From the NCBI GenBank assembly GCA_947479085.1, contig CANJYB010000015.1:1-64000 (forward strand): a stretch of 64,000 nt of DNA. The letters are read 5' to 3'. Positions within the stretch are counted from its first letter, which is position 1. Each line of letters begins with the position of its first letter. Both the position numbers and the translations under genes were made by a program. Under the pieces are notes generated by a model. The model did no database searches. It was given only the letters and a program-made list of their open reading frames with translations, and had not been told where the DNA came from. This document shows positions 1-64,000 of this stretch, in pieces. The DNA comes from Bacteroidota bacterium. GTDB taxonomy: Bacteria; Bacteroidota; Bacteroidia; 2-12-FULL-35-15.

Positions 1-1
1 T

Positions 2-808
2 TTAACATTGCATGCTATTGCTGCAGTGCAAAGAGCAGGTGGCATAGCTGCATTTATTGATGCAGAGCATGCTTTCGACAGAAACTATGCAGAAAAATTA
101 GGTATTGATACAGAAAACCTGTTGATATCTCAACCGGATAACGGGGAGCAGGCATTGGAAATTGCTGAAAATCTGATTCGTTCAGGAGCTATCGACATCA
201 TTGTAATTGACTCTGTAGCTGCATTGGTTCCTAAAAGTGAAATTGAAGGCGAGATGGGTGATTCTAAAATGGGATTACATGCCCGTTTGATGTCTCAGGC
301 ATTGCGTAAACTTACAGGAACAATTAACAAAACTGGATGTTGCTGTATTTTCATCAATCAATTGAGAGAGAAGATTGGAGTAATGTTTGGAAACCCGGAA
401 ACTACTACGGGTGGTAATGCATTGAAGTTTTACGCTTCAGTTCGTTTGGATATTCGCAGAATTGGGCAGATTAAAGATGGTGATTCTGTAGTGGGTAACC
501 GCACAAGAGTAAAGGTTGTGAAAAACAAAGTAGCACCTCCTTTCCGTATGGCTGAGTTTGACATTATGTATGGTGAAGGAATTTCCAAGGTTGGTGAAAT
601 AGTTGACTTAGGAGTGGAACATAACATCATTAAAAAATCAGGTTCATGGTTTAGTTATGGTGAAACCAAAATAGGGCAGGGCCGCGATGCAGTGAAAACC
701 TTATTGAACGATAATCCTGATTTGATGGAAGAAATAGAAGTAAAAATAAGAGAAGCATTAAGCAGCGGAGGAGTCGTTCCTCCTGTTGAAGCAGCAGAGG
801 CCAAATAG
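2..808 (+). CDS. recA: RecA recombinase (5'-truncated by window edge)
   Basis: RecA forms the ATP-driven filament of homologous recombination and SOS signalling in the cytoplasm. The N-terminus and Walker A loop lie outside the window, so about 267 residues remain of a usual ~340. Visible signatures are [10 protein letters not shown], the Walker B strand [15 protein letters not shown], the L1 region [14 protein letters not shown] and the L2 region [16 protein letters not shown]. The C-terminal domain is complete and ends in a short acidic/Ala tail before TAG. The first TTG in frame is internal, because the residues before it (L-T) also fit RecA. A strong hairpin terminator follows 26 bp after the stop, so recA ends its transcript. 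Identification is secure; only completeness is lacking. Confidence 0.97.
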
Positions 809-833
809 GTTTCCTTTCTTTTTAGTAAAACAA

Positions 834-868
834 AACATCCCCGAAAAATTAACTTTTTCGGGGATGTT
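834..868 (+). terminator. Rho-independent terminator of recA
   Basis: A perfect 15-bp inverted repeat (AACATCCCCGAAAAA with its complement, 5-nt loop) is followed by a T/G-rich tract, 26 bp after the recA stop codon. Confidence 0.85.
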
Positions 869-982
869 TGGTTTTGATTCAATAAGTTTTATGGACTATT
901 AAAATTTAAAAGTAAATTTAAGTATCTTTATGTCTCTGAAACTTAATAGCCTCAAAGTATCATTAGATATCAAAGCTGGAAA

Positions 983-1014
983 GATATAACCTAAAAGATT
1001 TTTTTAGGTTATCT
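983..1014 (-). terminator. Candidate hairpin downstream of the CotH-like gene
   Basis: An AT-rich inverted repeat (arms around AACCTAAAA and TTTTAGGTT) lies 11 bp beyond the stop of the minus-strand CotH gene. The U-tract after the stem is weak, so termination is plausible but not certain. Confidence 0.45.
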
Positions 1015-1024
1015 TCCTCCTTAT

Positions 1025-3367
1025 TTATAAAACAATCAATTTGCCGTATTGAATTTTACCGTTTTTACCTGTGATAGAAAAATAAAACACTCCTTTTCTG
1101 TCCAGTTGATAATCGAATTTAAGCAGTCCGGCCTTTAGTTCCATCCTGTCAATTTCTTTCCCTGTAATGTCATATATCTTCATTTCAGAAACAGAAGTTG
1201 CATTAATAGTTCCTTCGAAATGAATGGTACCTGCACTTGGATTTGGATAAAAATTCAAAGAACCATTTGTTTCTTCATTAATTCCTGTATGGTCAATCGG
1301 CTGAGGATAACAATGTCCCGGTATGTTAGCATCCAGCCAGGCTATCCTTGTTTTTATCCATGCTTTTAGTGTATCCATTTCGGCATTGTAAGTGGTAGCA
1401 ATTGCATTTATTTCCGGTGCAGGACCGCTGGTGCCCAGTATTGGCCATTTCTGAAAATGCATAGCCTGGTCAAAAGCCACATAGTTTTTCATACTGTCAA
1501 TGTAATGCGAAATATAGGCAGTATCGAGCACAGTATTGCGGTAGGTTTCATAACGACATCTGAGTTCATTATCAAAAATGGTGTCTTGCAACAAACGAAT
1601 GTAATAACCGTTTGAATAATTATCCGGTCCGCAATCGTTGATATGATGTGCCCATCCAGAACCATTTGAATTATTGAAAATGGAACAACCTCCCAAATCT
1701 TTCCAGGCCCAATCAAAGTCCCAAACAGGACCGGCTTTAAACTTACCACCGTTCGAAAATTTATCTTTATTAAAAAATACACTCTTCTTAAAACCATCAT
1801 TATTTCGTGATAATTCATTCACCAGGAAATAATCAATGAATGATTTGGTATCCAGAAACTGACGGTACCCTGTGGCGGAATCAACAAAGTTGGCACTGTA
1901 AAGCGCTGTTTCCAACGAATCAATAAAAGAAGCAATGTATGTTTTTTGTGCTGGCTTGATGGAATCGCTGGATGGATACTGGTAAAGATAATGTACATCA
2001 AAGCCGGGATGATCAATTGGGGAGTAGTTGGATTGAAAACTATTGGAAGAATTCCATAAATTTTGTTGCAGAATATATCCTCCTGTAAGTTCATTTCCCG
2101 TAAGGTCGAAAGCTGTTAATGTGGCTATGTTTACTCTGTTAAGGTCTTGTTTTATTTTTTCACCAAATACATAGATGCCCTGGTAAACACTATCCACCAG
2201 CACTACACATAACTGTTCTCTCGGGCTGTAGTTTCCCATTTCAGTAAAGATTTTATGAGCCAAGGTATTTCTTATCATGGAGCGGTCGTTATAATTAGAA
2301 GTAAGCAACCAATCATTTTCCGAAGGCATACCTAACAATGAAACATTATGGTTTAATCCCATTGTATCTCGTGTTTCTATTGCATACGGAATCTGAGGAT
2401 AACCGGAGGAAGAGGCTCCATGTTTATTAATGCCGATATTTCCACTATATACATTGGCACTATCTGTTATATGGGTAAATGTTCCCGCACCATTGTATTT
2501 AATATACATCATCGCATTTACTTTTGTCCCTTGTGTTACCGTATTGCCAAGTGTATTTATCAAAATAAGAGGTAAACGTGTACTGTCTATTTTTACTTTC
2601 TCTGCATTATGTACACATAACTGGAAAGTACCCACCTGCCCATTATAACCCCATACCTGTATATAAAGCTGCTGACCGGGAGTAAGGTCGTATAAATTAA
2701 TTAAAGAGAAATAGCCGGGACCACTGTCATCGTCACAAGCAATAGCATGAATGTTTGTGCAGGTAGTATCTGTCCAGATGGCAAGGCCTGTGTCGCCAAG
2801 GCTGCCATTATCTGTGGCAATGTTTAAATTTCCTGAAGGGGGGACAATTACAGAGAACCACATTTCAGGACCCGTATTATTTGCACAACCTGCAATTAAA
2901 CCTGAATGCGGAAAACCGGTATTGTCATACATCACACATTGACCTGTATCAATAGGAATAGCAGTACAAGGATTATTTCCCGGAACAGATAATGATTGGC
3001 AATTGCCGGTAGTTAAAAGTTCAACACCTATTGCCGGATTAGAACCTTCAGCATGAATAAGGTTCCATGCCGGGTCGTAAAGTTGGTAGGAGTTTTCGTT
3101 TTCATATGCCCCTGCTGTATAAATAAGTTTCAGACTATCTCCATTACAAATCTGAAATGTATCTGTATTTGCAAAATTGAGTCCGCTGTAAGTTCCATGA
3201 AATACATTATTAATATATACATCCAGGTAACCACCATTCCATCCATCTCCATAACTATCGTGCATACTTAACGTATAACTGCAGCATTGCGATTTTGCAA
3301 GGGAAGTAGTAAAAAGAAAACAAATAATAAGGAGTGATTTAAAAAGGAACGATTGCTTTTTAGTCAT
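1025..3367 (-). CDS. Secreted CotH-kinase-family protein with T9SS sorting domain
   Basis: The chosen start (MTKKQSFLFK, 780 aa) gives a clean signal peptide ending near SLAKSQ. An in-frame ATG 24 bp upstream is rejected because a -7 promoter match (3389-3396) would place the transcript start between the two. Domains in order: a Cys-rich domain with HDSYGDGWNGGYLDVYIN (about 30-115), a pre-peptidase C-terminal-like beta domain (about 125-255), a CotH-like kinase fold (about 280-640) with YGEKIKQDLN-like VFGEKIKQDLNRVNI, a NDGFKKSVFFNKD stretch and GPVWDFDWAWKD, and a C-terminal T9SS type A domain (FYPNPSAGTIHFEG onward). Spore-coat CotH proteins phosphorylate protein serines; activity of bacterial surface versions is inferred. 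Likely an exported or surface-anchored protein transcribed alone. Confidence 0.88.
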   Translation of the reverse strand: MTKKQSFLFKSLLIICFLFTTSLAKSQCCSYTLSMHDSYGDGWNGGYLDVYINNVFHGTYSGLNFANTDTFQICNGDSLKLIYTAGAYENENSYQLYDPAWNLIHAEGSNPAIGVELLTTGNCQSLSVPGNNPCTAIPIDTGQCVMYDNTGFPHSGLIAGCANNTGPEMWFSVIVPPSGNLNIATDNGSLGDTGLAIWTDTTCTNIHAIACDDDSGPGYFSLINLYDLTPGQQLYIQVWGYNGQVGTFQLCVHNAEKVKIDSTRLPLILINTLGNTVTQGTKVNAMMYIKYNGAGTFTHITDSANVYSGNIGINKHGASSSGYPQIPYAIETRDTMGLNHNVSLLGMPSENDWLLTSNYNDRSMIRNTLAHKIFTEMGNYSPREQLCVVLVDSVYQGIYVFGEKIKQDLNRVNIATLTAFDLTGNELTGGYILQQNLWNSSNSFQSNYSPIDHPGFDVHYLYQYPSSDSIKPAQKTYIASFIDSLETALYSANFVDSATGYRQFLDTKSFIDYFLVNELSRNNDGFKKSVFFNKDKFSNGGKFKAGPVWDFDWAWKDLGGCSIFNNSNGSGWAHHINDCGPDNYSNGYYIRLLQDTIFDNELRCRYETYRNTVLDTAYISHYIDSMKNYVAFDQAMHFQKWPILGTSGPAPEINAIATTYNAEMDTLKAWIKTRIAWLDANIPGHCYPQPIDHTGINEETNGSLNFYPNPSAGTIHFEGTINATSVSEMKIYDITGKEIDRMELKAGLLKFDYQLDRKGVFYFSITGKNGKIQYGKLIVL

Positions 3368-3388
3368 AATCGGGATGTATAATTTTGA

Positions 3389-3396
3389 CAAATGTA
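3389..3396 (-). promoter_or_regulatory. Bacteroidota -7 element (TACATTTG) for the CotH-like gene
   Basis: The minus strand reads TACATTTG, an exact TANNTTTG match, 21 bp upstream of the chosen ATG. It supports that start over the longer one. Confidence 0.6.
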
Positions 3397-3522
3397 ATAA
3401 AATTGATAAGATAAAGAAAGCGAGGAAAGATGGTGAAATGAAAATTTTGAAATAAGCAGAAAAACAGAACTTAAGATAGAGTATGTAATTCCTTATTTAT
3501 TTCCATAAGTCGATGATTTATT

Positions 3523-3530
3523 TAACTTTG
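3523..3530 (+). promoter_or_regulatory. Bacteroidota -7 element (TAACTTTG) for the hybrid sensor kinase
   Basis: Exact TANNTTTG match 43 bp upstream of the ATG at 3574. No convincing -33 TTTG is seen at the usual distance. Confidence 0.5.
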
Positions 3531-3573
3531 TTGCTCAATTAATAAAAAGGTTTATCACGATAAAGAGTAGCGT

Positions 3574-6222
3574 ATGAGTTTTTTTAAGAAGTGTTTGTGT
3601 TCTTTTGTTTTTATTTTTTCATTTATACTAAATGTTGCAAACGCTCAAAAAACCAGTTATTCAGATTCGCTCCGACTTTCGCTTTCAACTGCTGCTGATA
3701 CTGCCAAACCCCGCATTTTAGTAAAAGCCTGTTTTCATTATCTACTTCAACAACCGGATACTACCATTATTCTTGCAAATGAAGCTTTACAATTAAGTAG
3801 AACCAATCATGATACTTATTATGAAATGGAAGCAATTGCCTATTTGGGTATGGCTTATCAATACAAATCGGAATATTATAAATCAAGTCCTTATTTATTT
3901 AGTGCCATTGCTATTGGCGAAAAGCTCAATAAAACAGCCCGTTTAGGTTCTTATTATAATGCTGTCGGTATCAACTTTTATTATCTTAAAGATTATGATA
4001 AAGCAATTGTTTATTTGAAAAAAGCCGGGGAAGCGAAATACAAGGTAAACGACCTTAATGGTTATGCCACCGTAACAGGAAATATTGCAGCTGCACTGGC
4101 AGCCTTTGGTAAAAATAAGGAAGCAATGGTTGTTTTGCGCGATGCAGAAAAGAGGTTAACCGCTCAGAAAAGTAAAGGAATATTGGGTAACCTGTATAAT
4201 GTATTTGGCAGTGTTTATCAGATGGGATACCATAATCTCGATTCAGCCGAATATTATTATGGCAAGGCACTGGATATGGTAAAAGGAAATGAACCGGGAT
4301 TCGAGCCTTTTCAACTTACTGCTTACAGCAATATGGGCGCTATTTCTTTATTGAAAAATAAACTTGAAGATGGGGAGGCTTACTTGCTGAAAGCATTAAA
4401 ATTAAGCGTTCGCCTGCAATCCAATGTCAGCCGTATTTCCAATTATAGCTTACTGAGCGACTTATACCAGCAAAAAGGTGATTTCAAAAAGGCATTGGCT
4501 TTCAAAATATATCAACTTAACCTTAAGGATTCTGTTTTTAAAACCGACAAGGAAGCAATAGTGGCTAAAATGGAAGCCAAATACCAGTCGGGTAAAAGTA
4601 AAGAACTGATACAGGAACAACAGTTGCAGCTGGAACAAGCGCATAACAAAACACTTAATAGTATCATTGCTCTTATTATAGCGTTGTTTTTATTAATCAT
4701 TCTGTTTATTTATTTCCGGTTTAAGCGAAACGTGCAAAAGGAAGTGGAAGCCGCCAAGGAGGTTTTCTTTTCGAATGTGGTTCACGAAATAAGAACCCCG
4801 CTTTCGATGATACAAGGTCCTTTAAAAGTTTTACAATCGAAAACAAAGGATGAGGATACATTGGCACATCTGGCAATGGCAGATAGAAATGTGGGAAGAC
4901 TGAACGAACTCATTAACCAGATGCTGACCATTTCCAAACTGGATGCTTCTAAATATGCCTTGAATGAGTCGTTTGGTAATTTGCAGGAATTCCTCGAAAC
5001 CATTACCAAATCCTTTGCCGAACAGGCCAAAGCAAAACAGCAATCGTTTACCATTCAAGTGGATTTAGATTCACCCAATTGCCTTTTCGACCGCGATGCG
5101 ATGGAAAAACTGGTAACTAATCTCCTTAGCAATGCTATTAAATATACACCTGAAAAAGGGAAAACGGGAATTGTTGTTTCTTCGGATGGTAAAATGCTTA
5201 CCATTAGTGTATGGGACAACGGACCCGGTATAGCTGAAAAAGACCAGGAAAATATCTTTAATCGTTTTTTCAGAACCAAAGAAGGTCAGAAGTCGGGTAA
5301 TAAAGGTGTTGGAATTGGTTTATCACTGGTAAAAGACCTGGTGCAGGCCATGGGCGGTAGTATTGATTTGCAAAGCAAGCCGGGAGAAGGAGCAGTGTTT
5401 ACAGTTACCCTGCCGGTTACCAAACCAAAAGAACTTACTGTAATACCTTCTGCCGCAGGCGAAATAATAATACTGCTGGTGGAAGATGACAAAGACATTT
5501 TGACCTTTAACAAAAAACTGCTGGAAGAAAAAGGTTTCCAGGTAATGGTTGCCGAAAACGGAAACGAAGCAAGCGAACTGTTAAAGATTCAGCTACCTGA
5601 TTTGATAGTTACCGACCTGATGATGCCGGGCAAAACGGGGGCTGAATTATTGAAAGAAATAAGGAATGATATTAATACAGAGCACATCCCGGTAATTGTT
5701 TTGTCAGCCATAGGTTCATCCCAGACAAGGATAGATACGCTTGAGCTGGGTGCGCAGGCTTATCTTTCCAAACCATTTTTGCCCGAAGAGCTTGCATTGG
5801 TGGTAACTAACCAGGTTACTCTATTAAGAAAAAGAAAGGCAGAGTTTCAGGACCAGGTGGAGAAAGAGGGCAGGAGTACTGAAGAACGTTTTGCCGGAAA
5901 AGACCCCTATACCCAAAAATTCTTCCAGCTTATTTTTGAAAACCTGGATAACAGCGAATTTTCAGTTGAACTTTTTGCTGATAAAATGGCTACCAACCGG
6001 AGTCATTTTCAGCGAAAAATAAAAGCATTAACCGGTTTTTCGCCTTCCGAACTCATAAAAACCGTCCGGCTGGAAAAGGCAAAGGAATTTCTTCGGGAGA
6101 AAAAAGGCAACATTACCGAGGTGGCTTATATGTCCGGTTTTTCGTCCCAATCTTATTTCACCAAATCATTTACCCTTCATTTTGGCATTTCCCCAAGCCA
6201 GTTTTTGCAGGAAGGCAGTTAG
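3574..6222 (+). CDS. Hybrid two-component sensor kinase/response regulator with AraC output
   Basis: A single 882-residue protein carries the whole signalling chain: signal peptide (1-24, ending VANAQ), a periplasmic TPR region (about 30-340), one membrane helix (about 360-382), HisKA with VVHEIRTPLS (phospho-acceptor His404), a HATPase domain (N-box LLSNAIKYTPE near 515, G1 DNGPGIAEKD near 548, G2 GVGIGLSLVKD near 580), a receiver domain (VTDLMMPG, Asp681) and an AraC-type helix-turn-helix (about 790-880). This is the HTCS-like architecture of Bacteroidota, but the sensor is TPR-based rather than the beta-propeller used in polysaccharide sensing. The ligand is unknown. It stands alone upstream of a repeat array and a giant surface protein, which may or may not be its target. 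Confidence 0.93.
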   Translation: MSFFKKCLCSFVFIFSFILNVANAQKTSYSDSLRLSLSTAADTAKPRILVKACFHYLLQQPDTTIILANEALQLSRTNHDTYYEMEAIAYLGMAYQYKSEYYKSSPYLFSAIAIGEKLNKTARLGSYYNAVGINFYYLKDYDKAIVYLKKAGEAKYKVNDLNGYATVTGNIAAALAAFGKNKEAMVVLRDAEKRLTAQKSKGILGNLYNVFGSVYQMGYHNLDSAEYYYGKALDMVKGNEPGFEPFQLTAYSNMGAISLLKNKLEDGEAYLLKALKLSVRLQSNVSRISNYSLLSDLYQQKGDFKKALAFKIYQLNLKDSVFKTDKEAIVAKMEAKYQSGKSKELIQEQQLQLEQAHNKTLNSIIALIIALFLLIILFIYFRFKRNVQKEVEAAKEVFFSNVVHEIRTPLSMIQGPLKVLQSKTKDEDTLAHLAMADRNVGRLNELINQMLTISKLDASKYALNESFGNLQEFLETITKSFAEQAKAKQQSFTIQVDLDSPNCLFDRDAMEKLVTNLLSNAIKYTPEKGKTGIVVSSDGKMLTISVWDNGPGIAEKDQENIFNRFFRTKEGQKSGNKGVGIGLSLVKDLVQAMGGSIDLQSKPGEGAVFTVTLPVTKPKELTVIPSAAGEIIILLVEDDKDILTFNKKLLEEKGFQVMVAENGNEASELLKIQLPDLIVTDLMMPGKTGAELLKEIRNDINTEHIPVIVLSAIGSSQTRIDTLELGAQAYLSKPFLPEELALVVTNQVTLLRKRKAEFQDQVEKEGRSTEERFAGKDPYTQKFFQLIFENLDNSEFSVELFADKMATNRSHFQRKIKALTGFSPSELIKTVRLEKAKEFLREKKGNITEVAYMSGFSSQSYFTKSFTLHFGISPSQFLQEGS

Positions 6223-6252
6223 TTTACTTTCGTTTATTGTCACAATAAATAG

Positions 6253-6483
6253 TTCATCCATTCCCGACAATAATTCACCCATTCCCGACAATAATTCATC
6301 CATTCCCGACAATAATTCATCCATTCCCGACAATAATTCATCCATTCCCGACAATAATTCATCCATTCCCGACAACAATTCATCCATTCCCGACAATAAT
6401 TCACCCATTCCCGACAATAATTCACCCATTCCCGACAATAATTCATCCATTCCCGACAATAATTCACCCATTCCCGACAAAAT
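6253..6483. repeat. Tandem array 1: 11 copies of a 21-bp unit
   Basis: Eleven head-to-tail copies of TTCAYCCATT/CCCGACAATAA fill nearly half of the 526-bp gap between the sensor kinase and the 1416-aa surface protein. Copies start every 21 bp without exception (6253, 6274 ... 6463). Variation is limited almost entirely to one C/T position (CAT or CAC) plus a single C in the seventh copy; the last copy decays at its 3' end. Because 21 is a multiple of three, spurious frames stay open on both strands; no start signal or domain supports translation. The remainder of the gap (6484-6748) is AT-rich and holds only a promoter match. Confidence 0.97.
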
Positions 6484-6689
6484 GACATAATTATTGCCGA
6501 ATTAAAAAATTATACTATGTAATATGATTTAATGATACTATTTCATTTAACTCCTCAGTACCTTATTAGTAAGCTAGCTTTAATTTCTTTTCTAAAAATA
6601 ATTGGCTTAAAAAACAGCCATTTACAAAAAATGCAACATAATTACATACATCTGCAACATACGTTAACGGGTAAAAAATCAAGTCGACC

Positions 6690-6697
6690 TACTTTTG
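6690..6697 (+). promoter_or_regulatory. Bacteroidota -7 element (TACTTTTG) for the 1416-aa surface protein
   Basis: Exact TANNTTTG match 51 bp upstream of the ATG at 6749, giving a leader of roughly 45 nt. Confidence 0.55.
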
Positions 6698-6748
6698 TGC
6701 CGGATTTAATTCTAACCGTATTTATTTATTAATTAAAACAAAAGGAAA

Positions 6749-9700
6749 ATGAAAAAAACAAACAATCAAGGTTCAAAAATCGGAACCAACAAAAGGGGAG
6801 CTAATCGTTTCTCCAAAAAAGTTAGCTGGCTGATGGGAATAGTCCTGTCGGTTTTCAGTATTCAAACGTATGCCCAGGCGGGTGCTGCCTTAAATTTTGA
6901 CGGGGTGGACGACAGAGTGGATTTAGGAACTACTCTAGGTAATTGGGGGACAGGTAATTTTACTTTTGAGACATGGTTTAAAAGTACAGCCACAGGCGAT
7001 AGAGCAATAGTTTCAAAAAGAGCATTTTGCGGTGCTACCAATTTCTGGAACCTGCGTTTTATAAATGGTGCATTACACTTTGAGTTTTATGGTGCTGCGG
7101 GTGTGGATGTTGTATCGCCATTAGCTACTTATAATGATGGCAACTGGCATCATGTGGCCTGTGTGCGAAATATTAATGTTTATAGTTTATATGTAGATGG
7201 AGTTCAGGTGGCGCAAGGTACTTCGGGACCTGGTTCAGCAAGTCCATATAATTTTACCAATGCTGCATCACTTTATTTTGGTTCAGGGCCTTGTGGCAAT
7301 TTCCTTGGTAGTTTGGATGAAACCCGCCTTTGGAATGTGGCACGAACAACTTATGAAATTCAACAATCTTACTCCTGCGAAATAAATGGAGCTTCCACTG
7401 GTCTATTGGTAAATATGCATTACAATCAAGGTATTGGTGGGGGAACCAACACAGGAATTACTACAGCCAATGATGATAGCGGAAACAATAATAACGGAAC
7501 CTTAACCAACTTTGCATTAACAGGTGCTACTTCTAACTGGGTTACTCCGGGTGCAGTTACTTCGGGTGTTTCTTGCGCAGCCATTGCTTCTCAGAATTTC
7601 CAACTAAACGGAAGTGGCGGACAGGATTGGAATGGTGGTAATTGTTATAAATTGACAACTACTCATCAGTCTGATTTTGGTTCCATGTGGTACAAACAGA
7701 AAGTGGATTTAACTCAGGATTTTGATTTAAGTGCTAATTTAAACTTTGGTACAGGCAATAGCCCGGGAGCAGATGGAATTACATTTGCATTTCAGAATGT
7801 ATGCACCAGTGCAGGTACTGCCGGTCAGGATATAGGAGTGGGAGGAGTTAATCCTTCATTAGTGGTTGAATTTGATACCTATCAAAATGCTGTGTATGGC
7901 GACCCTGCAGCTGACCATATAGCAATTCAGAAAAACGGAGATTTGAATCACGGAGGAGCTAATGCATTGGTTGCACCGGTACAAATAGACCCTACGAATG
8001 TAAACGTAGAAACAGGATTGGATTATTTAGTACATATTCTCTGGACAGCATCTACTCAAACACTTACTGTTTCTGTAAATGGAAATTTACGCGCTACTTA
8101 TACAGGTGATATCGTTACACAAATATTTGCCAGCAGTCCTTATGTATATTGGGGCTTTACAGCAGGTACCGGAGGAGAATTTAATAATCAATCGGTTTGT
8201 GTTACCACAATGCCGACTAACATAGTATCACTTGTAGCTAATGCTACCATCTGTAATGGAAGTGGCTATCAGGCCAACGTTCCGGGATATACTACTTATA
8301 GCTGGACACCAACCACAGGAGTGAGTAATCCTGCAATAGGTAATCCTGTTTTATCTCCATCTTCATCCACTACTTATACATTATCAGTTACAGATGCCTG
8401 CGCAAATGTGCAGACACAAACCATTGCAATAACTGTAAATCCTCTGCCAAGTGTAACGGCCGGAGGAACAGCAACGATATGTGCGGGAACCGGAACTTCT
8501 TTATCAGCAAATGGTGGAACCACTTATAGCTGGAGCCCTGCGGGAGATTTGGATAATGCAAATATTGCTAACCCAATTGCAACACCATTGACAACTACTA
8601 CTTATACCGTTACCGGAACAAACAATGGTTGCTCAGCTACAGATATTGTAACCATTACTGTGAATGCAATAGCAGCAACCACCGCCAGTGGAGCAACAAC
8701 CATTTGTAATGGCAGTACTGCACAATTAAATGCTTCGGGACCTGCTACTTTCAGCTGGGCACCGGCAGGTTCGTTGGATGATGCAAATATTGCTAACCCG
8801 GTTGCATCACCCACCACCACCACTACTTATACCGTAACAGGTACTGGAGGAGGTTGCAGCAGTACAGCTACTGTGGTGATAACTGTTAATCCAATTCCAT
8901 TAATGATTCTTAATTCACCAACCATTTGTGCCGGGAATATGGCTTCCATCATCTGTCTTAGCTCTCCTGCGGGAGGAACTTATACATGGACACCTGCTCT
9001 TACTGCAACCAACTCGATAAACTATTATCCAACTGCAACTACTTCCTATACCGTAACTCATACAGTAGGAGGATGTTCCAATACTGCTTCCGGGATGGTA
9101 ACTGTTAACCCTGTGCCTACTGCATCAGCAGGCACAGCAGCAACTATTTGCCCCGGAGCAACTGTACCATTAATTTCATCAGGAGGAACCACCTATAGCT
9201 GGAGTCCTGCCACAGGTTTAAGCAATGCAAACATTGATAACCCTGACGCATCGCCAACAGTAACTACAACTTATACCGTGACAGTGGGAAATAGTTTTTC
9301 ATGTATCGCTACAGATACTGTTACCATTACTGTAAATGCTGTAAATGCAAGTGCAGGCAGCAATACTTCTATTGTCTGCGGAAATGCTACTACACTTGGA
9401 GCTTCAGGAGGCATCACCTATAGCTGGACTCCTGCCACAGGATTAAGTGCTACCAACATTGCTAACCCGTTAGCTAACCCAACCTCTACTACTACTTATA
9501 CTGTAACAGTTGGAAACGGCAGTTGTACAGCCGATGCAAATGTAACCGTTACTGTTAATCCTGTTCCGGCAAGCGCGGGAACTGATGTATCCATTACCTG
9601 CGGAAATTCCACCACATTAAATGCAACTGGCGGAACAACTTATAGCTGGGCACCATCAACAGGATTAAGTGCTACTAATATTGCAAACCCTGTTGCAAAC

Positions 9701-10999
9701 CCCCAGGCAACAACTACTTATACAGTAACAGTTGGCAATGGTTCATGTTCAGGAACAGGAACGGTTACAGTAACTGTGGTAGGATATACTACCACAGCAG
9801 GAAGTGATGTAACCATTTGCCAGGGATTAAACACTGCTTTAAACGGAACAGTTACTCCAAGTAATGGTATTTATCAGAATGTGAATACAGGGTATACCTT
9901 TAGTTCAAATTTAGGTTCTTATTCTAATTTCACCGGAGGAACCATTATCTTTGATTCAAACAGTCCAACTATGGATGATGCTGTTTCAGGACCAATCACT
10001 ATACCTTCTTTTACATTTAATAATCAGACATTCACCAGCATCTATATCTCTACTAACGGATTCATCTCTTTTGGTTCAGCGCCATCTGCCACTGAATATT
10101 ATCCATTATCAAGCAGCGCCTCCTATGCTGGTTGTGTGGCTCCTTTCGGAACGGATATAGGGCCTTACAGTACTTTTAATTCCGATATCAGAACAAACCA
10201 GATAGGAAGTGATTTTATTATCCAATGGAAAAACTTCGGAAGATTTGGTTCGTTTGGTATTGTTGATGAGCAAATAAGTTTTGCAATTTATCTGAACACA
10301 AGTAACAATAAGATTTCTGTTATTTATTCATCACTTGCATTTACTAGCAGTGCTAATTATTATCCTCAGGTAGGTATCAGAGGAGCAAACAATACCTTTC
10401 CAACAAATATCAATAACAGAACTATTCCTTTGCAAGGCGGAATTTGGTTAAACAATACCACCGCAGGTACAAGTAATGGAAACACTTGTGGAATCAATGG
10501 TTCACCAAGTGCTACAAATCCAGGAAGTGGAACGGTATTCGTTTGGACACCTGCCACTTTTTTACCTGTTACCTATTCATGGTCGCCATCGGCAGGCTTA
10601 AGTAGTTCAACTGTTCTTAACCCTGTGGCTTCTCCTTCAGGCACCACTACATATACTTTAACCGCAAATTACGGAAGCTGTTCTTCTACTTCTTCTGTAG
10701 TAGTAACTGTTGATTTATGTAATGGCATAACTGAAAATACTGATGAGGTGAATGTAAATGTATTTCCAAATCCTGCAGGAAATGTATTGAACGTAGGTTT
10801 TGAAATGAATACTAATCAAACTGTTCAATTGAACTTAGTGGATATTACAGGCAAATCTGTTTTTGCAAAAACAGTTTCCTTAAAATCCGGATCAAACAAA
10901 GAAGTTATCTCTCTTGATGAATATGCTACAGGTTTGTATTTTCTGAAAGTACAAACAGGAACAAGTTCATCAACAAAAAAGATAGTGATTGAACATTAA
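6749..10999 (+). CDS. Giant secreted lectin/Ig-repeat protein with T9SS sorting domain
   Basis: A 1416-residue exported protein. After a long signal region (1-43, ending SIQTYAQ) come a LamG/concanavalin-like domain (about 44-207; ALNFDGVDDRVDLG, WHHVACVRN, LDETRLWNVAR), an L-type lectin-like domain (about 281-481; GADGITFAFQN, VVEFDTYQNA), seven Ig/PKD-like repeats of about 75 residues (about 490-1014) each with a T-Y-S-W-x-P and a T-T-T-Y-T-V-T motif, an unassigned beta-rich insert (about 1030-1240), an eighth repeat, and a T9SS type A domain (VFPNPAGNVLNVGFE to the end). It probably acts as a surface adhesin binding glycans. Repeats five to seven are the most alike, a sign of recent internal duplication. 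A hairpin terminator follows. Confidence 0.92.
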   Translation: MKKTNNQGSKIGTNKRGANRFSKKVSWLMGIVLSVFSIQTYAQAGAALNFDGVDDRVDLGTTLGNWGTGNFTFETWFKSTATGDRAIVSKRAFCGATNFWNLRFINGALHFEFYGAAGVDVVSPLATYNDGNWHHVACVRNINVYSLYVDGVQVAQGTSGPGSASPYNFTNAASLYFGSGPCGNFLGSLDETRLWNVARTTYEIQQSYSCEINGASTGLLVNMHYNQGIGGGTNTGITTANDDSGNNNNGTLTNFALTGATSNWVTPGAVTSGVSCAAIASQNFQLNGSGGQDWNGGNCYKLTTTHQSDFGSMWYKQKVDLTQDFDLSANLNFGTGNSPGADGITFAFQNVCTSAGTAGQDIGVGGVNPSLVVEFDTYQNAVYGDPAADHIAIQKNGDLNHGGANALVAPVQIDPTNVNVETGLDYLVHILWTASTQTLTVSVNGNLRATYTGDIVTQIFASSPYVYWGFTAGTGGEFNNQSVCVTTMPTNIVSLVANATICNGSGYQANVPGYTTYSWTPTTGVSNPAIGNPVLSPSSSTTYTLSVTDACANVQTQTIAITVNPLPSVTAGGTATICAGTGTSLSANGGTTYSWSPAGDLDNANIANPIATPLTTTTYTVTGTNNGCSATDIVTITVNAIAATTASGATTICNGSTAQLNASGPATFSWAPAGSLDDANIANPVASPTTTTTYTVTGTGGGCSSTATVVITVNPIPLMILNSPTICAGNMASIICLSSPAGGTYTWTPALTATNSINYYPTATTSYTVTHTVGGCSNTASGMVTVNPVPTASAGTAATICPGATVPLISSGGTTYSWSPATGLSNANIDNPDASPTVTTTYTVTVGNSFSCIATDTVTITVNAVNASAGSNTSIVCGNATTLGASGGITYSWTPATGLSATNIANPLANPTSTTTYTVTVGNGSCTADANVTVTVNPVPASAGTDVSITCGNSTTLNATGGTTYSWAPSTGLSATNIANPVANPQATTTYTVTVGNGSCSGTGTVTVTVVGYTTTAGSDVTICQGLNTALNGTVTPSNGIYQNVNTGYTFSSNLGSYSNFTGGTIIFDSNSPTMDDAVSGPITIPSFTFNNQTFTSIYISTNGFISFGSAPSATEYYPLSSSASYAGCVAPFGTDIGPYSTFNSDIRTNQIGSDFIIQWKNFGRFGSFGIVDEQISFAIYLNTSNNKISVIYSSLAFTSSANYYPQVGIRGANNTFPTNINNRTIPLQGGIWLNNTTAGTSNGNTCGINGSPSATNPGSGTVFVWTPATFLPVTYSWSPSAGLSSSTVLNPVASPSGTTTYTLTANYGSCSSTSSVVVTVDLCNGITENTDEVNVNVFPNPAGNVLNVGFEMNTNQTVQLNLVDITGKSVFAKTVSLKSGSNKEVISLDEYATGLYFLKVQTGTSSSTKKIVIEH

Positions 11000-11023
11000 T
11001 AATAAAGAAGTAATTTGAAAATG

Positions 11024-11055
11024 AAAACGCCTCCAGATCATCGGGGGCGTTTTTA
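11024..11055. terminator. Hairpin between convergent genes
   Basis: AAAACGCCTCC and GGGGGCGTTTTT form a GC-rich stem with an 8-nt loop between the surface protein and the convergent S41 peptidase. It has T-rich flanks on both strands and may serve both. Confidence 0.75.
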
Positions 11056-11084
11056 TTATTTTACAAAGCAGATTAAATTTACTG

Positions 11085-12407
11085 CTATTCTGTTCTTTCA
11101 GAAGTTTCAATCCTGTTGTCCTGGTAATATACTTTCACTTTGTTTACCAGCCCCTGTTTGTTTTCAACGAATTCAATTTTAAAATAGGTATTGTCTTTTC
11201 CTTTCATTTTACCAGGAGCCATGGCTTCGAGTTCAAACTTTGGTTTGCCGGTTCGTTGATAAAATAACTTTCCGTTTTCGAAAGTAAATGTTCTGTCACT
11301 ATAAATTCCGGCATATTTCTTTAACGTTGCAGCATCAAAAGAGATAGGGTTGTTTGCAGCTTTTAATAATTCAAACTGCCAGTTGAGTTCAAATAATTCA
11401 TCCTCCTCTTTTGTTTTTGAAATAAGATTCTGAAAAATATTCATTTCAGCTGTTTCTAATGCTTTAGCTGCCGGCACCTGGACATCAGGTTTTACGCCTA
11501 CTTTTTCCCAATTGGTTTTGGTAATGGCATTCACAGCCTTGCCATAAGGAATGTAAATAACAAAACCATTTCCAACAGGTCGTTCAAATGTGTTGTGTGC
11601 CCCGCCACCGGTAGTTTCGCCAATAATATCAGCTCGCTTCAGGTTTTTTAAATCATAGGCAAATTCCTCGGCAGCAGAAAATGTTTTGCTGCTGGTTAGA
11701 ATATATAAAGGCATTTTTGTTAATGATTTTAAAGAAGAGTCGGGTGTGGTCCAGAATTCCGTAGTTGAATTATCCGGCCTGCTATAGGTATCGTTCACAT
11801 GTATCTTTTTATCAAAAAAATAACTGCATAACATGGTAACGGTTTCGGGAGAGCCTCCGCCATTGTTTCTTAAATCGATGATTAGCGCATTGGCATGAGA
11901 CACAAATTGCATAGCCGCTTTCATGGTTTCCTTTCCATATATTTTATCTGCCCAGAAATGTTCCAGGTTAATATAACCGATATTCCCGTTGAGTATTTCT
12001 ACTTTTCTGAATCCGAAATTGGCATTTATATTCCGTTGAGGTGGAGTATCATTTGCCGGACTAACGCTTGCGGCAGTTTCCAGGAGTTGGGCTTCCAATG
12101 CTGGATTATATTGTACCGATAAATGACCGTCATGATAAATGGAATACATATCATTTGTAAGCATATCCGAAAAGGCGACAGGGTCAGTTACATAATTATA
12201 GGCGCCACCTTTTTCACGCTTTTCAATATAATTGCTCATTTTTATTGCAGTTTCGGGTTCCACATAGTTATCCTTCATTAATTGACTTATGCTCATAAAA
12301 ATTGCTAACCTTGATTTTGAATCGAGTTGGACAGGAGTTGAATTGTTTTGTGAAAAGGAAAGAATGGACAGAAATAGGAACCCTGCGGAAATAAAATGTT
12401 TTATCAT
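11085..12407 (-). CDS. Secreted S41-family (C-terminal processing type) peptidase
   Basis: A 440-residue serine peptidase with a signal peptide (1-19, ending SFSQ), an N-terminal helical S41_N-like region (about 25-95) and the S41 catalytic core: GYINLEHFW, the ALIIDLRNNGGGS strand typical of the family, and TSSKTFSAAEEFAYDLK with the presumed nucleophile Ser244. Then GETTGGGAH and KVGVKPDVQVP complete the fold. There is no clear PDZ domain, so it resembles the IRBP/tricorn-like branch rather than Prc/CtpA. It probably cleaves peptides in the periplasm or outside. It lies 22 bp downstream of the flavin oxidoreductase gene on the same strand and may be co-transcribed with it, though no functional link is evident. 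Confidence 0.9.
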   Translation of the reverse strand: MIKHFISAGFLFLSILSFSQNNSTPVQLDSKSRLAIFMSISQLMKDNYVEPETAIKMSNYIEKREKGGAYNYVTDPVAFSDMLTNDMYSIYHDGHLSVQYNPALEAQLLETAASVSPANDTPPQRNINANFGFRKVEILNGNIGYINLEHFWADKIYGKETMKAAMQFVSHANALIIDLRNNGGGSPETVTMLCSYFFDKKIHVNDTYSRPDNSTTEFWTTPDSSLKSLTKMPLYILTSSKTFSAAEEFAYDLKNLKRADIIGETTGGGAHNTFERPVGNGFVIYIPYGKAVNAITKTNWEKVGVKPDVQVPAAKALETAEMNIFQNLISKTKEEDELFELNWQFELLKAANNPISFDAATLKKYAGIYSDRTFTFENGKLFYQRTGKPKFELEAMAPGKMKGKDNTYFKIEFVENKQGLVNKVKVYYQDNRIETSERTE

Positions 12408-12429
12408 CTTTTATATAATGGAAAGGTTG

Positions 12430-13455
12430 CTAAGCATTAACAATGGGAGCTACTTTACTTCCAATAAGTTCGATGGAATGCATTAGTTTAGAATGTGCCA
12501 ATCCTGCATTGTCCATTTGAAATGTAAATCGGGAAATGCCCCCCAATGCTTCGCTGTGCCTAAGAATTTTCTCGGCAACTTCTATTGGGCTCCCCACCAA
12601 TAATGCACCTAATGGGCCATTTTGTGCATCAAATCTTGTCTTGCTTACAGGGGGCCAGCCACGTTCTTTACCAATGCGGGTAAAGGTTTCGGCATAGCCC
12701 GGGAAATATTCAGCAACAGCCTGTTCAGTAGTGTCTGCCACATAACCAAGTGAATGTAAACCAACTTTCAACTTATCAGGTGCATGCCCTGCCCGTTTTC
12801 CGGCTTCCCTGTATAAATCAATTAATGGACGAAAACGATGCGTCTCACCCCCTATAACTGCTACCATTAATGGTAAACCCAAAGTCCCTGCACGGACAAA
12901 TGATTCCGGAGTGCCGCCAACCCCCAACCAGATAGGAATTGGATTTTGAACCGGGCGGGGATAGATAGCCTGGCTTCGCAATGGTGCACGAAACCTGCCC
13001 GCCCAACTCACCACTTCATTATCGCGAATGGTAAGCAGCAAGTTTAGTTTCTCTATAAATACTTCATCGTAATCATTGAGGTTATAACCAAACAAAGGAA
13101 AAGCCTCGGTGAAAGAACCCCTCCCTACCACCATTTCTGCTCTGCCTTTTGAAACTAAATCCAAAGTTGCAAAGTTTTGAAATACCCTGACAGGGTCTGC
13201 AGCGCTAAGTACACTAACTGCACTGGTAAGAATAATTTTTTTGGTACGGCTGGCTGCAGCAGCAAGTATTACCGTAGGTGCCGAATCCAGAAATTCCTTT
13301 CGGTGATGCTCTCCGATTCCAAATACATCCAGTCCTGCTTGGTCTGCATGTTCAATTCGTTCCAGCAATTCCGACATTGCCTGCATGCTATTTACAGCAT
13401 ATAATTTATCTTCACTTAATTTGGCTGCCGCAAAACTATCTATTCCTATTTCCAT
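12430..13455 (-). CDS. LLM-class (luciferase-like) flavin-dependent oxidoreductase
   Basis: A 341-residue TIM-barrel protein of the bacterial luciferase-like family, which uses reduced FMN or F420 to oxidise small molecules. Family features include AGLDVFGIGEHHRKEFLDS, ILTSAVSVLSAADPVRVF, DLVSKGRAEMVVGRGSF and PIPIWLGVGGTPESFVRAG. Length is normal. The substrate cannot be told from sequence; Bacteroidota lack the F420 pathway as a rule, so FMN is the likelier cofactor (inference). A -7 promoter match lies 35 bp upstream of the start. The S41 peptidase gene follows closely. Confidence 0.92.
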   Translation of the reverse strand: MEIGIDSFAAAKLSEDKLYAVNSMQAMSELLERIEHADQAGLDVFGIGEHHRKEFLDSAPTVILAAAASRTKKIILTSAVSVLSAADPVRVFQNFATLDLVSKGRAEMVVGRGSFTEAFPLFGYNLNDYDEVFIEKLNLLLTIRDNEVVSWAGRFRAPLRSQAIYPRPVQNPIPIWLGVGGTPESFVRAGTLGLPLMVAVIGGETHRFRPLIDLYREAGKRAGHAPDKLKVGLHSLGYVADTTEQAVAEYFPGYAETFTRIGKERGWPPVSKTRFDAQNGPLGALLVGSPIEVAEKILRHSEALGGISRFTFQMDNAGLAHSKLMHSIELIGSKVAPIVNA

Positions 13456-13490
13456 TGTTTTCTGTATAATTTCTTTGTTGTATTCATTTG

Positions 13491-13498
13491 CAAATATA
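13491..13498 (-). promoter_or_regulatory. Bacteroidota -7 element (TATATTTG) for the LLM oxidoreductase
   Basis: Exact TANNTTTG match on the minus strand, 35 bp upstream of the ATG at 13455. Confidence 0.55.
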
Positions 13499-13557
13499 GA
13501 AGTATCAGGGGTTGTAAATAGCTGTATTCAAATATATTTGAGAAAAGAATGAAGTAA

Positions 13558-14199
13558 TTAATGTTTGGCAAACTTAATATTGGTAACAGGATGAATTTCC
13601 CAACAGGTATAGCTGTGCATTCCTTGTTTTCCTCTTGGTTTGCCTTTCAGATGACTGGCATCAAAAAACAACTGGCCGGTAATGGTTACATATTCCTCGT
13701 CTGTCATAATTCTTCCTTTAGTAGAGGGTTGTTTGCTATTAAGTATTTTTGTAAGAATAAAGTTTCTTGCTATTGTACATTTTTTTTTAAGAACAGTATC
13801 AACAATAAAATCAGGTAACGGAATTTCAACTATAAGGCAGGTATCACCCCACTTGCTGCTGGTTCTTATTTGAATATGGTAATCTCCGTCACGGTGTTTT
13901 TTACTGTCATTTTCAAGTGCAATAAGGTGAATATACCCTGTTACCGTCACCAAATCACCTTCTTTTAAACCTTCTTCTTTTTTATCTATACGTCCATTTT
14001 CAGGGGTTTCCCTACTGGAATTGATGGGGTTTGGTAAGGACAGCAATTTATTTAAAGATACAGTTTGTTTTTTAGGATGCTCTGCCAATGAAGTTTTTAC
14101 TTGCCAGCGTTCTACACCTGGGTGAAGGGTTTGAGAGGAAATGGATGAAAATAGAAAGCTAAAAAAGAGAAAAAGAGGTAGAATAAATTTATTTTTCAC
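13558..14199 (-). CDS. Secreted protein of unknown function, possibly OB-fold
   Basis: 213 residues with a signal peptide (1-22, ending SISSQ) and a GTG start, which is the only start giving that peptide. The mature part has a beta-rich core: GDLVTVTGYIHLIALENDSK, RDGDYHIQI, CLIVEIPLPDF, VTITGQLFFDASHLKG and HSYTCWEIHPVTNIKF. The alternating pattern and the GYIHL / YHIQI / ITGQLFFDA strands suggest an OB-like fold of the kind that binds nucleic acid or oligosaccharide, but I do not recognise a named family with certainty. It stands alone, with its own -7 element at 14231-14238, and diverges from ettA. Confidence 0.8.
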   Translation of the reverse strand: MKNKFILPLFLFFSFLFSSISSQTLHPGVERWQVKTSLAEHPKKQTVSLNKLLSLPNPINSSRETPENGRIDKKEEGLKEGDLVTVTGYIHLIALENDSKKHRDGDYHIQIRTSSKWGDTCLIVEIPLPDFIVDTVLKKKCTIARNFILTKILNSKQPSTKGRIMTDEEYVTITGQLFFDASHLKGKPRGKQGMHSYTCWEIHPVTNIKFAKH

Positions 14200-14230
14200 A
14201 AAGGGTATTTATGGTTTAAAATTAATTGTT

Positions 14231-14238
14231 CAAAGGTA
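14231..14238 (-). promoter_or_regulatory. Bacteroidota -7 element (TACCTTTG) for the 213-aa secreted protein
   Basis: Exact TANNTTTG match on the minus strand, 31 bp upstream of the GTG at 14199. Confidence 0.55.
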
Positions 14239-14351
14239 GTGGTAAATAGTTATTTATATTTTTAAAATCAGACAAAAACCGTACCTTATATTTTACGATA
14301 TTTGCACCCCTAAAAACAATTTAACAATACAGCAATAAAACAATTTAAAAG

Positions 14352-16028
14352 ATGAGCGAAGGAAGACAAATAATATTTTCGATGGTAAATGTGAGTCGTA
14401 CATTACCTGCCGGAAAAACGATATTAAAGGACATTTATTTATCATTCTATTATGGTGCCAAAATAGGTATTCTCGGGTTGAATGGTTCAGGAAAATCAAC
14501 ACTGATGAAGATAATAGCTGGTGTTGAGAAAAACTACCAAGGCGAAATTCACTTTTCTCCGGGTTATAAAATCGGTATGCTGGAACAGGAACCTAAGCTG
14601 GATGAATCTAAAACGGTAATTGAAATAGTTCGAGAAGGAGCACAGGAACATGTTAATATTCTTAAAGAATACGAGGATGTGAACAATAAGTTTGCAGAGG
14701 AAATGACTCCCGAAGAGATGGATAAACTGATTAATCGCCAGGCACATTTGCAGGACCTGATTGATCAGTTCGATTTATGGAACCTTGATAACCGGTTGGA
14801 GCAAGCGATGGAAGCTTTGCGTTGCCCGGAAAGTGATGCCTCAGTTAAAAACTTGTCCGGTGGAGAACGCAGAAGAGTGGCGCTTTGCCGTTTATTAATT
14901 CAGGAACCGGAAATTTTATTACTTGATGAGCCTACCAATCACCTGGATGCGGAAAGTGTAGATTGGCTGGAACAACATTTACAAAACTATAAAGGAACGG
15001 TAATAGCTGTAACCCACGACAGGTATTTCCTTGACAACGTGGCCGGCTGGATACTTGAATTGGACAGGGGAGAAGGCATTCCATGGAAAGGTAACTATTC
15101 GGACTGGTTGGAACAAAAACAAAAAAGATTAGCGACCGAAGAAAAGACAGAAAGCAAGCGCCAGAAAACATTATTACGCGAGTTGGATTGGGTCAGACAA
15201 GGTGCTAAAGGAAGACAAACTAAATCGAAAGCCCGTTTGCAGAACTATGAAAAGATGTTGGGCGAAGACGCAAAATCAAAAGAAGAGAAACTGGAATTGT
15301 TTATTCCGAATGGCCCTCGTTTAGGTGCTGAAGTAATTGAAGCAATTGATGTTTCCAAAGCATTTGGAGATAAATTATTATACGAACATTTGAATTTCAA
15401 ATTACCTCCTGCAGGTATAGTTGGCATTATAGGACCCAATGGTGCCGGTAAAACTACTTTGTTCCGAATGATAATGAATGAAGAAAAACCTGATACAGGT
15501 GAATTTAAAGTAGGTAGTACTGTTAAGATAGCTTATGTGGACCAAAGCCATACAGACATTGACCCGGAAAAAACGATTTACGAAGTATTGACGGGAGGAC
15601 ATGAAAACATTATCATTGGAGGACAAACGTTGAACTCAAGAGCCTATGTTTCCAAATTTAATTTTAATGGTAGTGATCAGGGAAAAAAATGTGGAATACT
15701 TTCGGGTGGAGAGCGCAATCGTTTGCATCTAGCCTTAACATTAAAAAAGGAAGCGAACGTATTGTTATTAGATGAGCCGACTAACGATTTGGATGTGAAT
15801 ACACTTCGGGCATTGGAAGAAGGGTTGGAAAGCTATGCGGGTTGTGCGGTTATCATTTCCCATGATAGATGGTTTCTGGATAGAGTATGTACTCATATCC
15901 TTGCGTTTGAAGGTAATTCCCAGATATATTACTTTGAAGGTGGATATTCAGAATATGAAGAAAACAAAAAGAAACGTCTTGGGAATGTAGAGCCGAAGCG
16001 CGTTAGATATAAGAAATTAACGGTTTAA
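14352..16028 (+). CDS. ettA: ABC-F energy-dependent translational throttle EttA
   Basis: A soluble 558-residue ABC-F ATPase, close to the 555 residues of E. coli EttA, which binds the ribosomal E site and gates the first elongation steps according to the ATP/ADP ratio. Two nucleotide-binding domains are complete: Walker A GLNGSGKST (about 40) and GPNGAGKTT (about 361), signature motifs LSGGERRRVAL and LSGGERNRLHL, and Walker B ILLLDEPTNHLD and VLLLDEPTNDLD. The N-terminal interaction (arm) motif and the charged inter-domain linker around 240-320 are present. It is a single gene followed by a hairpin terminator. Assignment to EttA rather than Uup or YbiT rests on full-length collinearity and the typical C-terminus. 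Confidence 0.95.
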   Translation: MSEGRQIIFSMVNVSRTLPAGKTILKDIYLSFYYGAKIGILGLNGSGKSTLMKIIAGVEKNYQGEIHFSPGYKIGMLEQEPKLDESKTVIEIVREGAQEHVNILKEYEDVNNKFAEEMTPEEMDKLINRQAHLQDLIDQFDLWNLDNRLEQAMEALRCPESDASVKNLSGGERRRVALCRLLIQEPEILLLDEPTNHLDAESVDWLEQHLQNYKGTVIAVTHDRYFLDNVAGWILELDRGEGIPWKGNYSDWLEQKQKRLATEEKTESKRQKTLLRELDWVRQGAKGRQTKSKARLQNYEKMLGEDAKSKEEKLELFIPNGPRLGAEVIEAIDVSKAFGDKLLYEHLNFKLPPAGIVGIIGPNGAGKTTLFRMIMNEEKPDTGEFKVGSTVKIAYVDQSHTDIDPEKTIYEVLTGGHENIIIGGQTLNSRAYVSKFNFNGSDQGKKCGILSGGERNRLHLALTLKKEANVLLLDEPTNDLDVNTLRALEEGLESYAGCAVIISHDRWFLDRVCTHILAFEGNSQIYYFEGGYSEYEENKKKRLGNVEPKRVRYKKLTV

Positions 16029-16043
16029 TTAAATTAAGAATAA

Positions 16044-16077
16044 TGTTGCTGCTTTGCAAAAGGCAGCACCTTTTTTA
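16044..16077 (+). terminator. Terminator of ettA
   Basis: An imperfect hairpin (GTTGCTGCTTTGC...AAAGGCAGCAC) followed by six T residues, starting 16 bp after the ettA stop. Confidence 0.75.
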
Positions 16078-16098
16078 TAACCATAAATCATAGAAACA

Positions 16099-16650
16099 TT
16101 GTTGCAACAAACCTTCATCAAAAAAATCATTTTATTTCTTTTCATTTTTTCTTCCACCTTTATCTTTTCTCAGGATACTTTATCAAAAGCATCTATTATA
16201 GATAAACAAACCAAATTGCGAAGTTTAGAACAAAGTCGCTGGGAAAAACTGGTGACCAATAAAGTTTTTTCCCTTTATTTTCATATTTCTTCCATTGGTA
16301 GTTCCGATTTTTTTGATGTGAGAATTATCAGAAATGATGGGGAAACATTTAACATCGAAAACGGTCAGCGACTGGTGTTTAAACTTCCGGAAGGAGATTC
16401 TCTTTCTTTAATTAATCCGAAGAATGAATACAGTTGCATTGGTTGCGGAGCAGTAACACTTGCTGTTGGAGGGAACAACTCAGGTATTGAAGTATCGTAT
16501 ATGATTTCGAAAGATGAACTGAGTAAACTGGAAGTGAACATGGCAAAGAAAATAATAGTTTATACCACAAAAGAAAAAGTAGAAAGTCTGTTAACAGCAA
16601 AAGACAATGAAAAAATTCTGAAAGCAATAATTGCTACACAGGATTTGTGA
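16099..16650 (+). CDS. Secreted protein of unknown function (TTG start)
   Basis: 183 residues beginning MLQQTFIKKIILFLFIFSST, a clear signal peptide ending IFSQ. No ATG or GTG is available in frame upstream (a TAA at 16084 closes the frame) and the next Met is deep inside, so TTG at 16099 (or 16102) must be the start. The mature part has a small beta-rich region with FFDVRIIRNDGETF and a CIGC motif (ECSCIGCGA-like YSCIGCGAVTLAVGG), then a helical tail. No family is recognised. It converges with sanA, with only 16 bp between the stop codons. Confidence 0.75.
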   Translation: MLQQTFIKKIILFLFIFSSTFIFSQDTLSKASIIDKQTKLRSLEQSRWEKLVTNKVFSLYFHISSIGSSDFFDVRIIRNDGETFNIENGQRLVFKLPEGDSLSLINPKNEYSCIGCGAVTLAVGGNNSGIEVSYMISKDELSKLEVNMAKKIIVYTTKEKVESLLTAKDNEKILKAIIATQDL

Positions 16651-16666
16651 AATTTTTCTACCAATT

Positions 16667-17335
16667 TTAATTCACTTTGATTGTTATTTTCTCTCCCAAA
16701 AACTTTGGATTAATATGAAAAATATACAAATCGAGAACTGCTTTGAACTTTGCAAAATACTCTCTTATTCTTGTTTTAATTGAAAACTGGTCGGGTACAT
16801 CCTTTGCATTAAACGCAACTACTTTCATATCATAATAATTTGCAATAAAAACGGCCCGTTGGTTATGAAATTCCTGTGAAATAACAGTTACGTCTTTTAT
16901 TCCAAATACTTTTAAGCAACGAACCATTGAATCAAGGGTTCGGAAACCAGCATAATCCAATGTTATACAACTATCTGGTACTCCCTGTGCAACCAAGGCA
17001 TCATGCATATCAGTTGCTTCATCATATTCTTTTTTATGGTTATCTCCACTTACTATAATGTGCTTTATTTTACCTTTTTTATAAAGTAGAACTGCCGCTT
17101 CAATGCGGTATTTAAAGAATAGATTATCTCCTCCGTAACGGGAGGTTTTGCTTGCTCCTAATAGAATAGCAACATTATTGGATGGGATTTTATCAGCATC
17201 CGAATAAAGTTGCTCGCGGGTATCCTTAATTATCCAGTAATTGCTTCCTGAGATTGCAGTTGCAAGTACTAACAATGCAAGCGTTGTCCACATGGCAATT
17301 TTTTTAAATGGAATTTGTTTTAGTTTCCCCGGCAT
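16667..17335 (-). CDS. sanA: SanA/DUF218-family inner-membrane envelope protein
   Basis: About 222 residues with one N-terminal membrane helix (MWTTLALLVLATAIS region) and a periplasmic DUF218 domain. It matches SanA, the vancomycin-exclusion protein of enteric bacteria, along its length: VAILLGASKTSRYGG, FFKYRIEAAVLLYKKGKI, HIIVSGDNHKKEYDEATDM, LDYAGFRTLDSMVRCLKVF and LDLYIFHINPKFLGEKI. Homologues affect envelope permeability and peptidoglycan or lipid-carrier metabolism; the chemistry is uncertain. The start MPGKLKQ at 17335 is preferred over a frame extending to 17383, because the extension would run through the terminator hairpin of the upstream gene. Confidence 0.88.
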   Translation of the reverse strand: MPGKLKQIPFKKIAMWTTLALLVLATAISGSNYWIIKDTREQLYSDADKIPSNNVAILLGASKTSRYGGDNLFFKYRIEAAVLLYKKGKIKHIIVSGDNHKKEYDEATDMHDALVAQGVPDSCITLDYAGFRTLDSMVRCLKVFGIKDVTVISQEFHNQRAVFIANYYDMKVVAFNAKDVPDQFSIKTRIREYFAKFKAVLDLYIFHINPKFLGEKITIKVN

Positions 17336-17346
17336 AACTTTTAAAT

Positions 17347-17379
17347 AAAAAAGTCTCCCGAAATATCGGGAGACTTTTA
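17347..17379 (-). terminator. Terminator of the DPP7-type peptidase
   Basis: On the minus strand an AAAGTCTCCCGA hairpin with TCGGGAGACTTT and a following T-run lies 22 bp beyond the peptidase stop and just before the sanA start. Confidence 0.85.
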
Positions 17380-17400
17380 TCACTCACCCACTTTGAAAAA

Positions 17401-19557
17401 TTAATTCTTAATAATATTCATTTCTTTTATCAGGTTGCTTGCGCCCCCAAATTTATCAATCATAAATAATACATAACGAACATCCACACAAATGGTACGT
17501 TTGTATTTGCTGTCGAAATAAATATCTCCACTCATTGCTTCCCAGTTACCATCAAATGCAAGCCCAACAAGTTCTCCATTTCCATTAATAACCGGACTAC
17601 CTGAGTTTCCACCTGTTATATCATTGTTGGTAATAAAGGCAACATTAATATCATTGTCCTTATTGGCATATTGCCCGAAATCTTTGTTTTTATATAATTC
17701 CTTCAGTTTGGATGGAACATTAAATTCGAAACTTTTCGGGTCGTCTTTTTCCATCACTCCTGTTAACGTGGTATAATATTTATAAGTTACGGCATCCTTA
17801 GGAGAATAAGATTGAACATTACCATACGTTAAACGCAAGGTACTGTTTGCATCCGGGTAGAACTTTTTGCTAGGGTCCATTTCCATTAATCCCTTAATAT
17901 ACTTAGTGCTTTGGGCATTATTGATTAATCCGAATGCATCAGCATGTGGTTTAATATTGGTAATGTAATTATCATAAAAGGATTTTACAAAATGGTAAGC
18001 AGGGTCGTTTTGTAATTGTTTTAAATCAGGTTTAGCAAGAAATTTATCTACATCTGCTTTATGCACCATAAAACTATTTTTAAAAACATTGGCAGCAAAT
18101 TTTTCAAATATTTCCTTGGTAGTTTTTGCTTTTTTCTGTTTCAATATTTCTGCCATATAAGCAGGATGCTGGTCGGCAGGGATGTTTTTATAGAACATCT
18201 CTGTTAAAGAAGCAAGAATTTTCTGGTCGGAAGCAATGTTAAAGGATTTATAAAATGCATCCTCACCACCTTTCAATGTTCTTATTGCTTTATTTATCTC
18301 GGCAGTATCCGGCTTTGGTGCTTTCAGTGCTTTTTCAAGATCCTGAAAACTTAAAGCATAAAAACCAATGGAACTGGCCATTACACATTCTCCAATATAA
18401 GTGCGGTGCAATACGTATTTATTATAATCCACATAAGCATTTTCAATGGTTGGTAAAACGGAAGCATATTCAGGTTTTCCCTTGGCCCATTCATTAAATT
18501 TCTTTTCGGAATTTTGTTTTTCTTCAAATACTTTCAAACGTTTCAATTGCTCGGTTTGCCCTATGTAATATTTCCAGTAATTAGCAATTTGAGCGTATTT
18601 AGAAGAAAGCAATAAACGAACGCTATCGCTTTTATCCATTTCTTCCTTCCAGTCTCTTAAGCGAATATCGCGCAAATCGACAGTGGCTGGGTTAGTTTTT
18701 TCAACTGCAGTTTGAATCCCGAATGAAGTTTCGTAACGGTTGGTTCTTCCTGGAAAACCATACACCATAGTATAATCTCCTTCCTGTAAACCTTTGATGG
18801 AAATATTCAAAAACTTTTTAGGATGGTATGGCAAATTGTCTTTGGAATATGGTGCTGGCTTATTATCCTTATTAGCATAAATACGAAATACAGAAAAATC
18901 TCCTGTGTGGCGCGGCCACATCCAGTTGTCGGTATCTCCGCCAAACTTACCAATGGACTGAGGAGGAGTGGCTACCAGGCGAATGTCTGTAAATTTTTCG
19001 AAGACAAATAAATAATAGGCATTGTCTCTGAAAAATGATTTTACGGTCGCATCATAAATGGTCTTGTCGGTTGCCTCTTTTTGAATGGCTTTAAATATCT
19101 CTGCTTTCTTTGCTTCTGCATCTTTAACATCTACCCCAACCAATGCTTTGTTAACTCTGTCGGAAACATCTTCCATACGAACAAGGATGGAAGCTGTCAT
19201 GCCTGGATTATCCTTTTCATCGGCTAATGATTTTGCCCAAAATCCATTATCCAATATATTATCCGAAGCGGTGCTATGCGCAGCAATGGCTCCGTAACCG
19301 CAGTGGTGATTGGTAAACAACAAACCCTTGTCGGAAACAATTTCTGAGGTGCAACCACCATTGAACCAAACAATGGCATCTTTCAGACTGGCAGTATTAA
19401 TGTCGTATAACTGTTCCGGAGTAAGTTTTAAACCTAATCGTTGCATTTCGGCATAGTTGTTTTTTAATAACATGGGCAGCCACATACCTTCGTCTGCTTT
19501 TGCGATAGTAAAAGTTAGAAGCTGAAAGGATAATAATAATGGTAAGAGTTTTTTCAT
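17401..19557 (-). CDS. S46-family dipeptidyl peptidase, DPP7 type
   Basis: A 718-residue periplasmic serine peptidase that removes dipeptides from the N-terminus of peptides. It has a signal peptide (1-21) and the mature N-terminus DEGMWLPMLL expected of S46 enzymes. The catalytic His85 is in LFTNHHCGYGA, and Ser652 is in TGGNSGSPVING. The residue that sets specificity is visible: FDGNWEAMSGD has Gly (position 670) where DPP11, the Asp/Glu-specific enzyme, has Arg, so DPP7-like preference for hydrophobic P1 residues is expected. Length agrees with the family (about 700-720). It has its own -7 element and a hairpin terminator, so it is monocistronic. This family is typical of peptide-consuming Bacteroidota. 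Confidence 0.95.
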   Translation of the reverse strand: MKKLLPLLLSFQLLTFTIAKADEGMWLPMLLKNNYAEMQRLGLKLTPEQLYDINTASLKDAIVWFNGGCTSEIVSDKGLLFTNHHCGYGAIAAHSTASDNILDNGFWAKSLADEKDNPGMTASILVRMEDVSDRVNKALVGVDVKDAEAKKAEIFKAIQKEATDKTIYDATVKSFFRDNAYYLFVFEKFTDIRLVATPPQSIGKFGGDTDNWMWPRHTGDFSVFRIYANKDNKPAPYSKDNLPYHPKKFLNISIKGLQEGDYTMVYGFPGRTNRYETSFGIQTAVEKTNPATVDLRDIRLRDWKEEMDKSDSVRLLLSSKYAQIANYWKYYIGQTEQLKRLKVFEEKQNSEKKFNEWAKGKPEYASVLPTIENAYVDYNKYVLHRTYIGECVMASSIGFYALSFQDLEKALKAPKPDTAEINKAIRTLKGGEDAFYKSFNIASDQKILASLTEMFYKNIPADQHPAYMAEILKQKKAKTTKEIFEKFAANVFKNSFMVHKADVDKFLAKPDLKQLQNDPAYHFVKSFYDNYITNIKPHADAFGLINNAQSTKYIKGLMEMDPSKKFYPDANSTLRLTYGNVQSYSPKDAVTYKYYTTLTGVMEKDDPKSFEFNVPSKLKELYKNKDFGQYANKDNDINVAFITNNDITGGNSGSPVINGNGELVGLAFDGNWEAMSGDIYFDSKYKRTICVDVRYVLFMIDKFGGASNLIKEMNIIKN

Positions 19558-19595
19558 TTGTTATAATTTTTATTGATTTATTTTTTTAACGGAAA

Positions 19596-19603
19596 CAAAA
19601 ATA
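19596..19603 (-). promoter_or_regulatory. Bacteroidota -7 element (TATTTTTG) for the DPP7-type peptidase
   Basis: Exact TANNTTTG match on the minus strand, 38 bp upstream of the ATG at 19557. Confidence 0.55.
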
Positions 19604-19760
19604 GTATTCCATAGCATATCTTCTTGGTTTATTTTAGGAATGGTGTTTTTTTACGGATGAATGGTTAATTCTCTCGATATTCTTTATCAAATCTTGTATT
19701 TTTGGATAAAGAAATCTGATTTTACCACTTAAAAATTGAAAAAATGGAATAAAAATGGTT

Positions 19761-20222
19761 TCTTACCCCGTTCCCCAAGATAACATTGGTATAAATAACC
19801 CTCGGAATGGTATTGTCTAAAAAGACAAAGGTACACCTGACGTTCGGAATGGTATTGTCTAAAAAGACAAAGGTACACTTGACGTTCGGAATGGCATTGT
19901 CTAAAAAGACAAAGGTACACTTGACGTTCGGAATGGCATTGTCTAAAAAGACAAAGGTACACCTGACATTCGGAATGGAATTGTCTAAAAAGACAAAGGT
20001 ACACTTGACGTTCGGAATGGCATTGTCTAAAAAGACAAAGGTACACCTGACGTTCGGAACGGCATTGTCTAAAAAGACAAAGGTACACCTGACGTTCGGA
20101 ATGACATTGTCTAAAAAGACAATGGTACTCCTTGCCTTTGGAATGGCATTTCCGAATATAACAATAGTAGAAATAACCTTTGAGAGGAAATTGAATAAAA
20201 TATTAATGGCATTAATTTCTTC
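19761..20222. repeat. Tandem array 2: eight copies of a 42-bp unit with decayed edges
   Basis: Eight near-identical units (CGGAATGGYATTG/TCTAAAAAGACAAAGG/TACACYTGACGTT) start at 19803 and recur exactly every 42 bp to 20097. A decayed ninth begins at 20139 and a further relic follows it. A decayed copy also precedes the array (19761-19802). Each unit carries a small hairpin TTGTCT-AAAA-AGACAA. The array occupies most of the 843-bp divergent gap between the DPP7 gene and the beta-propeller gene. Open frames through it on both strands follow from 42 being a multiple of three; they lack any start context or family match. Bases 20223-20370 hold nothing recognisable. Confidence 0.96.
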
Positions 20223-20370
20223 TTTTTGCCTGCTTACAAAAATTCAGATTCCAAAAGAACAGTACTTTTGTTATTAAGGAAAAACCAAAAGGTTCCCAAA
20301 TGCCGGATTATTTAACTTAAAAAAATATTACTCTGTTAAGTTTGTATTTCAGTATCAAAAAGCAGTTGAT

Positions 20371-20378
20371 TACATTTG
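20371..20378 (+). promoter_or_regulatory. Bacteroidota -7 element (TACATTTG) for the beta-propeller protein
   Basis: Exact TANNTTTG match 23 bp before the TTG start at 20401, which would give a leader of about 15 nt and supports the TTG as the true start. Confidence 0.55.
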
Positions 20379-20400
20379 TTCCAAATTAAAGCAAAAGCTA

Positions 20401-21981
20401 TTGAAGCATTCCTATTTCTTTTTTTTAGTGTTTTTTTTAAGTAATACGCTTTCTGTTGCGCAATTTCCTCATTGGGATTGGGCAAAAAGCAACGGAATGG
20501 CCACTCAACCAAATGGTTTTGCTAATGCCATCACTGTAACTAATAATAACCAGATTTATTGCGTTGGTCAATTTAATAGCCAAACTATTTCTTTCGGTGC
20601 CATACTTCTTGCTAACGAAGACAATTATTATAAAAACGATGATATATTTATTGCTTGTTACTCCATTTTAGGAGAAGTACTATGGGCAAAAAGTATGGGT
20701 GGAGATGGGGATGATGTAGCAAAAAGTATTGCTGCTGATAAGTCGGGCAATATTTATATTACAGGAAGTTTTACAAGTACAAAAATTGGTTTTGGAAAAG
20801 ATACCTTATATAATATAGGGCAGGCGGGAACCAATGATGCATTTATAGCCCAATATAGTAGTGCAGGGGAGGAGGTATGGGCAAAGGCTATTGGGGGAAG
20901 CCATGATGATAAATCAAATTCTATTTCGGTGGACATTGATAACAATCTATACATCACCGGTAGTTTTTTTAGTGGTAAATTGTTTTTTCAAAAAGGCGAT
21001 ACTGTTAAAAATGCTGACCCTTCGGGAAGTTCTACAGACATATTTTTAGCTAAATATAGTAATGAGGGTGCCTGCGTTTGGACCAAAAGTATTAATGGCA
21101 GTTCGTTGGGTTATGATTATGGCTATGCCATTACTACTGATGTGCATAAAAATGTATTTGTAACCGGAGGTAGTTATAGCAATCAGCTACGTTTCGATTC
21201 CATAACCATTTCAAATTCTCCTTTTAATAATGGGAAGGAAGATTCCATTAGGTTGGCAAATGCTGTATATAAAATGATTGATGACAAAGGAAATTTAAAA
21301 GATACCATCGGAATTAAAGGGTTAAAAAAGGAATCCATTCAATATATTCAGACACTTCCTCCTGAAAAAAGAAAATTTGAAAAGATATTTATTGCCAAAT
21401 ATGCTGAATCAGGGAAATTGCAATGGGCACAAATAGTTGGAGGGAGCGATGATGAAGAGGGGAGCGCAATTGCAACGGATGCGAACGATAATGTATTTAT
21501 TACCGGGAGATTTCAAAGTTCGAGTATGACCCTGGAAACTATTACCATGGAAAACAAAGGAAGCAATGATATTTTCATTGCAAAATATGATAAAGATGGT
21601 AGAACATTATGGGCAAAAAGTGTGGGTGGTATCTCTGACGACAGAGGAAATGCTATTACAGTTGATAATACCGGAAGCATATACATAGCAGGTTGGTTCG
21701 GGAGCCCAAAGGCCATTTTTGGAAAAAGTATATTAAATAATTCAGGAGGAAAAGGATATACGGATATGTTTATTGCAAAGTATGATACATTTGGAAATGC
21801 TCTGTGGGCAGAAAATGCCAAAGGGAAAGACAGCGAATGGACCAATTGTGTGGCAGTTGATAGACAAGGAAATATTTACCTGGCAGGTGGTTTTGATAGC
21901 CCGGAAATGAATTTGGGAAACATTAAACTTACCAATGGAAAAAAGAAGAGTTTTTTTATTTCTAAAATTTATTGGAAATAA
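20401..21981 (+). CDS. Secreted SBBP-type beta-propeller repeat protein (TTG start)
   Basis: 526 residues: a signal peptide (1-20, ending SVAQ) followed by about seven SBBP-like repeats. Each has a core of the form G-N-I-Y-I-T-G-x-F, then F-I-A-K-Y and W-A-K-S-x-G-G, as in KSGNIYITGSFTSTKIGFG, NDNVFITGRFQSS and QGNIYLAGGFDSP. Such repeats fold into a propeller and are common in secreted Bacteroidota proteins. No T9SS sorting domain is visible at the C-terminus (it ends KKSFFISKIYWK), so export may stop at the periplasm or the sorting domain was lost. TTG is the only start giving a complete signal peptide. Ligand and role are unknown. Confidence 0.85.
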   Translation: MKHSYFFFLVFFLSNTLSVAQFPHWDWAKSNGMATQPNGFANAITVTNNNQIYCVGQFNSQTISFGAILLANEDNYYKNDDIFIACYSILGEVLWAKSMGGDGDDVAKSIAADKSGNIYITGSFTSTKIGFGKDTLYNIGQAGTNDAFIAQYSSAGEEVWAKAIGGSHDDKSNSISVDIDNNLYITGSFFSGKLFFQKGDTVKNADPSGSSTDIFLAKYSNEGACVWTKSINGSSLGYDYGYAITTDVHKNVFVTGGSYSNQLRFDSITISNSPFNNGKEDSIRLANAVYKMIDDKGNLKDTIGIKGLKKESIQYIQTLPPEKRKFEKIFIAKYAESGKLQWAQIVGGSDDEEGSAIATDANDNVFITGRFQSSSMTLETITMENKGSNDIFIAKYDKDGRTLWAKSVGGISDDRGNAITVDNTGSIYIAGWFGSPKAIFGKSILNNSGGKGYTDMFIAKYDTFGNALWAENAKGKDSEWTNCVAVDRQGNIYLAGGFDSPEMNLGNIKLTNGKKKSFFISKIYWK

Positions 21982-21983
21982 AA

Positions 21984-22757
21984 TCAGATAATTCCTAACC
22001 CCAGCAGCAAAGCAAAAATAAATAACATTACTGCAACAATATATTGAATGGAAGTGATGGTTATTTTTTTCATCAAGCGGTTACCAATAAACGCACCAGC
22101 AAAAGCACACCCGGTGGCAGAAGCCACCAATGAAATATTACCCGAATTAATAAATTGAAGATTGGTATTGGAATAAACAAACAGTCTGGCCACATCCGTA
22201 AGGCAGGCTATTACAACACCTGTGGCTATAAAATTTTGAGGAGTTAAATTAGCTTTTATAAGAAACGCGCTCCGCAAAGCTCCCTGGTTACCCGATAAGC
22301 CGCCAAAGAATCCACTTAAAAAGCCCCCGAGAGTTAAATACTTTTCGCTTACCTGCCAGTTTTTAAATCGGGGAATAATTTCAAACAAAGCAAATATCAT
22401 TAATAAAATACCTATGGTTAACTTCATTGGTACAATTTTAAAAGTTTTATCAAAGATGGAATACATGGCTATTACATGCAGGTCGGAGAGCAGATATAAT
22501 GCATAAGCACCAAAAAATGCGGCAATAACAGAAGGGATTCCAAAATTGAAAATGATTTTTTTGTCGGCTGATTTCCCTAACAGAAACAGTTTGAAAATGT
22601 TATTCAGGAAATGTACAATGGCAGTTAAGGAAATGGCTATTTCGATGGGAAAAAAAATACCAAATACGGGAACAAGTAAGGTGCCTAATCCAAATCCGGA
22701 AAATAAGGTAAGCCCTGAACCGGCAAAAGCAACTAAACAAATGATAAGGTATTCCAT
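21984..22757 (-). CDS. TauE/SafE (TSUP) family inner-membrane permease
   Basis: 257 residues, nearly all hydrophobic, with about eight membrane helices in the two-half layout of TSUP transporters. These export sulfite, sulfoacetate or related small anions; the substrate here is unknown. Typical elements are GSGLTLFSGFGLGTLLVPVF in the first half and GGFLSGFFGGLSGNQGALRS in the second. It is the last gene of a minus-strand group that starts at 24364, 48 bp after the acetyltransferase gene. No sulfur-metabolism genes are nearby. It converges with the propeller gene at a distance of 2 bp. Confidence 0.9.
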   Translation of the reverse strand: MEYLIICLVAFAGSGLTLFSGFGLGTLLVPVFGIFFPIEIAISLTAIVHFLNNIFKLFLLGKSADKKIIFNFGIPSVIAAFFGAYALYLLSDLHVIAMYSIFDKTFKIVPMKLTIGILLMIFALFEIIPRFKNWQVSEKYLTLGGFLSGFFGGLSGNQGALRSAFLIKANLTPQNFIATGVVIACLTDVARLFVYSNTNLQFINSGNISLVASATGCAFAGAFIGNRLMKKITITSIQYIVAVMLFIFALLLGLGII

Positions 22758-22805
22758 TATATAATATGAAGGATTACTTTGTTATGCTGGCAATGGCAGG
22801 TGGTT

Positions 22806-23486
22806 TTATTTTTCTGAAAATTCTTTTTCAAATTCTCCAATGTTCTGAAAAAAGTGTTTGTTCTTTTTTAACCATTCCAAATCCTTATCCCACCATTTTA
22901 ACTTTAAAAGAAAATCTATTTGTTCTTCCTTAAATCTATACTTAATTATTTTTGCGGGAACACCTCCTACTATGCTATAAGGCTCAACATCTTTAGTAAC
23001 CATAGCTCCGGAGCCAATGATGGCACCATCGCCTATTTTTATTCCATATTTAATAGTGGCATTATTTCCAATCCATACATCGTTACCTATTTCCGTATGA
23101 GGAAATTCATCAAATAAATTTTTCTCCACAATAACTAAACCTCCTGCCTGACCAAGGGTAGAATAAAATAAAGGATGTGTGGAAACGTATCCTTCTGAAG
23201 GATGAGCTCCCATGCCTGCACTTACGTTTGGCCCGATACAGGTAAACTTGCCCACTTTGGTATTGTATATTTGCGAATTGCGCGCCACGTAACTAAAGTC
23301 GCCTAACTCTGAATTACGCAAACGGGCAAATTTGTAAACAGTATTGTAGTTATTAAATTTACAATCTTTTACTTCCGCCATGTATTCCAGGTGAAGGTGT
23401 TGTTTACTGTATTTAGCTTCCAGTTTCCATTTGGTGAAAAGCCATTTGAGCCAGTAAGTAGTGGGAGTTGAAAATAATGCTGTCAT
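22806..23486 (-). CDS. CatB/XAT-type hexapeptide O-acetyltransferase
   Basis: 226 residues with a left-handed beta-helix made of hexapeptide repeats and the xenobiotic-acetyltransferase pattern. Key stretches are GKFTCIGPNVSAGMGAHPSE (with the likely catalytic His), THPLFYSTLG, HTEIGNDVWIGNNATI, GDGAIIGSGAMVTKDVEPYS and IVGGVPAKIIKYRF. Proteins of this type acetylate sugars of O-antigen or capsule with acetyl-CoA, as well as chloramphenicol. The neighbouring glycan genes argue for the former. It is two bases downstream of the MptE-like gene, so the pair is co-transcribed. Confidence 0.92.
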   Translation of the reverse strand: MTALFSTPTTYWLKWLFTKWKLEAKYSKQHLHLEYMAEVKDCKFNNYNTVYKFARLRNSELGDFSYVARNSQIYNTKVGKFTCIGPNVSAGMGAHPSEGYVSTHPLFYSTLGQAGGLVIVEKNLFDEFPHTEIGNDVWIGNNATIKYGIKIGDGAIIGSGAMVTKDVEPYSIVGGVPAKIIKYRFKEEQIDFLLKLKWWDKDLEWLKKNKHFFQNIGEFEKEFSEK

Positions 23487-23488
23487 TC

Positions 23489-24364
23489 TTATTTAATTTT
23501 TTTCCGTTCAAAGGCATCTACAAAAGATACTTCACTTGCATTGTAAATTTTTGCTTTACAATGTTGGGCATATTTATTAATAACTTCATAACCATAAAAT
23601 ATTTTACTGAAAGTAATTAGTATTTCATGCATCGTGAAGGTTTCTTTTAAATGTATTCCTTTATAAAACGGTCGGTAATTAATTTTTTCTTTTCCATCAT
23701 AAAAGTGAGTGTCTTTAAAGCAAAGCACATTTTCATCAGTAACAAATAAATTTTCGTGCCAGCCATGGTCAGCACCAAATAAATAAATTTCTTTGAACCC
23801 GATATTTATAGAAAGAAATAAGGAGGCTACCAACACATTTTGTGACTGAGGCATGGCCAGATTCTTTGCATACAACCAATACCCGATACCTTCAAATCCT
23901 TTGTAAACGGTATAATTAAAATAAGATATTTTAATATTTGCATTGTGCTTACCAAGTTCCCTGAAATTCTGGGATTTTTTTGCTTCATGAGGAACAAGCA
24001 AATACAATGTCCAGGTGGTTTTAGTTTTTAAAGATTCAATAGTATTGGTAACTACTTCACTATCCCCATACCAAAAGCCTGGATCGAGGATAACATAATA
24101 AGATGGTTTTAAGGATGTATATTCAGGAGTAATTGAAAAGCTGTTAACGCACACCAAGGAATGTTTTGTGAAGAAATCAGGATAACTTTCCAATGATGTT
24201 TTTAAAGAAGGTCCGTTCCCTAATACAATGCAGGTTGAAGACGGTGCCTTAGGGATGGTTTTGCCACTTTTTGATTTAATCATTACTTTTCCCATCGATG
24301 CAATTGTTTGAATGCATTGACTTAAAAATAAAGAAAGACCTTTAATTGTTTTTTCTGCTGACAT
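23489..24364 (-). CDS. MptE/DUF115-like protein of a surface-glycan locus
   Basis: About 291 residues. The chosen start (MSAEKTIKGL) is supported by a -7 element at 24372-24379; a longer frame to 24526 would overlap the divergent gene and that promoter. The fold is suggested by CIVLGNGPSLK near the N-terminus, CVNSF, SYYVILDPGFWY and EIYLFGADHGWHE, the pattern of 6-hydroxymethylpterin pyrophosphokinase MptE-like/DUF115 proteins. In bacteria such proteins sit in flagellin-glycosylation and polysaccharide loci and probably transfer sugars or act on nucleotide sugars. No signal peptide; cytoplasmic. It is the first gene of a minus-strand operon with an acetyltransferase. Confidence 0.75.
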   Translation of the reverse strand: MSAEKTIKGLSLFLSQCIQTIASMGKVMIKSKSGKTIPKAPSSTCIVLGNGPSLKTSLESYPDFFTKHSLVCVNSFSITPEYTSLKPSYYVILDPGFWYGDSEVVTNTIESLKTKTTWTLYLLVPHEAKKSQNFRELGKHNANIKISYFNYTVYKGFEGIGYWLYAKNLAMPQSQNVLVASLFLSINIGFKEIYLFGADHGWHENLFVTDENVLCFKDTHFYDGKEKINYRPFYKGIHLKETFTMHEILITFSKIFYGYEVINKYAQHCKAKIYNASEVSFVDAFERKKIK

Positions 24365-24371
24365 TGGAAGG

Positions 24372-24379
24372 CAAATGTA
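24372..24379 (-). promoter_or_regulatory. Bacteroidota -7 element (TACATTTG) for the glycan operon
   Basis: Exact TANNTTTG match on the minus strand, 7 bp before the chosen ATG at 24364. It implies a very short or leaderless transcript. Confidence 0.5.
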
Positions 24380-24458
24380 AATAAAATAATGGTTTTGGAA
24401 GTTGAACGTATGCGTGTTAAAAATTCTTAATATTGTAAACTTAAATACAAGGACAATT

Positions 24459-25187
24459 ATGAATGGTTTTGAACGTATAACCAAAAAGATATTACAGAAT
24501 TTCGGAATACTTATCCGTAAATACAATCCGGCTACAAGTGAAGACCTGAGGCGTATTAAGCTGTTGCAGCATTATAACATTGACCTCGTTTTTGATATTG
24601 GAGCCAATAAAGGTCAATATGCCAAAGGCATTATGGATGCAGGATATAAAGATAAGATAGTTTCTTTCGAACCATTATCAGCTGTTCATGCAGTTATTGA
24701 TTCCGAAAGCCGTAAATATGGTAACTGGACTGTGGCTCCAAGATGTGCAATAGGTGCAAGAAAAGAAGAAATTGAGATTAATATTTCAGCAAATTCAGTA
24801 AGCAGTACTTTATTGAATATGCTTGATTCCCACATAGAAGGCGCTCCCGAATCAAAAATCATTGGAAAGGAAAAGGTGCAGGTGTTTCCATTAGATGAAA
24901 TCAGTGAACAATATACAAGGAATTCTAAAAACATTTTCCTTAAAATAGATGTGCAGGGTTTTGAGCAGGAAGTACTGAAGGGAGCACAAAAGATGATTGA
25001 GCGTGCAAAAGGAATTGAAATGGAAATCTCATTGGTTCCTTTGTATGAAAATCAAAATTGGTTATTGCCGCAAATATTAGAGTTTATGCAGCAAAAGGGA
25101 TTTCAATTAACAAGTATAGTCCCTGCTTTTACCGACCATAAAACGGGAAAAGTACTGCAATGTAATGGCATCTTTTTTAGAAATTAA
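24459..25187 (+). CDS. FkbM-family SAM-dependent methyltransferase
   Basis: About 242 residues from MNGFERITKK; AAGGA lies just upstream, whereas an upstream ATG (24402) would add an unlikely tail. The FkbM fold shows DLVFDIGANKGQYAKGI as the SAM-binding loop, VSFEPLSAVHAVI, and KIDVQGFEQEVLKGAQKMI. FkbM enzymes O-methylate sugars or polyketides; beside a GT2 and a flippase the likely target is a surface glycan. It is the first gene of a plus-strand operon that runs to at least 27451, divergent from the MptE-like operon across 94 bp. Confidence 0.92.
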   Translation: MNGFERITKKILQNFGILIRKYNPATSEDLRRIKLLQHYNIDLVFDIGANKGQYAKGIMDAGYKDKIVSFEPLSAVHAVIDSESRKYGNWTVAPRCAIGARKEEIEINISANSVSSTLLNMLDSHIEGAPESKIIGKEKVQVFPLDEISEQYTRNSKNIFLKIDVQGFEQEVLKGAQKMIERAKGIEMEISLVPLYENQNWLLPQILEFMQQKGFQLTSIVPAFTDHKTGKVLQCNGIFFRN

Positions 25188-25940
25188 ATGCAATTCAATC
25201 CCAAAATAAGTATCGTTACTGTAGTTTATAATGCTAAACCGTTTATTGAACGAACGATTAAAAGTGTTATTGCTCAAAGCTACCTCAATATTGAATACAT
25301 TATTATAGATGGAGGTTCGGATGACGGAACACTTGAAATGGCTGAAAAGTATGAGTCTAAGATAGCATTGATTCATTCGGGAAAAGATAACGGGATTTAC
25401 GATGCTATGAATAAAGGTCTGAAGGACGCAACCGGAGATTACATCCTGTTTTTAAACGCAGGAGATGAGTTGTATGATGATAATACTATTTCCAATGTTT
25501 TTAAAACTTTTATAGATGCTGATGTGTATTACGGAAACACTTCAGTTACTAATCAATCTGGCCATGTTTTAGGTGACAGACGATTAACTCCTCCACAAGT
25601 ACTTAACTGGAAAAGCCTGAAATATGGTATGTGTGTCTCGCATCAATCTTTTATTGCAAGAAGATTACTGTGTGATTTTTATAATACCAATTATACAGTT
25701 TCTGCAGATATTGATTGGGTAATAAATGTGTTGAAGCAGGCCGATAAAGTTGCAAATACAGGAATCTACATTTCAAAGTTCTTGGAAGCAGGCACCTCTC
25801 AAAGAAATAAGCGGGTTGCCCTATGGGACCGTTTTAAAATAATGATAAAGCATTATGGATTCTTTCAAACGATATGGAATCATATTTATATTTTATTTCG
25901 ATTCCCATTTCATAAAGTGACAAAGAAATCAATGACCTGA
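25188..25940 (+). CDS. Family 2 glycosyltransferase
   Basis: 250 residues, GT-A fold. The nucleotide-sugar site is clear: ISIVTVVYNAKPFIERTI, YIIIDGGSDDGTLE, HSGKDNGIYDAMNKGL and the metal-binding region YILFLNAGDELYDD. The NGIYDAMNKG pattern is shared with WcaA/WcaE-type colanic-acid transferases. It acts at the cytoplasmic face, adding one sugar to a lipid-linked glycan; which sugar is not predictable. Its ATG abuts the FkbM stop codon, so translation is coupled. Confidence 0.94.
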   Translation: MQFNPKISIVTVVYNAKPFIERTIKSVIAQSYLNIEYIIIDGGSDDGTLEMAEKYESKIALIHSGKDNGIYDAMNKGLKDATGDYILFLNAGDELYDDNTISNVFKTFIDADVYYGNTSVTNQSGHVLGDRRLTPPQVLNWKSLKYGMCVSHQSFIARRLLCDFYNTNYTVSADIDWVINVLKQADKVANTGIYISKFLEAGTSQRNKRVALWDRFKIMIKHYGFFQTIWNHIYILFRFPFHKVTKKSMT

Positions 25941-25987
25941 TTGTAATAAACGTTTTGTGACTTTTGCATTAACGAGAAATAAATACT

Positions 25988-27451
25988 GTGAGTACAATAA
26001 AAAAACAAGGAATAAGAAATACCCTCATTACCTATATAGGTGTGGTTATCGGTTTTGTTAGCTTGTTGTTTATTCAACCAAATTTATTGAAGCCGGAAGA
26101 ACTCGGTTTAACTAAAATATTTATAGCTGCCGCCAGTTTAATTGCCACTGTTTTACCTTTAGGTGTTAGCAGTGTTACTACCAAATTCTTTCCCTATTTC
26201 CGTAACGAAGAAAAGAGGCATCATGGTTATTTCGGCTTTATGTTACTCTTTCCTCTTGTTGGGGCTGTTATTTGCGGAATCCTTGTATATGTGTTCAAAG
26301 ATTTAATTGTTGCTGAATATATTAATCAATCATATTTATTTACTCAATATTTCGATTTGCTTTTACCTTTTGCAATCATTATTGCTTTAAACATTACTTT
26401 GAACGCCTATTGTTCCTCCCTTTTTAAGACCACCATAATTAGTTTTCTCGAAGGAATTGTAGCAAGGATACTGTTTATTGTAATAATCGTTTTCTATTAT
26501 TTTCATTGGATTGATTTATCCCAGATGATGTATTTGTTTGTCAGTATTTATTTATTCCAATCGTTTATTATGGTTGTCTATATATATTCTGTCGATAAAC
26601 CATCCTTTAAAATCAATACTTCCATTTTAAAATCAGTAGGAGTAAATAAGCTAATTACATTCGGATTGCTTTTAACTCTTACAAACTTTTCTTCCATTGG
26701 CTTAAAACACCTTGATTCTATAATGATAGGAAAATACATGAGTCTTGATTATGTGGGAATATTTGCACTTTCGGCTTTTATCGGATTGGTGATAGAAATA
26801 CCTCTTTCTTCTTTAGAAAGAATAACTCATCCTAAAATAGCACAGGCATGGTCTGTTAAAGATGTAGAAAGTATTAAGCAAATATATTTTCAATCCGTAA
26901 AATACCTGATGTTGATTGGAGGAATTCTGTTGGTAGGAATTATTGCCAATATCAATGATTTGTTATCACTCTTACCCGCTCCTTATCATCAGGGAGCTAC
27001 TGTTGCAGTTATAGCCTGTGTAGGAGCATTTTTAAATGTTTCAACCGGTGTGAATACTTCCATTCTTTTTTCTTCGGAAAAATATATTTACGGAACCTTT
27101 TTATTATTTCTCCTTCTGATAATGGCAGTTACTTTAAATATTATTTTAATTCCTCTTTATGGTATTACAGGGGCGGCATTGGCAACAGTTATTTCCTCGG
27201 TTATATACAATGGAATAAAGTATTTCATTATTCTGAAAAACTTTAAAATGCAACCATATAACTTATCAAGTATTAAAATACTATTGGTTATTTTACTTTC
27301 TTTTGCCGTTTCTTTAATTATCCCTTCTTTTTCTAATGCTATCATTTCCATTCTTATCAAATCATTTATTATTACGCTGATATATGGAGTATCGGTATAT
27401 GTTTTAAATATTATTCCTGAATATCATAAGTATTTACGGTGGAAGAAATAA
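25988..27451 (+). CDS. Wzx-type polysaccharide flippase (GTG start)
   Basis: 487 residues with about 12-14 membrane helices, the MOP-superfamily layout of O-unit flippases. The N-terminus KKQGIRNTLITYIGVVIGF and the mid-protein LKHLDSIMIGKYMSLDYVGIF match this group. It would move lipid-linked oligosaccharide across the inner membrane for the glycan built by the two upstream enzymes. GTG at 25988 is the only start that keeps the first helix. No Wzy polymerase is evident nearby. The intergenic space to GT2 is 47 bp. Confidence 0.9.
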   Translation: MSTIKKQGIRNTLITYIGVVIGFVSLLFIQPNLLKPEELGLTKIFIAAASLIATVLPLGVSSVTTKFFPYFRNEEKRHHGYFGFMLLFPLVGAVICGILVYVFKDLIVAEYINQSYLFTQYFDLLLPFAIIIALNITLNAYCSSLFKTTIISFLEGIVARILFIVIIVFYYFHWIDLSQMMYLFVSIYLFQSFIMVVYIYSVDKPSFKINTSILKSVGVNKLITFGLLLTLTNFSSIGLKHLDSIMIGKYMSLDYVGIFALSAFIGLVIEIPLSSLERITHPKIAQAWSVKDVESIKQIYFQSVKYLMLIGGILLVGIIANINDLLSLLPAPYHQGATVAVIACVGAFLNVSTGVNTSILFSSEKYIYGTFLLFLLLIMAVTLNIILIPLYGITGAALATVISSVIYNGIKYFIILKNFKMQPYNLSSIKILLVILLSFAVSLIIPSFSNAIISILIKSFIITLIYGVSVYVLNIIPEYHKYLRWKK

Positions 27452-27463
27452 AGCCCAAAAGGA

Positions 27464-27823
27464 GTGAAATCAATAAAATATTCATTCGTTTTCTTTTTCA
27501 TTCTCCTGTTTTCCTTTTCTGTAAGTGGTCAAACCGGGAAAAGAGGGAATTATTTTGTTACTCTCAATTCTGAATTGCAAACTGAACTTGACAGCCTGAT
27601 GAGAATTTGGAACTCCTATTACATGCTTGGGCAATTGAATATTTCTATTGAATATTATGATAAAGCGATAAAACTCAACCCCAATTTCGCGAAAGCTTTT
27701 TATAACCGAGGAAATTCCAATTTTGATTTAGGGTTAAATAAGGAAGCCTGTCTGGATTGGATGAAAGCAGCACAACTCGGGTATGAATCCGCAGAGGATA
27801 TGATGATACAGAATTGTAAATAG
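27464..27823 (+). CDS. Small secreted TPR protein (GTG start)
   Basis: 119 residues with a signal peptide (about 1-22, ending SVSGQ) and one or two TPR units (ISIEYYDKAIKLNPNFAKAF, then YNRGNSNFDLGLNKEACLDW). The C-terminus ends AEDMMIQNCK. TPRs bind other proteins, so it may be a periplasmic adaptor. It begins 12 bp after the flippase with AAGGA just upstream and is probably the last gene of the glycan operon, although a role in glycan export is only inferred from position. Confidence 0.82.
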   Translation: MKSIKYSFVFFFILLFSFSVSGQTGKRGNYFVTLNSELQTELDSLMRIWNSYYMLGQLNISIEYYDKAIKLNPNFAKAFYNRGNSNFDLGLNKEACLDWMKAAQLGYESAEDMMIQNCK

Positions 27824-27840
27824 GGTATCGAAAAAATCTC

Positions 27841-27848
27841 TATTTTTG
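27841..27848 (+). promoter_or_regulatory. Bacteroidota -7 element (TATTTTTG) for ffh
   Basis: Exact TANNTTTG match 29 bp before the ffh ATG. Confidence 0.55.
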
Positions 27849-27877
27849 CATTCCTCATAACAAAAAAATAAAATACA

Positions 27878-29233
27878 ATGTTTGATAATTTATCCGAAAA
27901 GCTCGAAAGGGCATTTAAAGTTTTAAAAGGACAAGGAAGAATAACCGAAATAAATGTTTCGGAAACGGTAAAGGAAATCCGTAAAGCATTGCTGGATGCC
28001 GATGTAAACTATAAAGTAGCAAAACAATTTACTGATACGGTTAAGGAAAAAGCATTGGGGCAGAACGTGCTTACTTCGGTGAGCCCCGGTCAATTGCTTA
28101 CCAAGATAATGCACGATGAGTTAGCAGCCTTGATGGGTGGCGAAACAAAGGATATTAAACTTGGAGGTAACCCGACAGTAATATTAATGAGTGGTTTGCA
28201 AGGGTCCGGTAAAACTACCTTTTCCGGTAAGTTAGCTAATCATTTAAAAAACAAACGTGGCAAAAAACCTTTGCTGGTTGCCTGCGATATTTATCGTCCT
28301 GCGGCTATTGACCAGTTACAGGTACTTGGTAGCCAGATAGGAGTGGATGTATATGCTGACAAAGACAACAAAGATGCAGTATCTATTGCTTTGGCAGGTA
28401 TTAAACATGCTAAGGAAAGTGGTAATTCAATAGTAATCATAGATACTGCCGGTCGTTTGGCGGTGGATGAAGAGATGATGAAGGAAATAGCTGCAGTTAA
28501 AAATGCAGTGAACCCTGATGAGATATTATTTGTGGTAGATGCCATGACAGGACAAGATGCCGTGAATACAGCAAAAGCATTCAACGACAGGCTTGACTTT
28601 ACCGGTGTGGTACTTACCAAACTGGATGGAGATACAAGAGGCGGTGCTGCCTTATCTATTCTTACCGTGGTTAGCAAACCCATTAAGTTTGTGGGTACCG
28701 GTGAGAAAATGGAGGAGATGGATGTGTTTCACCCGAGCAGAATGGCTGATCGTATATTGGGCATGGGAGATGTGGTTTCATTGGTGGAGCGTGCCCAGCA
28801 GAATTTTGACGAGGAAGAACATAAACGTATTGCAAAGAAAGTTGCGAAGAACCAGTTTGGTTATGACGATTTCCTTTCCCAGATTAAACAGTTGAAAAAG
28901 ATGGGTAATATGAAGGATTTGGTTAGCATGATTCCCGGTGCAAGCAAGGCAATGAAGGATGTGGAAGTTAAAGATGATGCGTTTAAAAACATTGAGGCAA
29001 TTATTGGTTCCATGACTCCTGCTGAAAGAATTACTCCATCCTTATTGACAGGAAAAAGAAAAGACAGGATAGCAAAAGGAAGCGGAACAAATTTGCAGGA
29101 AGTAAATGCCCTTATTAAACAGTTTGAACAGATGCAAAAGATGATGAAGATGATGGGCAACAAACATGAAATGGCAAAGATGATGAAGCAAATGCAAGGT
29201 ATGCCGGGTATGCCCGGAATGCCAAGAAGGTAG
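27878..29233 (+). CDS. ffh: Signal recognition particle GTPase Ffh
   Basis: 451 residues; Ffh with 4.5S RNA carries nascent membrane proteins to FtsY and SecYEG. The N domain (1-90), the GTPase G domain (G1 GLQGSGKTTFSGKLA, G3 DTAGRL, G4 TKLDGDTRGG) and the methionine-rich M domain (about 300-451) are complete. The C-terminus ends in the usual Met-rich run (MQKMMKMMGN, MAKMMKQMQG, MPGMPGMPRR). It is transcribed alone and closed by a strong terminator. No SRP RNA gene was seen beside it. Confidence 0.97.
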   Translation: MFDNLSEKLERAFKVLKGQGRITEINVSETVKEIRKALLDADVNYKVAKQFTDTVKEKALGQNVLTSVSPGQLLTKIMHDELAALMGGETKDIKLGGNPTVILMSGLQGSGKTTFSGKLANHLKNKRGKKPLLVACDIYRPAAIDQLQVLGSQIGVDVYADKDNKDAVSIALAGIKHAKESGNSIVIIDTAGRLAVDEEMMKEIAAVKNAVNPDEILFVVDAMTGQDAVNTAKAFNDRLDFTGVVLTKLDGDTRGGAALSILTVVSKPIKFVGTGEKMEEMDVFHPSRMADRILGMGDVVSLVERAQQNFDEEEHKRIAKKVAKNQFGYDDFLSQIKQLKKMGNMKDLVSMIPGASKAMKDVEVKDDAFKNIEAIIGSMTPAERITPSLLTGKRKDRIAKGSGTNLQEVNALIKQFEQMQKMMKMMGNKHEMAKMMKQMQGMPGMPGMPRR

Positions 29234-29265
29234 TTTTCATTTATAGATTCGATAATTAATTAAAT

Positions 29266-29303
29266 GAAAGGTTCTACCTTTTTAAAAGGTAGAACCTTTT
29301 TTA
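29266..29303 (+). terminator. Terminator of ffh
   Basis: GAAAGGTTCTACCTTTT and AAAAGGTAGAACCTTTTTT form a long stem followed by a T-run, just before folD. Confidence 0.9.
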
Positions 29304-29316
29304 TTACAAAGTGACA

Positions 29317-30213
29317 ATGACAATAATTGACGGAAAGAAAATATCAACTGATATACAGGATGAAATTGCGATAGAGGTTAAAGCCATTGCTGAAGCGAAA
29401 GGAAAGATACCTCATCTTGCCGCAGTGTTGGTTGGAAATGATGGCGCTTCCGAAACTTATGTGGCAGCAAAGGTGAAGGCATGTGAGCGCGTAGGTTTTA
29501 AATCTACATTGGTGAGAATGCCCACAATAACTAAAGAGTCGGAACTTCTCTTTAAACTAAAAGAATTAAATAATGATGAAGATATAGACGGATACATTGT
29601 CCAGTCTCCATTGCCAAAACACATTGATGAATATAAAATAATTGAGGCCATTGCTCCTGAAAAGGATGTGGACGGTTTTCATCCTCAGTCGGTGGGGCGA
29701 ATGGCATTAAATCTCCCTACTTATTTGCCTGCTACTCCTTTCGGAATTGTTCAATTGCTTGAACGATATAAAATAGAAACCTCAGGAAAACATTGTGTAG
29801 TGCTTGGCAGAAGCCATATTGTAGGTTCGCCAATGAGCATTTTGATGGCAAGAAACGCAGCACCGGGTAATTGTACTGTTACCTTATGCCATAGCAGAAC
29901 GTTGAATCTAAAAGAATTTACGCTGAAAGCGGATATATTAATTGTGGCTTTAGGCAAAACCGAATTTGTAACAGCGGATATGGTAAAGGATGGTGTGGTG
30001 GTTATAGATGTTGGGATTACAAGAGTTCCTTCTACAGAAACCAAATCAGGATTCAAATTATTGGGGGATGTAAAATACGATGAAGTAGCTGCTAAAGCTT
30101 CTTTTATTACGCCAGTCCCTGGCGGAGTTGGGCCAATGACAATTGCTTCTTTGTTGCTAAATACTTTGAAAGCGAGCAGGAGGGAAGTTTATAAAACTAA
30201 TTATGAATTATGA
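29317..30213 (+). CDS. folD: Bifunctional methylene-THF dehydrogenase/cyclohydrolase FolD
   Basis: About 298 residues; interconverts 5,10-methylene-THF and 10-formyl-THF in one-carbon metabolism. Signatures: the active-site Lys region [49 protein letters not shown], the Rossmann motif [17 protein letters not shown] and the C-terminal [19 protein letters not shown] at 29317 gives the normal N-terminus (MTIIDGKK); a GTG two codons upstream is possible. The final residues NYEL are encoded by the beginning of an AT-rich inverted repeat (see 30199-30272), so the native tail seems to have been replaced or extended by repeat sequence. Confidence 0.96.
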
Positions 30214-30272
30214 GTTATGAATTATAAGTTTACTTACTCAATTCATAACTCATAATTTATAACTCATAATTA
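30199..30272. repeat. AT-rich inverted repeat between convergent folD and hbd
   Basis: The left arm is built from ATTATGAATTATGAGTTATG-type words and the right arm from their complements (ATTCATAACTCATAATTT, then ATAACTCATAATTA). It overlaps the last codons of folD and the first bases after the hbd stop. It could act as a shared terminator, but its internal short-word repetition looks more like a dispersed repeat. Confidence 0.8.
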
Positions 30273-31157
30273 CTTAAACATCTCCGAAACCACCAAATCT
30301 TTACTTCCTGCTGTATATTTATAAAAACCTTCTCCAGATTTTGCCCCTAAATAACCGGCAGTTACCATATTTACCAATAACGGGCAGGGTGCATATTTAG
30401 GATTTCCATATCCATCCTTCAATACTTTCAAAATAGATAAACATACATCCAATCCAATAAAATCAGCTAATTGCAATGGCCCCATAGGATGCGCCATTCC
30501 CAGTTTCATTACGGTATCTATTTCCATTACACCGGCAGTACCTTCGTGAAGGGTAATGATGGCTTCATTTATCATTGGCATTAAAATTTTATTGGCCACA
30601 AACCCCGGATAGTCGTTTACCTCCACCGGTATTTTGTTCAGTTTTTTAGAAGTTTCCATTATCAGGCTGGTCACTTCGTCAGATGTGGAATACCCGCGAA
30701 TAACCTCTACCAGTTTCATCACCGGAACAGGATTCATAAAGTGCATGCCTATTACTTTATCAGCCCGTTTGGTTACTGCTCCTATTTTAGTAATGGAAAT
30801 GGAAGAAGTATTACTTGCCAAAATGGTATGTGGAGGACAAACTTTCTCCAACTCCCGGAAAATATTCAACTTGATTTCTACATTTTCAGTGGCGGCTTCT
30901 ACCACTAAATCCGCATTTTTTACCCCTTCTGCCATAGCAGTATAAGTGGTAATATTTTTTAACGTATTTGCCTTATCGGCTTCGGTTATGGTGCCTTTGG
31001 CTACAATCCTGTCCAGGTTTTTAGCAATGGTTGCCATTGCTTTTTCCAATGCCGGCTGACTGATGTCAATTAATGCTACATTATAACCTTGTTGTGCAAA
31101 TGTATGAGCTATTCCATTGCCCATCGTTCCCGAACCTATAACTGCTATGTTTTTCAT
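30270..31157 (-). CDS. hbd: 3-hydroxybutyryl-CoA dehydrogenase
   Basis: 295 residues; NAD(P)-dependent oxidation of (S)-3-hydroxyacyl-CoA to acetoacetyl-CoA or the reverse, in fatty-acid/amino-acid breakdown. The Rossmann loop is VIGSGTMGNGIAHTFAQQG. Catalytic features include ASNTSSISITKI, the HFMNPVPVMKLVEVI motif with the catalytic His, PVEVNDYPGFVANKI and the C-terminal MAHPMGPLQLADFIGLDV. Length is that of the stand-alone enzyme rather than the FadB/FadJ fusion. It is monocistronic; array 3 lies directly upstream. Confidence 0.96.
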   Translation of the reverse strand: MKNIAVIGSGTMGNGIAHTFAQQGYNVALIDISQPALEKAMATIAKNLDRIVAKGTITEADKANTLKNITTYTAMAEGVKNADLVVEAATENVEIKLNIFRELEKVCPPHTILASNTSSISITKIGAVTKRADKVIGMHFMNPVPVMKLVEVIRGYSTSDEVTSLIMETSKKLNKIPVEVNDYPGFVANKILMPMINEAIITLHEGTAGVMEIDTVMKLGMAHPMGPLQLADFIGLDVCLSILKVLKDGYGNPKYAPCPLLVNMVTAGYLGAKSGEGFYKYTAGSKDLVVSEMFK

Positions 31158-31203
31158 TTTCTAAATTATTTAATATTTAATTGTTAATTTTTTCCACATT
31201 ACA

Positions 31204-31442
31204 CCTCCGAACCTTCGGAGGTATATAAATAATACTCTTTACATACCTCCGAATGCTCGGAGGTACCTAACTAAGACTCTTTACACACCTCCGAATGTCC
31301 GGAGGTATGCCAGTAAGACTCTTTATACACCTCCGAAAGTTCTGAGGTATATCTTGAAGACTCTTTACACACCTCCGAAAGTTCGGTGGTATACAAGTAA
31401 GACTCTTTACACACCTCCGAAGGTTAGATGCTATATAAATAG
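31204..31442. repeat. Tandem array 3: six copies of a 42-bp unit
   Basis: Units start at 31204, 31246, 31288, 31330, 31372 and 31414, exactly 42 bp apart; the last is cut short. Each opens with CCTCCGAA facing a partner close to TTCGGAGG (perfect in the first copy), followed by a more variable middle and a constant end near AAGACTCTTTACACA. The palindrome decays progressively in copies four to six. The array fills most of the 369-bp gap between the hbd start and the end of the glycan operon on the same strand. The rest of the gap is AT-rich without recognisable signals. Confidence 0.95.
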
Positions 31443-31526
31443 TTTTTTTTATTGAAAATAAGAAAAAGAACGAAAGTTACTTTGTAATTATTTTATGCTA
31501 ATAACCAATGACTAATGACCAACAAA

Positions 31527-32948
31527 CTACTTCCCTCTTCCCTGAATAACAATCAAACAGGTATAAATCAAAATCTTTAAATCTACTCCAAACGACATGT
31601 TTTCAATATAAATGATGTCATATTTCAATCGGGCTATCATTTCATCTACGTTTTCGGCATAGCCGTACTTTACCTGTCCCCAGGAAGTAATTCCGGGGCG
31701 AACTTTATGCAAATGTTTGTAGTGTGGCGCTTTTACCACTATCTGGTCAATAAAAAACTGGCGTTCAGGTCGGGGACCCACTATGCTCATATCGCCAATT
31801 AATACATTATAAAACTGAGGAAATTCATCTAACCGAACCTTTCTTAAAAACAAGCCAAGAGGGGTAATTCTTGGGTCGTTTTTGCTCGATAATGCCGGTC
31901 CTGCCTTTTCGGCATCTATATACATGGACCGAAATTTATGAATATAAAAAGGCATTCCATGCCAGCCTATCCTTTCGTGGCTATAAAATACAGGACCTTT
32001 TGAAGTAAGCTTCACCGCTATTGCCAGTATAACATACACCCAACTGAATACGATAAGGACAAATAATGAAACCACCACATCGAACAAACGTTTTACCGAT
32101 TGTTCCCACATTGGCATTATTTCACGGGAAATAACAATCAGCGGAGCGCCAAAAATGGAAGTCATTTTTACAGAACCAGAAAGAATATCGTACATATCCG
32201 GAATTACTTTTATTATCACTCCTTGGTAATCCAGTTCGTTTACTATTTTATTGATATTGTCGTGTTCCGAAGATTCAATGGCTATGATTACTTCTTCAAT
32301 GTTCTCTTCTTTAATTATTCTTTTCAAATCAGATAATTCGCCAAGATGTTTGATGTGTTTTATTAATTCGGAAGAAAATCCGTTTTTGTTATCAATATGA
32401 ATAAACCCTACAAACTTATTGCCAGAAGACTTTTCCTGGCTTTCCATTTCGTTATATAGCTTCAATGCGTTTTCATTACTTCCAACAAGGAGGGTATTGA
32501 AACCAATCACCCGGTTATGAATACGGTAATTGGTAATACTTGATAAAATAAAACGAAGGCTGGCTGTGAGTCCGAAATGCAAGCCAAGCAATACTAAAAT
32601 GCTTTGGTAATAATTACGGTAAGATACCACTTCATCATCCAATAAAAGTGTAAAGAAAATAATCAACACTCCAATTATGGAAAATAAAAGGGTTTGCCCT
32701 ACTTCCTTTAAACGAGATTTGCGGTAAATATGCTTGTAGACCCCTGTTAGGTAATAAATCAATATCCAGAAGGCCGGAATAAACAATAATCCCCAATAAA
32801 AGCGTTCATCAAAAGTAACAGGTATAGGCTTATGAAACTTTTCCGGTTCAATGTATATTTTCCTGTAAATGTAAAATAAAGTCCATGCAGAAGCCGCAGA
32901 AAACAAATCGGCAAAAAGATATTTAATAACTTGGAGTGTTTTATTCAT
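31527..32948 (-). CDS. Polyprenyl-phosphate sugar-1-phosphate transferase (WcaJ-like)
   Basis: 473 residues, an initiating enzyme that places the first sugar phosphate on undecaprenyl phosphate. The N-terminal half has four or five membrane helices, followed by a CoA-binding-like cytoplasmic region (VGSNENALKLYNEME). The C-terminal bacterial sugar transferase domain (about 280-473) starts KRLFDVVVSLFVLIVF and contains KGPVFYSHERIGWHGMPF, IHKFRSMYIDAEKAG, LRKVRLDEFPQFYNVLIGD and MSIVGPRPERQFF. It is the last gene of a three-gene operon with 6-bp gaps. The sugar is unknown. Array 3 follows. Confidence 0.95.
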   Translation of the reverse strand: MNKTLQVIKYLFADLFSAASAWTLFYIYRKIYIEPEKFHKPIPVTFDERFYWGLLFIPAFWILIYYLTGVYKHIYRKSRLKEVGQTLLFSIIGVLIIFFTLLLDDEVVSYRNYYQSILVLLGLHFGLTASLRFILSSITNYRIHNRVIGFNTLLVGSNENALKLYNEMESQEKSSGNKFVGFIHIDNKNGFSSELIKHIKHLGELSDLKRIIKEENIEEVIIAIESSEHDNINKIVNELDYQGVIIKVIPDMYDILSGSVKMTSIFGAPLIVISREIMPMWEQSVKRLFDVVVSLFVLIVFSWVYVILAIAVKLTSKGPVFYSHERIGWHGMPFYIHKFRSMYIDAEKAGPALSSKNDPRITPLGLFLRKVRLDEFPQFYNVLIGDMSIVGPRPERQFFIDQIVVKAPHYKHLHKVRPGITSWGQVKYGYAENVDEMIARLKYDIIYIENMSFGVDLKILIYTCLIVIQGRGK

Positions 32949-32954
32949 GGTGGG

Positions 32955-33845
32955 TTATTGAACAATTTTTATATTGTCCAGAGCGAGTCCTACGCTATCG
33001 AAACCGCTGTTGTTTTTAATTTGAAAATTAATAAAAAATCTGGTAGCACTTGACTGAGCATATAATTGCGCGATGGCAGGGGTTAAAAATAAATAAGCTT
33101 TTTTCCAGGTTTCGCTTGGATTAAAAGATAATGCTTCAGCGGTATTGTAATTAGGATACCCCTTTAAATAAACCATAAAACTCTGATTGCATTTATAATT
33201 AAATTCTAAAAAAACAGGTAAGCTGTTTTTATTTAATAAAAAACTATCAATTGTTTTACATTCAAATATAGTATTATTAGAATGCAAAACTCCTCCTGCA
33301 GAATGATTCCCTTCAAATACATTTGATGAAGGTGAGTCGAACAAAGCCAAAGGAACTTCTGATGTATGTGCATTAGCGATTATTTTAATCCCTAAATTTT
33401 CAAAGTCTTCAATCATTGGAAAATGAGAAGTACTCGTCATAAAACTTAAGTAAGTAACGGTAGCGTTCGTTATATTTATAGTTGTTCCGGGTTGAAGAGA
33501 TACCGACTGCTGGTAATCTGTATAAAACGGGTAAGGGGCACGGGTAGCTGCTATTCCATTTATTTTAATACCGGTTCTTATTCTCAATGCATGGTTTCCT
33601 TCCGAAATAACAGGAACAGTGCATGGCATTTCGAAACAACCGATTAACTGATCATCAATGTAAATCCAGGCATCAGAAATTTTAGAAGAATTTGTACCTT
33701 GTCCGGTAGCGGTTGTATCAGCACCTTTTACCTTTATATTATCAACATGAATATAAGCAGGAACAGGCTCGGCAGGGTTATAAATATTGCAGGAGCCTAA
33801 AATAGAAAGCACAAGAAGGGAAAGAAACAATAACTTAGTTTTCAT
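32955..33845 (-). CDS. Lipoprotein of unknown function inside a glycan operon
   Basis: 296 residues with a lipoprotein signal (LSILGSCNIYN; lipid-modified Cys about 19). The mature protein is beta-rich: a PEGA-like segment (WIYIDDQLIGCFEMPCTVPV, GNHALRIRTGIKING) and a C-terminal jelly-roll-like region (FLEFNYKCNQSFMVYLKG, ATRFFINFQIKNNSG, LALDNIKI) similar to carbohydrate-binding or adhesin folds. No named family is certain. Tight 6-bp spacing on both sides ties it to the Gfo/Idh enzyme and the sugar transferase, so an envelope role with the same glycan is plausible. Confidence 0.85.
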   Translation of the reverse strand: MKTKLLFLSLLVLSILGSCNIYNPAEPVPAYIHVDNIKVKGADTTATGQGTNSSKISDAWIYIDDQLIGCFEMPCTVPVISEGNHALRIRTGIKINGIAATRAPYPFYTDYQQSVSLQPGTTINITNATVTYLSFMTSTSHFPMIEDFENLGIKIIANAHTSEVPLALFDSPSSNVFEGNHSAGGVLHSNNTIFECKTIDSFLLNKNSLPVFLEFNYKCNQSFMVYLKGYPNYNTAEALSFNPSETWKKAYLFLTPAIAQLYAQSSATRFFINFQIKNNSGFDSVGLALDNIKIVQ

Positions 33846-33851
33846 TTATGT

Positions 33852-34859
33852 TTACGTAGTTTCAATTGGAGTAAATTCACCACTGGTAGCAGTCACTTTC
33901 ATCTTTTCAATAATTTTATAAGCAACATCCAGTGCCTTGTAACCATCATCAGCACTTACTATAGGCGTAGTATTGTTGGTAATACTTTCAGCAAACATCT
34001 CCAGCTCCATCTTAATGGCATTGGTAGGTTCGGTTTTAGGGTTTTCAAAATAAATCTGTTTAGAACCTTTACCGTTTCCCAAATCTATTGTTACAGCCAA
34101 AGGGTCAGCTTCTCCTTCTATGTTTTTTAATCGTATCACATCCACTTTTTTATCCAGAAAATCAACGGATATATAAGCATCCTTCTGGAAAAAGCGGGAT
34201 TTACGCATGTTTTTCATGGAAATACGCGAAGCAGTAAGGTTAGCAACACAACCATTATCAAATTCAATTCTAGCATTTGCAATATCAGGCGAATCGCTTA
34301 CTACCGCCACACCACTGGCACTGATGCGTTTTATATTTGATTTAACTACACTCAAAATAACATCAATATCATGAATCATCAAATCCAGCACCACCGAAAC
34401 ATCTGTTCCTCTTGGGTTAAATTGAGCCAATCGATGAGTTTCAATAAACATAGGACCTGAACAATAATCCCTTGCAGCAAGGAAAGCAGGATTAAACCTT
34501 TCCACATGCCCTACCTGTACCTTTACATTTGCCTCCTTTGATAACCCGATTAAGCTTTTGGCTTCATCTATAGTTGTAGTTATTGGCTTTTCAATGAATA
34601 CATGTTTTGAATGGCGAATGGCTTTGGAGGCACATTCGTAATGCGCAAGTGTAGGAGTTACAATATCCACTGCATCTACCTCAGCCAGCAGGCTTTCCAA
34701 TGTTTCAAATCGTTTTACATTAAATTCCTTTTCTACCAGTGCAGCAGCATCCGGGCTGGCATCATAAAATCCAACTAATTCATACTTATCAATTTCCTTT
34801 AACAGTTTAATATGTATTTTGCCTAAATGCCCCGCACCAATTACTCCTATTTTTATCAT
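33852..34859 (-). CDS. Gfo/Idh/MocA-family NAD-dependent oxidoreductase
   Basis: 335 residues with the N-terminal Rossmann loop GVIGAGHLGKIHIKLLK, DIVTPTLAHYECASKAI, and HVFIEKPITTTIDEAKSLI carrying the conserved Glu-Lys-Pro. The C-terminal alpha/beta domain has LDLMIHDIDVILSVV with the usual Asp/His pair. Members oxidise or reduce sugars, often as UDP-sugars in LPS synthesis (WbpB/WlbA). First in an operon with a lipoprotein and a polyprenyl-phosphate sugar transferase, which supports a role in making a nucleotide sugar. A -7 element lies 19 bp upstream. Confidence 0.93.
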   Translation of the reverse strand: MIKIGVIGAGHLGKIHIKLLKEIDKYELVGFYDASPDAAALVEKEFNVKRFETLESLLAEVDAVDIVTPTLAHYECASKAIRHSKHVFIEKPITTTIDEAKSLIGLSKEANVKVQVGHVERFNPAFLAARDYCSGPMFIETHRLAQFNPRGTDVSVVLDLMIHDIDVILSVVKSNIKRISASGVAVVSDSPDIANARIEFDNGCVANLTASRISMKNMRKSRFFQKDAYISVDFLDKKVDVIRLKNIEGEADPLAVTIDLGNGKGSKQIYFENPKTEPTNAIKMELEMFAESITNNTTPIVSADDGYKALDVAYKIIEKMKVTATSGEFTPIETT

Positions 34860-34878
34860 AGATGAATTAATTTTGGTA

Positions 34879-34886
34879 CAAAAATA
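34879..34886 (-). promoter_or_regulatory. Bacteroidota -7 element (TATTTTTG) for the Gfo/Idh operon
   Basis: Exact TANNTTTG match on the minus strand, 19 bp before the ATG at 34859. Confidence 0.55.
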
Positions 34887-34966
34887 GTTTTTTCCACAAT
34901 CTATTCTTCATAAATACATTTAATTATTAAAGATAGTTATGTTAATTTCGTTGCCGAAAAATAACC

Positions 34967-35617
34967 ATGATAACTGATTCATACAGACATAAAGGATTAC
35001 GCAGGCAACTGGCATTGCATTTAAAAACCAAAGGCATTGATAATGCGGATGTATTAAAAGCCATTGAAACCGTTCCAAGACATTTGTTTCTGGACAACGC
35101 TTTCATAGAGAGAGCATACGAGGACATTGCCTTTCCCATTGGTGCAGGGCAAACCATCTCAAGACCCCATACTGTTGCTTTTCAAACTCAGTTATTAAAA
35201 TTAAAAAGAGGAGAAAAGGTGCTGGAAATAGGTACAGGGTGTGGTTATCAGACTTCAGTATTGCTCGAAATGGGAGTAAAAGTTTATACCATCGAAAGGC
35301 AACTGGAATTGTATAATAAAACAATTAAGTTTTTACCTTCCATTGGTTACAGTGCTAAATTTATTTATGGTGATGGATATAAGGGAATGCCTGCATTTGC
35401 TCCGTTTGATAAAATAATCATTACTGCGGGAGCCCCTGTTATACCTAATGATTTATTAAACCAGCTAAAAGTTGGAGGATTAATGGTTATTCCAGTTGGC
35501 GATAAAGTACAAACCATGACTTTACTCGAAAAAAAATCGGAAAAACATTTTGAAAAAACCGAGTTCGGAGAATTTAAATTTGTACCTTTGTTGGAGCGAA
35601 AAGAGTGGGGAGATTAA
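34967..35617 (+). CDS. pcm: Protein-L-isoaspartate O-methyltransferase
   Basis: 216 residues; uses SAM to methylate isoaspartyl residues in damaged proteins and start their repair. Typical Pcm features: RHKGLRRQLALHLKTKGI, VPRHLFLDNAFIERAYED, PIGAGQTISRPHTVAF, the SAM loop VLEIGTGCGYQTSVLLEMG and FDKIIITAGAPVIPNDLLNQ. It is 24 bp upstream of clpS, so repair and adaptor-guided degradation of proteins may share a transcript. Confidence 0.96.
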   Translation: MITDSYRHKGLRRQLALHLKTKGIDNADVLKAIETVPRHLFLDNAFIERAYEDIAFPIGAGQTISRPHTVAFQTQLLKLKRGEKVLEIGTGCGYQTSVLLEMGVKVYTIERQLELYNKTIKFLPSIGYSAKFIYGDGYKGMPAFAPFDKIIITAGAPVIPNDLLNQLKVGGLMVIPVGDKVQTMTLLEKKSEKHFEKTEFGEFKFVPLLERKEWGD

Positions 35618-35641
35618 TTAAATACCATCTTTTTAATAAAA

Positions 35642-35938
35642 ATGAAAGCAAACAACCCGAAAAACAAAAATCAAACACAAACGGATGTCTCATTAGCTCC
35701 CGAAGAAGTGGCTGTTGCAGGAAAACAAATTATTTTATACAATGACGATTTTAATACTTTCGATCATGTAATAGAATGCCTTGTTAAGATATGCAAACAT
35801 GATACTTTACAAGCCGAGCAATGTGCTTACATTGTTCATTATAATGGAAAATGTTCTGTTAAAAATGGTTCTTACAAAGAATTGGAGCCCATGTGCACTG
35901 CGCTGTTGGAGAAAGGACTGAATGCTGAAATAGAATAA
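35642..35938 (+). CDS. clpS: ClpS adaptor of the ClpAP/ClpCP protease
   Basis: 98 residues; binds N-degron substrates and hands them to the Clp ATPase. The core is intact: IILYNDDFNTFDHVIECLVK with the NDD(F) element that contacts the substrate N-terminus, AEQCAYIVHYNGKCSVKNGS in place of the usual A-x-x-x-H-x-x-G, and the C-terminal LEKGLNAEIE. The N-terminal extension (1-30) is polar and disordered, as usual. A hairpin terminator follows. Confidence 0.95.
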   Translation: MKANNPKNKNQTQTDVSLAPEEVAVAGKQIILYNDDFNTFDHVIECLVKICKHDTLQAEQCAYIVHYNGKCSVKNGSYKELEPMCTALLEKGLNAEIE

Positions 35939-35942
35939 ATAG

Positions 35943-35976
35943 ATTTGAGATAAGAGAAATCATATCTCAAATTTTA
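35943..35976 (+). terminator. Terminator after clpS
   Basis: A 10-bp stem (ATTTGAGATA/TATCTCAAAT) with a 10-nt loop followed by TTTTATTT, directly after the clpS stop. Confidence 0.75.
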
Positions 35977-36003
35977 TTTCCCACATCAAATTAAAACTAA
36001 TTA

Positions 36004-37131
36004 ATGAAAATCGGAATAGTATGTTATCCCACTTTTGGTGGAAGTGGAGTAGTGGCCACCGAATTAGGAACAGCATTGGCGGCTAAAGGACATCAGGTGC
36101 ACTTTATTTCATATAGTCAACCGGTGCGATTAGACTTTTTTTCAGGCAATTTATTTTATCATGAAGTTTCTGTTTCCGATTATCCTTTGTTTGATTATCA
36201 ACCTTACGAACTCGTACTTTCAAGTAAGTTGGTAGATGTAGTAAAATACGAAAAGCTCGATTTGCTGCATGTTCATTATGCTATACCTCATGCTTCTGCG
36301 GCTTATATGGCCAAACAGATATTAGCTTCACAGGGAATTAATATTCCATTTATTACCACACTTCATGGTACAGATATAACACTTGTGGGAAAAGACCCCT
36401 CATTTGAACCCGTTATTACATTTGCCATTAACCAAAGTGATGCTGTAACTGCTGTTTCGCAAAGTCTCAAGGACGATACATATATTAATTTTCCTAATGT
36501 AAAAAAGGAAATTCACGTAATTCCTAATTTTATTTGCCTGGATGATTACAAAATAGAAAACAGGCATTGTGAAAAGAAAATGTACGCACCCAATGGTGAA
36601 AGAATACTTATTCATGTAAGTAATTTCAGAAAAGTGAAACGGGTGGAAGATGTATTGCATGTATTTGATAAAGTTAGAAAGGAAATTCCGGCAAAACTCA
36701 TTTTGGTTGGTGATGGTCCTGAACGGGCAAATATCGAAAAGCTTTGCAGAGAGTTAGATACTTGTAAGGACATAAAATCTTTAGGAAAAATCGTAAATCC
36801 GGAACAAATACTTTCCATTGCAGATTTATTTCTGCTCACTTCCGAAACAGAAAGTTTTGGTTTGGCAGCACTTGAAGCAATGGCAAGTAAGGTGCCTGTT
36901 ATTTCTTCTAATTCCGGGGGGATTCCGGAAGTCAATATCAATGGCTATTCAGGTTATATGAGTAATGTGGGCGATGTGGATGACATGGCTAAAAACGCTT
37001 TGCATATTTTAAAAGACGATGCAACCCTTGCTACTTTTAAAATGAATGCTTATGAACAGGCCCAAAAGTTTGACATTACCAAAATCCTCCCGATGTATGA
37101 AAATCTATATAATACGGTTTTAGGGAAATAA
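36004..37131 (+). CDS. bshA: N-acetyl-alpha-D-glucosaminyl L-malate synthase BshA
   Basis: 375 residues, GT4 family, GT-B fold; joins GlcNAc from UDP-GlcNAc to L-malate, the first step of bacillithiol synthesis. The BshA-specific N-terminus is clear: GIVCYPTFGGSGVVATELG, FISYSQPVRLD, HVHYAIPHASAAYMAKQIL and TTLHGTDITLVGKDPSF. The C-terminal domain has HVSNFRKVKRVEDV, LILVGDGPERANIE and ETESFGLAALEAMASKVPV. This implies bacillithiol as a low-molecular-weight thiol, as known in several Bacteroidota. BshB and BshC are not in the window. Confidence 0.95.
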   Translation: MKIGIVCYPTFGGSGVVATELGTALAAKGHQVHFISYSQPVRLDFFSGNLFYHEVSVSDYPLFDYQPYELVLSSKLVDVVKYEKLDLLHVHYAIPHASAAYMAKQILASQGINIPFITTLHGTDITLVGKDPSFEPVITFAINQSDAVTAVSQSLKDDTYINFPNVKKEIHVIPNFICLDDYKIENRHCEKKMYAPNGERILIHVSNFRKVKRVEDVLHVFDKVRKEIPAKLILVGDGPERANIEKLCRELDTCKDIKSLGKIVNPEQILSIADLFLLTSETESFGLAALEAMASKVPVISSNSGGIPEVNINGYSGYMSNVGDVDDMAKNALHILKDDATLATFKMNAYEQAQKFDITKILPMYENLYNTVLGK

Positions 37132-37148
37132 TTTATCTTTTGTTTCTG

Positions 37149-37196
37149 ATTAATCAAAATGGGCTGTAAATCGATTTACAGCCCATTTTGATTAAT
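37149..37196. terminator. 48-bp perfect palindrome, bidirectional terminator of bshA/yciH
   Basis: A perfect inverted repeat of 24 bp per arm with no spacer, centred on ATCGAT and containing GGGCTGTAAAT/ATTTACAGCCC, 17 bp after the bshA stop and about 60 bp beyond the convergent yciH stop. Confidence 0.85.
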
Positions 37197-37258
37197 ACTT
37201 TTACATTTTCAACTATTTTTTAGCCATTATTAATGTATTTTACCATAAATAAAATAAA

Positions 37259-37597
37259 CTACCCACCCGCTTTTTTTGCTTTATAATTTGCATCAGCCAA
37301 AAGTTTCAACACTTTGTCTCTATGGTCGCCCTGAAGTAAAATTTCTTCATTTTTTACACTTCCTCCCACCCCACATTTTTGTTTCAAGGTTTTTCCAAGC
37401 GATTCCAAATCATCTTCGTTACCAATAAAACCATGTATTCGGGTTACCATTTTTCCTCCACCCAATCTATCCAGGTATATTTTCAGGTTTTGTTGCTGAG
37501 GTGGCAATGAGTCAGCAGGACTTTGTTTTTCTGGTTCAAAATGAAAATCTTTATTGGTGGAATACACCATGCCGCCTGGTTTGTTTTTTTTTGACAT
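37259..37597 (-). CDS. yciH: SUI1/eIF1-like translation factor YciH
   Basis: 112 residues. A Lys-rich tail precedes the SUI1 fold: LKIYLDRLGGGKMVTRIHGF, GNEDDLESLGKTLKQKCGVG and GSVKNEEILLQGDHRDKVLK. Bacterial YciH resembles archaeal/eukaryotic eIF1 and affects start-codon fidelity in vitro. It is the last gene of a minus-strand group with the diacylglycerol-kinase-like and LTA-synthase-like genes (gaps 50 and 45 bp); no functional tie is known. Confidence 0.94.
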   Translation of the reverse strand: MSKKNKPGGMVYSTNKDFHFEPEKQSPADSLPPQQQNLKIYLDRLGGGKMVTRIHGFIGNEDDLESLGKTLKQKCGVGGSVKNEEILLQGDHRDKVLKLLADANYKAKKAGG

Positions 37598-37647
37598 AAA
37601 AAGAAGTTTAAGATTTAAAAACTAATAAATACACTTTAAAGGACTAA

Positions 37648-38520
37648 TTAACCTACAATTACTCTCAAAGAAGCCGGATTCACTTTTACCAAAATAGTGT
37701 TCCCTATTTCAATTGGTTCTCCGTCAACATGACCTTTTAAATCGGGTTGTTTTACAGTAATTTCTTTCACGCTCATCATTTCAAGATACTTTGTTTTATT
37801 TAAGGTTTTATTAAATAAACGGTAGCCGATTGAGGGCACATTCCACCAACGGAATTCCTTTAGAATGGAAATTTTAAACTCACCATCAGTAGCATGAGCC
37901 GTGGGAGCAATAAATGCATTATTCCCCCATTGAGAACCGTTTGCAAAGCTGATTAAAAAAGCTTTTTTCTTTAATGATTTTCCATCCATTATCAATTCAT
38001 ATTCTTGCGCTTCATATTTTTTAAACTCCCTGAAAACTATTTTAATATAGGACCAAAACCCTCTTTTACCATATTTTGCAAATTCCCATCCTATGTGAGC
38101 ATCAAAACCAATTCCAGCAACATTTACAAAAGTTTCTTCATTAAAATGAACGGTATCAATAGAGATTTCTTTTCCTGTGTTAATCATTAGTATGGCTTTT
38201 ACCATATCAAGCGGAACATTTAAGTGCCTTGCTAATCCGTTGCCTGATCCACTTGGCAAAATGGCCAAGGCCGTTTTCGTTCCTATCAACCCTTTTGCAA
38301 CTTCATTAACAGAACCATCCCCACCTACCGCAACCGCAATATTAAATTTTTCATCTGCAGCTTGTCTTGCCAAAACAGTAGCATGTTTTGGAGCATCCGT
38401 ATAAACTATTTTATATTCAAATATGGAAAGATTAAGGTGAAGGTCAACAAGTTTCTCCACGACTTTTTGTTTCCCAACTCCTGAAATAGGATTAACTATA
38501 AAACATATTTTCTTTTTCAC
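37648..38520 (-). CDS. Diacylglycerol-kinase-family lipid kinase (YegS/DgkB-like)
   Basis: 290 residues with a GTG start. The DAGK catalytic domain is complete: CFIVNPISGVGKQKVVEKLV, AVAVGGDGSVNEVAKGL (the GGDG nucleotide loop) and AILPSGSGNGLARHLNVP. Then comes the C-terminal beta-sandwich with NVAGIGFDAHIGWEFAKYG and DLKGHVDGEPIEIG. Members phosphorylate diacylglycerol or related lipids. It lies 45 bp downstream of an LTA-synthase-like gene, whose reaction would release diacylglycerol, so a recycling role is attractive (inference). Confidence 0.92.
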   Translation of the reverse strand: MKKKICFIVNPISGVGKQKVVEKLVDLHLNLSIFEYKIVYTDAPKHATVLARQAADEKFNIAVAVGGDGSVNEVAKGLIGTKTALAILPSGSGNGLARHLNVPLDMVKAILMINTGKEISIDTVHFNEETFVNVAGIGFDAHIGWEFAKYGKRGFWSYIKIVFREFKKYEAQEYELIMDGKSLKKKAFLISFANGSQWGNNAFIAPTAHATDGEFKISILKEFRWWNVPSIGYRLFNKTLNKTKYLEMMSVKEITVKQPDLKGHVDGEPIEIGNTILVKVNPASLRVIVG

Positions 38521-38565
38521 TGGTCTGTTATTTATTTGAGATTTTTATTTTTATAAAATCTTTTT

Positions 38566-40464
38566 CTATTTCATTTTGTTATTAATCAAACACTGCTGAT
38601 AGGTCTGAATTATTGCTTTGGCCTTTGTTTCCAATTGTTTTGTGATGGCAGATTTTTTAACACTTAAGTCTGTTTTAAACAAACTATCCTGCATATAATC
38701 ATACATATCAATGGTTTTATCTCCGTCAAACAAGAGTGAATAATCATTTTGAATAAACTGATATACATCACTATTCATGTTTAATGCAAAATGGTCAGCA
38801 GTAGAATCAAATACTGATGTTCCAAATGCAAAATAGGGTTCAGGATAATTAAGGTAATCCAGTATTGTTGGCATTATATCAATATGTTGCGTTGTTGTAG
38901 AGTCATATTTTTTGAGATTTGAATTGGGCATAAAATATATAATGGGAATAGAATAGCTCCCGATTCGGTTCATATAATAAGGGTCTTCCGAAATGCCCGT
39001 ATGATCAGCAGAGAGAACGAACAATGTATTATTATACCAAGGCATTTTTTTAGCCGTTTCAAAAAATCTTTGTAAAGCAAAATCAGTATAACTTATACTT
39101 TTCTCTATTTCCAGAGGACCCGACTTAAACTTTTTTTTGTATTTATCCGGAACATTAAAAGGGTGATGGGAGGTTAAAGTAAACAAGGTTGCAAAAAGAG
39201 GTTGCTTTTTAGTGTTGATGATATTGGCAGTGTATTGCAAAAACTCCTCATCCCAGATTCCCCAGTTACCATCATAGTCTTTTTCATTATTATATTCAGT
39301 TCTTCCATAATAATTATCATATCCTGCAAAATCTGTAAACACATCAAATCCCATAGTTCCATTATCCCCGCCATGAAAAAATGCAGAATAGTAACCTTGT
39401 TTTTTCAACAAACTTGCCAGACTGTTAATCTGGTTGCTTCCGTATTGCGAAAAAATATAAGGCTCATCTGACCAGGTCGGGATGCTTGCCACTATCGCGG
39501 GAATACCTTCAATTGATTTTTTTCCGTCAGAAAAGGCATTGGTACAAGTAAAACTTTCTCTCATTAAAGAATCCAGGAAAGGAGTGTATCCTGTTTTTCT
39601 TCTATTTAACCCTCCAATATACTCTTTTGAAAAACTTTCCAATGCAATGACAAATACATTTAACTTTTTAAAAGGACCGGTTTTTCCTTTATGGTAAGGG
39701 GAATAAAGTTTTGCAATTTCCTTTTCGTCAGTAAAGTATATTTTGGGTTCTATTCCCACTACATCCAGAGTTTTTAAAATAGTAAATGGTGTGCTTACCA
39801 CCAGGGGTATATATTTTACAGAAGTATATTCCACGGCATTCACAGTCGTTATTGGTTTCAATTGAAAGCCTCCTCGGTAGCCAATCAACAGTAAGCTAAT
39901 ACTTATGCAAAAAATCAAGACCTGATTTCTGTATTGTTTTCTATTCCATTCTAAATGTATGTTCTTTTCTGTTTTTTTATATAAATAGTAAACGGCAGCA
40001 GTTAAAACACCCCAAAGAATAAAAACATACCAATAATCCTTAAGAAACAAGGGGAGCAAACGTTTCAGGTCGCCACCTTTTTCTCCGCCAAAAAAATTAA
40101 AAACATCAGATGTTGTTCGTTTTAAAGTAAATCTGAAATATGCAAAATCAACGCAATTAGCCAACATTGCAAGACTATTAATAGCAATGAAGAACCATTT
40201 TGAAAATGTCTTATATATATTATTTTCTCTGAAGCCCAAAGGAAGCAAATAAAGAAAGAGGTAAATGCTATTGGAAAGAATAATAACTGATAAGTCAAAC
40301 CGAAGCCCTAAAAACAAAAGGAAAATAAAATGCCCAAAGCCAATGTCGGTAAAAATGGAATAATTAAAAAAAAAGAAAAGTAAACGACAAACAGAATATA
40401 GAACTAAGAGATATGCTAATCGCCTGGATAGAATAGTAACATTTGAAAATGTAGACGAGTTCAC
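38566..40464 (-). CDS. LTA-synthase-like membrane phosphatase/sulfatase-fold protein
   Basis: 632 residues: five N-terminal membrane helices (about 10-205) and an extracytoplasmic alkaline-phosphatase-superfamily domain (about 265-590). Motifs follow the LtaS/OpgB group: VFVIALESFSKEYIGG (metal-binding Glu), TPFLDSLMRESF, SDGKKSIEGIPAIVASIP (probable Ser nucleophile in GKKS), FFHGGDNGTMGFDVF, FTLTSHHPFNVPDKY and LSADHTGISED. These enzymes transfer phosphoglycerol or phosphoethanolamine from phospholipid to a glycan or lipid. Start is GTG. It leads an operon with a lipid kinase. The acceptor is unknown in a Gram-negative envelope. Confidence 0.9.
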   Translation of the reverse strand: MNSSTFSNVTILSRRLAYLLVLYSVCRLLFFFFNYSIFTDIGFGHFIFLLFLGLRFDLSVIILSNSIYLFLYLLPLGFRENNIYKTFSKWFFIAINSLAMLANCVDFAYFRFTLKRTTSDVFNFFGGEKGGDLKRLLPLFLKDYWYVFILWGVLTAAVYYLYKKTEKNIHLEWNRKQYRNQVLIFCISISLLLIGYRGGFQLKPITTVNAVEYTSVKYIPLVVSTPFTILKTLDVVGIEPKIYFTDEKEIAKLYSPYHKGKTGPFKKLNVFVIALESFSKEYIGGLNRRKTGYTPFLDSLMRESFTCTNAFSDGKKSIEGIPAIVASIPTWSDEPYIFSQYGSNQINSLASLLKKQGYYSAFFHGGDNGTMGFDVFTDFAGYDNYYGRTEYNNEKDYDGNWGIWDEEFLQYTANIINTKKQPLFATLFTLTSHHPFNVPDKYKKKFKSGPLEIEKSISYTDFALQRFFETAKKMPWYNNTLFVLSADHTGISEDPYYMNRIGSYSIPIIYFMPNSNLKKYDSTTTQHIDIMPTILDYLNYPEPYFAFGTSVFDSTADHFALNMNSDVYQFIQNDYSLLFDGDKTIDMYDYMQDSLFKTDLSVKKSAITKQLETKAKAIIQTYQQCLINNKMK

Positions 40465-40485
40465 CTGTAGTTAATTATTTGTTGG

Positions 40486-40493
40486 CAAAGATA
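40486..40493 (-). promoter_or_regulatory. Bacteroidota -7 element (TATCTTTG) for the LTA-synthase-like operon
   Basis: Exact TANNTTTG match on the minus strand, 21 bp before the GTG at 40464. Confidence 0.6.
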
Positions 40494-40642
40494 GATAAAA
40501 TGAAATGATGCTAGAAGAAACATAAAAGAAAGAAAAGACAAAGTCCAATTCAATTAATACTAAACTCTGTTTTAAATGTTTATTAACAATAATATGTTAA
40601 TGCTTGAATTTCAATAATTCGATACTGTAAACAAATAAAGAA

Positions 40643-40650
40643 TACTTTTG
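40643..40650 (+). promoter_or_regulatory. Bacteroidota -7 element (TACTTTTG) for the first small lipoprotein
   Basis: Exact TANNTTTG match 28 bp before the ATG at 40679. Confidence 0.6.
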
Positions 40651-40678
40651 TGCATTATTAATCTTTAAAACAAAACAA

Positions 40679-41080
40679 ATGAAAAAATTATTATCATTAT
40701 TGTCCATTGCAGGGATGTTTACGTTTACAGCATGTGGACCTAGCGCTGAAGAAAAAGCAGCCAAAGAAAAAGCTACTAAGGACTCTATTGCTGCTGATGA
40801 AGCTATGAAAGCAGAAGCAAAGGCAAAAGCGGAAACAGACTCAATTGCAAAATATGCAGACGAAATGAAAGCAAAAATGGAGGCTGATTCTATAGAGGCT
40901 TACAAAGCTAAAAAGGCGGAAAAGAAAACTGCTAAAAAACCTGCCGCAAAAGTAGAAACTCCGAAACCAGAAGCCCCTAAGACCCCACATGTAAATATAA
41001 AGGCAAAAACTACTAAGCGCGCGATAAATGGTGCAGCACCTGCGGCGGCTCCAAAGGAAGGAAGCACCAAAGGAAAGTAA
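40679..41080 (+). CDS. Small Lys/Ala-rich lipoprotein, copy 1
   Basis: 133 residues with a lipoprotein signal (AGMFTFTACGPSAEEK, lipid-modified Cys about 19). The mature part is a charged helical or coiled segment of Ala, Lys, Glu and Asp-Ser-Ile-Ala repeats (about 20-75), then a basic, Pro-rich tail (KKPAAKVETPKPEAPKTP) rich enough in Lys to bind peptidoglycan or DNA nonspecifically. Its first 35 residues are nearly the same as those of the next gene, so the two are tandem duplicates. Own promoter and terminator; probably abundant. No named family recognised. Confidence 0.85.
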   Translation: MKKLLSLLSIAGMFTFTACGPSAEEKAAKEKATKDSIAADEAMKAEAKAKAETDSIAKYADEMKAKMEADSIEAYKAKKAEKKTAKKPAAKVETPKPEAPKTPHVNIKAKTTKRAINGAAPAAAPKEGSTKGK

Positions 41081-41103
41081 TTAGCATATTTAATTCTATT
41101 TTT

Positions 41104-41137
41104 AAAAGATTCCTAATTTCATTAGGAATCTTTTTTT
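41104..41137 (+). terminator. Terminator of small lipoprotein copy 1
   Basis: AAAAGATTCCTAA and TTAGGAATCTTTTTTT form a strong hairpin with a T-run, 23 bp after the stop. Confidence 0.9.
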
Positions 41138-41238
41138 GTTTTCAAAAGAATGGTTATAAATCTAAGAACATTTATTAATAAAAAATGTTAAAATGAAGGG
41201 ATTTGGTAATATTTTTCTCCTATGTTAAAAAAATATTT

Positions 41239-41246
41239 TACATTTG
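41239..41246 (+). promoter_or_regulatory. Bacteroidota -7 element (TACATTTG) for the second small lipoprotein
   Basis: Exact TANNTTTG match 33 bp before the ATG at 41280, nearly the same spacing as for copy 1. Confidence 0.6.
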
Positions 41247-41279
41247 CCGAAATTTTAATTAAAATCACAAACCAAAACA

Positions 41280-41549
41280 ATGAAAAAATTATTTACATTA
41301 GTTGCCGTAGCAGGAATGTTTACATTCGTAGCTTGCGGTCCTAGCGCAGAAGAAAAAGCTGCAAAGGAAAAAGCACAACAAGATTCAATTGCTGCTGTTG
41401 AAGCTGCTAAAGCTGCTGAAGAAGCTGCAAAAGCTCAAGCAACTGCTGATTCTACTGCAAAGTATGCTGAGGCAGAAGCTGCAAAAGCAAAAGCAATGCA
41501 AGATTCAATTGATGCTGCTGCTGCAAAAAAAGGTGGTAAAAAGAAATAA
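41280..41549 (+). CDS. Small Ala/Lys-rich lipoprotein, copy 2
   Basis: 89 residues: lipoprotein signal with AGMFTFVACGPSAEEK (Cys about 19) and a single charged helix of Ala-Glu-Ala-Ala-Lys repeats with the phrase QDSIAAVEA and QDSIDAAAA, ending GGKKK. It is a shorter paralogue of the preceding gene, without its Pro/Lys tail. The predicted long helix recalls Lpp-like spacers between outer membrane and peptidoglycan; this is an analogy, not homology. Own promoter and terminator. Confidence 0.85.
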   Translation: MKKLFTLVAVAGMFTFVACGPSAEEKAAKEKAQQDSIAAVEAAKAAEEAAKAQATADSTAKYAEAEAAKAKAMQDSIDAAAAKKGGKKK

Positions 41550-41571
41550 TTTTCTTTTTAGCTAAAACTTT

Positions 41572-41602
41572 AAAAAGTTCCGATTAGTCGGAACTTTTTT
41601 TT
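41572..41602 (+). terminator. Terminator of small lipoprotein copy 2
   Basis: AAAAAGTTCCGA and TCGGAACTTTTTTTT form a hairpin with a T-run, 23 bp after the stop. Confidence 0.9.
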
Positions 41603-41734
41603 TGCCTTATTTATTGTTTTCATATTCTTAATTCCCCTTTCATCATTTTTATTACATCTTTAATAAGTTAAAAGATGTTATTTGTATATTTTATATGAAA
41701 TTACGTTATTACATTTAACGACTTTTATAAAGAG

Positions 41735-44467
41735 ATGAAGAAATTATTAATCCTCCTTTTTGTTTTTGTTTCATTAAGTGCTTTTTCCCAAAAGATGAGT
41801 ATTGGAGGAAATGTGCAGGATACTGTAATGAAAGCTCCTTTGCAATATGCTTCGGTAATGGTAATCCGTTTAAAAGATTCCCTGCTGATTGATTTTACAA
41901 GAACGGATGCCCAGGGTCGTTTTGATTTTAAAAATCTAAAAACGGATACGGTAGAAGTTGTAATTTCTAATCCTCGCTTTAATGATCAGTCGGTTTATGT
42001 TTTTGGAAGTGCGACCAATAATGTTTTCGATTTTGGTAAATTAATTATGCCTGTTAAAAGTCATGAGCTAAGTGAGGTAGTTATTTATGCCTATAAGGAT
42101 CCTGTATACTATAAAGGAGATACTTTAATTTATCAGGCAGATTCTTTTAAAGTAAAACCAAATGCTACAGTTGAAGACCTTCTTAAAAAATTACCAGGTA
42201 TAAAGGTAGATGCCCAGGGTAAAATTACTTCGCAAGGAAAAGAGGTAAGTCAGGTGTTGGTGGATGGTGATGAATTTTTTGGAAGGGATCCGACCGTTGC
42301 AACTAAGAATTTAGCAGCTAATGGCGTAGAATCTGTTCAGGTATATGAGAAAAAGAATGAAAATGCTTCTGATGGAGAAGAGGAAACTACTCAGGTAATG
42401 AATTTGAAATTAAAGGACGAAGCAAAAAAGGGTTATTTCGGAAAGGTATCTGGCGCTTCGGATTTTCAAAAGTTTTATGAAGGTGAACTATTGGCAAATA
42501 AGTTTAAGGGGGCTCAGAAAATTTCGGTTTTTGCATTGGGTAGTAATACCCCTCGCTCTACATTTGGATGGGGGGATACTTATAAATATGGTTTGGATAA
42601 TGAGATGAACAAGTCTACAGATGAGGAAGGAAATACTTATTGGTACAATGACAATAATCAAAACCAAGGGATACCTCAAACTATAAAGTCAGGGTTTTAT
42701 TACAATGATAGATTAGGAAAGAAAACAAAACTTGGATTTAACTATTCGTATAATAATAATTTATTAAGCGCTACGAGTTCTTCCAGATCACAGTATTTTT
42801 TGAAAGATACCAGCTATACCTCTTCCACGGAAAGTGAGAATTCTCAAAAATCTGACGGGCATTCCATTAATTTAAAATTAACTCAAACACTAGACTCGCT
42901 TACGGAGCTTATTATTGAACCAAAAGTAAAAGTTAATTCTACCGAGCAAAATAATAACCAGATTACCGAATTCTTTACTTCAAAAGATACTCTAACCCAT
43001 TCAACAAATCTGGAAAACACCAATAAGGCAAGTGGCTATAATATTAATACTGATTTTAAATTAACGAGGAAATTTAAAAACAGGGATAGGTTATTAATGC
43101 TTGATTATAATATTATAATGGATGATAACCAGTCGAAAGGAGTTTTGAAATCAGATAATACGTTTTATGGTGCTATTGATTCCTCTTCTATTATTAATCA
43201 GCAAAAAACCAGTGCCAGCAATTCGCAAACGCATAATGCTGTTGTCAGATATACTGAACCTTTGACAAAAAAAATAAAACTTGAGTTTGAATACACTTAT
43301 AACTATAACGTTGGAAAACAAAATAAAAAAACACAGGATTATATTAATGGAGAGTATTCCGGTTTGAATGATTCATTTTCCAATAATTTTGAGAATACCA
43401 GAATTACTAATAGATTGGGATTGAAATTTATTTATGAAACAAAAAAAACAGCTTTCAATGTAGGTTCCCGGTTTAGAAATGTGGACATCACTAATTCTAA
43501 TTTAATTGCTCAAACTAACATAAAACAATCGGTAAATAACATTTTGCCTTATTTGGGATATATGTACCGTTTTAGTCAAACTACGCGTTTTAATTTGAAA
43601 TATACTACTGCATCAAGTCAGCCATCCATTAACCAACTGCAACCCATACCTGATAATAGTAACCCCAACCAGGTGAGAGTAGGTAATCCGGATTTGCTTC
43701 CAAATTATACCCACAGTGTTAATGTTTCGTTTAACACCTATAAACCTATTTCGGGAAAATATATGTGGATGAGTGCTAACTACTCGGCAACAAATAATTC
43801 TTTTGCGAACTCCATAGAGTACGATAATAATGGAAGGACTATTACCAAGGCAGTTAATGTGGATGGTGACTTTAATGGAGGCTTTTATATTGGGGGAGGT
43901 TTGCCTTTCTTTTCAAAAAAACTGGAAATCAGTCCAAGTTTGAATGGAGGGTATATTAATAATGTGAGCTATATTAATGGACAAAAAAATATTACAAAAA
44001 CTCCCAATATTAATACAGGATTGGGCATTAGCGTTAATCTTGATACACTTACTTTCAGCATTAGTTATAATTACGATTATAGTGCTCCTTCTTCTACCAT
44101 AAGCACTGCCAGCAATAAACCTTATAACGAGCAGCAATACGATGCTTCTTTATTATTAAAATTACCGTTTAAATTTTCGATAGAAACAAGTGCCACTTAC
44201 CGTATTAACAGTAACCGAACGGCTGGTTACAATATTAATTACGTGTTGTGGAATGCTTCCATTAATAAAATGTTCTTTAAAAATGAAAACCTGATTGTTT
44301 CTTTAACGGGAAATGATCTTTTAAATCAAAATATTAATACCAGCCGCAGTATTCAGGATAATGTGATAGTGGATAATAAAACCAATATTATCAGCCGCTA
44401 TTTTTTATTGAAATTAACCTATAAGTTTAACAGTACTAAAACCAAGGACGATGAAAATAATTGGTAA
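41735..44467 (+). CDS. TonB-receptor-like outer-membrane beta-barrel protein
   Basis: 910 residues: signal peptide (1-18, ending AFSQ), an N-terminal carboxypeptidase-regulatory-like domain (about 20-105; GGNVQDTVMKAPLQYASVMV, TDAQGRFDFKNL), a plug-like domain (about 110-230; DTLIYQADSF, ATVEDLLKKLPGIKVDAQGK, VLVDGDEFFGRDPTVATKNL) and a long beta-barrel (about 250-910) rich in Asn/Ser/Tyr strands, ending RYFLLKLTYKFNSTK. It belongs to the outer-membrane beta-barrel group that often pairs with GLPGLI proteins. No obvious N-terminal TonB box is visible, so energised transport is uncertain. It overlaps the next gene by 17 bp. Confidence 0.93.
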   Translation: MKKLLILLFVFVSLSAFSQKMSIGGNVQDTVMKAPLQYASVMVIRLKDSLLIDFTRTDAQGRFDFKNLKTDTVEVVISNPRFNDQSVYVFGSATNNVFDFGKLIMPVKSHELSEVVIYAYKDPVYYKGDTLIYQADSFKVKPNATVEDLLKKLPGIKVDAQGKITSQGKEVSQVLVDGDEFFGRDPTVATKNLAANGVESVQVYEKKNENASDGEEETTQVMNLKLKDEAKKGYFGKVSGASDFQKFYEGELLANKFKGAQKISVFALGSNTPRSTFGWGDTYKYGLDNEMNKSTDEEGNTYWYNDNNQNQGIPQTIKSGFYYNDRLGKKTKLGFNYSYNNNLLSATSSSRSQYFLKDTSYTSSTESENSQKSDGHSINLKLTQTLDSLTELIIEPKVKVNSTEQNNNQITEFFTSKDTLTHSTNLENTNKASGYNINTDFKLTRKFKNRDRLLMLDYNIIMDDNQSKGVLKSDNTFYGAIDSSSIINQQKTSASNSQTHNAVVRYTEPLTKKIKLEFEYTYNYNVGKQNKKTQDYINGEYSGLNDSFSNNFENTRITNRLGLKFIYETKKTAFNVGSRFRNVDITNSNLIAQTNIKQSVNNILPYLGYMYRFSQTTRFNLKYTTASSQPSINQLQPIPDNSNPNQVRVGNPDLLPNYTHSVNVSFNTYKPISGKYMWMSANYSATNNSFANSIEYDNNGRTITKAVNVDGDFNGGFYIGGGLPFFSKKLEISPSLNGGYINNVSYINGQKNITKTPNINTGLGISVNLDTLTFSISYNYDYSAPSSTISTASNKPYNEQQYDASLLLKLPFKFSIETSATYRINSNRTAGYNINYVLWNASINKMFFKNENLIVSLTGNDLLNQNINTSRSIQDNVIVDNKTNIISRYFLLKLTYKFNSTKTKDDENNW

Positions 44468-45179
44468 ATTGGTTTTGATTCTTTTTGTTCTGTTATTTGT
44501 TAATGCTTCCGCCATTGCTCAGATAACAGCGGGAAAGATTATATATGAAAGAAAAACCAATCTATATAAAAAATTTAAAAATGATGATGTAAAGGAATGG
44601 TTGCAGCCGGAAGACAAAAATAAAGTGGATATTTTTGAATTGTATTTTAATGATTCGTTGTCAGTATTTAAAATTCAGGAGAGTGATTTGAAAGAACGGA
44701 TGAGCTGGGCTACGAGTAAAAATCAGGTGTATCAGAATAGAAATACAAATTCGCGATTAACCATAAAATCGGTATGGGGAGAGGAGCTGTATGTTCAGGA
44801 TACGCTGTATAAACGCCAATGGAAGATAACGGATAGCAAACGAAGCATAAGTGGATATAGTTGCCGAAAGGCGGTTTGGCAGGCGAATGATACCACCCGG
44901 ATTTATGCATGGTATTGCGATGAAATAATGACAAGCGTTGGGCCCGAAAGTTTTTATGGTTTGCCGGGAGCCATTCTTGGTCTGGCTACTGAAGATGGTG
45001 GGGTTATTTACTTTGCCAAAAGTGTGGAAATATCAAAACCCGAGGTGATTGCTTTATTGCCAAAAAAAGGAAAAAATAAAATTTATGCATCTAACGAGTT
45101 AAAGACCAAGCTTGAAAAAGATTTTGGCAAAAACCCATGGGGGAAAGCGATGGTGAAGGAGATGTTTGGGATTTGGTAA
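44451..45179 (+). CDS. GLPGLI family protein
   Basis: 242 residues with a signal peptide (about 1-25, ending AIAQ). The family-defining motif is present as YGLPGAILGLATEDGGVIYF, together with GKIIYERKTNL at the N-terminus and ISGYSCRKAVWQANDTTRIYAWYCDEI in the middle (two Cys). Function is unknown in the literature I know. The start codon lies inside the end of the upstream barrel gene, so translation is coupled and a joint role in the outer membrane or periplasm is likely. Confidence 0.93.
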   Translation: MKIIGKLVLILFVLLFVNASAIAQITAGKIIYERKTNLYKKFKNDDVKEWLQPEDKNKVDIFELYFNDSLSVFKIQESDLKERMSWATSKNQVYQNRNTNSRLTIKSVWGEELYVQDTLYKRQWKITDSKRSISGYSCRKAVWQANDTTRIYAWYCDEIMTSVGPESFYGLPGAILGLATEDGGVIYFAKSVEISKPEVIALLPKKGKNKIYASNELKTKLEKDFGKNPWGKAMVKEMFGIW

Positions 45180-45318
45180 AGGTTTTATTTTTTTGTTCAC
45201 TATTTATTTAAACTCCCGAGCTGATTTAAAAGTTGTTTTAGGATAAGTAACGGTATGTAAATAGATTTCTATTTATTATTGCTCTCTCCAGATAATAAAT
45301 AACGTTGTATTGGATTTT

Positions 45319-45508
45319 AATACCTCTCTTCAGGTTGTAAATACCCCTTTCCAGATTTTGAATACCCCTTTGCAAGATTACAAATACCCCTTTCCAGATT
45401 GTAAATACCCTTCTCCAGATTATAAATACCCCTCTCCAGATTGTAAATACCCCTCTCCAGATTGCAAATACCCCTCTCCAGATTGTAAATACCCCTTGAA
45501 AGATTATG
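45319..45508. repeat. Tandem array 4: nine copies of a 21-bp unit
   Basis: Units of AATACCCCTC/TCCAGATTGTA start at 45319, 45340, 45361, 45383, 45404, 45425, 45446, 45467 and 45488. All spacings are 21 bp except one of 22, which shifts any reading frame. The last five copies are the most uniform. The array fills most of the 434-bp gap between the convergent GLPGLI gene and the membrane protein; the remainder shows nothing recognisable. Confidence 0.94.
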
Positions 45509-45613
45509 ATTTTTTCTTGTTAAGTTTCAATTTCCAGGTAATGTTTTTCATCTTTTAGTGCCCGAAATTCAATTTTTGATGTGCTTTTTTCCATTTTCGC
45601 AAAGAAAAGTAGT

Positions 45614-46699
45614 TTATATGCCAAATGGGAGGTGGAATAATCTCTCTAAACCAAAATTACTGGCAAAATATTGGGGAATAGCAAAATTGATAAGAATGAC
45701 CACGGTACTTAGTATTGCAAATTTATTTCCCTCCATTTCTAGTTTTAACTGTTCGGCACTTAGTAATATGGCGGGGAATAAAAGGCAAAGCATTCGGGAG
45801 ATATCAAAAGCAATAAGCAACTGAAGTATTACGCCAATAATAATAGACAGAAGTACTATAATAAATGCATAATTGTTGGTTTGTATACTTTTTCCAATGA
45901 TCCAAACGGGGTAAATCCAGAATAATTTGAAAGTGAAAAATAGCCCCGGGATAAATAAAGGAATCATTGACTGTAAGTCGGTTTTAAAACTTTCGTTTAA
46001 AAAATAAAAGCTCAGGTTATATTCCACCGTACAATTTATGGAAACATAATAATGGTAAATGAGGTATGGTAAACAGCCAATTATAAAATACAAACTGTTT
46101 TTGGAAAGAGTGAAGGTTTTATTACCATTCCTATAGTTTTGGTAGGCTATTAATCCCGGTAAAACAAAGGCACTACTTTCGTGATTAAGCAATGCCAAAG
46201 TAAAGAATAGGGCAGCTAATTTGGGTTTTTGAACGGAAGTAAATGCTAAAAAAATAAAATAGTAGGTTACCGTATCCGGATAACCTGCTGCTCTTATGGG
46301 GATTAAAATGGCACATGAAAATGCAATGATACCGGCCATATTCAGAGATTCCAAAACCGAGAAGTTAATTTTACGGTAATTAATATAAATGGAAGAAAGC
46401 AGAAGAACGGCAAAAAGGAGAGGGATAAAAAAAAATAAATCTCCTTTGAGAAAAGTAAGGTAACCTATGAGTGGGGCTAAAATACGGTAATGAACCGGAT
46501 TGGGTGTTGATACATCAAAAGGGTGTAAGGATAGTTTAGCGTAATAAGCTCCATGAAACCCGGCATTAAAATCAGGGGCAACGTATAGCATGGCAGTGGC
46601 AAGAAGTAAAACAGAGAGAAAAATACTGGTTAAGAAAATTCCGGTTTTTTGTTCAGATAAATAGCCCCAATGATTGATTTTATTGATAATGCTATTCAT
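45614..46699 (-). CDS. Multi-pass membrane protein, possible GT-C-type glycosyltransferase
   Basis: 361 residues with about ten predicted membrane helices. After the first helix there is a periplasmic loop (DFNAGFHGAYYAKLSLHPFD, VHYRILAPLIGYL) and conserved-looking loops AAGYPDTVTYYF and LLNHESSAFVLPG. The FHG..YY..L and HYRILAPL pattern resembles uncharacterised Bacteroidota membrane proteins with GT-C-like topology, but I cannot assign a family or substrate. It starts 7 bp after a small Cys-containing membrane protein, with which it forms a two-gene operon. Confidence 0.8.
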   Translation of the reverse strand: MNSIINKINHWGYLSEQKTGIFLTSIFLSVLLLATAMLYVAPDFNAGFHGAYYAKLSLHPFDVSTPNPVHYRILAPLIGYLTFLKGDLFFFIPLLFAVLLLSSIYINYRKINFSVLESLNMAGIIAFSCAILIPIRAAGYPDTVTYYFIFLAFTSVQKPKLAALFFTLALLNHESSAFVLPGLIAYQNYRNGNKTFTLSKNSLYFIIGCLPYLIYHYYVSINCTVEYNLSFYFLNESFKTDLQSMIPLFIPGLFFTFKLFWIYPVWIIGKSIQTNNYAFIIVLLSIIIGVILQLLIAFDISRMLCLLFPAILLSAEQLKLEMEGNKFAILSTVVILINFAIPQYFASNFGLERLFHLPFGI

Positions 46700-46706
46700 A
46701 AAAAGT

Positions 46707-46850
46707 TCATTTTTTCTGAGCCTTTTTAGCAGCTTCCATCAATCCGCATTTGTCACAGGCGCTTTTCTTTTTAATACTGCCGTAAATGCGATAGCCCACA
46801 TAGGTAGTGGCAAGTGCCAGAATGAAATATATTAGAATTTGTTGAATCAT
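46707..46850 (-). CDS. Small single-pass membrane protein with CxxC (47 aa)
   Basis: A 47-residue protein: one membrane helix (ILIYFILALATTYVGYRIY), a basic stretch (SIKKKSA), then CDKCG and a helical Lys-rich tail ending KKAQKK. This layout (short helix, then a Cys pair on the cytoplasmic side) is like the FeoB-associated Cys-rich membrane proteins and similar small proteins, although no feo gene is in the window. ATG start, 7 bp from the next gene. The CxxC could bind a metal. Confidence in being a real gene is good because of the helix, position and stop spacing. Confidence 0.72.
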   Translation of the reverse strand: MIQQILIYFILALATTYVGYRIYGSIKKKSACDKCGLMEAAKKAQKK

Positions 46851-46862
46851 TTTGTATTTATT

Positions 46863-46895
46863 ACCCCTGTCAGGGTTCTAAACCCTGACAGGGGT
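46863..46895. repeat. Dispersed GC-rich palindrome, copy 1
   Basis: A perfect 15-bp stem (ACCCCTGTCAGGGTT/AACCCTGACAGGGGT) with a 3-nt loop, upstream of both flanking divergent genes. The same element occurs at 62893-62927. Its position before two starts argues against a simple terminator. Confidence 0.92.
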
Positions 46896-46956
46896 GTTTT
46901 ATTTACCTTTACAAAAGTACAAATAATATTACCTCCCTCACTTGCCTGAATTTTTA

Positions 46957-46964
46957 TAATTTTG
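46957..46964 (+). promoter_or_regulatory. Bacteroidota -7 element (TAATTTTG) for the E1 fusion
   Basis: Exact TANNTTTG match 28 bp before the ATG at 46993. Confidence 0.55.
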
Positions 46965-46992
46965 CCAACCTAAAATAAATCTGAAATCAATA

Positions 46993-48990
46993 ATGATAAC
47001 CGCAGAAACTCCCATACGTTACGATAGAAAAAAATACAGCGATGAAAAACTCATCAAACTTTATAAAGGTGTTTTAAAACCAAGAATGATTGAGGAAAAA
47101 ATGCTGGTGCTTCTTCGTCAAGGACGAATTTCCAAATGGTTCAGCGGAATAGGACAGGAAGCAGGTTCTGTGGGTGCGGCTATGGCGCTCGAAAAGGATG
47201 AGTACATTCTGCCAATGCATCGTAATCTGGGTGTGTTTACTTCCCGGGAAATACCTTTGAATCGACTGTTTTGCCAGTTTCAGGGCAAGCCTTCCGGCTT
47301 TACCAAAGGGCGCGACCGTTCTTTTCATTTTGGTACACAGGAATACCATATTATAGGTATGATTTCTCATTTAGGTCCGCAACTTGGCTTGGCTGATGGA
47401 ATAGCTTTGGGAAATATATTAAAGGAAAATAATAAAGTTACACTGGTTTATTCTGGTGACGGAGGTGCTAGTGAAGGGGATTTTCATGAATCATTGAATG
47501 TGGCTGCTGTTTGGGACTTACCTGTAATATTTGCAATTGAAAATAACGGGTATGGACTAAGCACCCCAAGTAACGAGCAGTTTCGTTGCAAACAGTTTAT
47601 TGATAAAGGGATTGGGTATGGAATGGAAGCAGTGCAGGTGGATGGAAACAATGTATTGGAGGTGTATGACACAGTTAAAAGATTAGCCGAATCTATTCGC
47701 AAAAATCCTCGACCTGTTTTGTTGGAGTTAATTACTTTCCGAATGAGGGGCCATGAGGAAGCTTCGGGCACCAAGTATGTTCCTAAAGAACTATTGGAAA
47801 CATGGGGCAGGAAAGACCCATTGAATAATTACGAGAACTATTTGTTGAAGGAAGGAGTGTTGGATGAAAAAATGATTGAAACTTTTCGTGCGGAAATAAA
47901 GGAGGAAATTGAACACGGTTTGGAAATGGCGTATGCAGAAACATTGCCACCTCCAAACACTGAAGTGGAACTTGTAGACATGTATGCACCTTTCCTTTTA
48001 GATGAAATACAGCCTTCGGGGAATAAAACAAACAAACGTTTTATTGATGCCATTTCAGATGGATTGCGATTAGCAATGCGTAAACACAATGATTTAATAC
48101 TGATGGGGCAGGACATAGCTGACTATGGTGGAGTATTTAAAATTACAGAGGGCTTTGTGGAGGAATTTGGAAAACAAAGAGTGCGTAATACTCCTCTTTG
48201 TGAGGCAGCCATAATAGGTTCCGGTTTTGGTTTATCTATTAATGGAATGAAAGCAATGGTGGAAATGCAGTTTGCCGACTTTGTTACCGAAGGTTTCAAC
48301 CAGATAGTAAACAACCTTGCCAAGAGCCATTACCGCTGGGGACAAAATGCAGATGTGGTGGTGAGAATGCCAACAGGAGCAGGTGTTGCTGCCGGACCGT
48401 TTCACTCGCAAAGTAATGAAGCCTGGTTTTTTCATACCCCAGGTCTTAAAATTGCTTATCCGGCATTTGCATCAGATGCCAAAGGGTTATTATTAACTGC
48501 ATTTGAAGACCCTAACCCGGTAATGTTTTTTGAACATAAAGCTTTGTACCGAAGCATTACAGAAGATATATCAGATGATTATTATACCATTCCTTTTGGA
48601 AAAGCACGTTTGGTGAGAGAAGGGAGCGATTTGACAATTGTGACGTATGGCTTAGCTGTTCATTGGGCCATGGAAATACTGGATAAACATCCTGAAATAA
48701 AAGCAGATTTAATTGACCTAAGAACACTTGTTCCGCTAGATAAAGAAGCGATAATTAATTCTGTAAATAAAACAGGAAAGGCAATTGTATTTCACGAAGA
48801 CACCATTACCGGTGGAATAGGAGGGGAGTTATCGGCTATTATAAATGAAAATTGTTTTGAAAATCTGGATGCTCCTGTTATTCGCTGCGCGAGCCTTGAT
48901 ACACCTGTTCCTATGAATGCAGATTTGGAATGGAACTTTTTGCCAAAAGCTAGATTTGAGGAACAATTGCAGGAGTTATGGAAGTATTAA
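46993..48990 (+). CDS. Fused alpha/beta E1 of a 2-oxoacid dehydrogenase complex
   Basis: 665 residues joining in one chain what are usually two subunits. The alpha part (about 1-330) has IGQEAGSVGAAMAL, GRDRSFHFGTQEYHIIGMIS and the thiamine-diphosphate motif GDGGASEGDFHESLNVAAVW ... ENNGYGLS. The beta part (about 345-665) has DLILMGQDIADYGGVFKITE, NTPLCEAAIIGSGFGLSING, MQFADFVTEGFNQIVNNLAK and VFHEDTITGGIGGEL. It decarboxylates a 2-oxoacid and passes the acyl group to an E2 lipoyl enzyme. Similarity is greater to the branched-chain 2-oxoisovalerate type than to classical pyruvate E1. No E2 or E3 lies nearby. Two hairpins follow. Confidence 0.93.
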   Translation: MITAETPIRYDRKKYSDEKLIKLYKGVLKPRMIEEKMLVLLRQGRISKWFSGIGQEAGSVGAAMALEKDEYILPMHRNLGVFTSREIPLNRLFCQFQGKPSGFTKGRDRSFHFGTQEYHIIGMISHLGPQLGLADGIALGNILKENNKVTLVYSGDGGASEGDFHESLNVAAVWDLPVIFAIENNGYGLSTPSNEQFRCKQFIDKGIGYGMEAVQVDGNNVLEVYDTVKRLAESIRKNPRPVLLELITFRMRGHEEASGTKYVPKELLETWGRKDPLNNYENYLLKEGVLDEKMIETFRAEIKEEIEHGLEMAYAETLPPPNTEVELVDMYAPFLLDEIQPSGNKTNKRFIDAISDGLRLAMRKHNDLILMGQDIADYGGVFKITEGFVEEFGKQRVRNTPLCEAAIIGSGFGLSINGMKAMVEMQFADFVTEGFNQIVNNLAKSHYRWGQNADVVVRMPTGAGVAAGPFHSQSNEAWFFHTPGLKIAYPAFASDAKGLLLTAFEDPNPVMFFEHKALYRSITEDISDDYYTIPFGKARLVREGSDLTIVTYGLAVHWAMEILDKHPEIKADLIDLRTLVPLDKEAIINSVNKTGKAIVFHEDTITGGIGGELSAIINENCFENLDAPVIRCASLDTPVPMNADLEWNFLPKARFEEQLQELWKY

Positions 48991-49064
48991 TTTGAAATTC
49001 TTTTGACTTGTTAAAAGGATAATTTTTTTTAGCTCAAATTAGGGAATGATATTTATTCAAAAAA

Positions 49065-49101
49065 AATCCCTTTAACAGTTATATTACCTGTTAAAGGGAT
49101 T
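49065..49101 (-). terminator. Terminator hairpin for the M16 peptidase
   Basis: A 14-bp stem (AATCCCTTTAACAG with its complement, 9-nt loop) followed on the minus strand by a T-run, between convergent genes. Confidence 0.8.
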
Positions 49102-49128
49102 GAGCTTTTACGAAAAAGTAAAAGCTCT
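49102..49128 (+). terminator. Terminator hairpin for the E1 fusion
   Basis: A 10-bp stem (GAGCTTTTAC/GTAAAAGCTC) with a 6-nt loop followed by TTGTTTT on the plus strand; it abuts the preceding hairpin. Confidence 0.7.
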
Positions 49129-49136
49129 TGTTTTAT

Positions 49137-52103
49137 CTAATAACCAAAAATATCTTCCAGCGTTAAGTAAGTAACTTTCCCATATTTTTCAAGAACTTTA
49201 GCATCAAGACCTTCTTTTTTTCCTACTATTAATGTGGTGTATTGTTTGTCTCTCACATGTTGTTCTTCAAACGATTTTATTTCTACCATTGTCATGTTAG
49301 GAACTTTTTGGTAGATATCTTTTCTGATGTCATAATCCAAACCTAATTTTTTTGCACTTTCATAATTAAATAATATTCCTGCTTTTGTAATTCTTTCGGA
49401 ACGGATACCTTGAATTATAGATTGTTTGCAAGCATTCAGATTGTTTTCAGATTCCGGCATTTTTTTTATCAGTTCCATCATTCCACTCATGGCTTCAGGT
49501 AATTTGTCAGCTTGAGTACCAATGTAGGAGAATACAAAGTTATTATCCTTTAATTTTCCTGGTGTTTGATATGACGAATAAACAGAATAGGCTAGTGCTT
49601 TTGATTCACGCATTTCCTGGAATAATACCGATGACATTCCTCCTCCAAAATACTCGTTGAATAATCGAACAACAGGTTTGTTGGACCTTTCAAACAAACC
49701 ATCTTTTGCAATCATTATTATTTCGGCTTGTTTCATATCGTAGTCTACTACATAAACATTTGTATTTCCATCCTGCGTTTTAAAATCCACCAGTTGAGGA
49801 ACGGGTGTCAGGCTTTGGGGAGTGATATGAACTAAGTTTAATGATTCTAATAACCTATCTGGTGATTCGTTACCATAATACAAAATGTGATGTTGGTACG
49901 AGGTTGTTTTTCTAATGATGGAAACCAGGTCCTCTGCTTTTAGGAGATTTAACTCATCCGTGGATAATCGATTAGTATAGGGAGATTGTTTTCCGTATTT
50001 CCCATACGAAAACAAAGCACCATATAGAATCTCATCTTTATTAAGTTTAGCGTCCTGTCGTTTTTTAAGAATATCCGACACAAGGCTTTTTAATGCTATA
50101 TCATTAGGTTTGGCATTTGCCAGTAAATCTTCGAATAAAATAGTAGCCTTTTTAAAGTTTTCAGTTAGGCCTCTTAAACTTACCCATATTTGTTCTTCTC
50201 CGGCATATACGTCAAAAGAGCAACCCAGTTGATAGAATTGTTGTTGTACTTGCGCTGCTGACATTTTTTCTGTTCCAAGATATTTTAAATATTCAACCGC
50301 AACGGCTAATTTTTTATCATTATTAGTACCCATCTCCAAAACATAGTACATGTCAAATGTTCCGTTTTCATTATTATTGTTGTAGAATAAAGGAATACCG
50401 CTTTTTAATTTTAATTGTTTAATATCTCTTTCGTAGTCAATAAAAACAGGTTCAATTTCTTTCACAGGCATAGCAATTAAATTCTTTACAAAAGGGCTTT
50501 GATCTTTTCTGTTTATTTCTATCGGAGTAATAATTGGTTTTTCCACTTTTTGTACCGTTTTATCTTCTCCTGTTTTCTTATAAACTAACACGTAATTATT
50601 TTTGTAATTTTCATTTGCAAATTTCATCACCTGCTCTTTGGTAATGGATTTTAAACGGTCTAAGGTACTAACATAAGTTTCCCATTTTTGATTTGTTACG
50701 AATGAGCTCACAAATGCATCTGCCCGTGCTCCATTACTTTCAAAAGATTTTGTTTGTTCGTATTTCATGTCAGTAATGATTGCACTTAATAACCAATCAG
50801 GAAAATCTCCTTTTTTTAATTTTTCTATTTGTTGTAATAATAATTCTTTTACTTCTTCCAGTTTCTGCCCTTCTTTTGGGTTTGCACTTAATATATGCAC
50901 CGAGTAATCTTTAAAAGGCATATCAAAGGCATTAGCATCTAAAACTTTTTGGTCCTGATTTAAATTTAAATCCATTAATCCCGCTTTACCGTTATAGAGA
51001 ATCCGGTTAATGATTTTAATCATATCTGCGTCCCGCGAACCTGCACCCTGAAAGCGATAACCAATCATTACATTTTCAGCATCTGGTCCTACCACATTTT
51101 TTACTATGGGTTCTGCAATAGGCTTTTCTATATATGGGCTGTACACAGGAACATCTTTTGACCGCCATGACCCGAATTTATCATTAATAATTTTTATCAT
51201 CTGGTCAGGATCAAAATCGCCTGATAAACAAATGGCCATATTATTAGGTACGTAATAGGTATAAAAATATTGCTTTATTTTTTTTAATGATGGGTTTTTA
51301 AGATGTTCTATGGTTCCTATTGTTGTTTGCGAACCGTACGTGTTATTAGGAAAAAGTCCGGCAAATAGCGCTTCCCATGCTTTTTCTCCATCGTTATCAA
51401 GTCCCCTGTTTTTTTCTTCATACACTGCCTCAAGTTCGGTATGAAACAAACGCATTACCGGATTGCTGAATCGTTCCGCTTCTACTGTTGCCCATTTTTC
51501 AATTTGATTGGAAGGAATATCATTAACATAAACCGTTTGTTCAAGCCACGTATAAGCGTTAGTTCCTTTAGCTCCCATAGATGCCAGCATTTTGTCATAT
51601 TCATTTGCTATTGCAAATTTGGATGCATAGCCTGAAATACTGTCAATTACATGATAAATGAATTTTCTTTTTGTCTCATCTTTAGCCTGCCTGTAGGCCT
51701 CATACATGTTTTCTATTTTACTAAGTTGTGTTTTTTCTTTTTCATAATCCAAAGAACCATAATTGGTGGTGCCCTTAAAAAGCATGTGCTCTAAATAATG
51801 CGCTAACCCAGTAGCATCAGCAGGGTCATTTTTACTTCCCGCCTTTGTAGCAATATAAGTCTGAATTCTTGGGGCATTTTTATAGACGGTCATGTACACC
51901 TTCAGCCCATTTTGTAATGTATAAATTCTTGCATTCAAAGGATCTCCAGGTACCGATTCGTATTTGGGTATATCATTCGCCTCATTAGATTTTGCAATAC
52001 CGGCAGGTGTTTTCGCAGCAGGATTTTGCCCGGAAACGGCAATGCTGTTTATTAATAGTGTAAATAAAGAAAGGGAAAATAAGATGCTTTTATATTTTTT
52101 CAT
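49137..52103 (-). CDS. Secreted M16-family zinc metallopeptidase (double domain)
   Basis: 988 residues with a signal peptide (1-25, ending AVSGQ). The first M16 half carries the inverted zinc motif HYLEH (His102, Glu105, His106) in GLAHYLEHMLFKGTTNYGS and the downstream Glu ligand region TELEAVYEEKNRGLDNDGEK. Two inactive-like halves follow (around 220-470 and 560-960), with FGGGMSSVLFQEMRESKALA and AYSVYSSYQTPG typical of the C-terminal half that closes the chamber. Single-chain pitrilysin/insulinase-like enzymes degrade peptides of up to some tens of residues. Probably periplasmic. Transcribed alone. Confidence 0.94.
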   Translation of the reverse strand: MKKYKSILFSLSLFTLLINSIAVSGQNPAAKTPAGIAKSNEANDIPKYESVPGDPLNARIYTLQNGLKVYMTVYKNAPRIQTYIATKAGSKNDPADATGLAHYLEHMLFKGTTNYGSLDYEKEKTQLSKIENMYEAYRQAKDETKRKFIYHVIDSISGYASKFAIANEYDKMLASMGAKGTNAYTWLEQTVYVNDIPSNQIEKWATVEAERFSNPVMRLFHTELEAVYEEKNRGLDNDGEKAWEALFAGLFPNNTYGSQTTIGTIEHLKNPSLKKIKQYFYTYYVPNNMAICLSGDFDPDQMIKIINDKFGSWRSKDVPVYSPYIEKPIAEPIVKNVVGPDAENVMIGYRFQGAGSRDADMIKIINRILYNGKAGLMDLNLNQDQKVLDANAFDMPFKDYSVHILSANPKEGQKLEEVKELLLQQIEKLKKGDFPDWLLSAIITDMKYEQTKSFESNGARADAFVSSFVTNQKWETYVSTLDRLKSITKEQVMKFANENYKNNYVLVYKKTGEDKTVQKVEKPIITPIEINRKDQSPFVKNLIAMPVKEIEPVFIDYERDIKQLKLKSGIPLFYNNNNENGTFDMYYVLEMGTNNDKKLAVAVEYLKYLGTEKMSAAQVQQQFYQLGCSFDVYAGEEQIWVSLRGLTENFKKATILFEDLLANAKPNDIALKSLVSDILKKRQDAKLNKDEILYGALFSYGKYGKQSPYTNRLSTDELNLLKAEDLVSIIRKTTSYQHHILYYGNESPDRLLESLNLVHITPQSLTPVPQLVDFKTQDGNTNVYVVDYDMKQAEIIMIAKDGLFERSNKPVVRLFNEYFGGGMSSVLFQEMRESKALAYSVYSSYQTPGKLKDNNFVFSYIGTQADKLPEAMSGMMELIKKMPESENNLNACKQSIIQGIRSERITKAGILFNYESAKKLGLDYDIRKDIYQKVPNMTMVEIKSFEEQHVRDKQYTTLIVGKKEGLDAKVLEKYGKVTYLTLEDIFGY

Positions 52104-52228
52104 TGTTAGATTTTTTGTAAAAATAGAATTATTTGGTGAAAAAAATATATTTGATAAATATATATTCCTTTTACTTTTTATTTATTTGTAATTTCGTATT
52201 CGATATTAATCAGCAATAACAGAGGAGT

Positions 52229-52690
52229 ATGAAACGCATCGCACTATTTCCAGGTTCATTTGACCCGATAACGAAGGGACATGAAAATATTTTAAGAAGA
52301 GCTTTACCCTTGTTTGACGAAATTATTATTGCTATTGGGAAAAATGGTAGCAAACAAAATTTTTTTTCGCTCGAACAAAGGGAAAACTGGATAAAACAGG
52401 TTTTTGCAAACGAACCCAAAGTGATTGTTGCAACATACACCGGATTAACTATTAATTTTTGCAAGGAACGGAATGCCAATTATATTCTCCGGGGTTTAAG
52501 AACTTCTGCTGATTTTGAATTTGAAAAAGCAATTGCTCAGAATAATAAAATCATGGCTCAGGAAATTGAAACTATTTTTATTTTGCCTGTTCCTGAACTG
52601 TCTGCAATTAATTCAACCATTGTTCGTGATATTATCAGGAATGGTGGGGATGTGACGCCATTTGTTCCGGAAGGTATTCGTATAATTTAA
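52229..52690 (+). CDS. coaD: Phosphopantetheine adenylyltransferase CoaD
   Basis: 153 residues; adenylates 4'-phosphopantetheine to dephospho-CoA, the penultimate step of CoA synthesis. The signature is ALFPGSFDPITKGHENILRR with the T/H-x-G-H nucleotidyl-transferase motif, then FFSLEQRENWIKQVF, NYILRGLRTSADFEFEKAIA and the C-terminal AINSTIVRDIIRNGGDVTPF. Length is normal. GAGGAG-like AGAGGAG precedes the ATG. It is followed after 76 bp by a TlpA-like gene on the same strand. Confidence 0.97.
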   Translation: MKRIALFPGSFDPITKGHENILRRALPLFDEIIIAIGKNGSKQNFFSLEQRENWIKQVFANEPKVIVATYTGLTINFCKERNANYILRGLRTSADFEFEKAIAQNNKIMAQEIETIFILPVPELSAINSTIVRDIIRNGGDVTPFVPEGIRII

Positions 52691-52766
52691 TAAAAATGAA
52701 TAAGAAATCTCAAAACTATTTTTCTTTTTTTATAGTTAAGGAACAATAATTGTAATTCATTAATTA

Positions 52767-54194
52767 ATGAAAATAACCTGCAGTTTTTTATTGCTTTTTA
52801 CAATTTCTCTTTTTGTTCATGCCCAGAATATAACCATTAAGGGTAACGCAAAGTCTTATGAAAATAATGAAATAGGAGTTTACACAAGCTTGGATTATAT
52901 AACCAACACACCAAAGCAACTTACCTATTCTGTTATTGATTCGATGGGGAATTTTTTGCTCGAATTTAAATCGAAAGAAATACAATACATTACTTTTAAA
53001 ATTGAAAAGAGCATAGCTTCGATGTATGCAGAGCCGAATACACATTACGAGATTATTATCTTGCCTCCTGATTCAACCACCTATCAAAACCCCAATATAG
53101 AGCATAATGTAAAATTATCTATAAATCTAAAAAGCAAAACCGAAATTAATGCACTGACAATGAATTACGATAAACGATTTGATGATTTTTTTAGTCAGGA
53201 TTACAAATCATTTGTCAGTAGGGCGCCTCAGGCCAAAATAGATTCCTTTAAACTGGCCATGAATTCATACTATTCTACAGTTCAAAACAAATACTTTTCT
53301 GCATACATCACCTATACCATTGCTGCACTCGAAGAAAAAACAAAAGTAAGTCAGAAAAAATTATTTGCCGAATACATTAATGGAAACCCCATTTTCTATA
53401 ACAATCCCGAGTACATGAATTTTTTTAATGCGTTTTATAAACAAAGCCTTCAGCATTTCTCTCTCTCTAAAGAGGGATTCCCGCTCGCGTTTCAAATCAA
53501 TGATAAAGGAAGTTTATCAGGAGTGTATAATATTCTCAAACGGAATCCTTTTTTGCAGAACGATACCATTAGCGAACTTGTTTTGTTAAAAGGATTATAC
53601 GAATCATATTACGATGGTTCTTTTAAGCAAAGCAGCATTTCATTGTTGCTGCAACAGATTTTAAATGAAAGTAAAATTGGGGAACATCAAAAAATTGCAA
53701 AAAACATGTTAAACTCTTTTTCTAAATTGCATAAGGGCAGTCCTGCTCCTTTCTTTGAATTGCCTGACAAAAATGGGCTGACTCATAGTTTGGATGAAAT
53801 AAGATCAAAAAATAATTATGTTTACCTCATGTTTTACGATGCCAATTGCTCTTCCTGTTTGGAGCAAATGAAGGTAATAACTTCTTTTAAAAAAACGTAT
53901 GGCGAAAGAATCTCATTTGTTAGCGTATCTAATGATAAAACAAATGCAGAGCTAAAAAATTTCTGTGCTAAGAACCCTAAGTTTGATTGGTTATTTTTAT
54001 ACGACAATACAAAGGGACAGTTAAAAATAAATTATGAAATAAAATCAGTTCCGGCTTATTTCCTCATTAATCCCGATGGTGACTTTTTACAGATTCCTGC
54101 CGAAAGTCCTGATGAGGATATTGACAGAGCCTTTTACGATATAGTTAAACCTAAGGCAAAGCTGCATAATATTGGCAACAAACGAAACAATTAG
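52767..54194 (+). CDS. Periplasmic TlpA-like thioredoxin-fold protein
   Basis: 475 residues: signal peptide (1-19, ending FVHAQ), an N-terminal beta-rich DUF4369-like region (about 20-125; ITIKGNAKSYENNEIGVYT), a long helical linker (about 135-325) and a C-terminal TlpA/AhpC-type thioredoxin domain (about 327-460). The redox pair is Cys361/Cys364 in FYDANCSSCLEQMK, with FLINPDGDFLQIPAE holding the cis-Pro region (SVPAYF). Such proteins reduce or isomerise disulfides in the periplasm. Partners are unknown. Confidence 0.9.
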   Translation: MKITCSFLLLFTISLFVHAQNITIKGNAKSYENNEIGVYTSLDYITNTPKQLTYSVIDSMGNFLLEFKSKEIQYITFKIEKSIASMYAEPNTHYEIIILPPDSTTYQNPNIEHNVKLSINLKSKTEINALTMNYDKRFDDFFSQDYKSFVSRAPQAKIDSFKLAMNSYYSTVQNKYFSAYITYTIAALEEKTKVSQKKLFAEYINGNPIFYNNPEYMNFFNAFYKQSLQHFSLSKEGFPLAFQINDKGSLSGVYNILKRNPFLQNDTISELVLLKGLYESYYDGSFKQSSISLLLQQILNESKIGEHQKIAKNMLNSFSKLHKGSPAPFFELPDKNGLTHSLDEIRSKNNYVYLMFYDANCSSCLEQMKVITSFKKTYGERISFVSVSNDKTNAELKNFCAKNPKFDWLFLYDNTKGQLKINYEIKSVPAYFLINPDGDFLQIPAESPDEDIDRAFYDIVKPKAKLHNIGNKRNN

Positions 54195-54283
54195 TTTTTG
54201 TTATTTCATATTGGTTTACATCTGAAATAATTGAATTACTGGCAAGTATAAAAATAACATTGTCGTTTATTGAAAAATTAATT

Positions 54284-54291
54284 TATTTTTG
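54284..54291 (+). promoter_or_regulatory. Bacteroidota -7 element (TATTTTTG) for the proline-rich protein
   Basis: Exact TANNTTTG match 9 bp before the ATG at 54301, with TTG at 54260-54262 (21-bp gap) as a possible -33 element. The transcript would be almost leaderless. Confidence 0.5.
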
Positions 54292-54300
54292 TGACGTTTT

Positions 54301-55176
54301 ATGAATAAGCGCATTTATAAAAAACAAATACCTATTAATTGGCTCACCTGCGTTTTGCAGGTGATGCTGATTCTTTCGTTCTTTTCCTCGTATTCTCAAA
54401 ACGATGCCAAGTTTACCGTTCGATTTAAAATGACGGTGCATGATGGGGATTATAAAAATGCAGTTATTACAATTAAGAAAAACGGATCCCCTTTTAAAGT
54501 AATTGATGTGGATGGTGGTTTTACAAGTGTTGATTTGGACTTGAATGCAGATTATACGGTTACCTGCTCAAAAATGGGCTATATTACCAAGGAGTTAACT
54601 TATAACACTCGTGTGCCTGGAGGTCGTGCTGCTGACGAATTTGCAAAGTTTAAATGTGTGGTTGAATTATTTCCTCAGCCCGAAGATAAGGTAGTTACTT
54701 TTTCTCAGCCGGTTGGAAGAATTAAATACAGTATTGAAATTAATGATTTTGATTACGATAAGAACTATGCAAATACGGCTCTGGAAATGCAAAAGCAAGC
54801 GGTTGAACATGCTGTCCCTGCTCCAAAACCTCCTGCACCACCGCCACCACCGCCACCAGCGCCACCGCCACCTCCTAAAGAAAAAGTAGTTAGTAAGCCT
54901 ATTCCTATTGAAATAAAACAACCGGAAGTGGTGCACGAACCGCCACCACCGCCTAAAAAGAAGGATCCGCCTCGGGTGGACCCTCCTAAAAAGATTGAGA
55001 AAAGTTCAATAGAACGCATTTTTCAGGACGACCGGAAAAAGACTACAGTTATTACTGTTACTATTAACCATGAAGATATTCTTTATAAAAAAGAGGAGTA
55101 TAATTGGGGAGCTGTGTATTTTTATAAAAACAACACATATATAACAGAAACCACCTACAGAACAGAAACGGAGTAA
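54301..55176 (+). CDS. Secreted proline-rich protein of unknown function
   Basis: 291 residues with a signal peptide (about 1-32, ending YSQ) and a beta-rich N-terminal domain of the carboxypeptidase-regulatory kind (about 37-120; KNAVITIKKNGSPFKVIDV, YTVTCSKMGYITKELTY). A Pro/Lys/Glu-rich middle follows (about 175-235), where two runs of eight or so prolines alternate with VKPIPIEI-like strands, and then a C-terminal segment with TTVITVTINHEDILYKKEEY. The middle recalls the stiff periplasm-spanning part of TonB, but no TonB C-terminal domain or inner-membrane anchor is present. Function unknown. The promoter sits close to the start. Confidence 0.8.
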   Translation: MNKRIYKKQIPINWLTCVLQVMLILSFFSSYSQNDAKFTVRFKMTVHDGDYKNAVITIKKNGSPFKVIDVDGGFTSVDLDLNADYTVTCSKMGYITKELTYNTRVPGGRAADEFAKFKCVVELFPQPEDKVVTFSQPVGRIKYSIEINDFDYDKNYANTALEMQKQAVEHAVPAPKPPAPPPPPPPAPPPPPKEKVVSKPIPIEIKQPEVVHEPPPPPKKKDPPRVDPPKKIEKSSIERIFQDDRKKTTVITVTINHEDILYKKEEYNWGAVYFYKNNTYITETTYRTETE

Positions 55177-55411
55177 TTCCGTCAACATAAGTCTTTATTC
55201 TGATAGGAATATTACGGTATTTCTTTTCTTGAATTTCTATTTCTGAAATTAGATGTTTTTATAGCAAACTATAAAGAGCCTAATAAAGCCGCTTTCTTTT
55301 TTTTGAACAATTACCTCTTAATTTACTTTTTTTATCTCACCCAAAATTAGACATGATGAGAAAACTGAAATATCCTTTTTCCCTCTCTTTTATCACTTTC
55401 CGTCTCCTTCT

Positions 55412-55705
55412 CATGAATCCCCGACTGATTCTCTACACTCCTAGTCTCCCTTTCATGAATCCCCGACTGATTCTCTACACTCCTCGTCTCTCTTTCATGA
55501 ATCCCCGACTGATTCTCTAAACTCCTCGTCTCTCTTTCATGAATCCCCGACTGATTCTCTAAACTCCTCGTCTCTCTTTCATGAATCCCCGACTGATTCT
55601 CTACATTCCTCGTCTCTCTTTCATGAATCCCCGACTGATTCTGCAGACTCCTCGTCCGATTCTTATGTTTTTCATGTTTCTTTCTTAATTTGTTTCTCCT
55701 TCTTA
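55412..55705. repeat. Tandem array 5: six copies of a 42-bp unit, decayed edges
   Basis: Units CATGAATCCCCGACTG/ATTCTCTAMACTCC/TCGTCTCTCTTT start at 55412, 55454, 55496, 55538, 55580 and 55622, exactly 42 bp apart, with a decayed copy to 55705 and another relic before 55412. The plus strand is about three-quarters pyrimidine. One frame opens with ATG in every copy but is stopped by TAA in two of them, so translation is unlikely. The array sits in the 938-bp gap between the proline-rich gene and pseC, together with array 6. Confidence 0.95.
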
Positions 55706-55745
55706 CTTATAAATATGTAAACTACTATACAAATTTTATTGTTTT

Positions 55746-55826
55746 GCCCTTAAAGGGTGTAGTACAAAAAAAAGGACAAATCGCTTTGAACAAATATGCT
55801 GCAAGTTTCCTTAGTCCTTTTAGGGC
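55746..55826. repeat. Nested stem element between arrays 5 and 6
   Basis: Outer arms GCCCT/AGGGC and inner arms AAAGGAC/GTCCTTT are nested and separated by a 36-nt AT-rich loop. Two related words (CCTTAAAGGGTGTAG and CCTTTTAGGGCTTGTAG) also form a direct near-repeat. It could fold as one RNA or DNA structure; no function is assigned. Confidence 0.5.
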
Positions 55827-55876
55827 TTGTAGTTGGCAGGAAACAAAAATTTATATAGTTTAATCGTGGAGTCAAA

Positions 55877-56043
55877 TAAAACTGACAGTGCGAGCAGTAA
55901 AATTAACATAGCAAGCATTAAAACTAATAGGGAGAACAGTAAACAAACTGGGAAAGAAGTAAAACTAACAAGGCGAGAAATAAAACTAACAGGGCAAACC
56001 ATAAAACGAAAAGGAGAAATGCTAAAAAGCTCTTGGTTTCTCA
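55877..56043. repeat. Tandem array 6: about eight degenerate 21-bp units
   Basis: Phrases of the form TAAAACTAAC...GGG.. start at 55877, 55898, 55919, 55940, 55960, 55981, 56002 and 56023, every 21 bp except one step of 20. Units agree mainly in TAAAA and a following purine-rich stretch, so the array is old or under loose constraint. A short frame through it is a by-product of the 21-bp period. Confidence 0.82.
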
Positions 56044-56114
56044 AAATTTTTTTGTCCTTATTTGCAAAATAAGGTGGTCAGGATTCAAAAGGAAACAACT
56101 TTCCCTAAAAGGAA

Positions 56115-57287
56115 TCAGGATTTGAAATTCTTAATGGTTTCTATAACATACGCTTGGTCTTCATCACTTAGAGAATGATACATCGGAATACTTAAACATT
56201 TATCATAATAAGCTTCGGCCATCGGAAAATCACCTTTTTTAAACCCAAATTGTTTATAATATGGCATCAGGTGGCAGGGCACGTAATGTACCTGTGCAAA
56301 AATGTTATTTGCTCTCAAATGGTTATAAAGTCCCAATCGGTCTTCAACCTGTATTACATATAAATGATAGGCATTTCCATTAATAGAGGAGGGGGTAACT
56401 ACTTCTGAATCCTTAAAAGCAGCATCATATTGTTTAGCAAGCGTTCTTCGTCTTTCAAGGTTTTTATCAGCCCTTGTTAGTTGCGAAGTACCTAGTGCTG
56501 CCTGAAAATCTGTTAACCTGTAATTATAACCCAATTCCTGCATTTCGTAATACCAGCCGCCTTGCGACACTTCATCCGGGCTGTTTTTATATTTACTGGC
56601 ATCCTTGGTTATCCCATGGGTGCGAAGCAAATTCAACTTATCATAAAGGTCTTTATTATTAGTGGTTATCATGCCACCTTCTCCGGTCGCAATGTGTTTT
56701 ACCGGATGAAACGAAAAGATGGCAAGGTCTGCAAAGTTCCCGTTTCCACATTTTTGCTCCTTGCTGTTACTATCCATAAAATATCCACCCGGAGCATGGC
56801 AGGCATCTTCTATTATCCAACAGCCAAACTCATCCGCCAGTTTTCGGTATGCTTCCAGGTTTACAGCATTTCCGGCAAAGTCAACAGGGATAATACCTTT
56901 GAAATATCCTTTCGGATGTTTTTCCAATAGAGCTCTTACTTTATTAATGTCTAATAAAAAAGTTTCCGGGTCAATATCAGCAAAATGCACTTCTCCTCCG
57001 CAATATCTCACACAGTTGGCAGAAGCCGCAAAAGTAATAGGAGTAGTAATCACCCTAGTTGTAGAATCAACATCCAAAGCCATTGCGCATAAATGCAATG
57101 CCGCAGTACCATTTGCAAGTGCGACAGCATATTTAGCTCCCACATATTCAGCAAATTTCTTTTCAAATTCAGCAATAGCTGGTCCTTGTGTCAGAAAATC
57201 TGATTTCAAAACAGTAACCACTGCCTCAATGTCTGCATCCGTTATTGTTTGTCTCCCATAAGGGATTGATTTTATTTCAAGTTTCAA
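56115..57287 (-). CDS. pseC: PseC-type UDP-sugar C4 aminotransferase
   Basis: 390 residues of the DegT/DnrJ/EryC1 family, PLP-dependent. It aminates UDP-2-acetamido-2,6-dideoxy-L-arabino-hexos-4-ulose to the altrosamine precursor of pseudaminic acid. Features: PYGRQTITDADIEAVVTVLK at the start, YVGAKYAVALANGTAALHLC, TTPITFAASANCVRYCGGEV, the IIEDACHAPGG loop, and the PLP lysine region SFHPVKHIATGEGGMITT. Its position 81 bp downstream of pseB on the same strand confirms the assignment. The later pse genes do not follow. Confidence 0.95.
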   Translation of the reverse strand: MKLEIKSIPYGRQTITDADIEAVVTVLKSDFLTQGPAIAEFEKKFAEYVGAKYAVALANGTAALHLCAMALDVDSTTRVITTPITFAASANCVRYCGGEVHFADIDPETFLLDINKVRALLEKHPKGYFKGIIPVDFAGNAVNLEAYRKLADEFGCWIIEDACHAPGGYFMDSNSKEQKCGNGNFADLAIFSFHPVKHIATGEGGMITTNNKDLYDKLNLLRTHGITKDASKYKNSPDEVSQGGWYYEMQELGYNYRLTDFQAALGTSQLTRADKNLERRRTLAKQYDAAFKDSEVVTPSSINGNAYHLYVIQVEDRLGLYNHLRANNIFAQVHYVPCHLMPYYKQFGFKKGDFPMAEAYYDKCLSIPMYHSLSDEDQAYVIETIKNFKS

Positions 57288-57368
57288 GCTAAAAGAAGTT
57301 TAAAGTTTTTAATTAACGCTATTATATATCTAATTTAAAATATCCAATATCTCAATACTCACATCTCA

Positions 57369-58388
57369 TTAATCAATACTAAAGTTAGGATCCAGGTTTT
57401 CTATTATCAGTTTTCTTATTTCATCCACACCTATCCATTCCTTGTTCTCACCAGAATTATATTGAAAACCTTGTGTAACCGCTTTAGCATTAAAATGTAT
57501 TACATAATCAGGCAAATTGAAATTAGGTACCTGTGGCAAAATGGCGTAATATTTTCCCAAATCATAAGTCGAAAAAGAATCCGAGGCAGTAATCATTTCC
57601 TCATGTACTTTTTCTCCAGGGCGAATTCCCACAATCTCCTGTTTGCAATTCGGACCAATAGCAGTAGCCACATCAGTCAGTTTATAAGATGGTATTTTCG
57701 GAACAAATATCTCTCCACCCCATGCTGTTTCCATAGCATGTAATACCAAATCCACTCCTTCCTGCAGGGAAATATTGAACCGGGTCATATTAGCATCTGT
57801 AATAGGCAATACACCTTCCTTTCTTTTTTTGATAAAGAAAGGAATTACGGAACCATTCGAACCCATCACATTTCCATAGCGAACCACAGAAAATTTAATA
57901 TTATGTTTTCCCCTGATGTTGTTGGCGGCTACAAATAATTTATCCGAACAAAGTTTGGTAGCTCCATATAAATTAATTGGTGCAGCAGCTTTATCAGTAG
58001 ATAGGGCAACCACATTTATTACTTCTGTTTCTAACGAAGCATTAATCACATTCTCTGCCCCCAGCACATTTGTTTTTACACACTCCATCGGGTTATATTC
58101 CGCAATAGGCACATGCTTCATGGCAGCAGTATGTATTACATATTCAATATCTTTTAATGCTTTTTTCAGTCGGTCCTCATCTCTAACATCACCAATAAAA
58201 TAGCGGATAGCAGGATATTTGCTCATGGGGTATTCCTGGGCCATTTCAAATTGCTTTTGCTCATCGCGAGAATAAATAACCAGGCGTTTTACATTTGGGA
58301 ATTTTGTTAAAATATTTTTGGTAAGGTGTTTCCCTAACGAACCTGTTCCTCCCGTAATTAAAATTGATTTTCCGTTTAAATCCAACAT
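57369..58388 (-). CDS. pseB: UDP-GlcNAc 4,6-dehydratase (inverting) PseB
   Basis: 339 residues, short-chain dehydrogenase/reductase fold. It converts UDP-GlcNAc to the 4-keto-6-deoxy-L-sugar, the first step toward pseudaminic acid. Signatures: ILITGGTGSLGKHLTKNIL, LVIYSRDEQKQFEMAQEYP, the TAAMKHVPIAEYNPMECVKT motif that distinguishes PseB from FlaA1-type relatives, LSTDKAAAPINLYGATKLCS and VVRYGNVMGSNGSVIPFF. The C-terminal GIRPGEKVHEEMIT is also typical. It leads a pair with pseC. The -7 element is 23 bp upstream. Confidence 0.95.
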   Translation of the reverse strand: MLDLNGKSILITGGTGSLGKHLTKNILTKFPNVKRLVIYSRDEQKQFEMAQEYPMSKYPAIRYFIGDVRDEDRLKKALKDIEYVIHTAAMKHVPIAEYNPMECVKTNVLGAENVINASLETEVINVVALSTDKAAAPINLYGATKLCSDKLFVAANNIRGKHNIKFSVVRYGNVMGSNGSVIPFFIKKRKEGVLPITDANMTRFNISLQEGVDLVLHAMETAWGGEIFVPKIPSYKLTDVATAIGPNCKQEIVGIRPGEKVHEEMITASDSFSTYDLGKYYAILPQVPNFNLPDYVIHFNAKAVTQGFQYNSGENKEWIGVDEIRKLIIENLDPNFSID

Positions 58389-58411
58389 TGATTCTGTTTT
58401 TTAATGAGCGT

Positions 58412-58419
58412 CAAAAGTA
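58412..58419 (-). promoter_or_regulatory. Bacteroidota -7 element (TACTTTTG) for pseB-pseC
   Basis: Exact TANNTTTG match on the minus strand, 23 bp before the pseB ATG, with a TTG (58440-58442) at 20-bp spacing as a -33 candidate. Confidence 0.65.
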
Positions 58420-58448
58420 AGGAGAGTTTTGGGAACTACCAACATTTT

Positions 58449-60419
58449 TTAAACTCTAAGTCCCATAACAAGGATGTCGTCTATTTGCTCTTCTTTGTTA
58501 CGGTAACTTGTAATAAAAGAATCTAATTCCTTTCCCTGCATTTCCAAGGGATGGTTTTGAAGAGTCAGTAAAAGATTCTTAAATCTTTTTCGTGTAAGTT
58601 TCTTTTGCCCTGTCGGACCACCAAACTGATCAGCATAACCATCAGTAAAAAGATAAATGGTATCACCGGTTTTTAAAGTAAATATATGATTGGTAAAAGG
58701 TTTCTTATGCATATCTTCTCCTATAGGCTGTTTGTCAGCGGTAGTTTCTATCAGTTCAGTATTATTTTCATTTGCTATCATCCAAAGTGGGTTATAGGCT
58801 CCTGCCCATTCCAGTTTTTTTGTTTTTGGATGATAAGCACACAAGGATATATCCATGCCATCTTTAATATCTTCTTCACCTTTAGAAAAGTTTTCAATAA
58901 CAAGTTCTGCTGTCTTATCAAGTATTGAAGCAGGTTGAGTTAAACCAAATTCTCTTACTGCCCTGTTTAGGGCGTTATGGCAAACCACCGAAACCATGGC
59001 TCCGGGGACTCCATGGCCCGTGCAATCGCATGCTGCAAAAAGAATAACATCTTCCGTTGCTTCCAACCAGTAAAAATCTCCCGCCACTATATCTTTTGGT
59101 TTGTAAAGTATAAATGAATTTTCAAAAGATTGTTTTATTAGTTTATTGGGAGGACGAATGGCATTTTGAATCCGTTTAGCATAGTTTATTGACTGAGTAA
59201 TTTCAATATTCTTCCTATCTACAAGACTTTTTTGTTCCATAATTATAGAATGTGCTCTTTGCTTTAGCCTGTTTCTGTTAAGTAGTAATAACGAAATAAG
59301 CACCAGGAGTAGAATCCCTCCCAAAAAAGAATAATTCAGCTTCGCACGGAGTTTGTTCTGTTCGGCTAAGAGATTTTTTTCGTTTTCTATTTTTTTTATA
59401 TCAAAGTTAGATTCTTCCCGGGTAAGAGCCTCTGCCTTTTCAGCCGAATACAAAGAATCTTTTAACAAAAGATATTTGTTTTGAAAATCATAAGCTGTTT
59501 CGTAGTCATGCATTACTGAAGCTACCTGGAAACAAATCTGGTAAGCATCACTAAGTGAAACTGGTCGGCCATAAAGTTTGGCTTGTTTAAGGCAGGACCT
59601 GGCAGCCGATAAGGCCAATTCTTTTTTGTTTTGTTGTAAGTATGCATGTCCTTCAATATTATATTTTCTTGTCAAAAAACCATAATCATTTTTTAAATTT
59701 GAAAATAATTCGCTTTTATCAACCATGGCTAAAGCCGAATCAGGAAGATGTTGAAGAATAAACATATTAGCCTTTTCCATATAACTTAGTTTGAGGCCAA
59801 TTGTATCTTTTAGGCTTTCTTTTAATTTTATTCCCTCCGAAAAATAATAGTTAGCAGTATCATAATTTCTTAGCTCCCTGTTAATAATACCAAGCAAATA
59901 ATAGCATTGCGATTCTTTTTGAAGTAATTTAATTTGTTTACTGTAATAGATTGCTTTGTTGAAATACCGCCTTGATGAAAGAAAATTCTTTTGCTGATAA
60001 TACACTACTCCAATCTGAAAGGTGACACTAGCTAATCGGTTCGTATCTTTTAATTCTTCGTTAATGGAAAGTGCCTGCAAAAGATATTTCATGGCATAAG
60101 CCGTTTTGAAATTAACCACATAATGACGGGCTATATTGTATTTAGTATCTGCAACCCCTGCTTGATAGTTCATTCCATTTGCTATTCTCTCCATTTGAAT
60201 TAAAACCTGGAGAATGTTTGCATTGCTTCCATTCCAAAGCATGTACGAATCAATACTCTTACTTATACTATCAAATTCTGTTGTTTTTAATTCATGGCTT
60301 GTAATAAAAGTTCTTGTTTTTTGGCTAAATGAAACCTGAGCTTTAATTTCCGCAGAGAACAAAAAAGACAAAACAAAAACCAATAATCCAAAAACAAACA
60401 GCGTTCTTTTATTTTTCAC
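58449..60419 (-). CDS. TPR-containing SpoIIE-type protein phosphatase
   Basis: 656 residues with a GTG start: signal peptide (about 1-27, ending EIKAQ), a periplasmic TPR region (about 60-335; YNIARHYVVNFKTAYAMKYL, YYLLGIINRELRNYDTANYY), one membrane helix (about 365-385), a coiled linker (NIEITQSINYAKRIQNAIRP) and a SpoIIE/PP2C domain (about 430-656). The metal-binding residues are visible in DIVAGDFYWLE, AACDCTGHGVPGAMVSVV and DGMDISLCAY plus LFTDGYADQFGG. It probably dephosphorylates an anti-sigma-factor antagonist or similar regulator in response to a periplasmic cue; no partner is adjacent. Confidence 0.93.
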   Translation of the reverse strand: MKNKRTLFVFGLLVFVLSFLFSAEIKAQVSFSQKTRTFITSHELKTTEFDSISKSIDSYMLWNGSNANILQVLIQMERIANGMNYQAGVADTKYNIARHYVVNFKTAYAMKYLLQALSINEELKDTNRLASVTFQIGVVYYQQKNFLSSRRYFNKAIYYSKQIKLLQKESQCYYLLGIINRELRNYDTANYYFSEGIKLKESLKDTIGLKLSYMEKANMFILQHLPDSALAMVDKSELFSNLKNDYGFLTRKYNIEGHAYLQQNKKELALSAARSCLKQAKLYGRPVSLSDAYQICFQVASVMHDYETAYDFQNKYLLLKDSLYSAEKAEALTREESNFDIKKIENEKNLLAEQNKLRAKLNYSFLGGILLLVLISLLLLNRNRLKQRAHSIIMEQKSLVDRKNIEITQSINYAKRIQNAIRPPNKLIKQSFENSFILYKPKDIVAGDFYWLEATEDVILFAACDCTGHGVPGAMVSVVCHNALNRAVREFGLTQPASILDKTAELVIENFSKGEEDIKDGMDISLCAYHPKTKKLEWAGAYNPLWMIANENNTELIETTADKQPIGEDMHKKPFTNHIFTLKTGDTIYLFTDGYADQFGGPTGQKKLTRKRFKNLLLTLQNHPLEMQGKELDSFITSYRNKEEQIDDILVMGLRV

Positions 60420-60502
60420 TTGATAAAATAATATTGAAATAAAAAAAGTACTATTAATTCATTCGTGAATCAATAATACTTTAAAAATTAGTATTGTTTT
60501 TA

Positions 60503-61078
60503 CTATTTACTCTCCTCAGATGCCGGCAATAATGCTGTTCCTGAAACACAGTTACTGGGGCACATATCAGGACACCATGGTGGAGAATAGAAATTAGCAT
60601 AACTTGAAATTTCAAGTGTTCGCGTAGGATTAGGTGCTCCTGGCGCCTCAATCGTCTTAGTGCCAATACAGAATACCCCTATAGAATCATGAGTGCCACT
60701 TACTCTTGTATTCCATTCAGGATAAATAGCTATTGAATTATTAAAATCTCCATCTTTCGCCTCAAGCAACATATTTACAATATCGCTAAGACAGATTAAC
60801 CCAAAATGATTTTGTTTTGTGGTATCGGCCTTTATTTTTCTAAGCAGATTTCTTTTTCTCATTTCAACTTCCGGGAAATCAGCTTTTGTTAATACTGTCG
60901 AACAAGCTTTCTGCCCGGCCAAATCTGATTTTAATTTTATTAAATCGTTCATAATTTGTTTAGGGTCTCCAGCTAATGCTGCCTTGTCGGTAGAACTCTG
61001 ACTTAGCTCAAATGCCAAAATTCCATTTACTAATAACGAAACTACCAATACAATTGTTAGTAAAGTTGATTTTTCCAT
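60503..61078 (-). CDS. Membrane-anchored protein of unknown function
   Basis: 191 residues. An N-terminal helix (LLTIVLVVSLLVNGILAFEL) anchors it, possibly as an uncleaved signal. The extracytoplasmic part starts with a helical region and contains six or seven Cys, clustered at the C-terminus (SPPWCPDMCPSNCVSG), along with FGLICLSDIVNMLLEAKDGD and IAIYPEWNTRVSGTHDSIGV. Disulfides or metal binding are possible. No family is recognised. It lies 83 bp upstream of the SpoIIE phosphatase on the same strand, but a shared role is not shown. It has its own -7 element. Confidence 0.8.
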   Translation of the reverse strand: MEKSTLLTIVLVVSLLVNGILAFELSQSSTDKAALAGDPKQIMNDLIKLKSDLAGQKACSTVLTKADFPEVEMRKRNLLRKIKADTTKQNHFGLICLSDIVNMLLEAKDGDFNNSIAIYPEWNTRVSGTHDSIGVFCIGTKTIEAPGAPNPTRTLEISSYANFYSPPWCPDMCPSNCVSGTALLPASEESK

Positions 61079-61115
61079 AGATTAATTTTTAGAAGTGAAT
61101 ATTAATTTTATTGGA

Positions 61116-61123
61116 CAAAGCTA
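61116..61123 (-). promoter_or_regulatory. Bacteroidota -7 element (TAGCTTTG) for the 191-aa membrane protein
   Basis: Exact TANNTTTG match on the minus strand, 37 bp before the ATG at 61078. Confidence 0.5.
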
Positions 61124-61360
61124 TAAAAATATTAATACGAAATATACTTTTTGCGATAAAGGACATAAATTCAAGGTTTTTTATCCTATATATTATTTGT
61201 TTCGTCAGTTTAGATTATTTGTTAGGCGACAATTTGACCAATCTTTATAACCTCCGTCCCCAATAAATCCATTAAGGGCTTAGTGAAATTATCGCAAATC
61301 TCATTGCCGAAAAAATTCCGATATTCGCGGCTTATATTTTATCAAGTGAAATTTCAAGGC

Positions 61361-61420
61361 CCGCAAAGAAAAATACATAGTATTTAATAAGTACTTTGCG
61401 AACTTTGCGTCTTTGCGAGA
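61361..61420. repeat. CTTTGCG repeat element in the hisS leader
   Basis: Three CTTTGCG words at 61394, 61403 and 61411 (9 and 8 bp apart), facing an inverted CGCAAAG at 61362. The group ends 14 bp before the hisS ATG. From memory, similar CTTTGCG tracts are scattered in front of genes in Bacteroidota; this needs a search. Confidence 0.7.
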
Positions 61421-61431
61421 AATAAAACCTT

Positions 61432-62883
61432 ATGAAACCATCCATACCAAAAGGAACAAGAGATTTCTCACCACAGGAAATGGTGAGGCGTAATTATATA
61501 TTTGACACCATCAAAAAGGTATTTCAGTTGTATGGCTTTTTGCCCATCGAAACTCCCACAATGGAAAATATGGAAACCTTGATGGGGAAATATGGTGAGG
61601 AAGGGGATAGGCTGATATTTAAAATTTTGGACAGTGGGGATTATTTAAAGGATGCACCGACAGAGGATTATTTCAAAGAAATCGGATTAGATGTAGGTGG
61701 GTTTGCCGAAATGTTCAATGAATTGAAATCAAAAGGACAAACAGAAATCCCTCTTAGCAAATTAATAAATCCGAAAACTTTGTTGCCTGCTATTTCCGAA
61801 AAAGCCCTTCGTTACGACCTAACCGTTCCCTTTGCACGTTACGTTGTGCAACACCAAAATGAAATAACATTCCCATTTAAACGTTACCAAATACAACCGG
61901 TTTGGCGTGCTGACAGGCCACAAAAAGGAAGGTATCGCGAGTTTTATCAATGCGATGCAGATGTAATTGGCAGCAATTCATTGGTAAATGAAGTAGAGTT
62001 GGTTCAATTAATTGATGATGTTTATTCTAATTTAGGCCTACCTGTTATTATTAAAATCAATAACCGGAAAGTATTAAGTGGTATTGCTGAAGTAATAGGT
62101 GAAGCAGATAAAATAATAGATATAACTGTTGCCATAGATAAGTTGGATAAGATTGGTGTTGATGGAGTAAACAAAGAGTTAACCGAAAAAGGAATAGGTG
62201 TAGAGGCATTAAATAAACTTCAGCCCCTGATAAACTTTACCGGGACAACCCAGGAAAAGTTAGACTTCCTTAAAACACTCTTAGCTGCATCCGAAATTGG
62301 TTTAAAAGGAATAGCCGAATTGGAATACATTTTTAAAACATTGTCTCAAACCTCAAATCTTAAATCTCAAATCGAATTAGACATAACTCTTGCCCGAGGC
62401 TTAAACTATTATACAGGAGCAATCATAGAAGTAAAAGCAAATGCCGGAACATTAACCGGTAGCATCTGTGGAGGAGGTCGTTATGACGACTTAACAGGTA
62501 TATTCGGTCTTCCGAATGTGAGCGGGGTAGGCATTTCCTTTGGTGCCGACAGAATATATGATGTGTTAAACGAATTAAATTTATTTCCCGAATCCGTTGC
62601 AGCTTCCACCAAATTATTATTTGTAACCTTTGGTGAAGACGAGCAAAACTACTGTTTACCTTTATTGGCGCAGGTGCGTAAAGCAGGAATTAATTCTGAA
62701 ATATATCCGGATTCAAAAGCTAAAATGAAAAAGCAAATGAGTTATGCAGATGATAAAAAAATCCCGTTTGTGGTAATTGTTGGAAGTGATGAAATGGAAA
62801 CAGGAATGTTAAGTTTAAAGAACATGGCATCAGGCGAACAAACTAAAACCAAAATAGAAGATATAATCAATACCCTTAAATAA
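61432..62883 (+). CDS. hisS: Histidyl-tRNA synthetase
   Basis: 483 residues, class II synthetase, somewhat longer than the ~430 of E. coli, as in other Bacteroidota. Motif 1 region starts [20 protein letters not shown]. Motif 2 is [18 protein letters not shown] followed by [16 protein letters not shown]. The HisA/HisB motifs are [14 protein letters not shown] and [13 protein letters not shown], and motif 3 is [15 protein letters not shown]. The C-terminal anticodon domain starts [20 protein letters not shown]. An odd stretch before HisA (SQTSNLKSQ) is encoded by CTCAAAYCTTAAATCTC-like short repeats, suggesting that a repeat has been inserted in frame in a loop. Confidence 0.97.
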
Positions 62884-62892
62884 TTATACCAA

Positions 62893-62927
62893 TACCCCTG
62901 TCAGGGTTCCAAACCCTGACAGGGGTA
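62893..62927. repeat. Dispersed GC-rich palindrome, copy 2
   Basis: A perfect 16-bp stem (TACCCCTGTCAGGGTT with its complement, 3-nt loop CCA), matching the stem of 46863-46895 and differing mainly in the loop. It lies between the hisS stop and the hutH start, with no T-run, so it is not a plain terminator. Confidence 0.92.
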
Positions 62928-62945
62928 AACCGTAGAAAGTAAGCT

Positions 62946-64000
62946 ATGCACCAAATCTCCACCCATAAATTAGATTTCGAAACCATTTCCGAAATCATTA
63001 CAAAGAAGAAACACCTTGTTTTATCTGACGAAGCAAAGAACAATATTATTCGTTGCCGTCATTACCTCGACCAACGAATGGCTTCTCAAAGCGAACCTAT
63101 TTATGGTATCAATACCGGCTTTGGTTCATTATGCGATGTATTAATTCCTGATAACGACCTGGAACAACTGCAAAAGAACCTTGTCATGTCTCATGCTTGT
63201 GGCACTGGTGACGAAGTACCTCAGGAGATTGTGAAACTGATGTTATTGTTAAAAATACAATCACTTTCGTATGGTAAATCCGGTGTTCAACTCGAAACAG
63301 TGGAACGCTTAATCGATTTTTTTAATCATGATATGCTGCCTGTTGTTTATCAGCAGGGCTCATTAGGTGCTTCCGGAGACCTTTCTCCGCTGGCTCATTT
63401 ATGCCTGCCATTAATAGGAATGGGCGAAGTAAATTTTAACGGGAAGAAACAAAAGACAGAAGAAGTTATCAAACAATTGAAGACCGAACCCATCCAGTTG
63501 AAATCAAAGGAAGGGTTAGCTTTATTAAATGGTACTCAGTTCATGAGTGCTTATGGAGTATGGTGCTTAATGCAAACTAAAAGATTAAGTAATGCTGCTG
63601 ATACCATCAGTGCCATTTCACTGGAAGCTTTCGATGGCCGTATCGACCCGTTCAAGGAGCACATTCATACCATTCGCCCGCACAAGGGCCAGTTGCAAAC
63701 GGCAAAGAACATTCGTAACCTGCTCAAAGGGAGTGAACTTATAGAGCAGCATAAACAACATGTGCAGGACCCTTATTCGTTCCGTTGTATTCCTCAAGTG
63801 CATGGGGCTTCCAAAGATGCAATAGAATATGCAGAGAATGTTTTTTTAATTGAAATCAATTCGGTTACCGACAATCCTACTGTATTTCCTGACGAAAGAG
63901 AAATCATTTCCGGAGGTAATTTTCATGGTCAGCCTCTTGCATTGGCACTCGATTTTCTTGCTATTGCTTTAGCTGAACTGGGCAGTATTTCTGAAAGAAG
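62946..64000 (+). CDS. hutH: Histidine ammonia-lyase (3'-truncated by window end)
   Basis: 351 residues are visible of about 500. HutH removes ammonia from L-histidine to give urocanate, the first step of histidine use. The active-site MIO group forms from Ala142-Ser143-Gly144 in GSLGASGDLSPLAHL, exactly the numbering of the Pseudomonas putida enzyme. Other features are YGINTGFGSL, SHACGTGDEV, GLALLNGTQFMSAYGV, DPYSFRCIPQVHGASKDA, NSVTDNPTVFP and GGNFHGQPLALALDFLAI. The fold and length agree with histidine rather than phenylalanine lyases. It starts 62 bp after hisS with only a palindrome between them. The stop codon lies beyond the window. Confidence 0.95.
   Translation, partial: MHQISTHKLDFETISEIITKKKHLVLSDEAKNNIIRCRHYLDQRMASQSEPIYGINTGFGSLCDVLIPDNDLEQLQKNLVMSHACGTGDEVPQEIVKLMLLLKIQSLSYGKSGVQLETVERLIDFFNHDMLPVVYQQGSLGASGDLSPLAHLCLPLIGMGEVNFNGKKQKTEEVIKQLKTEPIQLKSKEGLALLNGTQFMSAYGVWCLMQTKRLSNAADTISAISLEAFDGRIDPFKEHIHTIRPHKGQLQTAKNIRNLLKGSELIEQHKQHVQDPYSFRCIPQVHGASKDAIEYAENVFLIEINSVTDNPTVFPDEREIISGGNFHGQPLALALDFLAIALAELGSISER

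Follow-up and report, generated by a model that had tools for sequence, protein, structure and literature searches.

A two-gene unit in an uncultured Bacteroidota bacterium probably strips an ordinary membrane lipid of its phosphate head group, transfers this to a target in the cell envelope and recycles the lipid that is left over. The genes lie in a 64,000-nucleotide stretch of DNA (the window) from a genome that is 99.4% complete, and encode a predicted membrane head-group transferase having the fold of LtaS and, directly downstream, a lipid kinase of the YegS/DgkB type. Our more specific proposal, held tentatively and at a little under even likelihood, is that the transferase depends on phosphatidylethanolamine (PE) and that the kinase recycles diacylglycerol (DAG). 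Gene order and its conservation, the predicted fold, the conserved catalytic residues, the genes of PE synthesis and the failure to find PgsA are what the data show; the donor and the head group of the transferase reaction, DAG as substrate of the kinase, co-transcription and the nucleophile are deduced from them.

The locus and its two proteins

The transferase gene (632 aa) is followed on the minus strand by a 45 bp gap, the kinase gene (290 aa) and a SUI1/YciH-like gene (112 aa). An ORF check returned both frames of the pair, and the gap, at the positions given in the preliminary description. That description also put the pair under one promoter. A single -7-like box of the TAnnTTTG type, which we take to be the Bacteroidota promoter box, lies upstream of the transferase gene, and no other TAnnTTTG is present on either strand from there down to position 36424. 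However, -7-like boxes are found in the window at chance frequency (102 versus 97.7 expected), the number of sigma-70-like matches is close to the chance value too (21 versus 17.4) and some of the latter are within the transferase gene on its own strand, and thus one promoter is at most compatible with the data. The upstream box together with the downstream hairpin is likewise compatible with a three-gene transcription unit, in which the genes would be co-transcribed.

Table 1. Features of the transferase-kinase locus (positions in the window).
Feature	Position	Strand	Basis
LtaS-fold membrane head-group transferase (predicted), 632 aa with GTG start; five TM helices and a periplasmic domain	38566..40464	-	PF00884; AF2 model; fold match
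YegS/DgkB-type lipid kinase; 290 aa with GTG start	37648..38520	-	PF00781 and PF19279; TIGR00147 above cut-off
Translation factor of the SUI1/YciH type, in third place in the conserved run	37259..37597	-	PF01253
Transferase-kinase gap, 45 bp	38521..38565	-	Nothing reported in scans for terminator-like, sigma-70-like and TAnnTTTG sites
Candidate Bacteroidota -7 box TATCTTTG, 5' of the LtaS-like gene	40486..40493	-	Motif match
Hairpin of 20 pairs separating the convergent genes for BshA and SUI1; possible terminator	37149..37196		Hairpin scan
Codon of S317 (GKKS), proposed nucleophile, first residue of helix 317-326	39514..39516	-	S/T column and AF2 model

In a Pfam search the transferase was a PF00884 protein (E 8e-38). 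Its best NCBIfam row was the LtaS model NF053595, at 96.3 bits versus a cut-off of 970, and the MdoB-type curated model was matched weakly (46.6 bits versus a cut-off of 572); EptA-type models were absent from both Pfam and NCBIfam results at E values up to 0.001. The AF2 model, made from 58 family sequences (mean pLDDT 91.7, pTM 0.89), has five N-terminal helices (residues 3-33, 43-64, 82-113, 145-164 and 175-196) and a periplasmic domain of the LtaS fold. A hydropathy scan also gave five segments, which cover four of the helices, two falling on the region of the second helix and 145-164 lying under the threshold. The best solved match to the model was VP1736 (PDB 3lxq, Z 46.7), followed by LtaP and LtaS-type chains (Z 39.5-40.2); YejM/PbgA (Z about 30-32) and sulfatases (Z about 28-32) were also retrieved. 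EptA was not among the 50 matches listed, which is uninformative about kinship. The five-helix, LtaS-like protein of the preliminary description is therefore well founded.

The family is widespread, with at least 594 pattern matches and at least 579 confirmed relatives, and its Bacteroidota genes presumably tend to bear an LTA-synthase name. The source genome has three PF00884 proteins in all. The two paralogues (contigs C1 and C9) have no neighbouring kinase of the pair type, since the genome contains one match to the kinase (at E 1e-10), namely the pair's own.

The kinase contains PF00781 (DAGK_cat) and PF19279 (the YegS C-terminal domain) and scores 120.3 bits against TIGR00147 (YegS/Rv2252/BmrU lipid kinase; cut-off 118.65 bits), which upholds its assignment to the YegS/DgkB family. 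Its PDB matches include 4wer (E 1.1e-21), DgkB 2qv7 (E 1.3e-17) and, distantly, sphingosine kinase 1 (E 5e-4). The GGDG and C-terminal DGE motifs are retained, but GSGNGLAR is read where the three DgkB-type rows shown have GTxND, a difference that counts against our proposal. All 28 kinases compared have GSGNG, which we take to be closer to the sphingosine-kinase type than to GTxND. A DgkA-family gene is present elsewhere in the genome (PDB DgkA E 6e-5), and DAG could be handled by its product rather than by the neighbour kinase, which is also a point against the proposal. DAG is the presumed substrate of the neighbour kinase.

Active site and lipid donor

The Mn site, nucleophile and contact residues of LtaS were compared with the transferase by alignment, and conservation was counted over 58 family rows. 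For the LtaS metal ligands E255, D475 and H476 the counterparts are E276, D487 and H488, each present in 58 of 58 rows. The column of S317, the serine of GKKS, has serine in 57 rows and threonine in one, and the residue opens helix 317-326 in the AF2 model. Because this column admits only Ser or Thr, a helix starts there in the model and Ser or Thr is kept in more distant members (locus L045, translated in a wrong reading frame, was left out of that comparison), S317 is taken as the putative nucleophile, in keeping with the catalytic site earlier placed around GKKS. Note that the alignments put LtaS T300 opposite K316, a gap or I318, and none puts it exactly on S317.

Six glycerol-phosphate contacts of LtaS, H347, D349, F353, W354, R356 and H416, are named in PMC4973235. 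Two are kept in the transferase, as H364 (H347) and H433 (H416), both in 58 of 58 rows. The other four are replaced, D349 by G/A366, F353 by T/S370, W354 by M371 and R356 by F373, with M371 and F373 each found in 57 of 58 rows. The donor pocket is thus conserved within the family, yet unlike that of LtaS.

The source genome has one CDP-alcohol phosphatidyltransferase (PF01066), PssA-like, and one Psd, and PgsA was not found in a PF01066 search of this nearly complete genome. The PF01066 protein scores 96.7 bits against TIGR00473 (pssA; cut-off 107) and 29.2 bits against pgsA; as the former is below the cut-off, PssA is assigned as the best match only, and in this respect the assignment counts against our proposal. 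The order of the source organism consists of one genus, of which 36 genomes were examined. Exactly one CDP-alcohol phosphatidyltransferase was found in 27 of these, several of which are incomplete, and two or three in the other nine, giving 11 extras in all. Ten extras were classified, eight of them from the matched stretches alone; the one from G002, with a stop in the match, was left out. Seven of the ten, from six genomes, are weakly PgsA/cardiolipin-synthase-like (46-55 bits for the better of the two models, with cut-offs of 109 and 240) and three are inositol-lipid-like, none exceeding a cut-off. A divergent PgsA is possible in those relatives having extra genes, and this also tells against the proposal. 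Among 17 other carriers of the transferase, five of other classes gave PF01066 matches of 125-139 bits and 12 of the same class gave 57-83 bits for their best matches; the strong matches indicate that such genes are visible to the search.

Given the replaced LtaS contacts, the single PssA-like enzyme plus Psd and the absence of a recognised PgsA, phosphatidylglycerol (PG) is an unlikely donor in the source organism and PE is the likely one. PG had been the donor in the preliminary description, in which phosphoglycerol was taken from it; after PF01066 searches of the source genome, the order and the 17 other carriers, that part is not supported for the source genome.

Conservation of the pair

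Within the order the transferase was found in 35 of 36 genomes and the kinase in 34; G009 (80% complete) lacks both, and in G030 the transferase match was only partial. Wherever both genes occur (34 of 34 genomes), they are adjacent and on the same strand, with gaps of -1 to 307 bp (median 76), and hence gene order is conserved far above chance. Gap lengths were taken from the order genomes only; the stop-to-stop ORFs of the wider set of loci lack true gaps.

The wider set consisted of 80 named loci, the best of at least 579 relatives and an uneven sample. In 24 of them a kinase gene directly follows that of the transferase on the same strand; three of these are from the same genus and 21 are among the 77 from outside it. 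A SUI1 gene completes the trio in 12. In locus L081 SUI1 directly follows the transferase with no kinase between them. In two of the 80 loci the sequence stops no more than 100 bases past the transferase, and no neighbour is visible there. Other neighbours vary: a lipoprotein cluster is immediately upstream in nine loci and, in a tenth, lies two genes away on that side (the two such loci scanned have a Bact_surface_Ig-like domain), Sphingobacteriaceae loci have a GtrA-like gene downstream and other loci an S41 protease upstream. A shared acceptor pathway was not found in the gene neighbourhoods of the 80 loci.

A sample of 198 genomes from across the phylum gave full-length orthologs (E 2e-85 or better) in 17 genomes other than the source genome. 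Fifteen of these 17 also have a kinase match (G217 and G207 have none), but among the matches listed, which do not include the second matches of G070 and G076, no kinase lies beside the transferase, a result that counts against our proposal. On a tree of 75 rows, 24 of them paired (paired locus L125 is outside the alignment), the pair state required nine changes versus a mean of 20.6 upon shuffling, and none of 500 shufflings gave a value as low; well-supported branches force only one change. This clustered yet scattered pattern and the unpaired carriers suggest that the pair is old, or was made or lost more than once, and that it is not universal. Conservation of the pair is therefore partial: adjacency is fixed in the order and recurs outside the genus, whereas most other carriers examined are unpaired.

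A second pairing was seen in G138 and G056, where a YegS-family kinase gene lies next to a gene of another LtaS-like subfamily, one that has Thr in place of S317. Genes identified by eye, from their sequences, as encoding a response regulator and a histidine kinase are immediately upstream of the pairing in G056; in G138 they are two genes further away, and two PAP2 genes follow the pairing. These surroundings resemble those of eptA and mcr genes, near which two-component genes, pap2 and dgkA are described (PMC7559476 and PMC10285318).

Other readings, known systems and the proposed cycle

The least elaborate alternative is that the kinase and SUI1 are housekeeping passengers of an inherited operon and that the transferase works without them. 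SUI1, for which we know of no lipid role, travels with the pair and in L081 stays without the kinase, most of the 17 other carriers have a kinase match away from the transferase among the matches listed, and the tree forces no more than one origin of the pair. We nonetheless think this alternative unlikely: the tree pattern and the separate pairing in another subfamily suggest selection for the transferase-kinase link, and DAG is the expected by-product of the transferase's enzyme class. Rather less probable is a phosphoglycerol transferase of MdoB or LtaS type, which would pass phosphoglycerol from PG to a surface glycan or lipid, the kinase recycling DAG. The closest curated families are the LtaS and MdoB-type models, the LtaS fold and the H347 and H416 equivalents are kept, and nine order genomes have an extra CDP-alcohol phosphatidyltransferase. 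Opposed to this are the four replaced contacts, the lack of a recognised PgsA in the source genome, the single enzyme in most order genomes, and the strong PF01066 matches in five carriers of other classes, which show that such genes are visible to the search.

Two further readings we regard as very improbable. In one, PE and ceramide would be the substrates from which the transferase forms ceramide phosphoethanolamine, with a kinase that either is of a sphingoid-base/ceramide type or recycles DAG. Bacteroidota are known makers of sphingolipids, and the kinase has its GSGNG motif and its distant match to sphingosine kinase 1. However, the eight best of 19 PF00155 matches were scanned as matched stretches for serine palmitoyltransferase and none reached the cut-off, the best, from a protein accepted by the glycine C-acetyltransferase model, giving 326 bits versus 640 and L198 giving 288 versus 640. 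In the other, held to be just as improbable, the protein is a non-enzymatic regulator of the PbgA/YejM type, or a hydrolase (phospholipase C-like or a sulfatase). These proteins share its fold, and PF00884 is itself named Sulfatase. The formylglycine sulfatase signature is C/S-x-P-x-R, and the stretch S317-I-E-G-I-P does not contain it. Z scores are clearly higher for LtaS-type chains and 3lxq than for YejM/PbgA or sulfatases. PbgA has an LtaS-like domain without a metal site, according to PMC4973235, whereas the metal ligands are invariant in the transferase family. As between transferase and hydrolase, the fold and sequence data do not separate the two.

Among known systems, the logic of the pair is nearest to the Gram-negative EptA/MCR-DgkA cycle rather than to the LTA cycle. 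Linkage of mcr-3 to dgkA and co-regulation of eptA and dgkA are on record in Gram-negatives (PMC7559476 and PMC10285318), and so there is no need to invoke, as the preliminary description did, a mirror image of the LTA cycle of Firmicutes. Shared with EptA/MCR-DgkA are a Gram-negative inner-membrane transferase of the alkaline-phosphatase superfamily tied to a DAG kinase by gene order or regulation, PE as the likely donor, and PAP2 genes, which occur in some known cassettes and in one related cassette (G138). Unlike that system, the transferase sequence is nearer to LtaS/MdoB and VP1736, Ser replaces Thr at the nucleophile position, and the kinase is of the YegS/DgkB type, not a membrane DgkA. 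The Firmicute LtaS/DgkB cycle has in common the five TM helices, the LtaS fold, the metal ligands and a DgkB-superfamily kinase, but the source genome has no recognised PgsA, four of six contacts differ and the LtaS score is far under its cut-off. By the tests run, the pair resembles the one in logic and the other in fold, and is a member of neither.

VP1736, from Vibrio parahaemolyticus, is the closest solved structure by sequence (E 9e-32) as well as by fold and has Ser at the S317 position (GTRS); its donor-pocket stretch is YGGEANFDNM versus HGGDNGTMGF, and it is listed as uncharacterised. MdoB/OpgB (phosphoglycerol transferase I) also carries out head-group transfer in the Gram-negative periplasm, but its curated match is far under cut-off and its PG donor is unavailable in the source genome as far as the genes show. 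A literature search of the titles and abstract starts listed, with subscription journals mostly outside it, found no paper on the transferase-kinase pair and none on an LtaS-type phosphoglycerol transferase in Bacteroidetes; the term "LTA synthase family protein" was not met among the matches listed.

What endures of the preliminary description is a head-group transferase fold beside a lipid kinase, a pairing kept in relatives, a catalytic site around GKKS and an apparent DAG-recycling logic. In the cycle that we propose, the inner-membrane transferase of the LtaS/EptA superfamily, with its periplasmic domain, a metal on E276, D487 and H488, and S317 as nucleophile, would take the phospho-head group from phosphatidylethanolamine and hand phosphoethanolamine on to an acceptor in the envelope, which may be lipid A or a surface glycolipid or glycan. 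Lipid A is a possible acceptor, LpxC being present in the source genome. The leftover diacylglycerol would return to the inner leaflet, where the cytosolic kinase would convert it to phosphatidic acid, from which PssA and Psd would rebuild PE. A bolder form of this proposal, which we consider speculative and rather unlikely as a whole, is that an LtaS-fold family with a remodelled pocket (H364, M371 and F373) switched to PE in Bacteroidota that apparently lack PG synthesis, and that a dedicated soluble kinase drives a PE-DAG-phosphatidic acid cycle decorating an undescribed envelope polymer or lipid, or polymerising phosphoethanolamine onto it.

The gene pair leads to testable predictions: the kinase points to DAG as a product of the transferase, and the replaced contacts point to a donor other than PG. 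If PE is indeed the donor and the acceptor an unknown one, these genes would belong to an undescribed branch of Bacteroidota envelope chemistry, and their LTA label would be misleading.

Lipoproteins beside the transferase

In 9 of the 80 loci examined (the best 80 of 579 confirmed relatives of the LtaS-fold transferase), a lipoprotein cluster lies directly 5' of the transferase gene, and both of the two lipoproteins scanned from this upstream cluster carry the Bact_surface_Ig-like domain PF16403. In the window, two small lipoproteins rich in Ala/Lys (CGPSAEEKAAKEKA...) are divergent to the transferase, the second matching the PG1828 family model at 25.4 bits, under the cut-off of 50 bits. A comparable pair is found close to the transferase of L066.

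Coordinates of features (window or locus-internal positions)
Feature	Location	Remarks
Lipoprotein cluster	L066:5192-5881	
Lipoprotein cluster	L083:341-2863	four consecutive lipoproteins
Ala/Lys-rich lipoprotein pair	window 40679-41549	
Second cassette	L155:2852-10247	two PAP2 proteins
Second cassette	L156:2107-6977	
GtrA/DPMS-type protein	L086:7886-8383	PF04138 match
GtrA/DPMS-type protein	L098:7888-8373	
Tandem array 1	window 6248-6480	period 21 or 42
Tandem array 2	window 19802-20150	period 21 or 42; frames largely open, both strands
Tandem array 3	window 31201-31425	period 21 or 42
Tandem array 4	window 45319-45496	period 21 or 42
Tandem array 5	window 55401-55656	period 21 or 42
Repeat-rich ORF stretch	L157, about 11529-12168	contig C1, same genome as window

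The five window arrays have 5 to 11 copies.

A second cassette and lipid-related genes

A second Bacteroidota cassette (L155, L156) encodes a response regulator and histidine kinase (both named by eye), an LtaS-like protein with Thr at the nucleophile position and a YegS-type kinase. Its gene content is similar to that of eptA/mcr neighbourhoods. Sphingobacteriaceae loci encode a GtrA/DPMS-type membrane protein next after the transferase, a hint that the context in this family may involve glycolipids. Some members of the window's genus may contain inositol lipids, because two relatives of the genus, G018 (L148) and G006 (L150), have a BT1523-type phosphatidylinositol-phosphate-synthase-like gene (243.7 bits, scored on the matched piece; cut-off 350).
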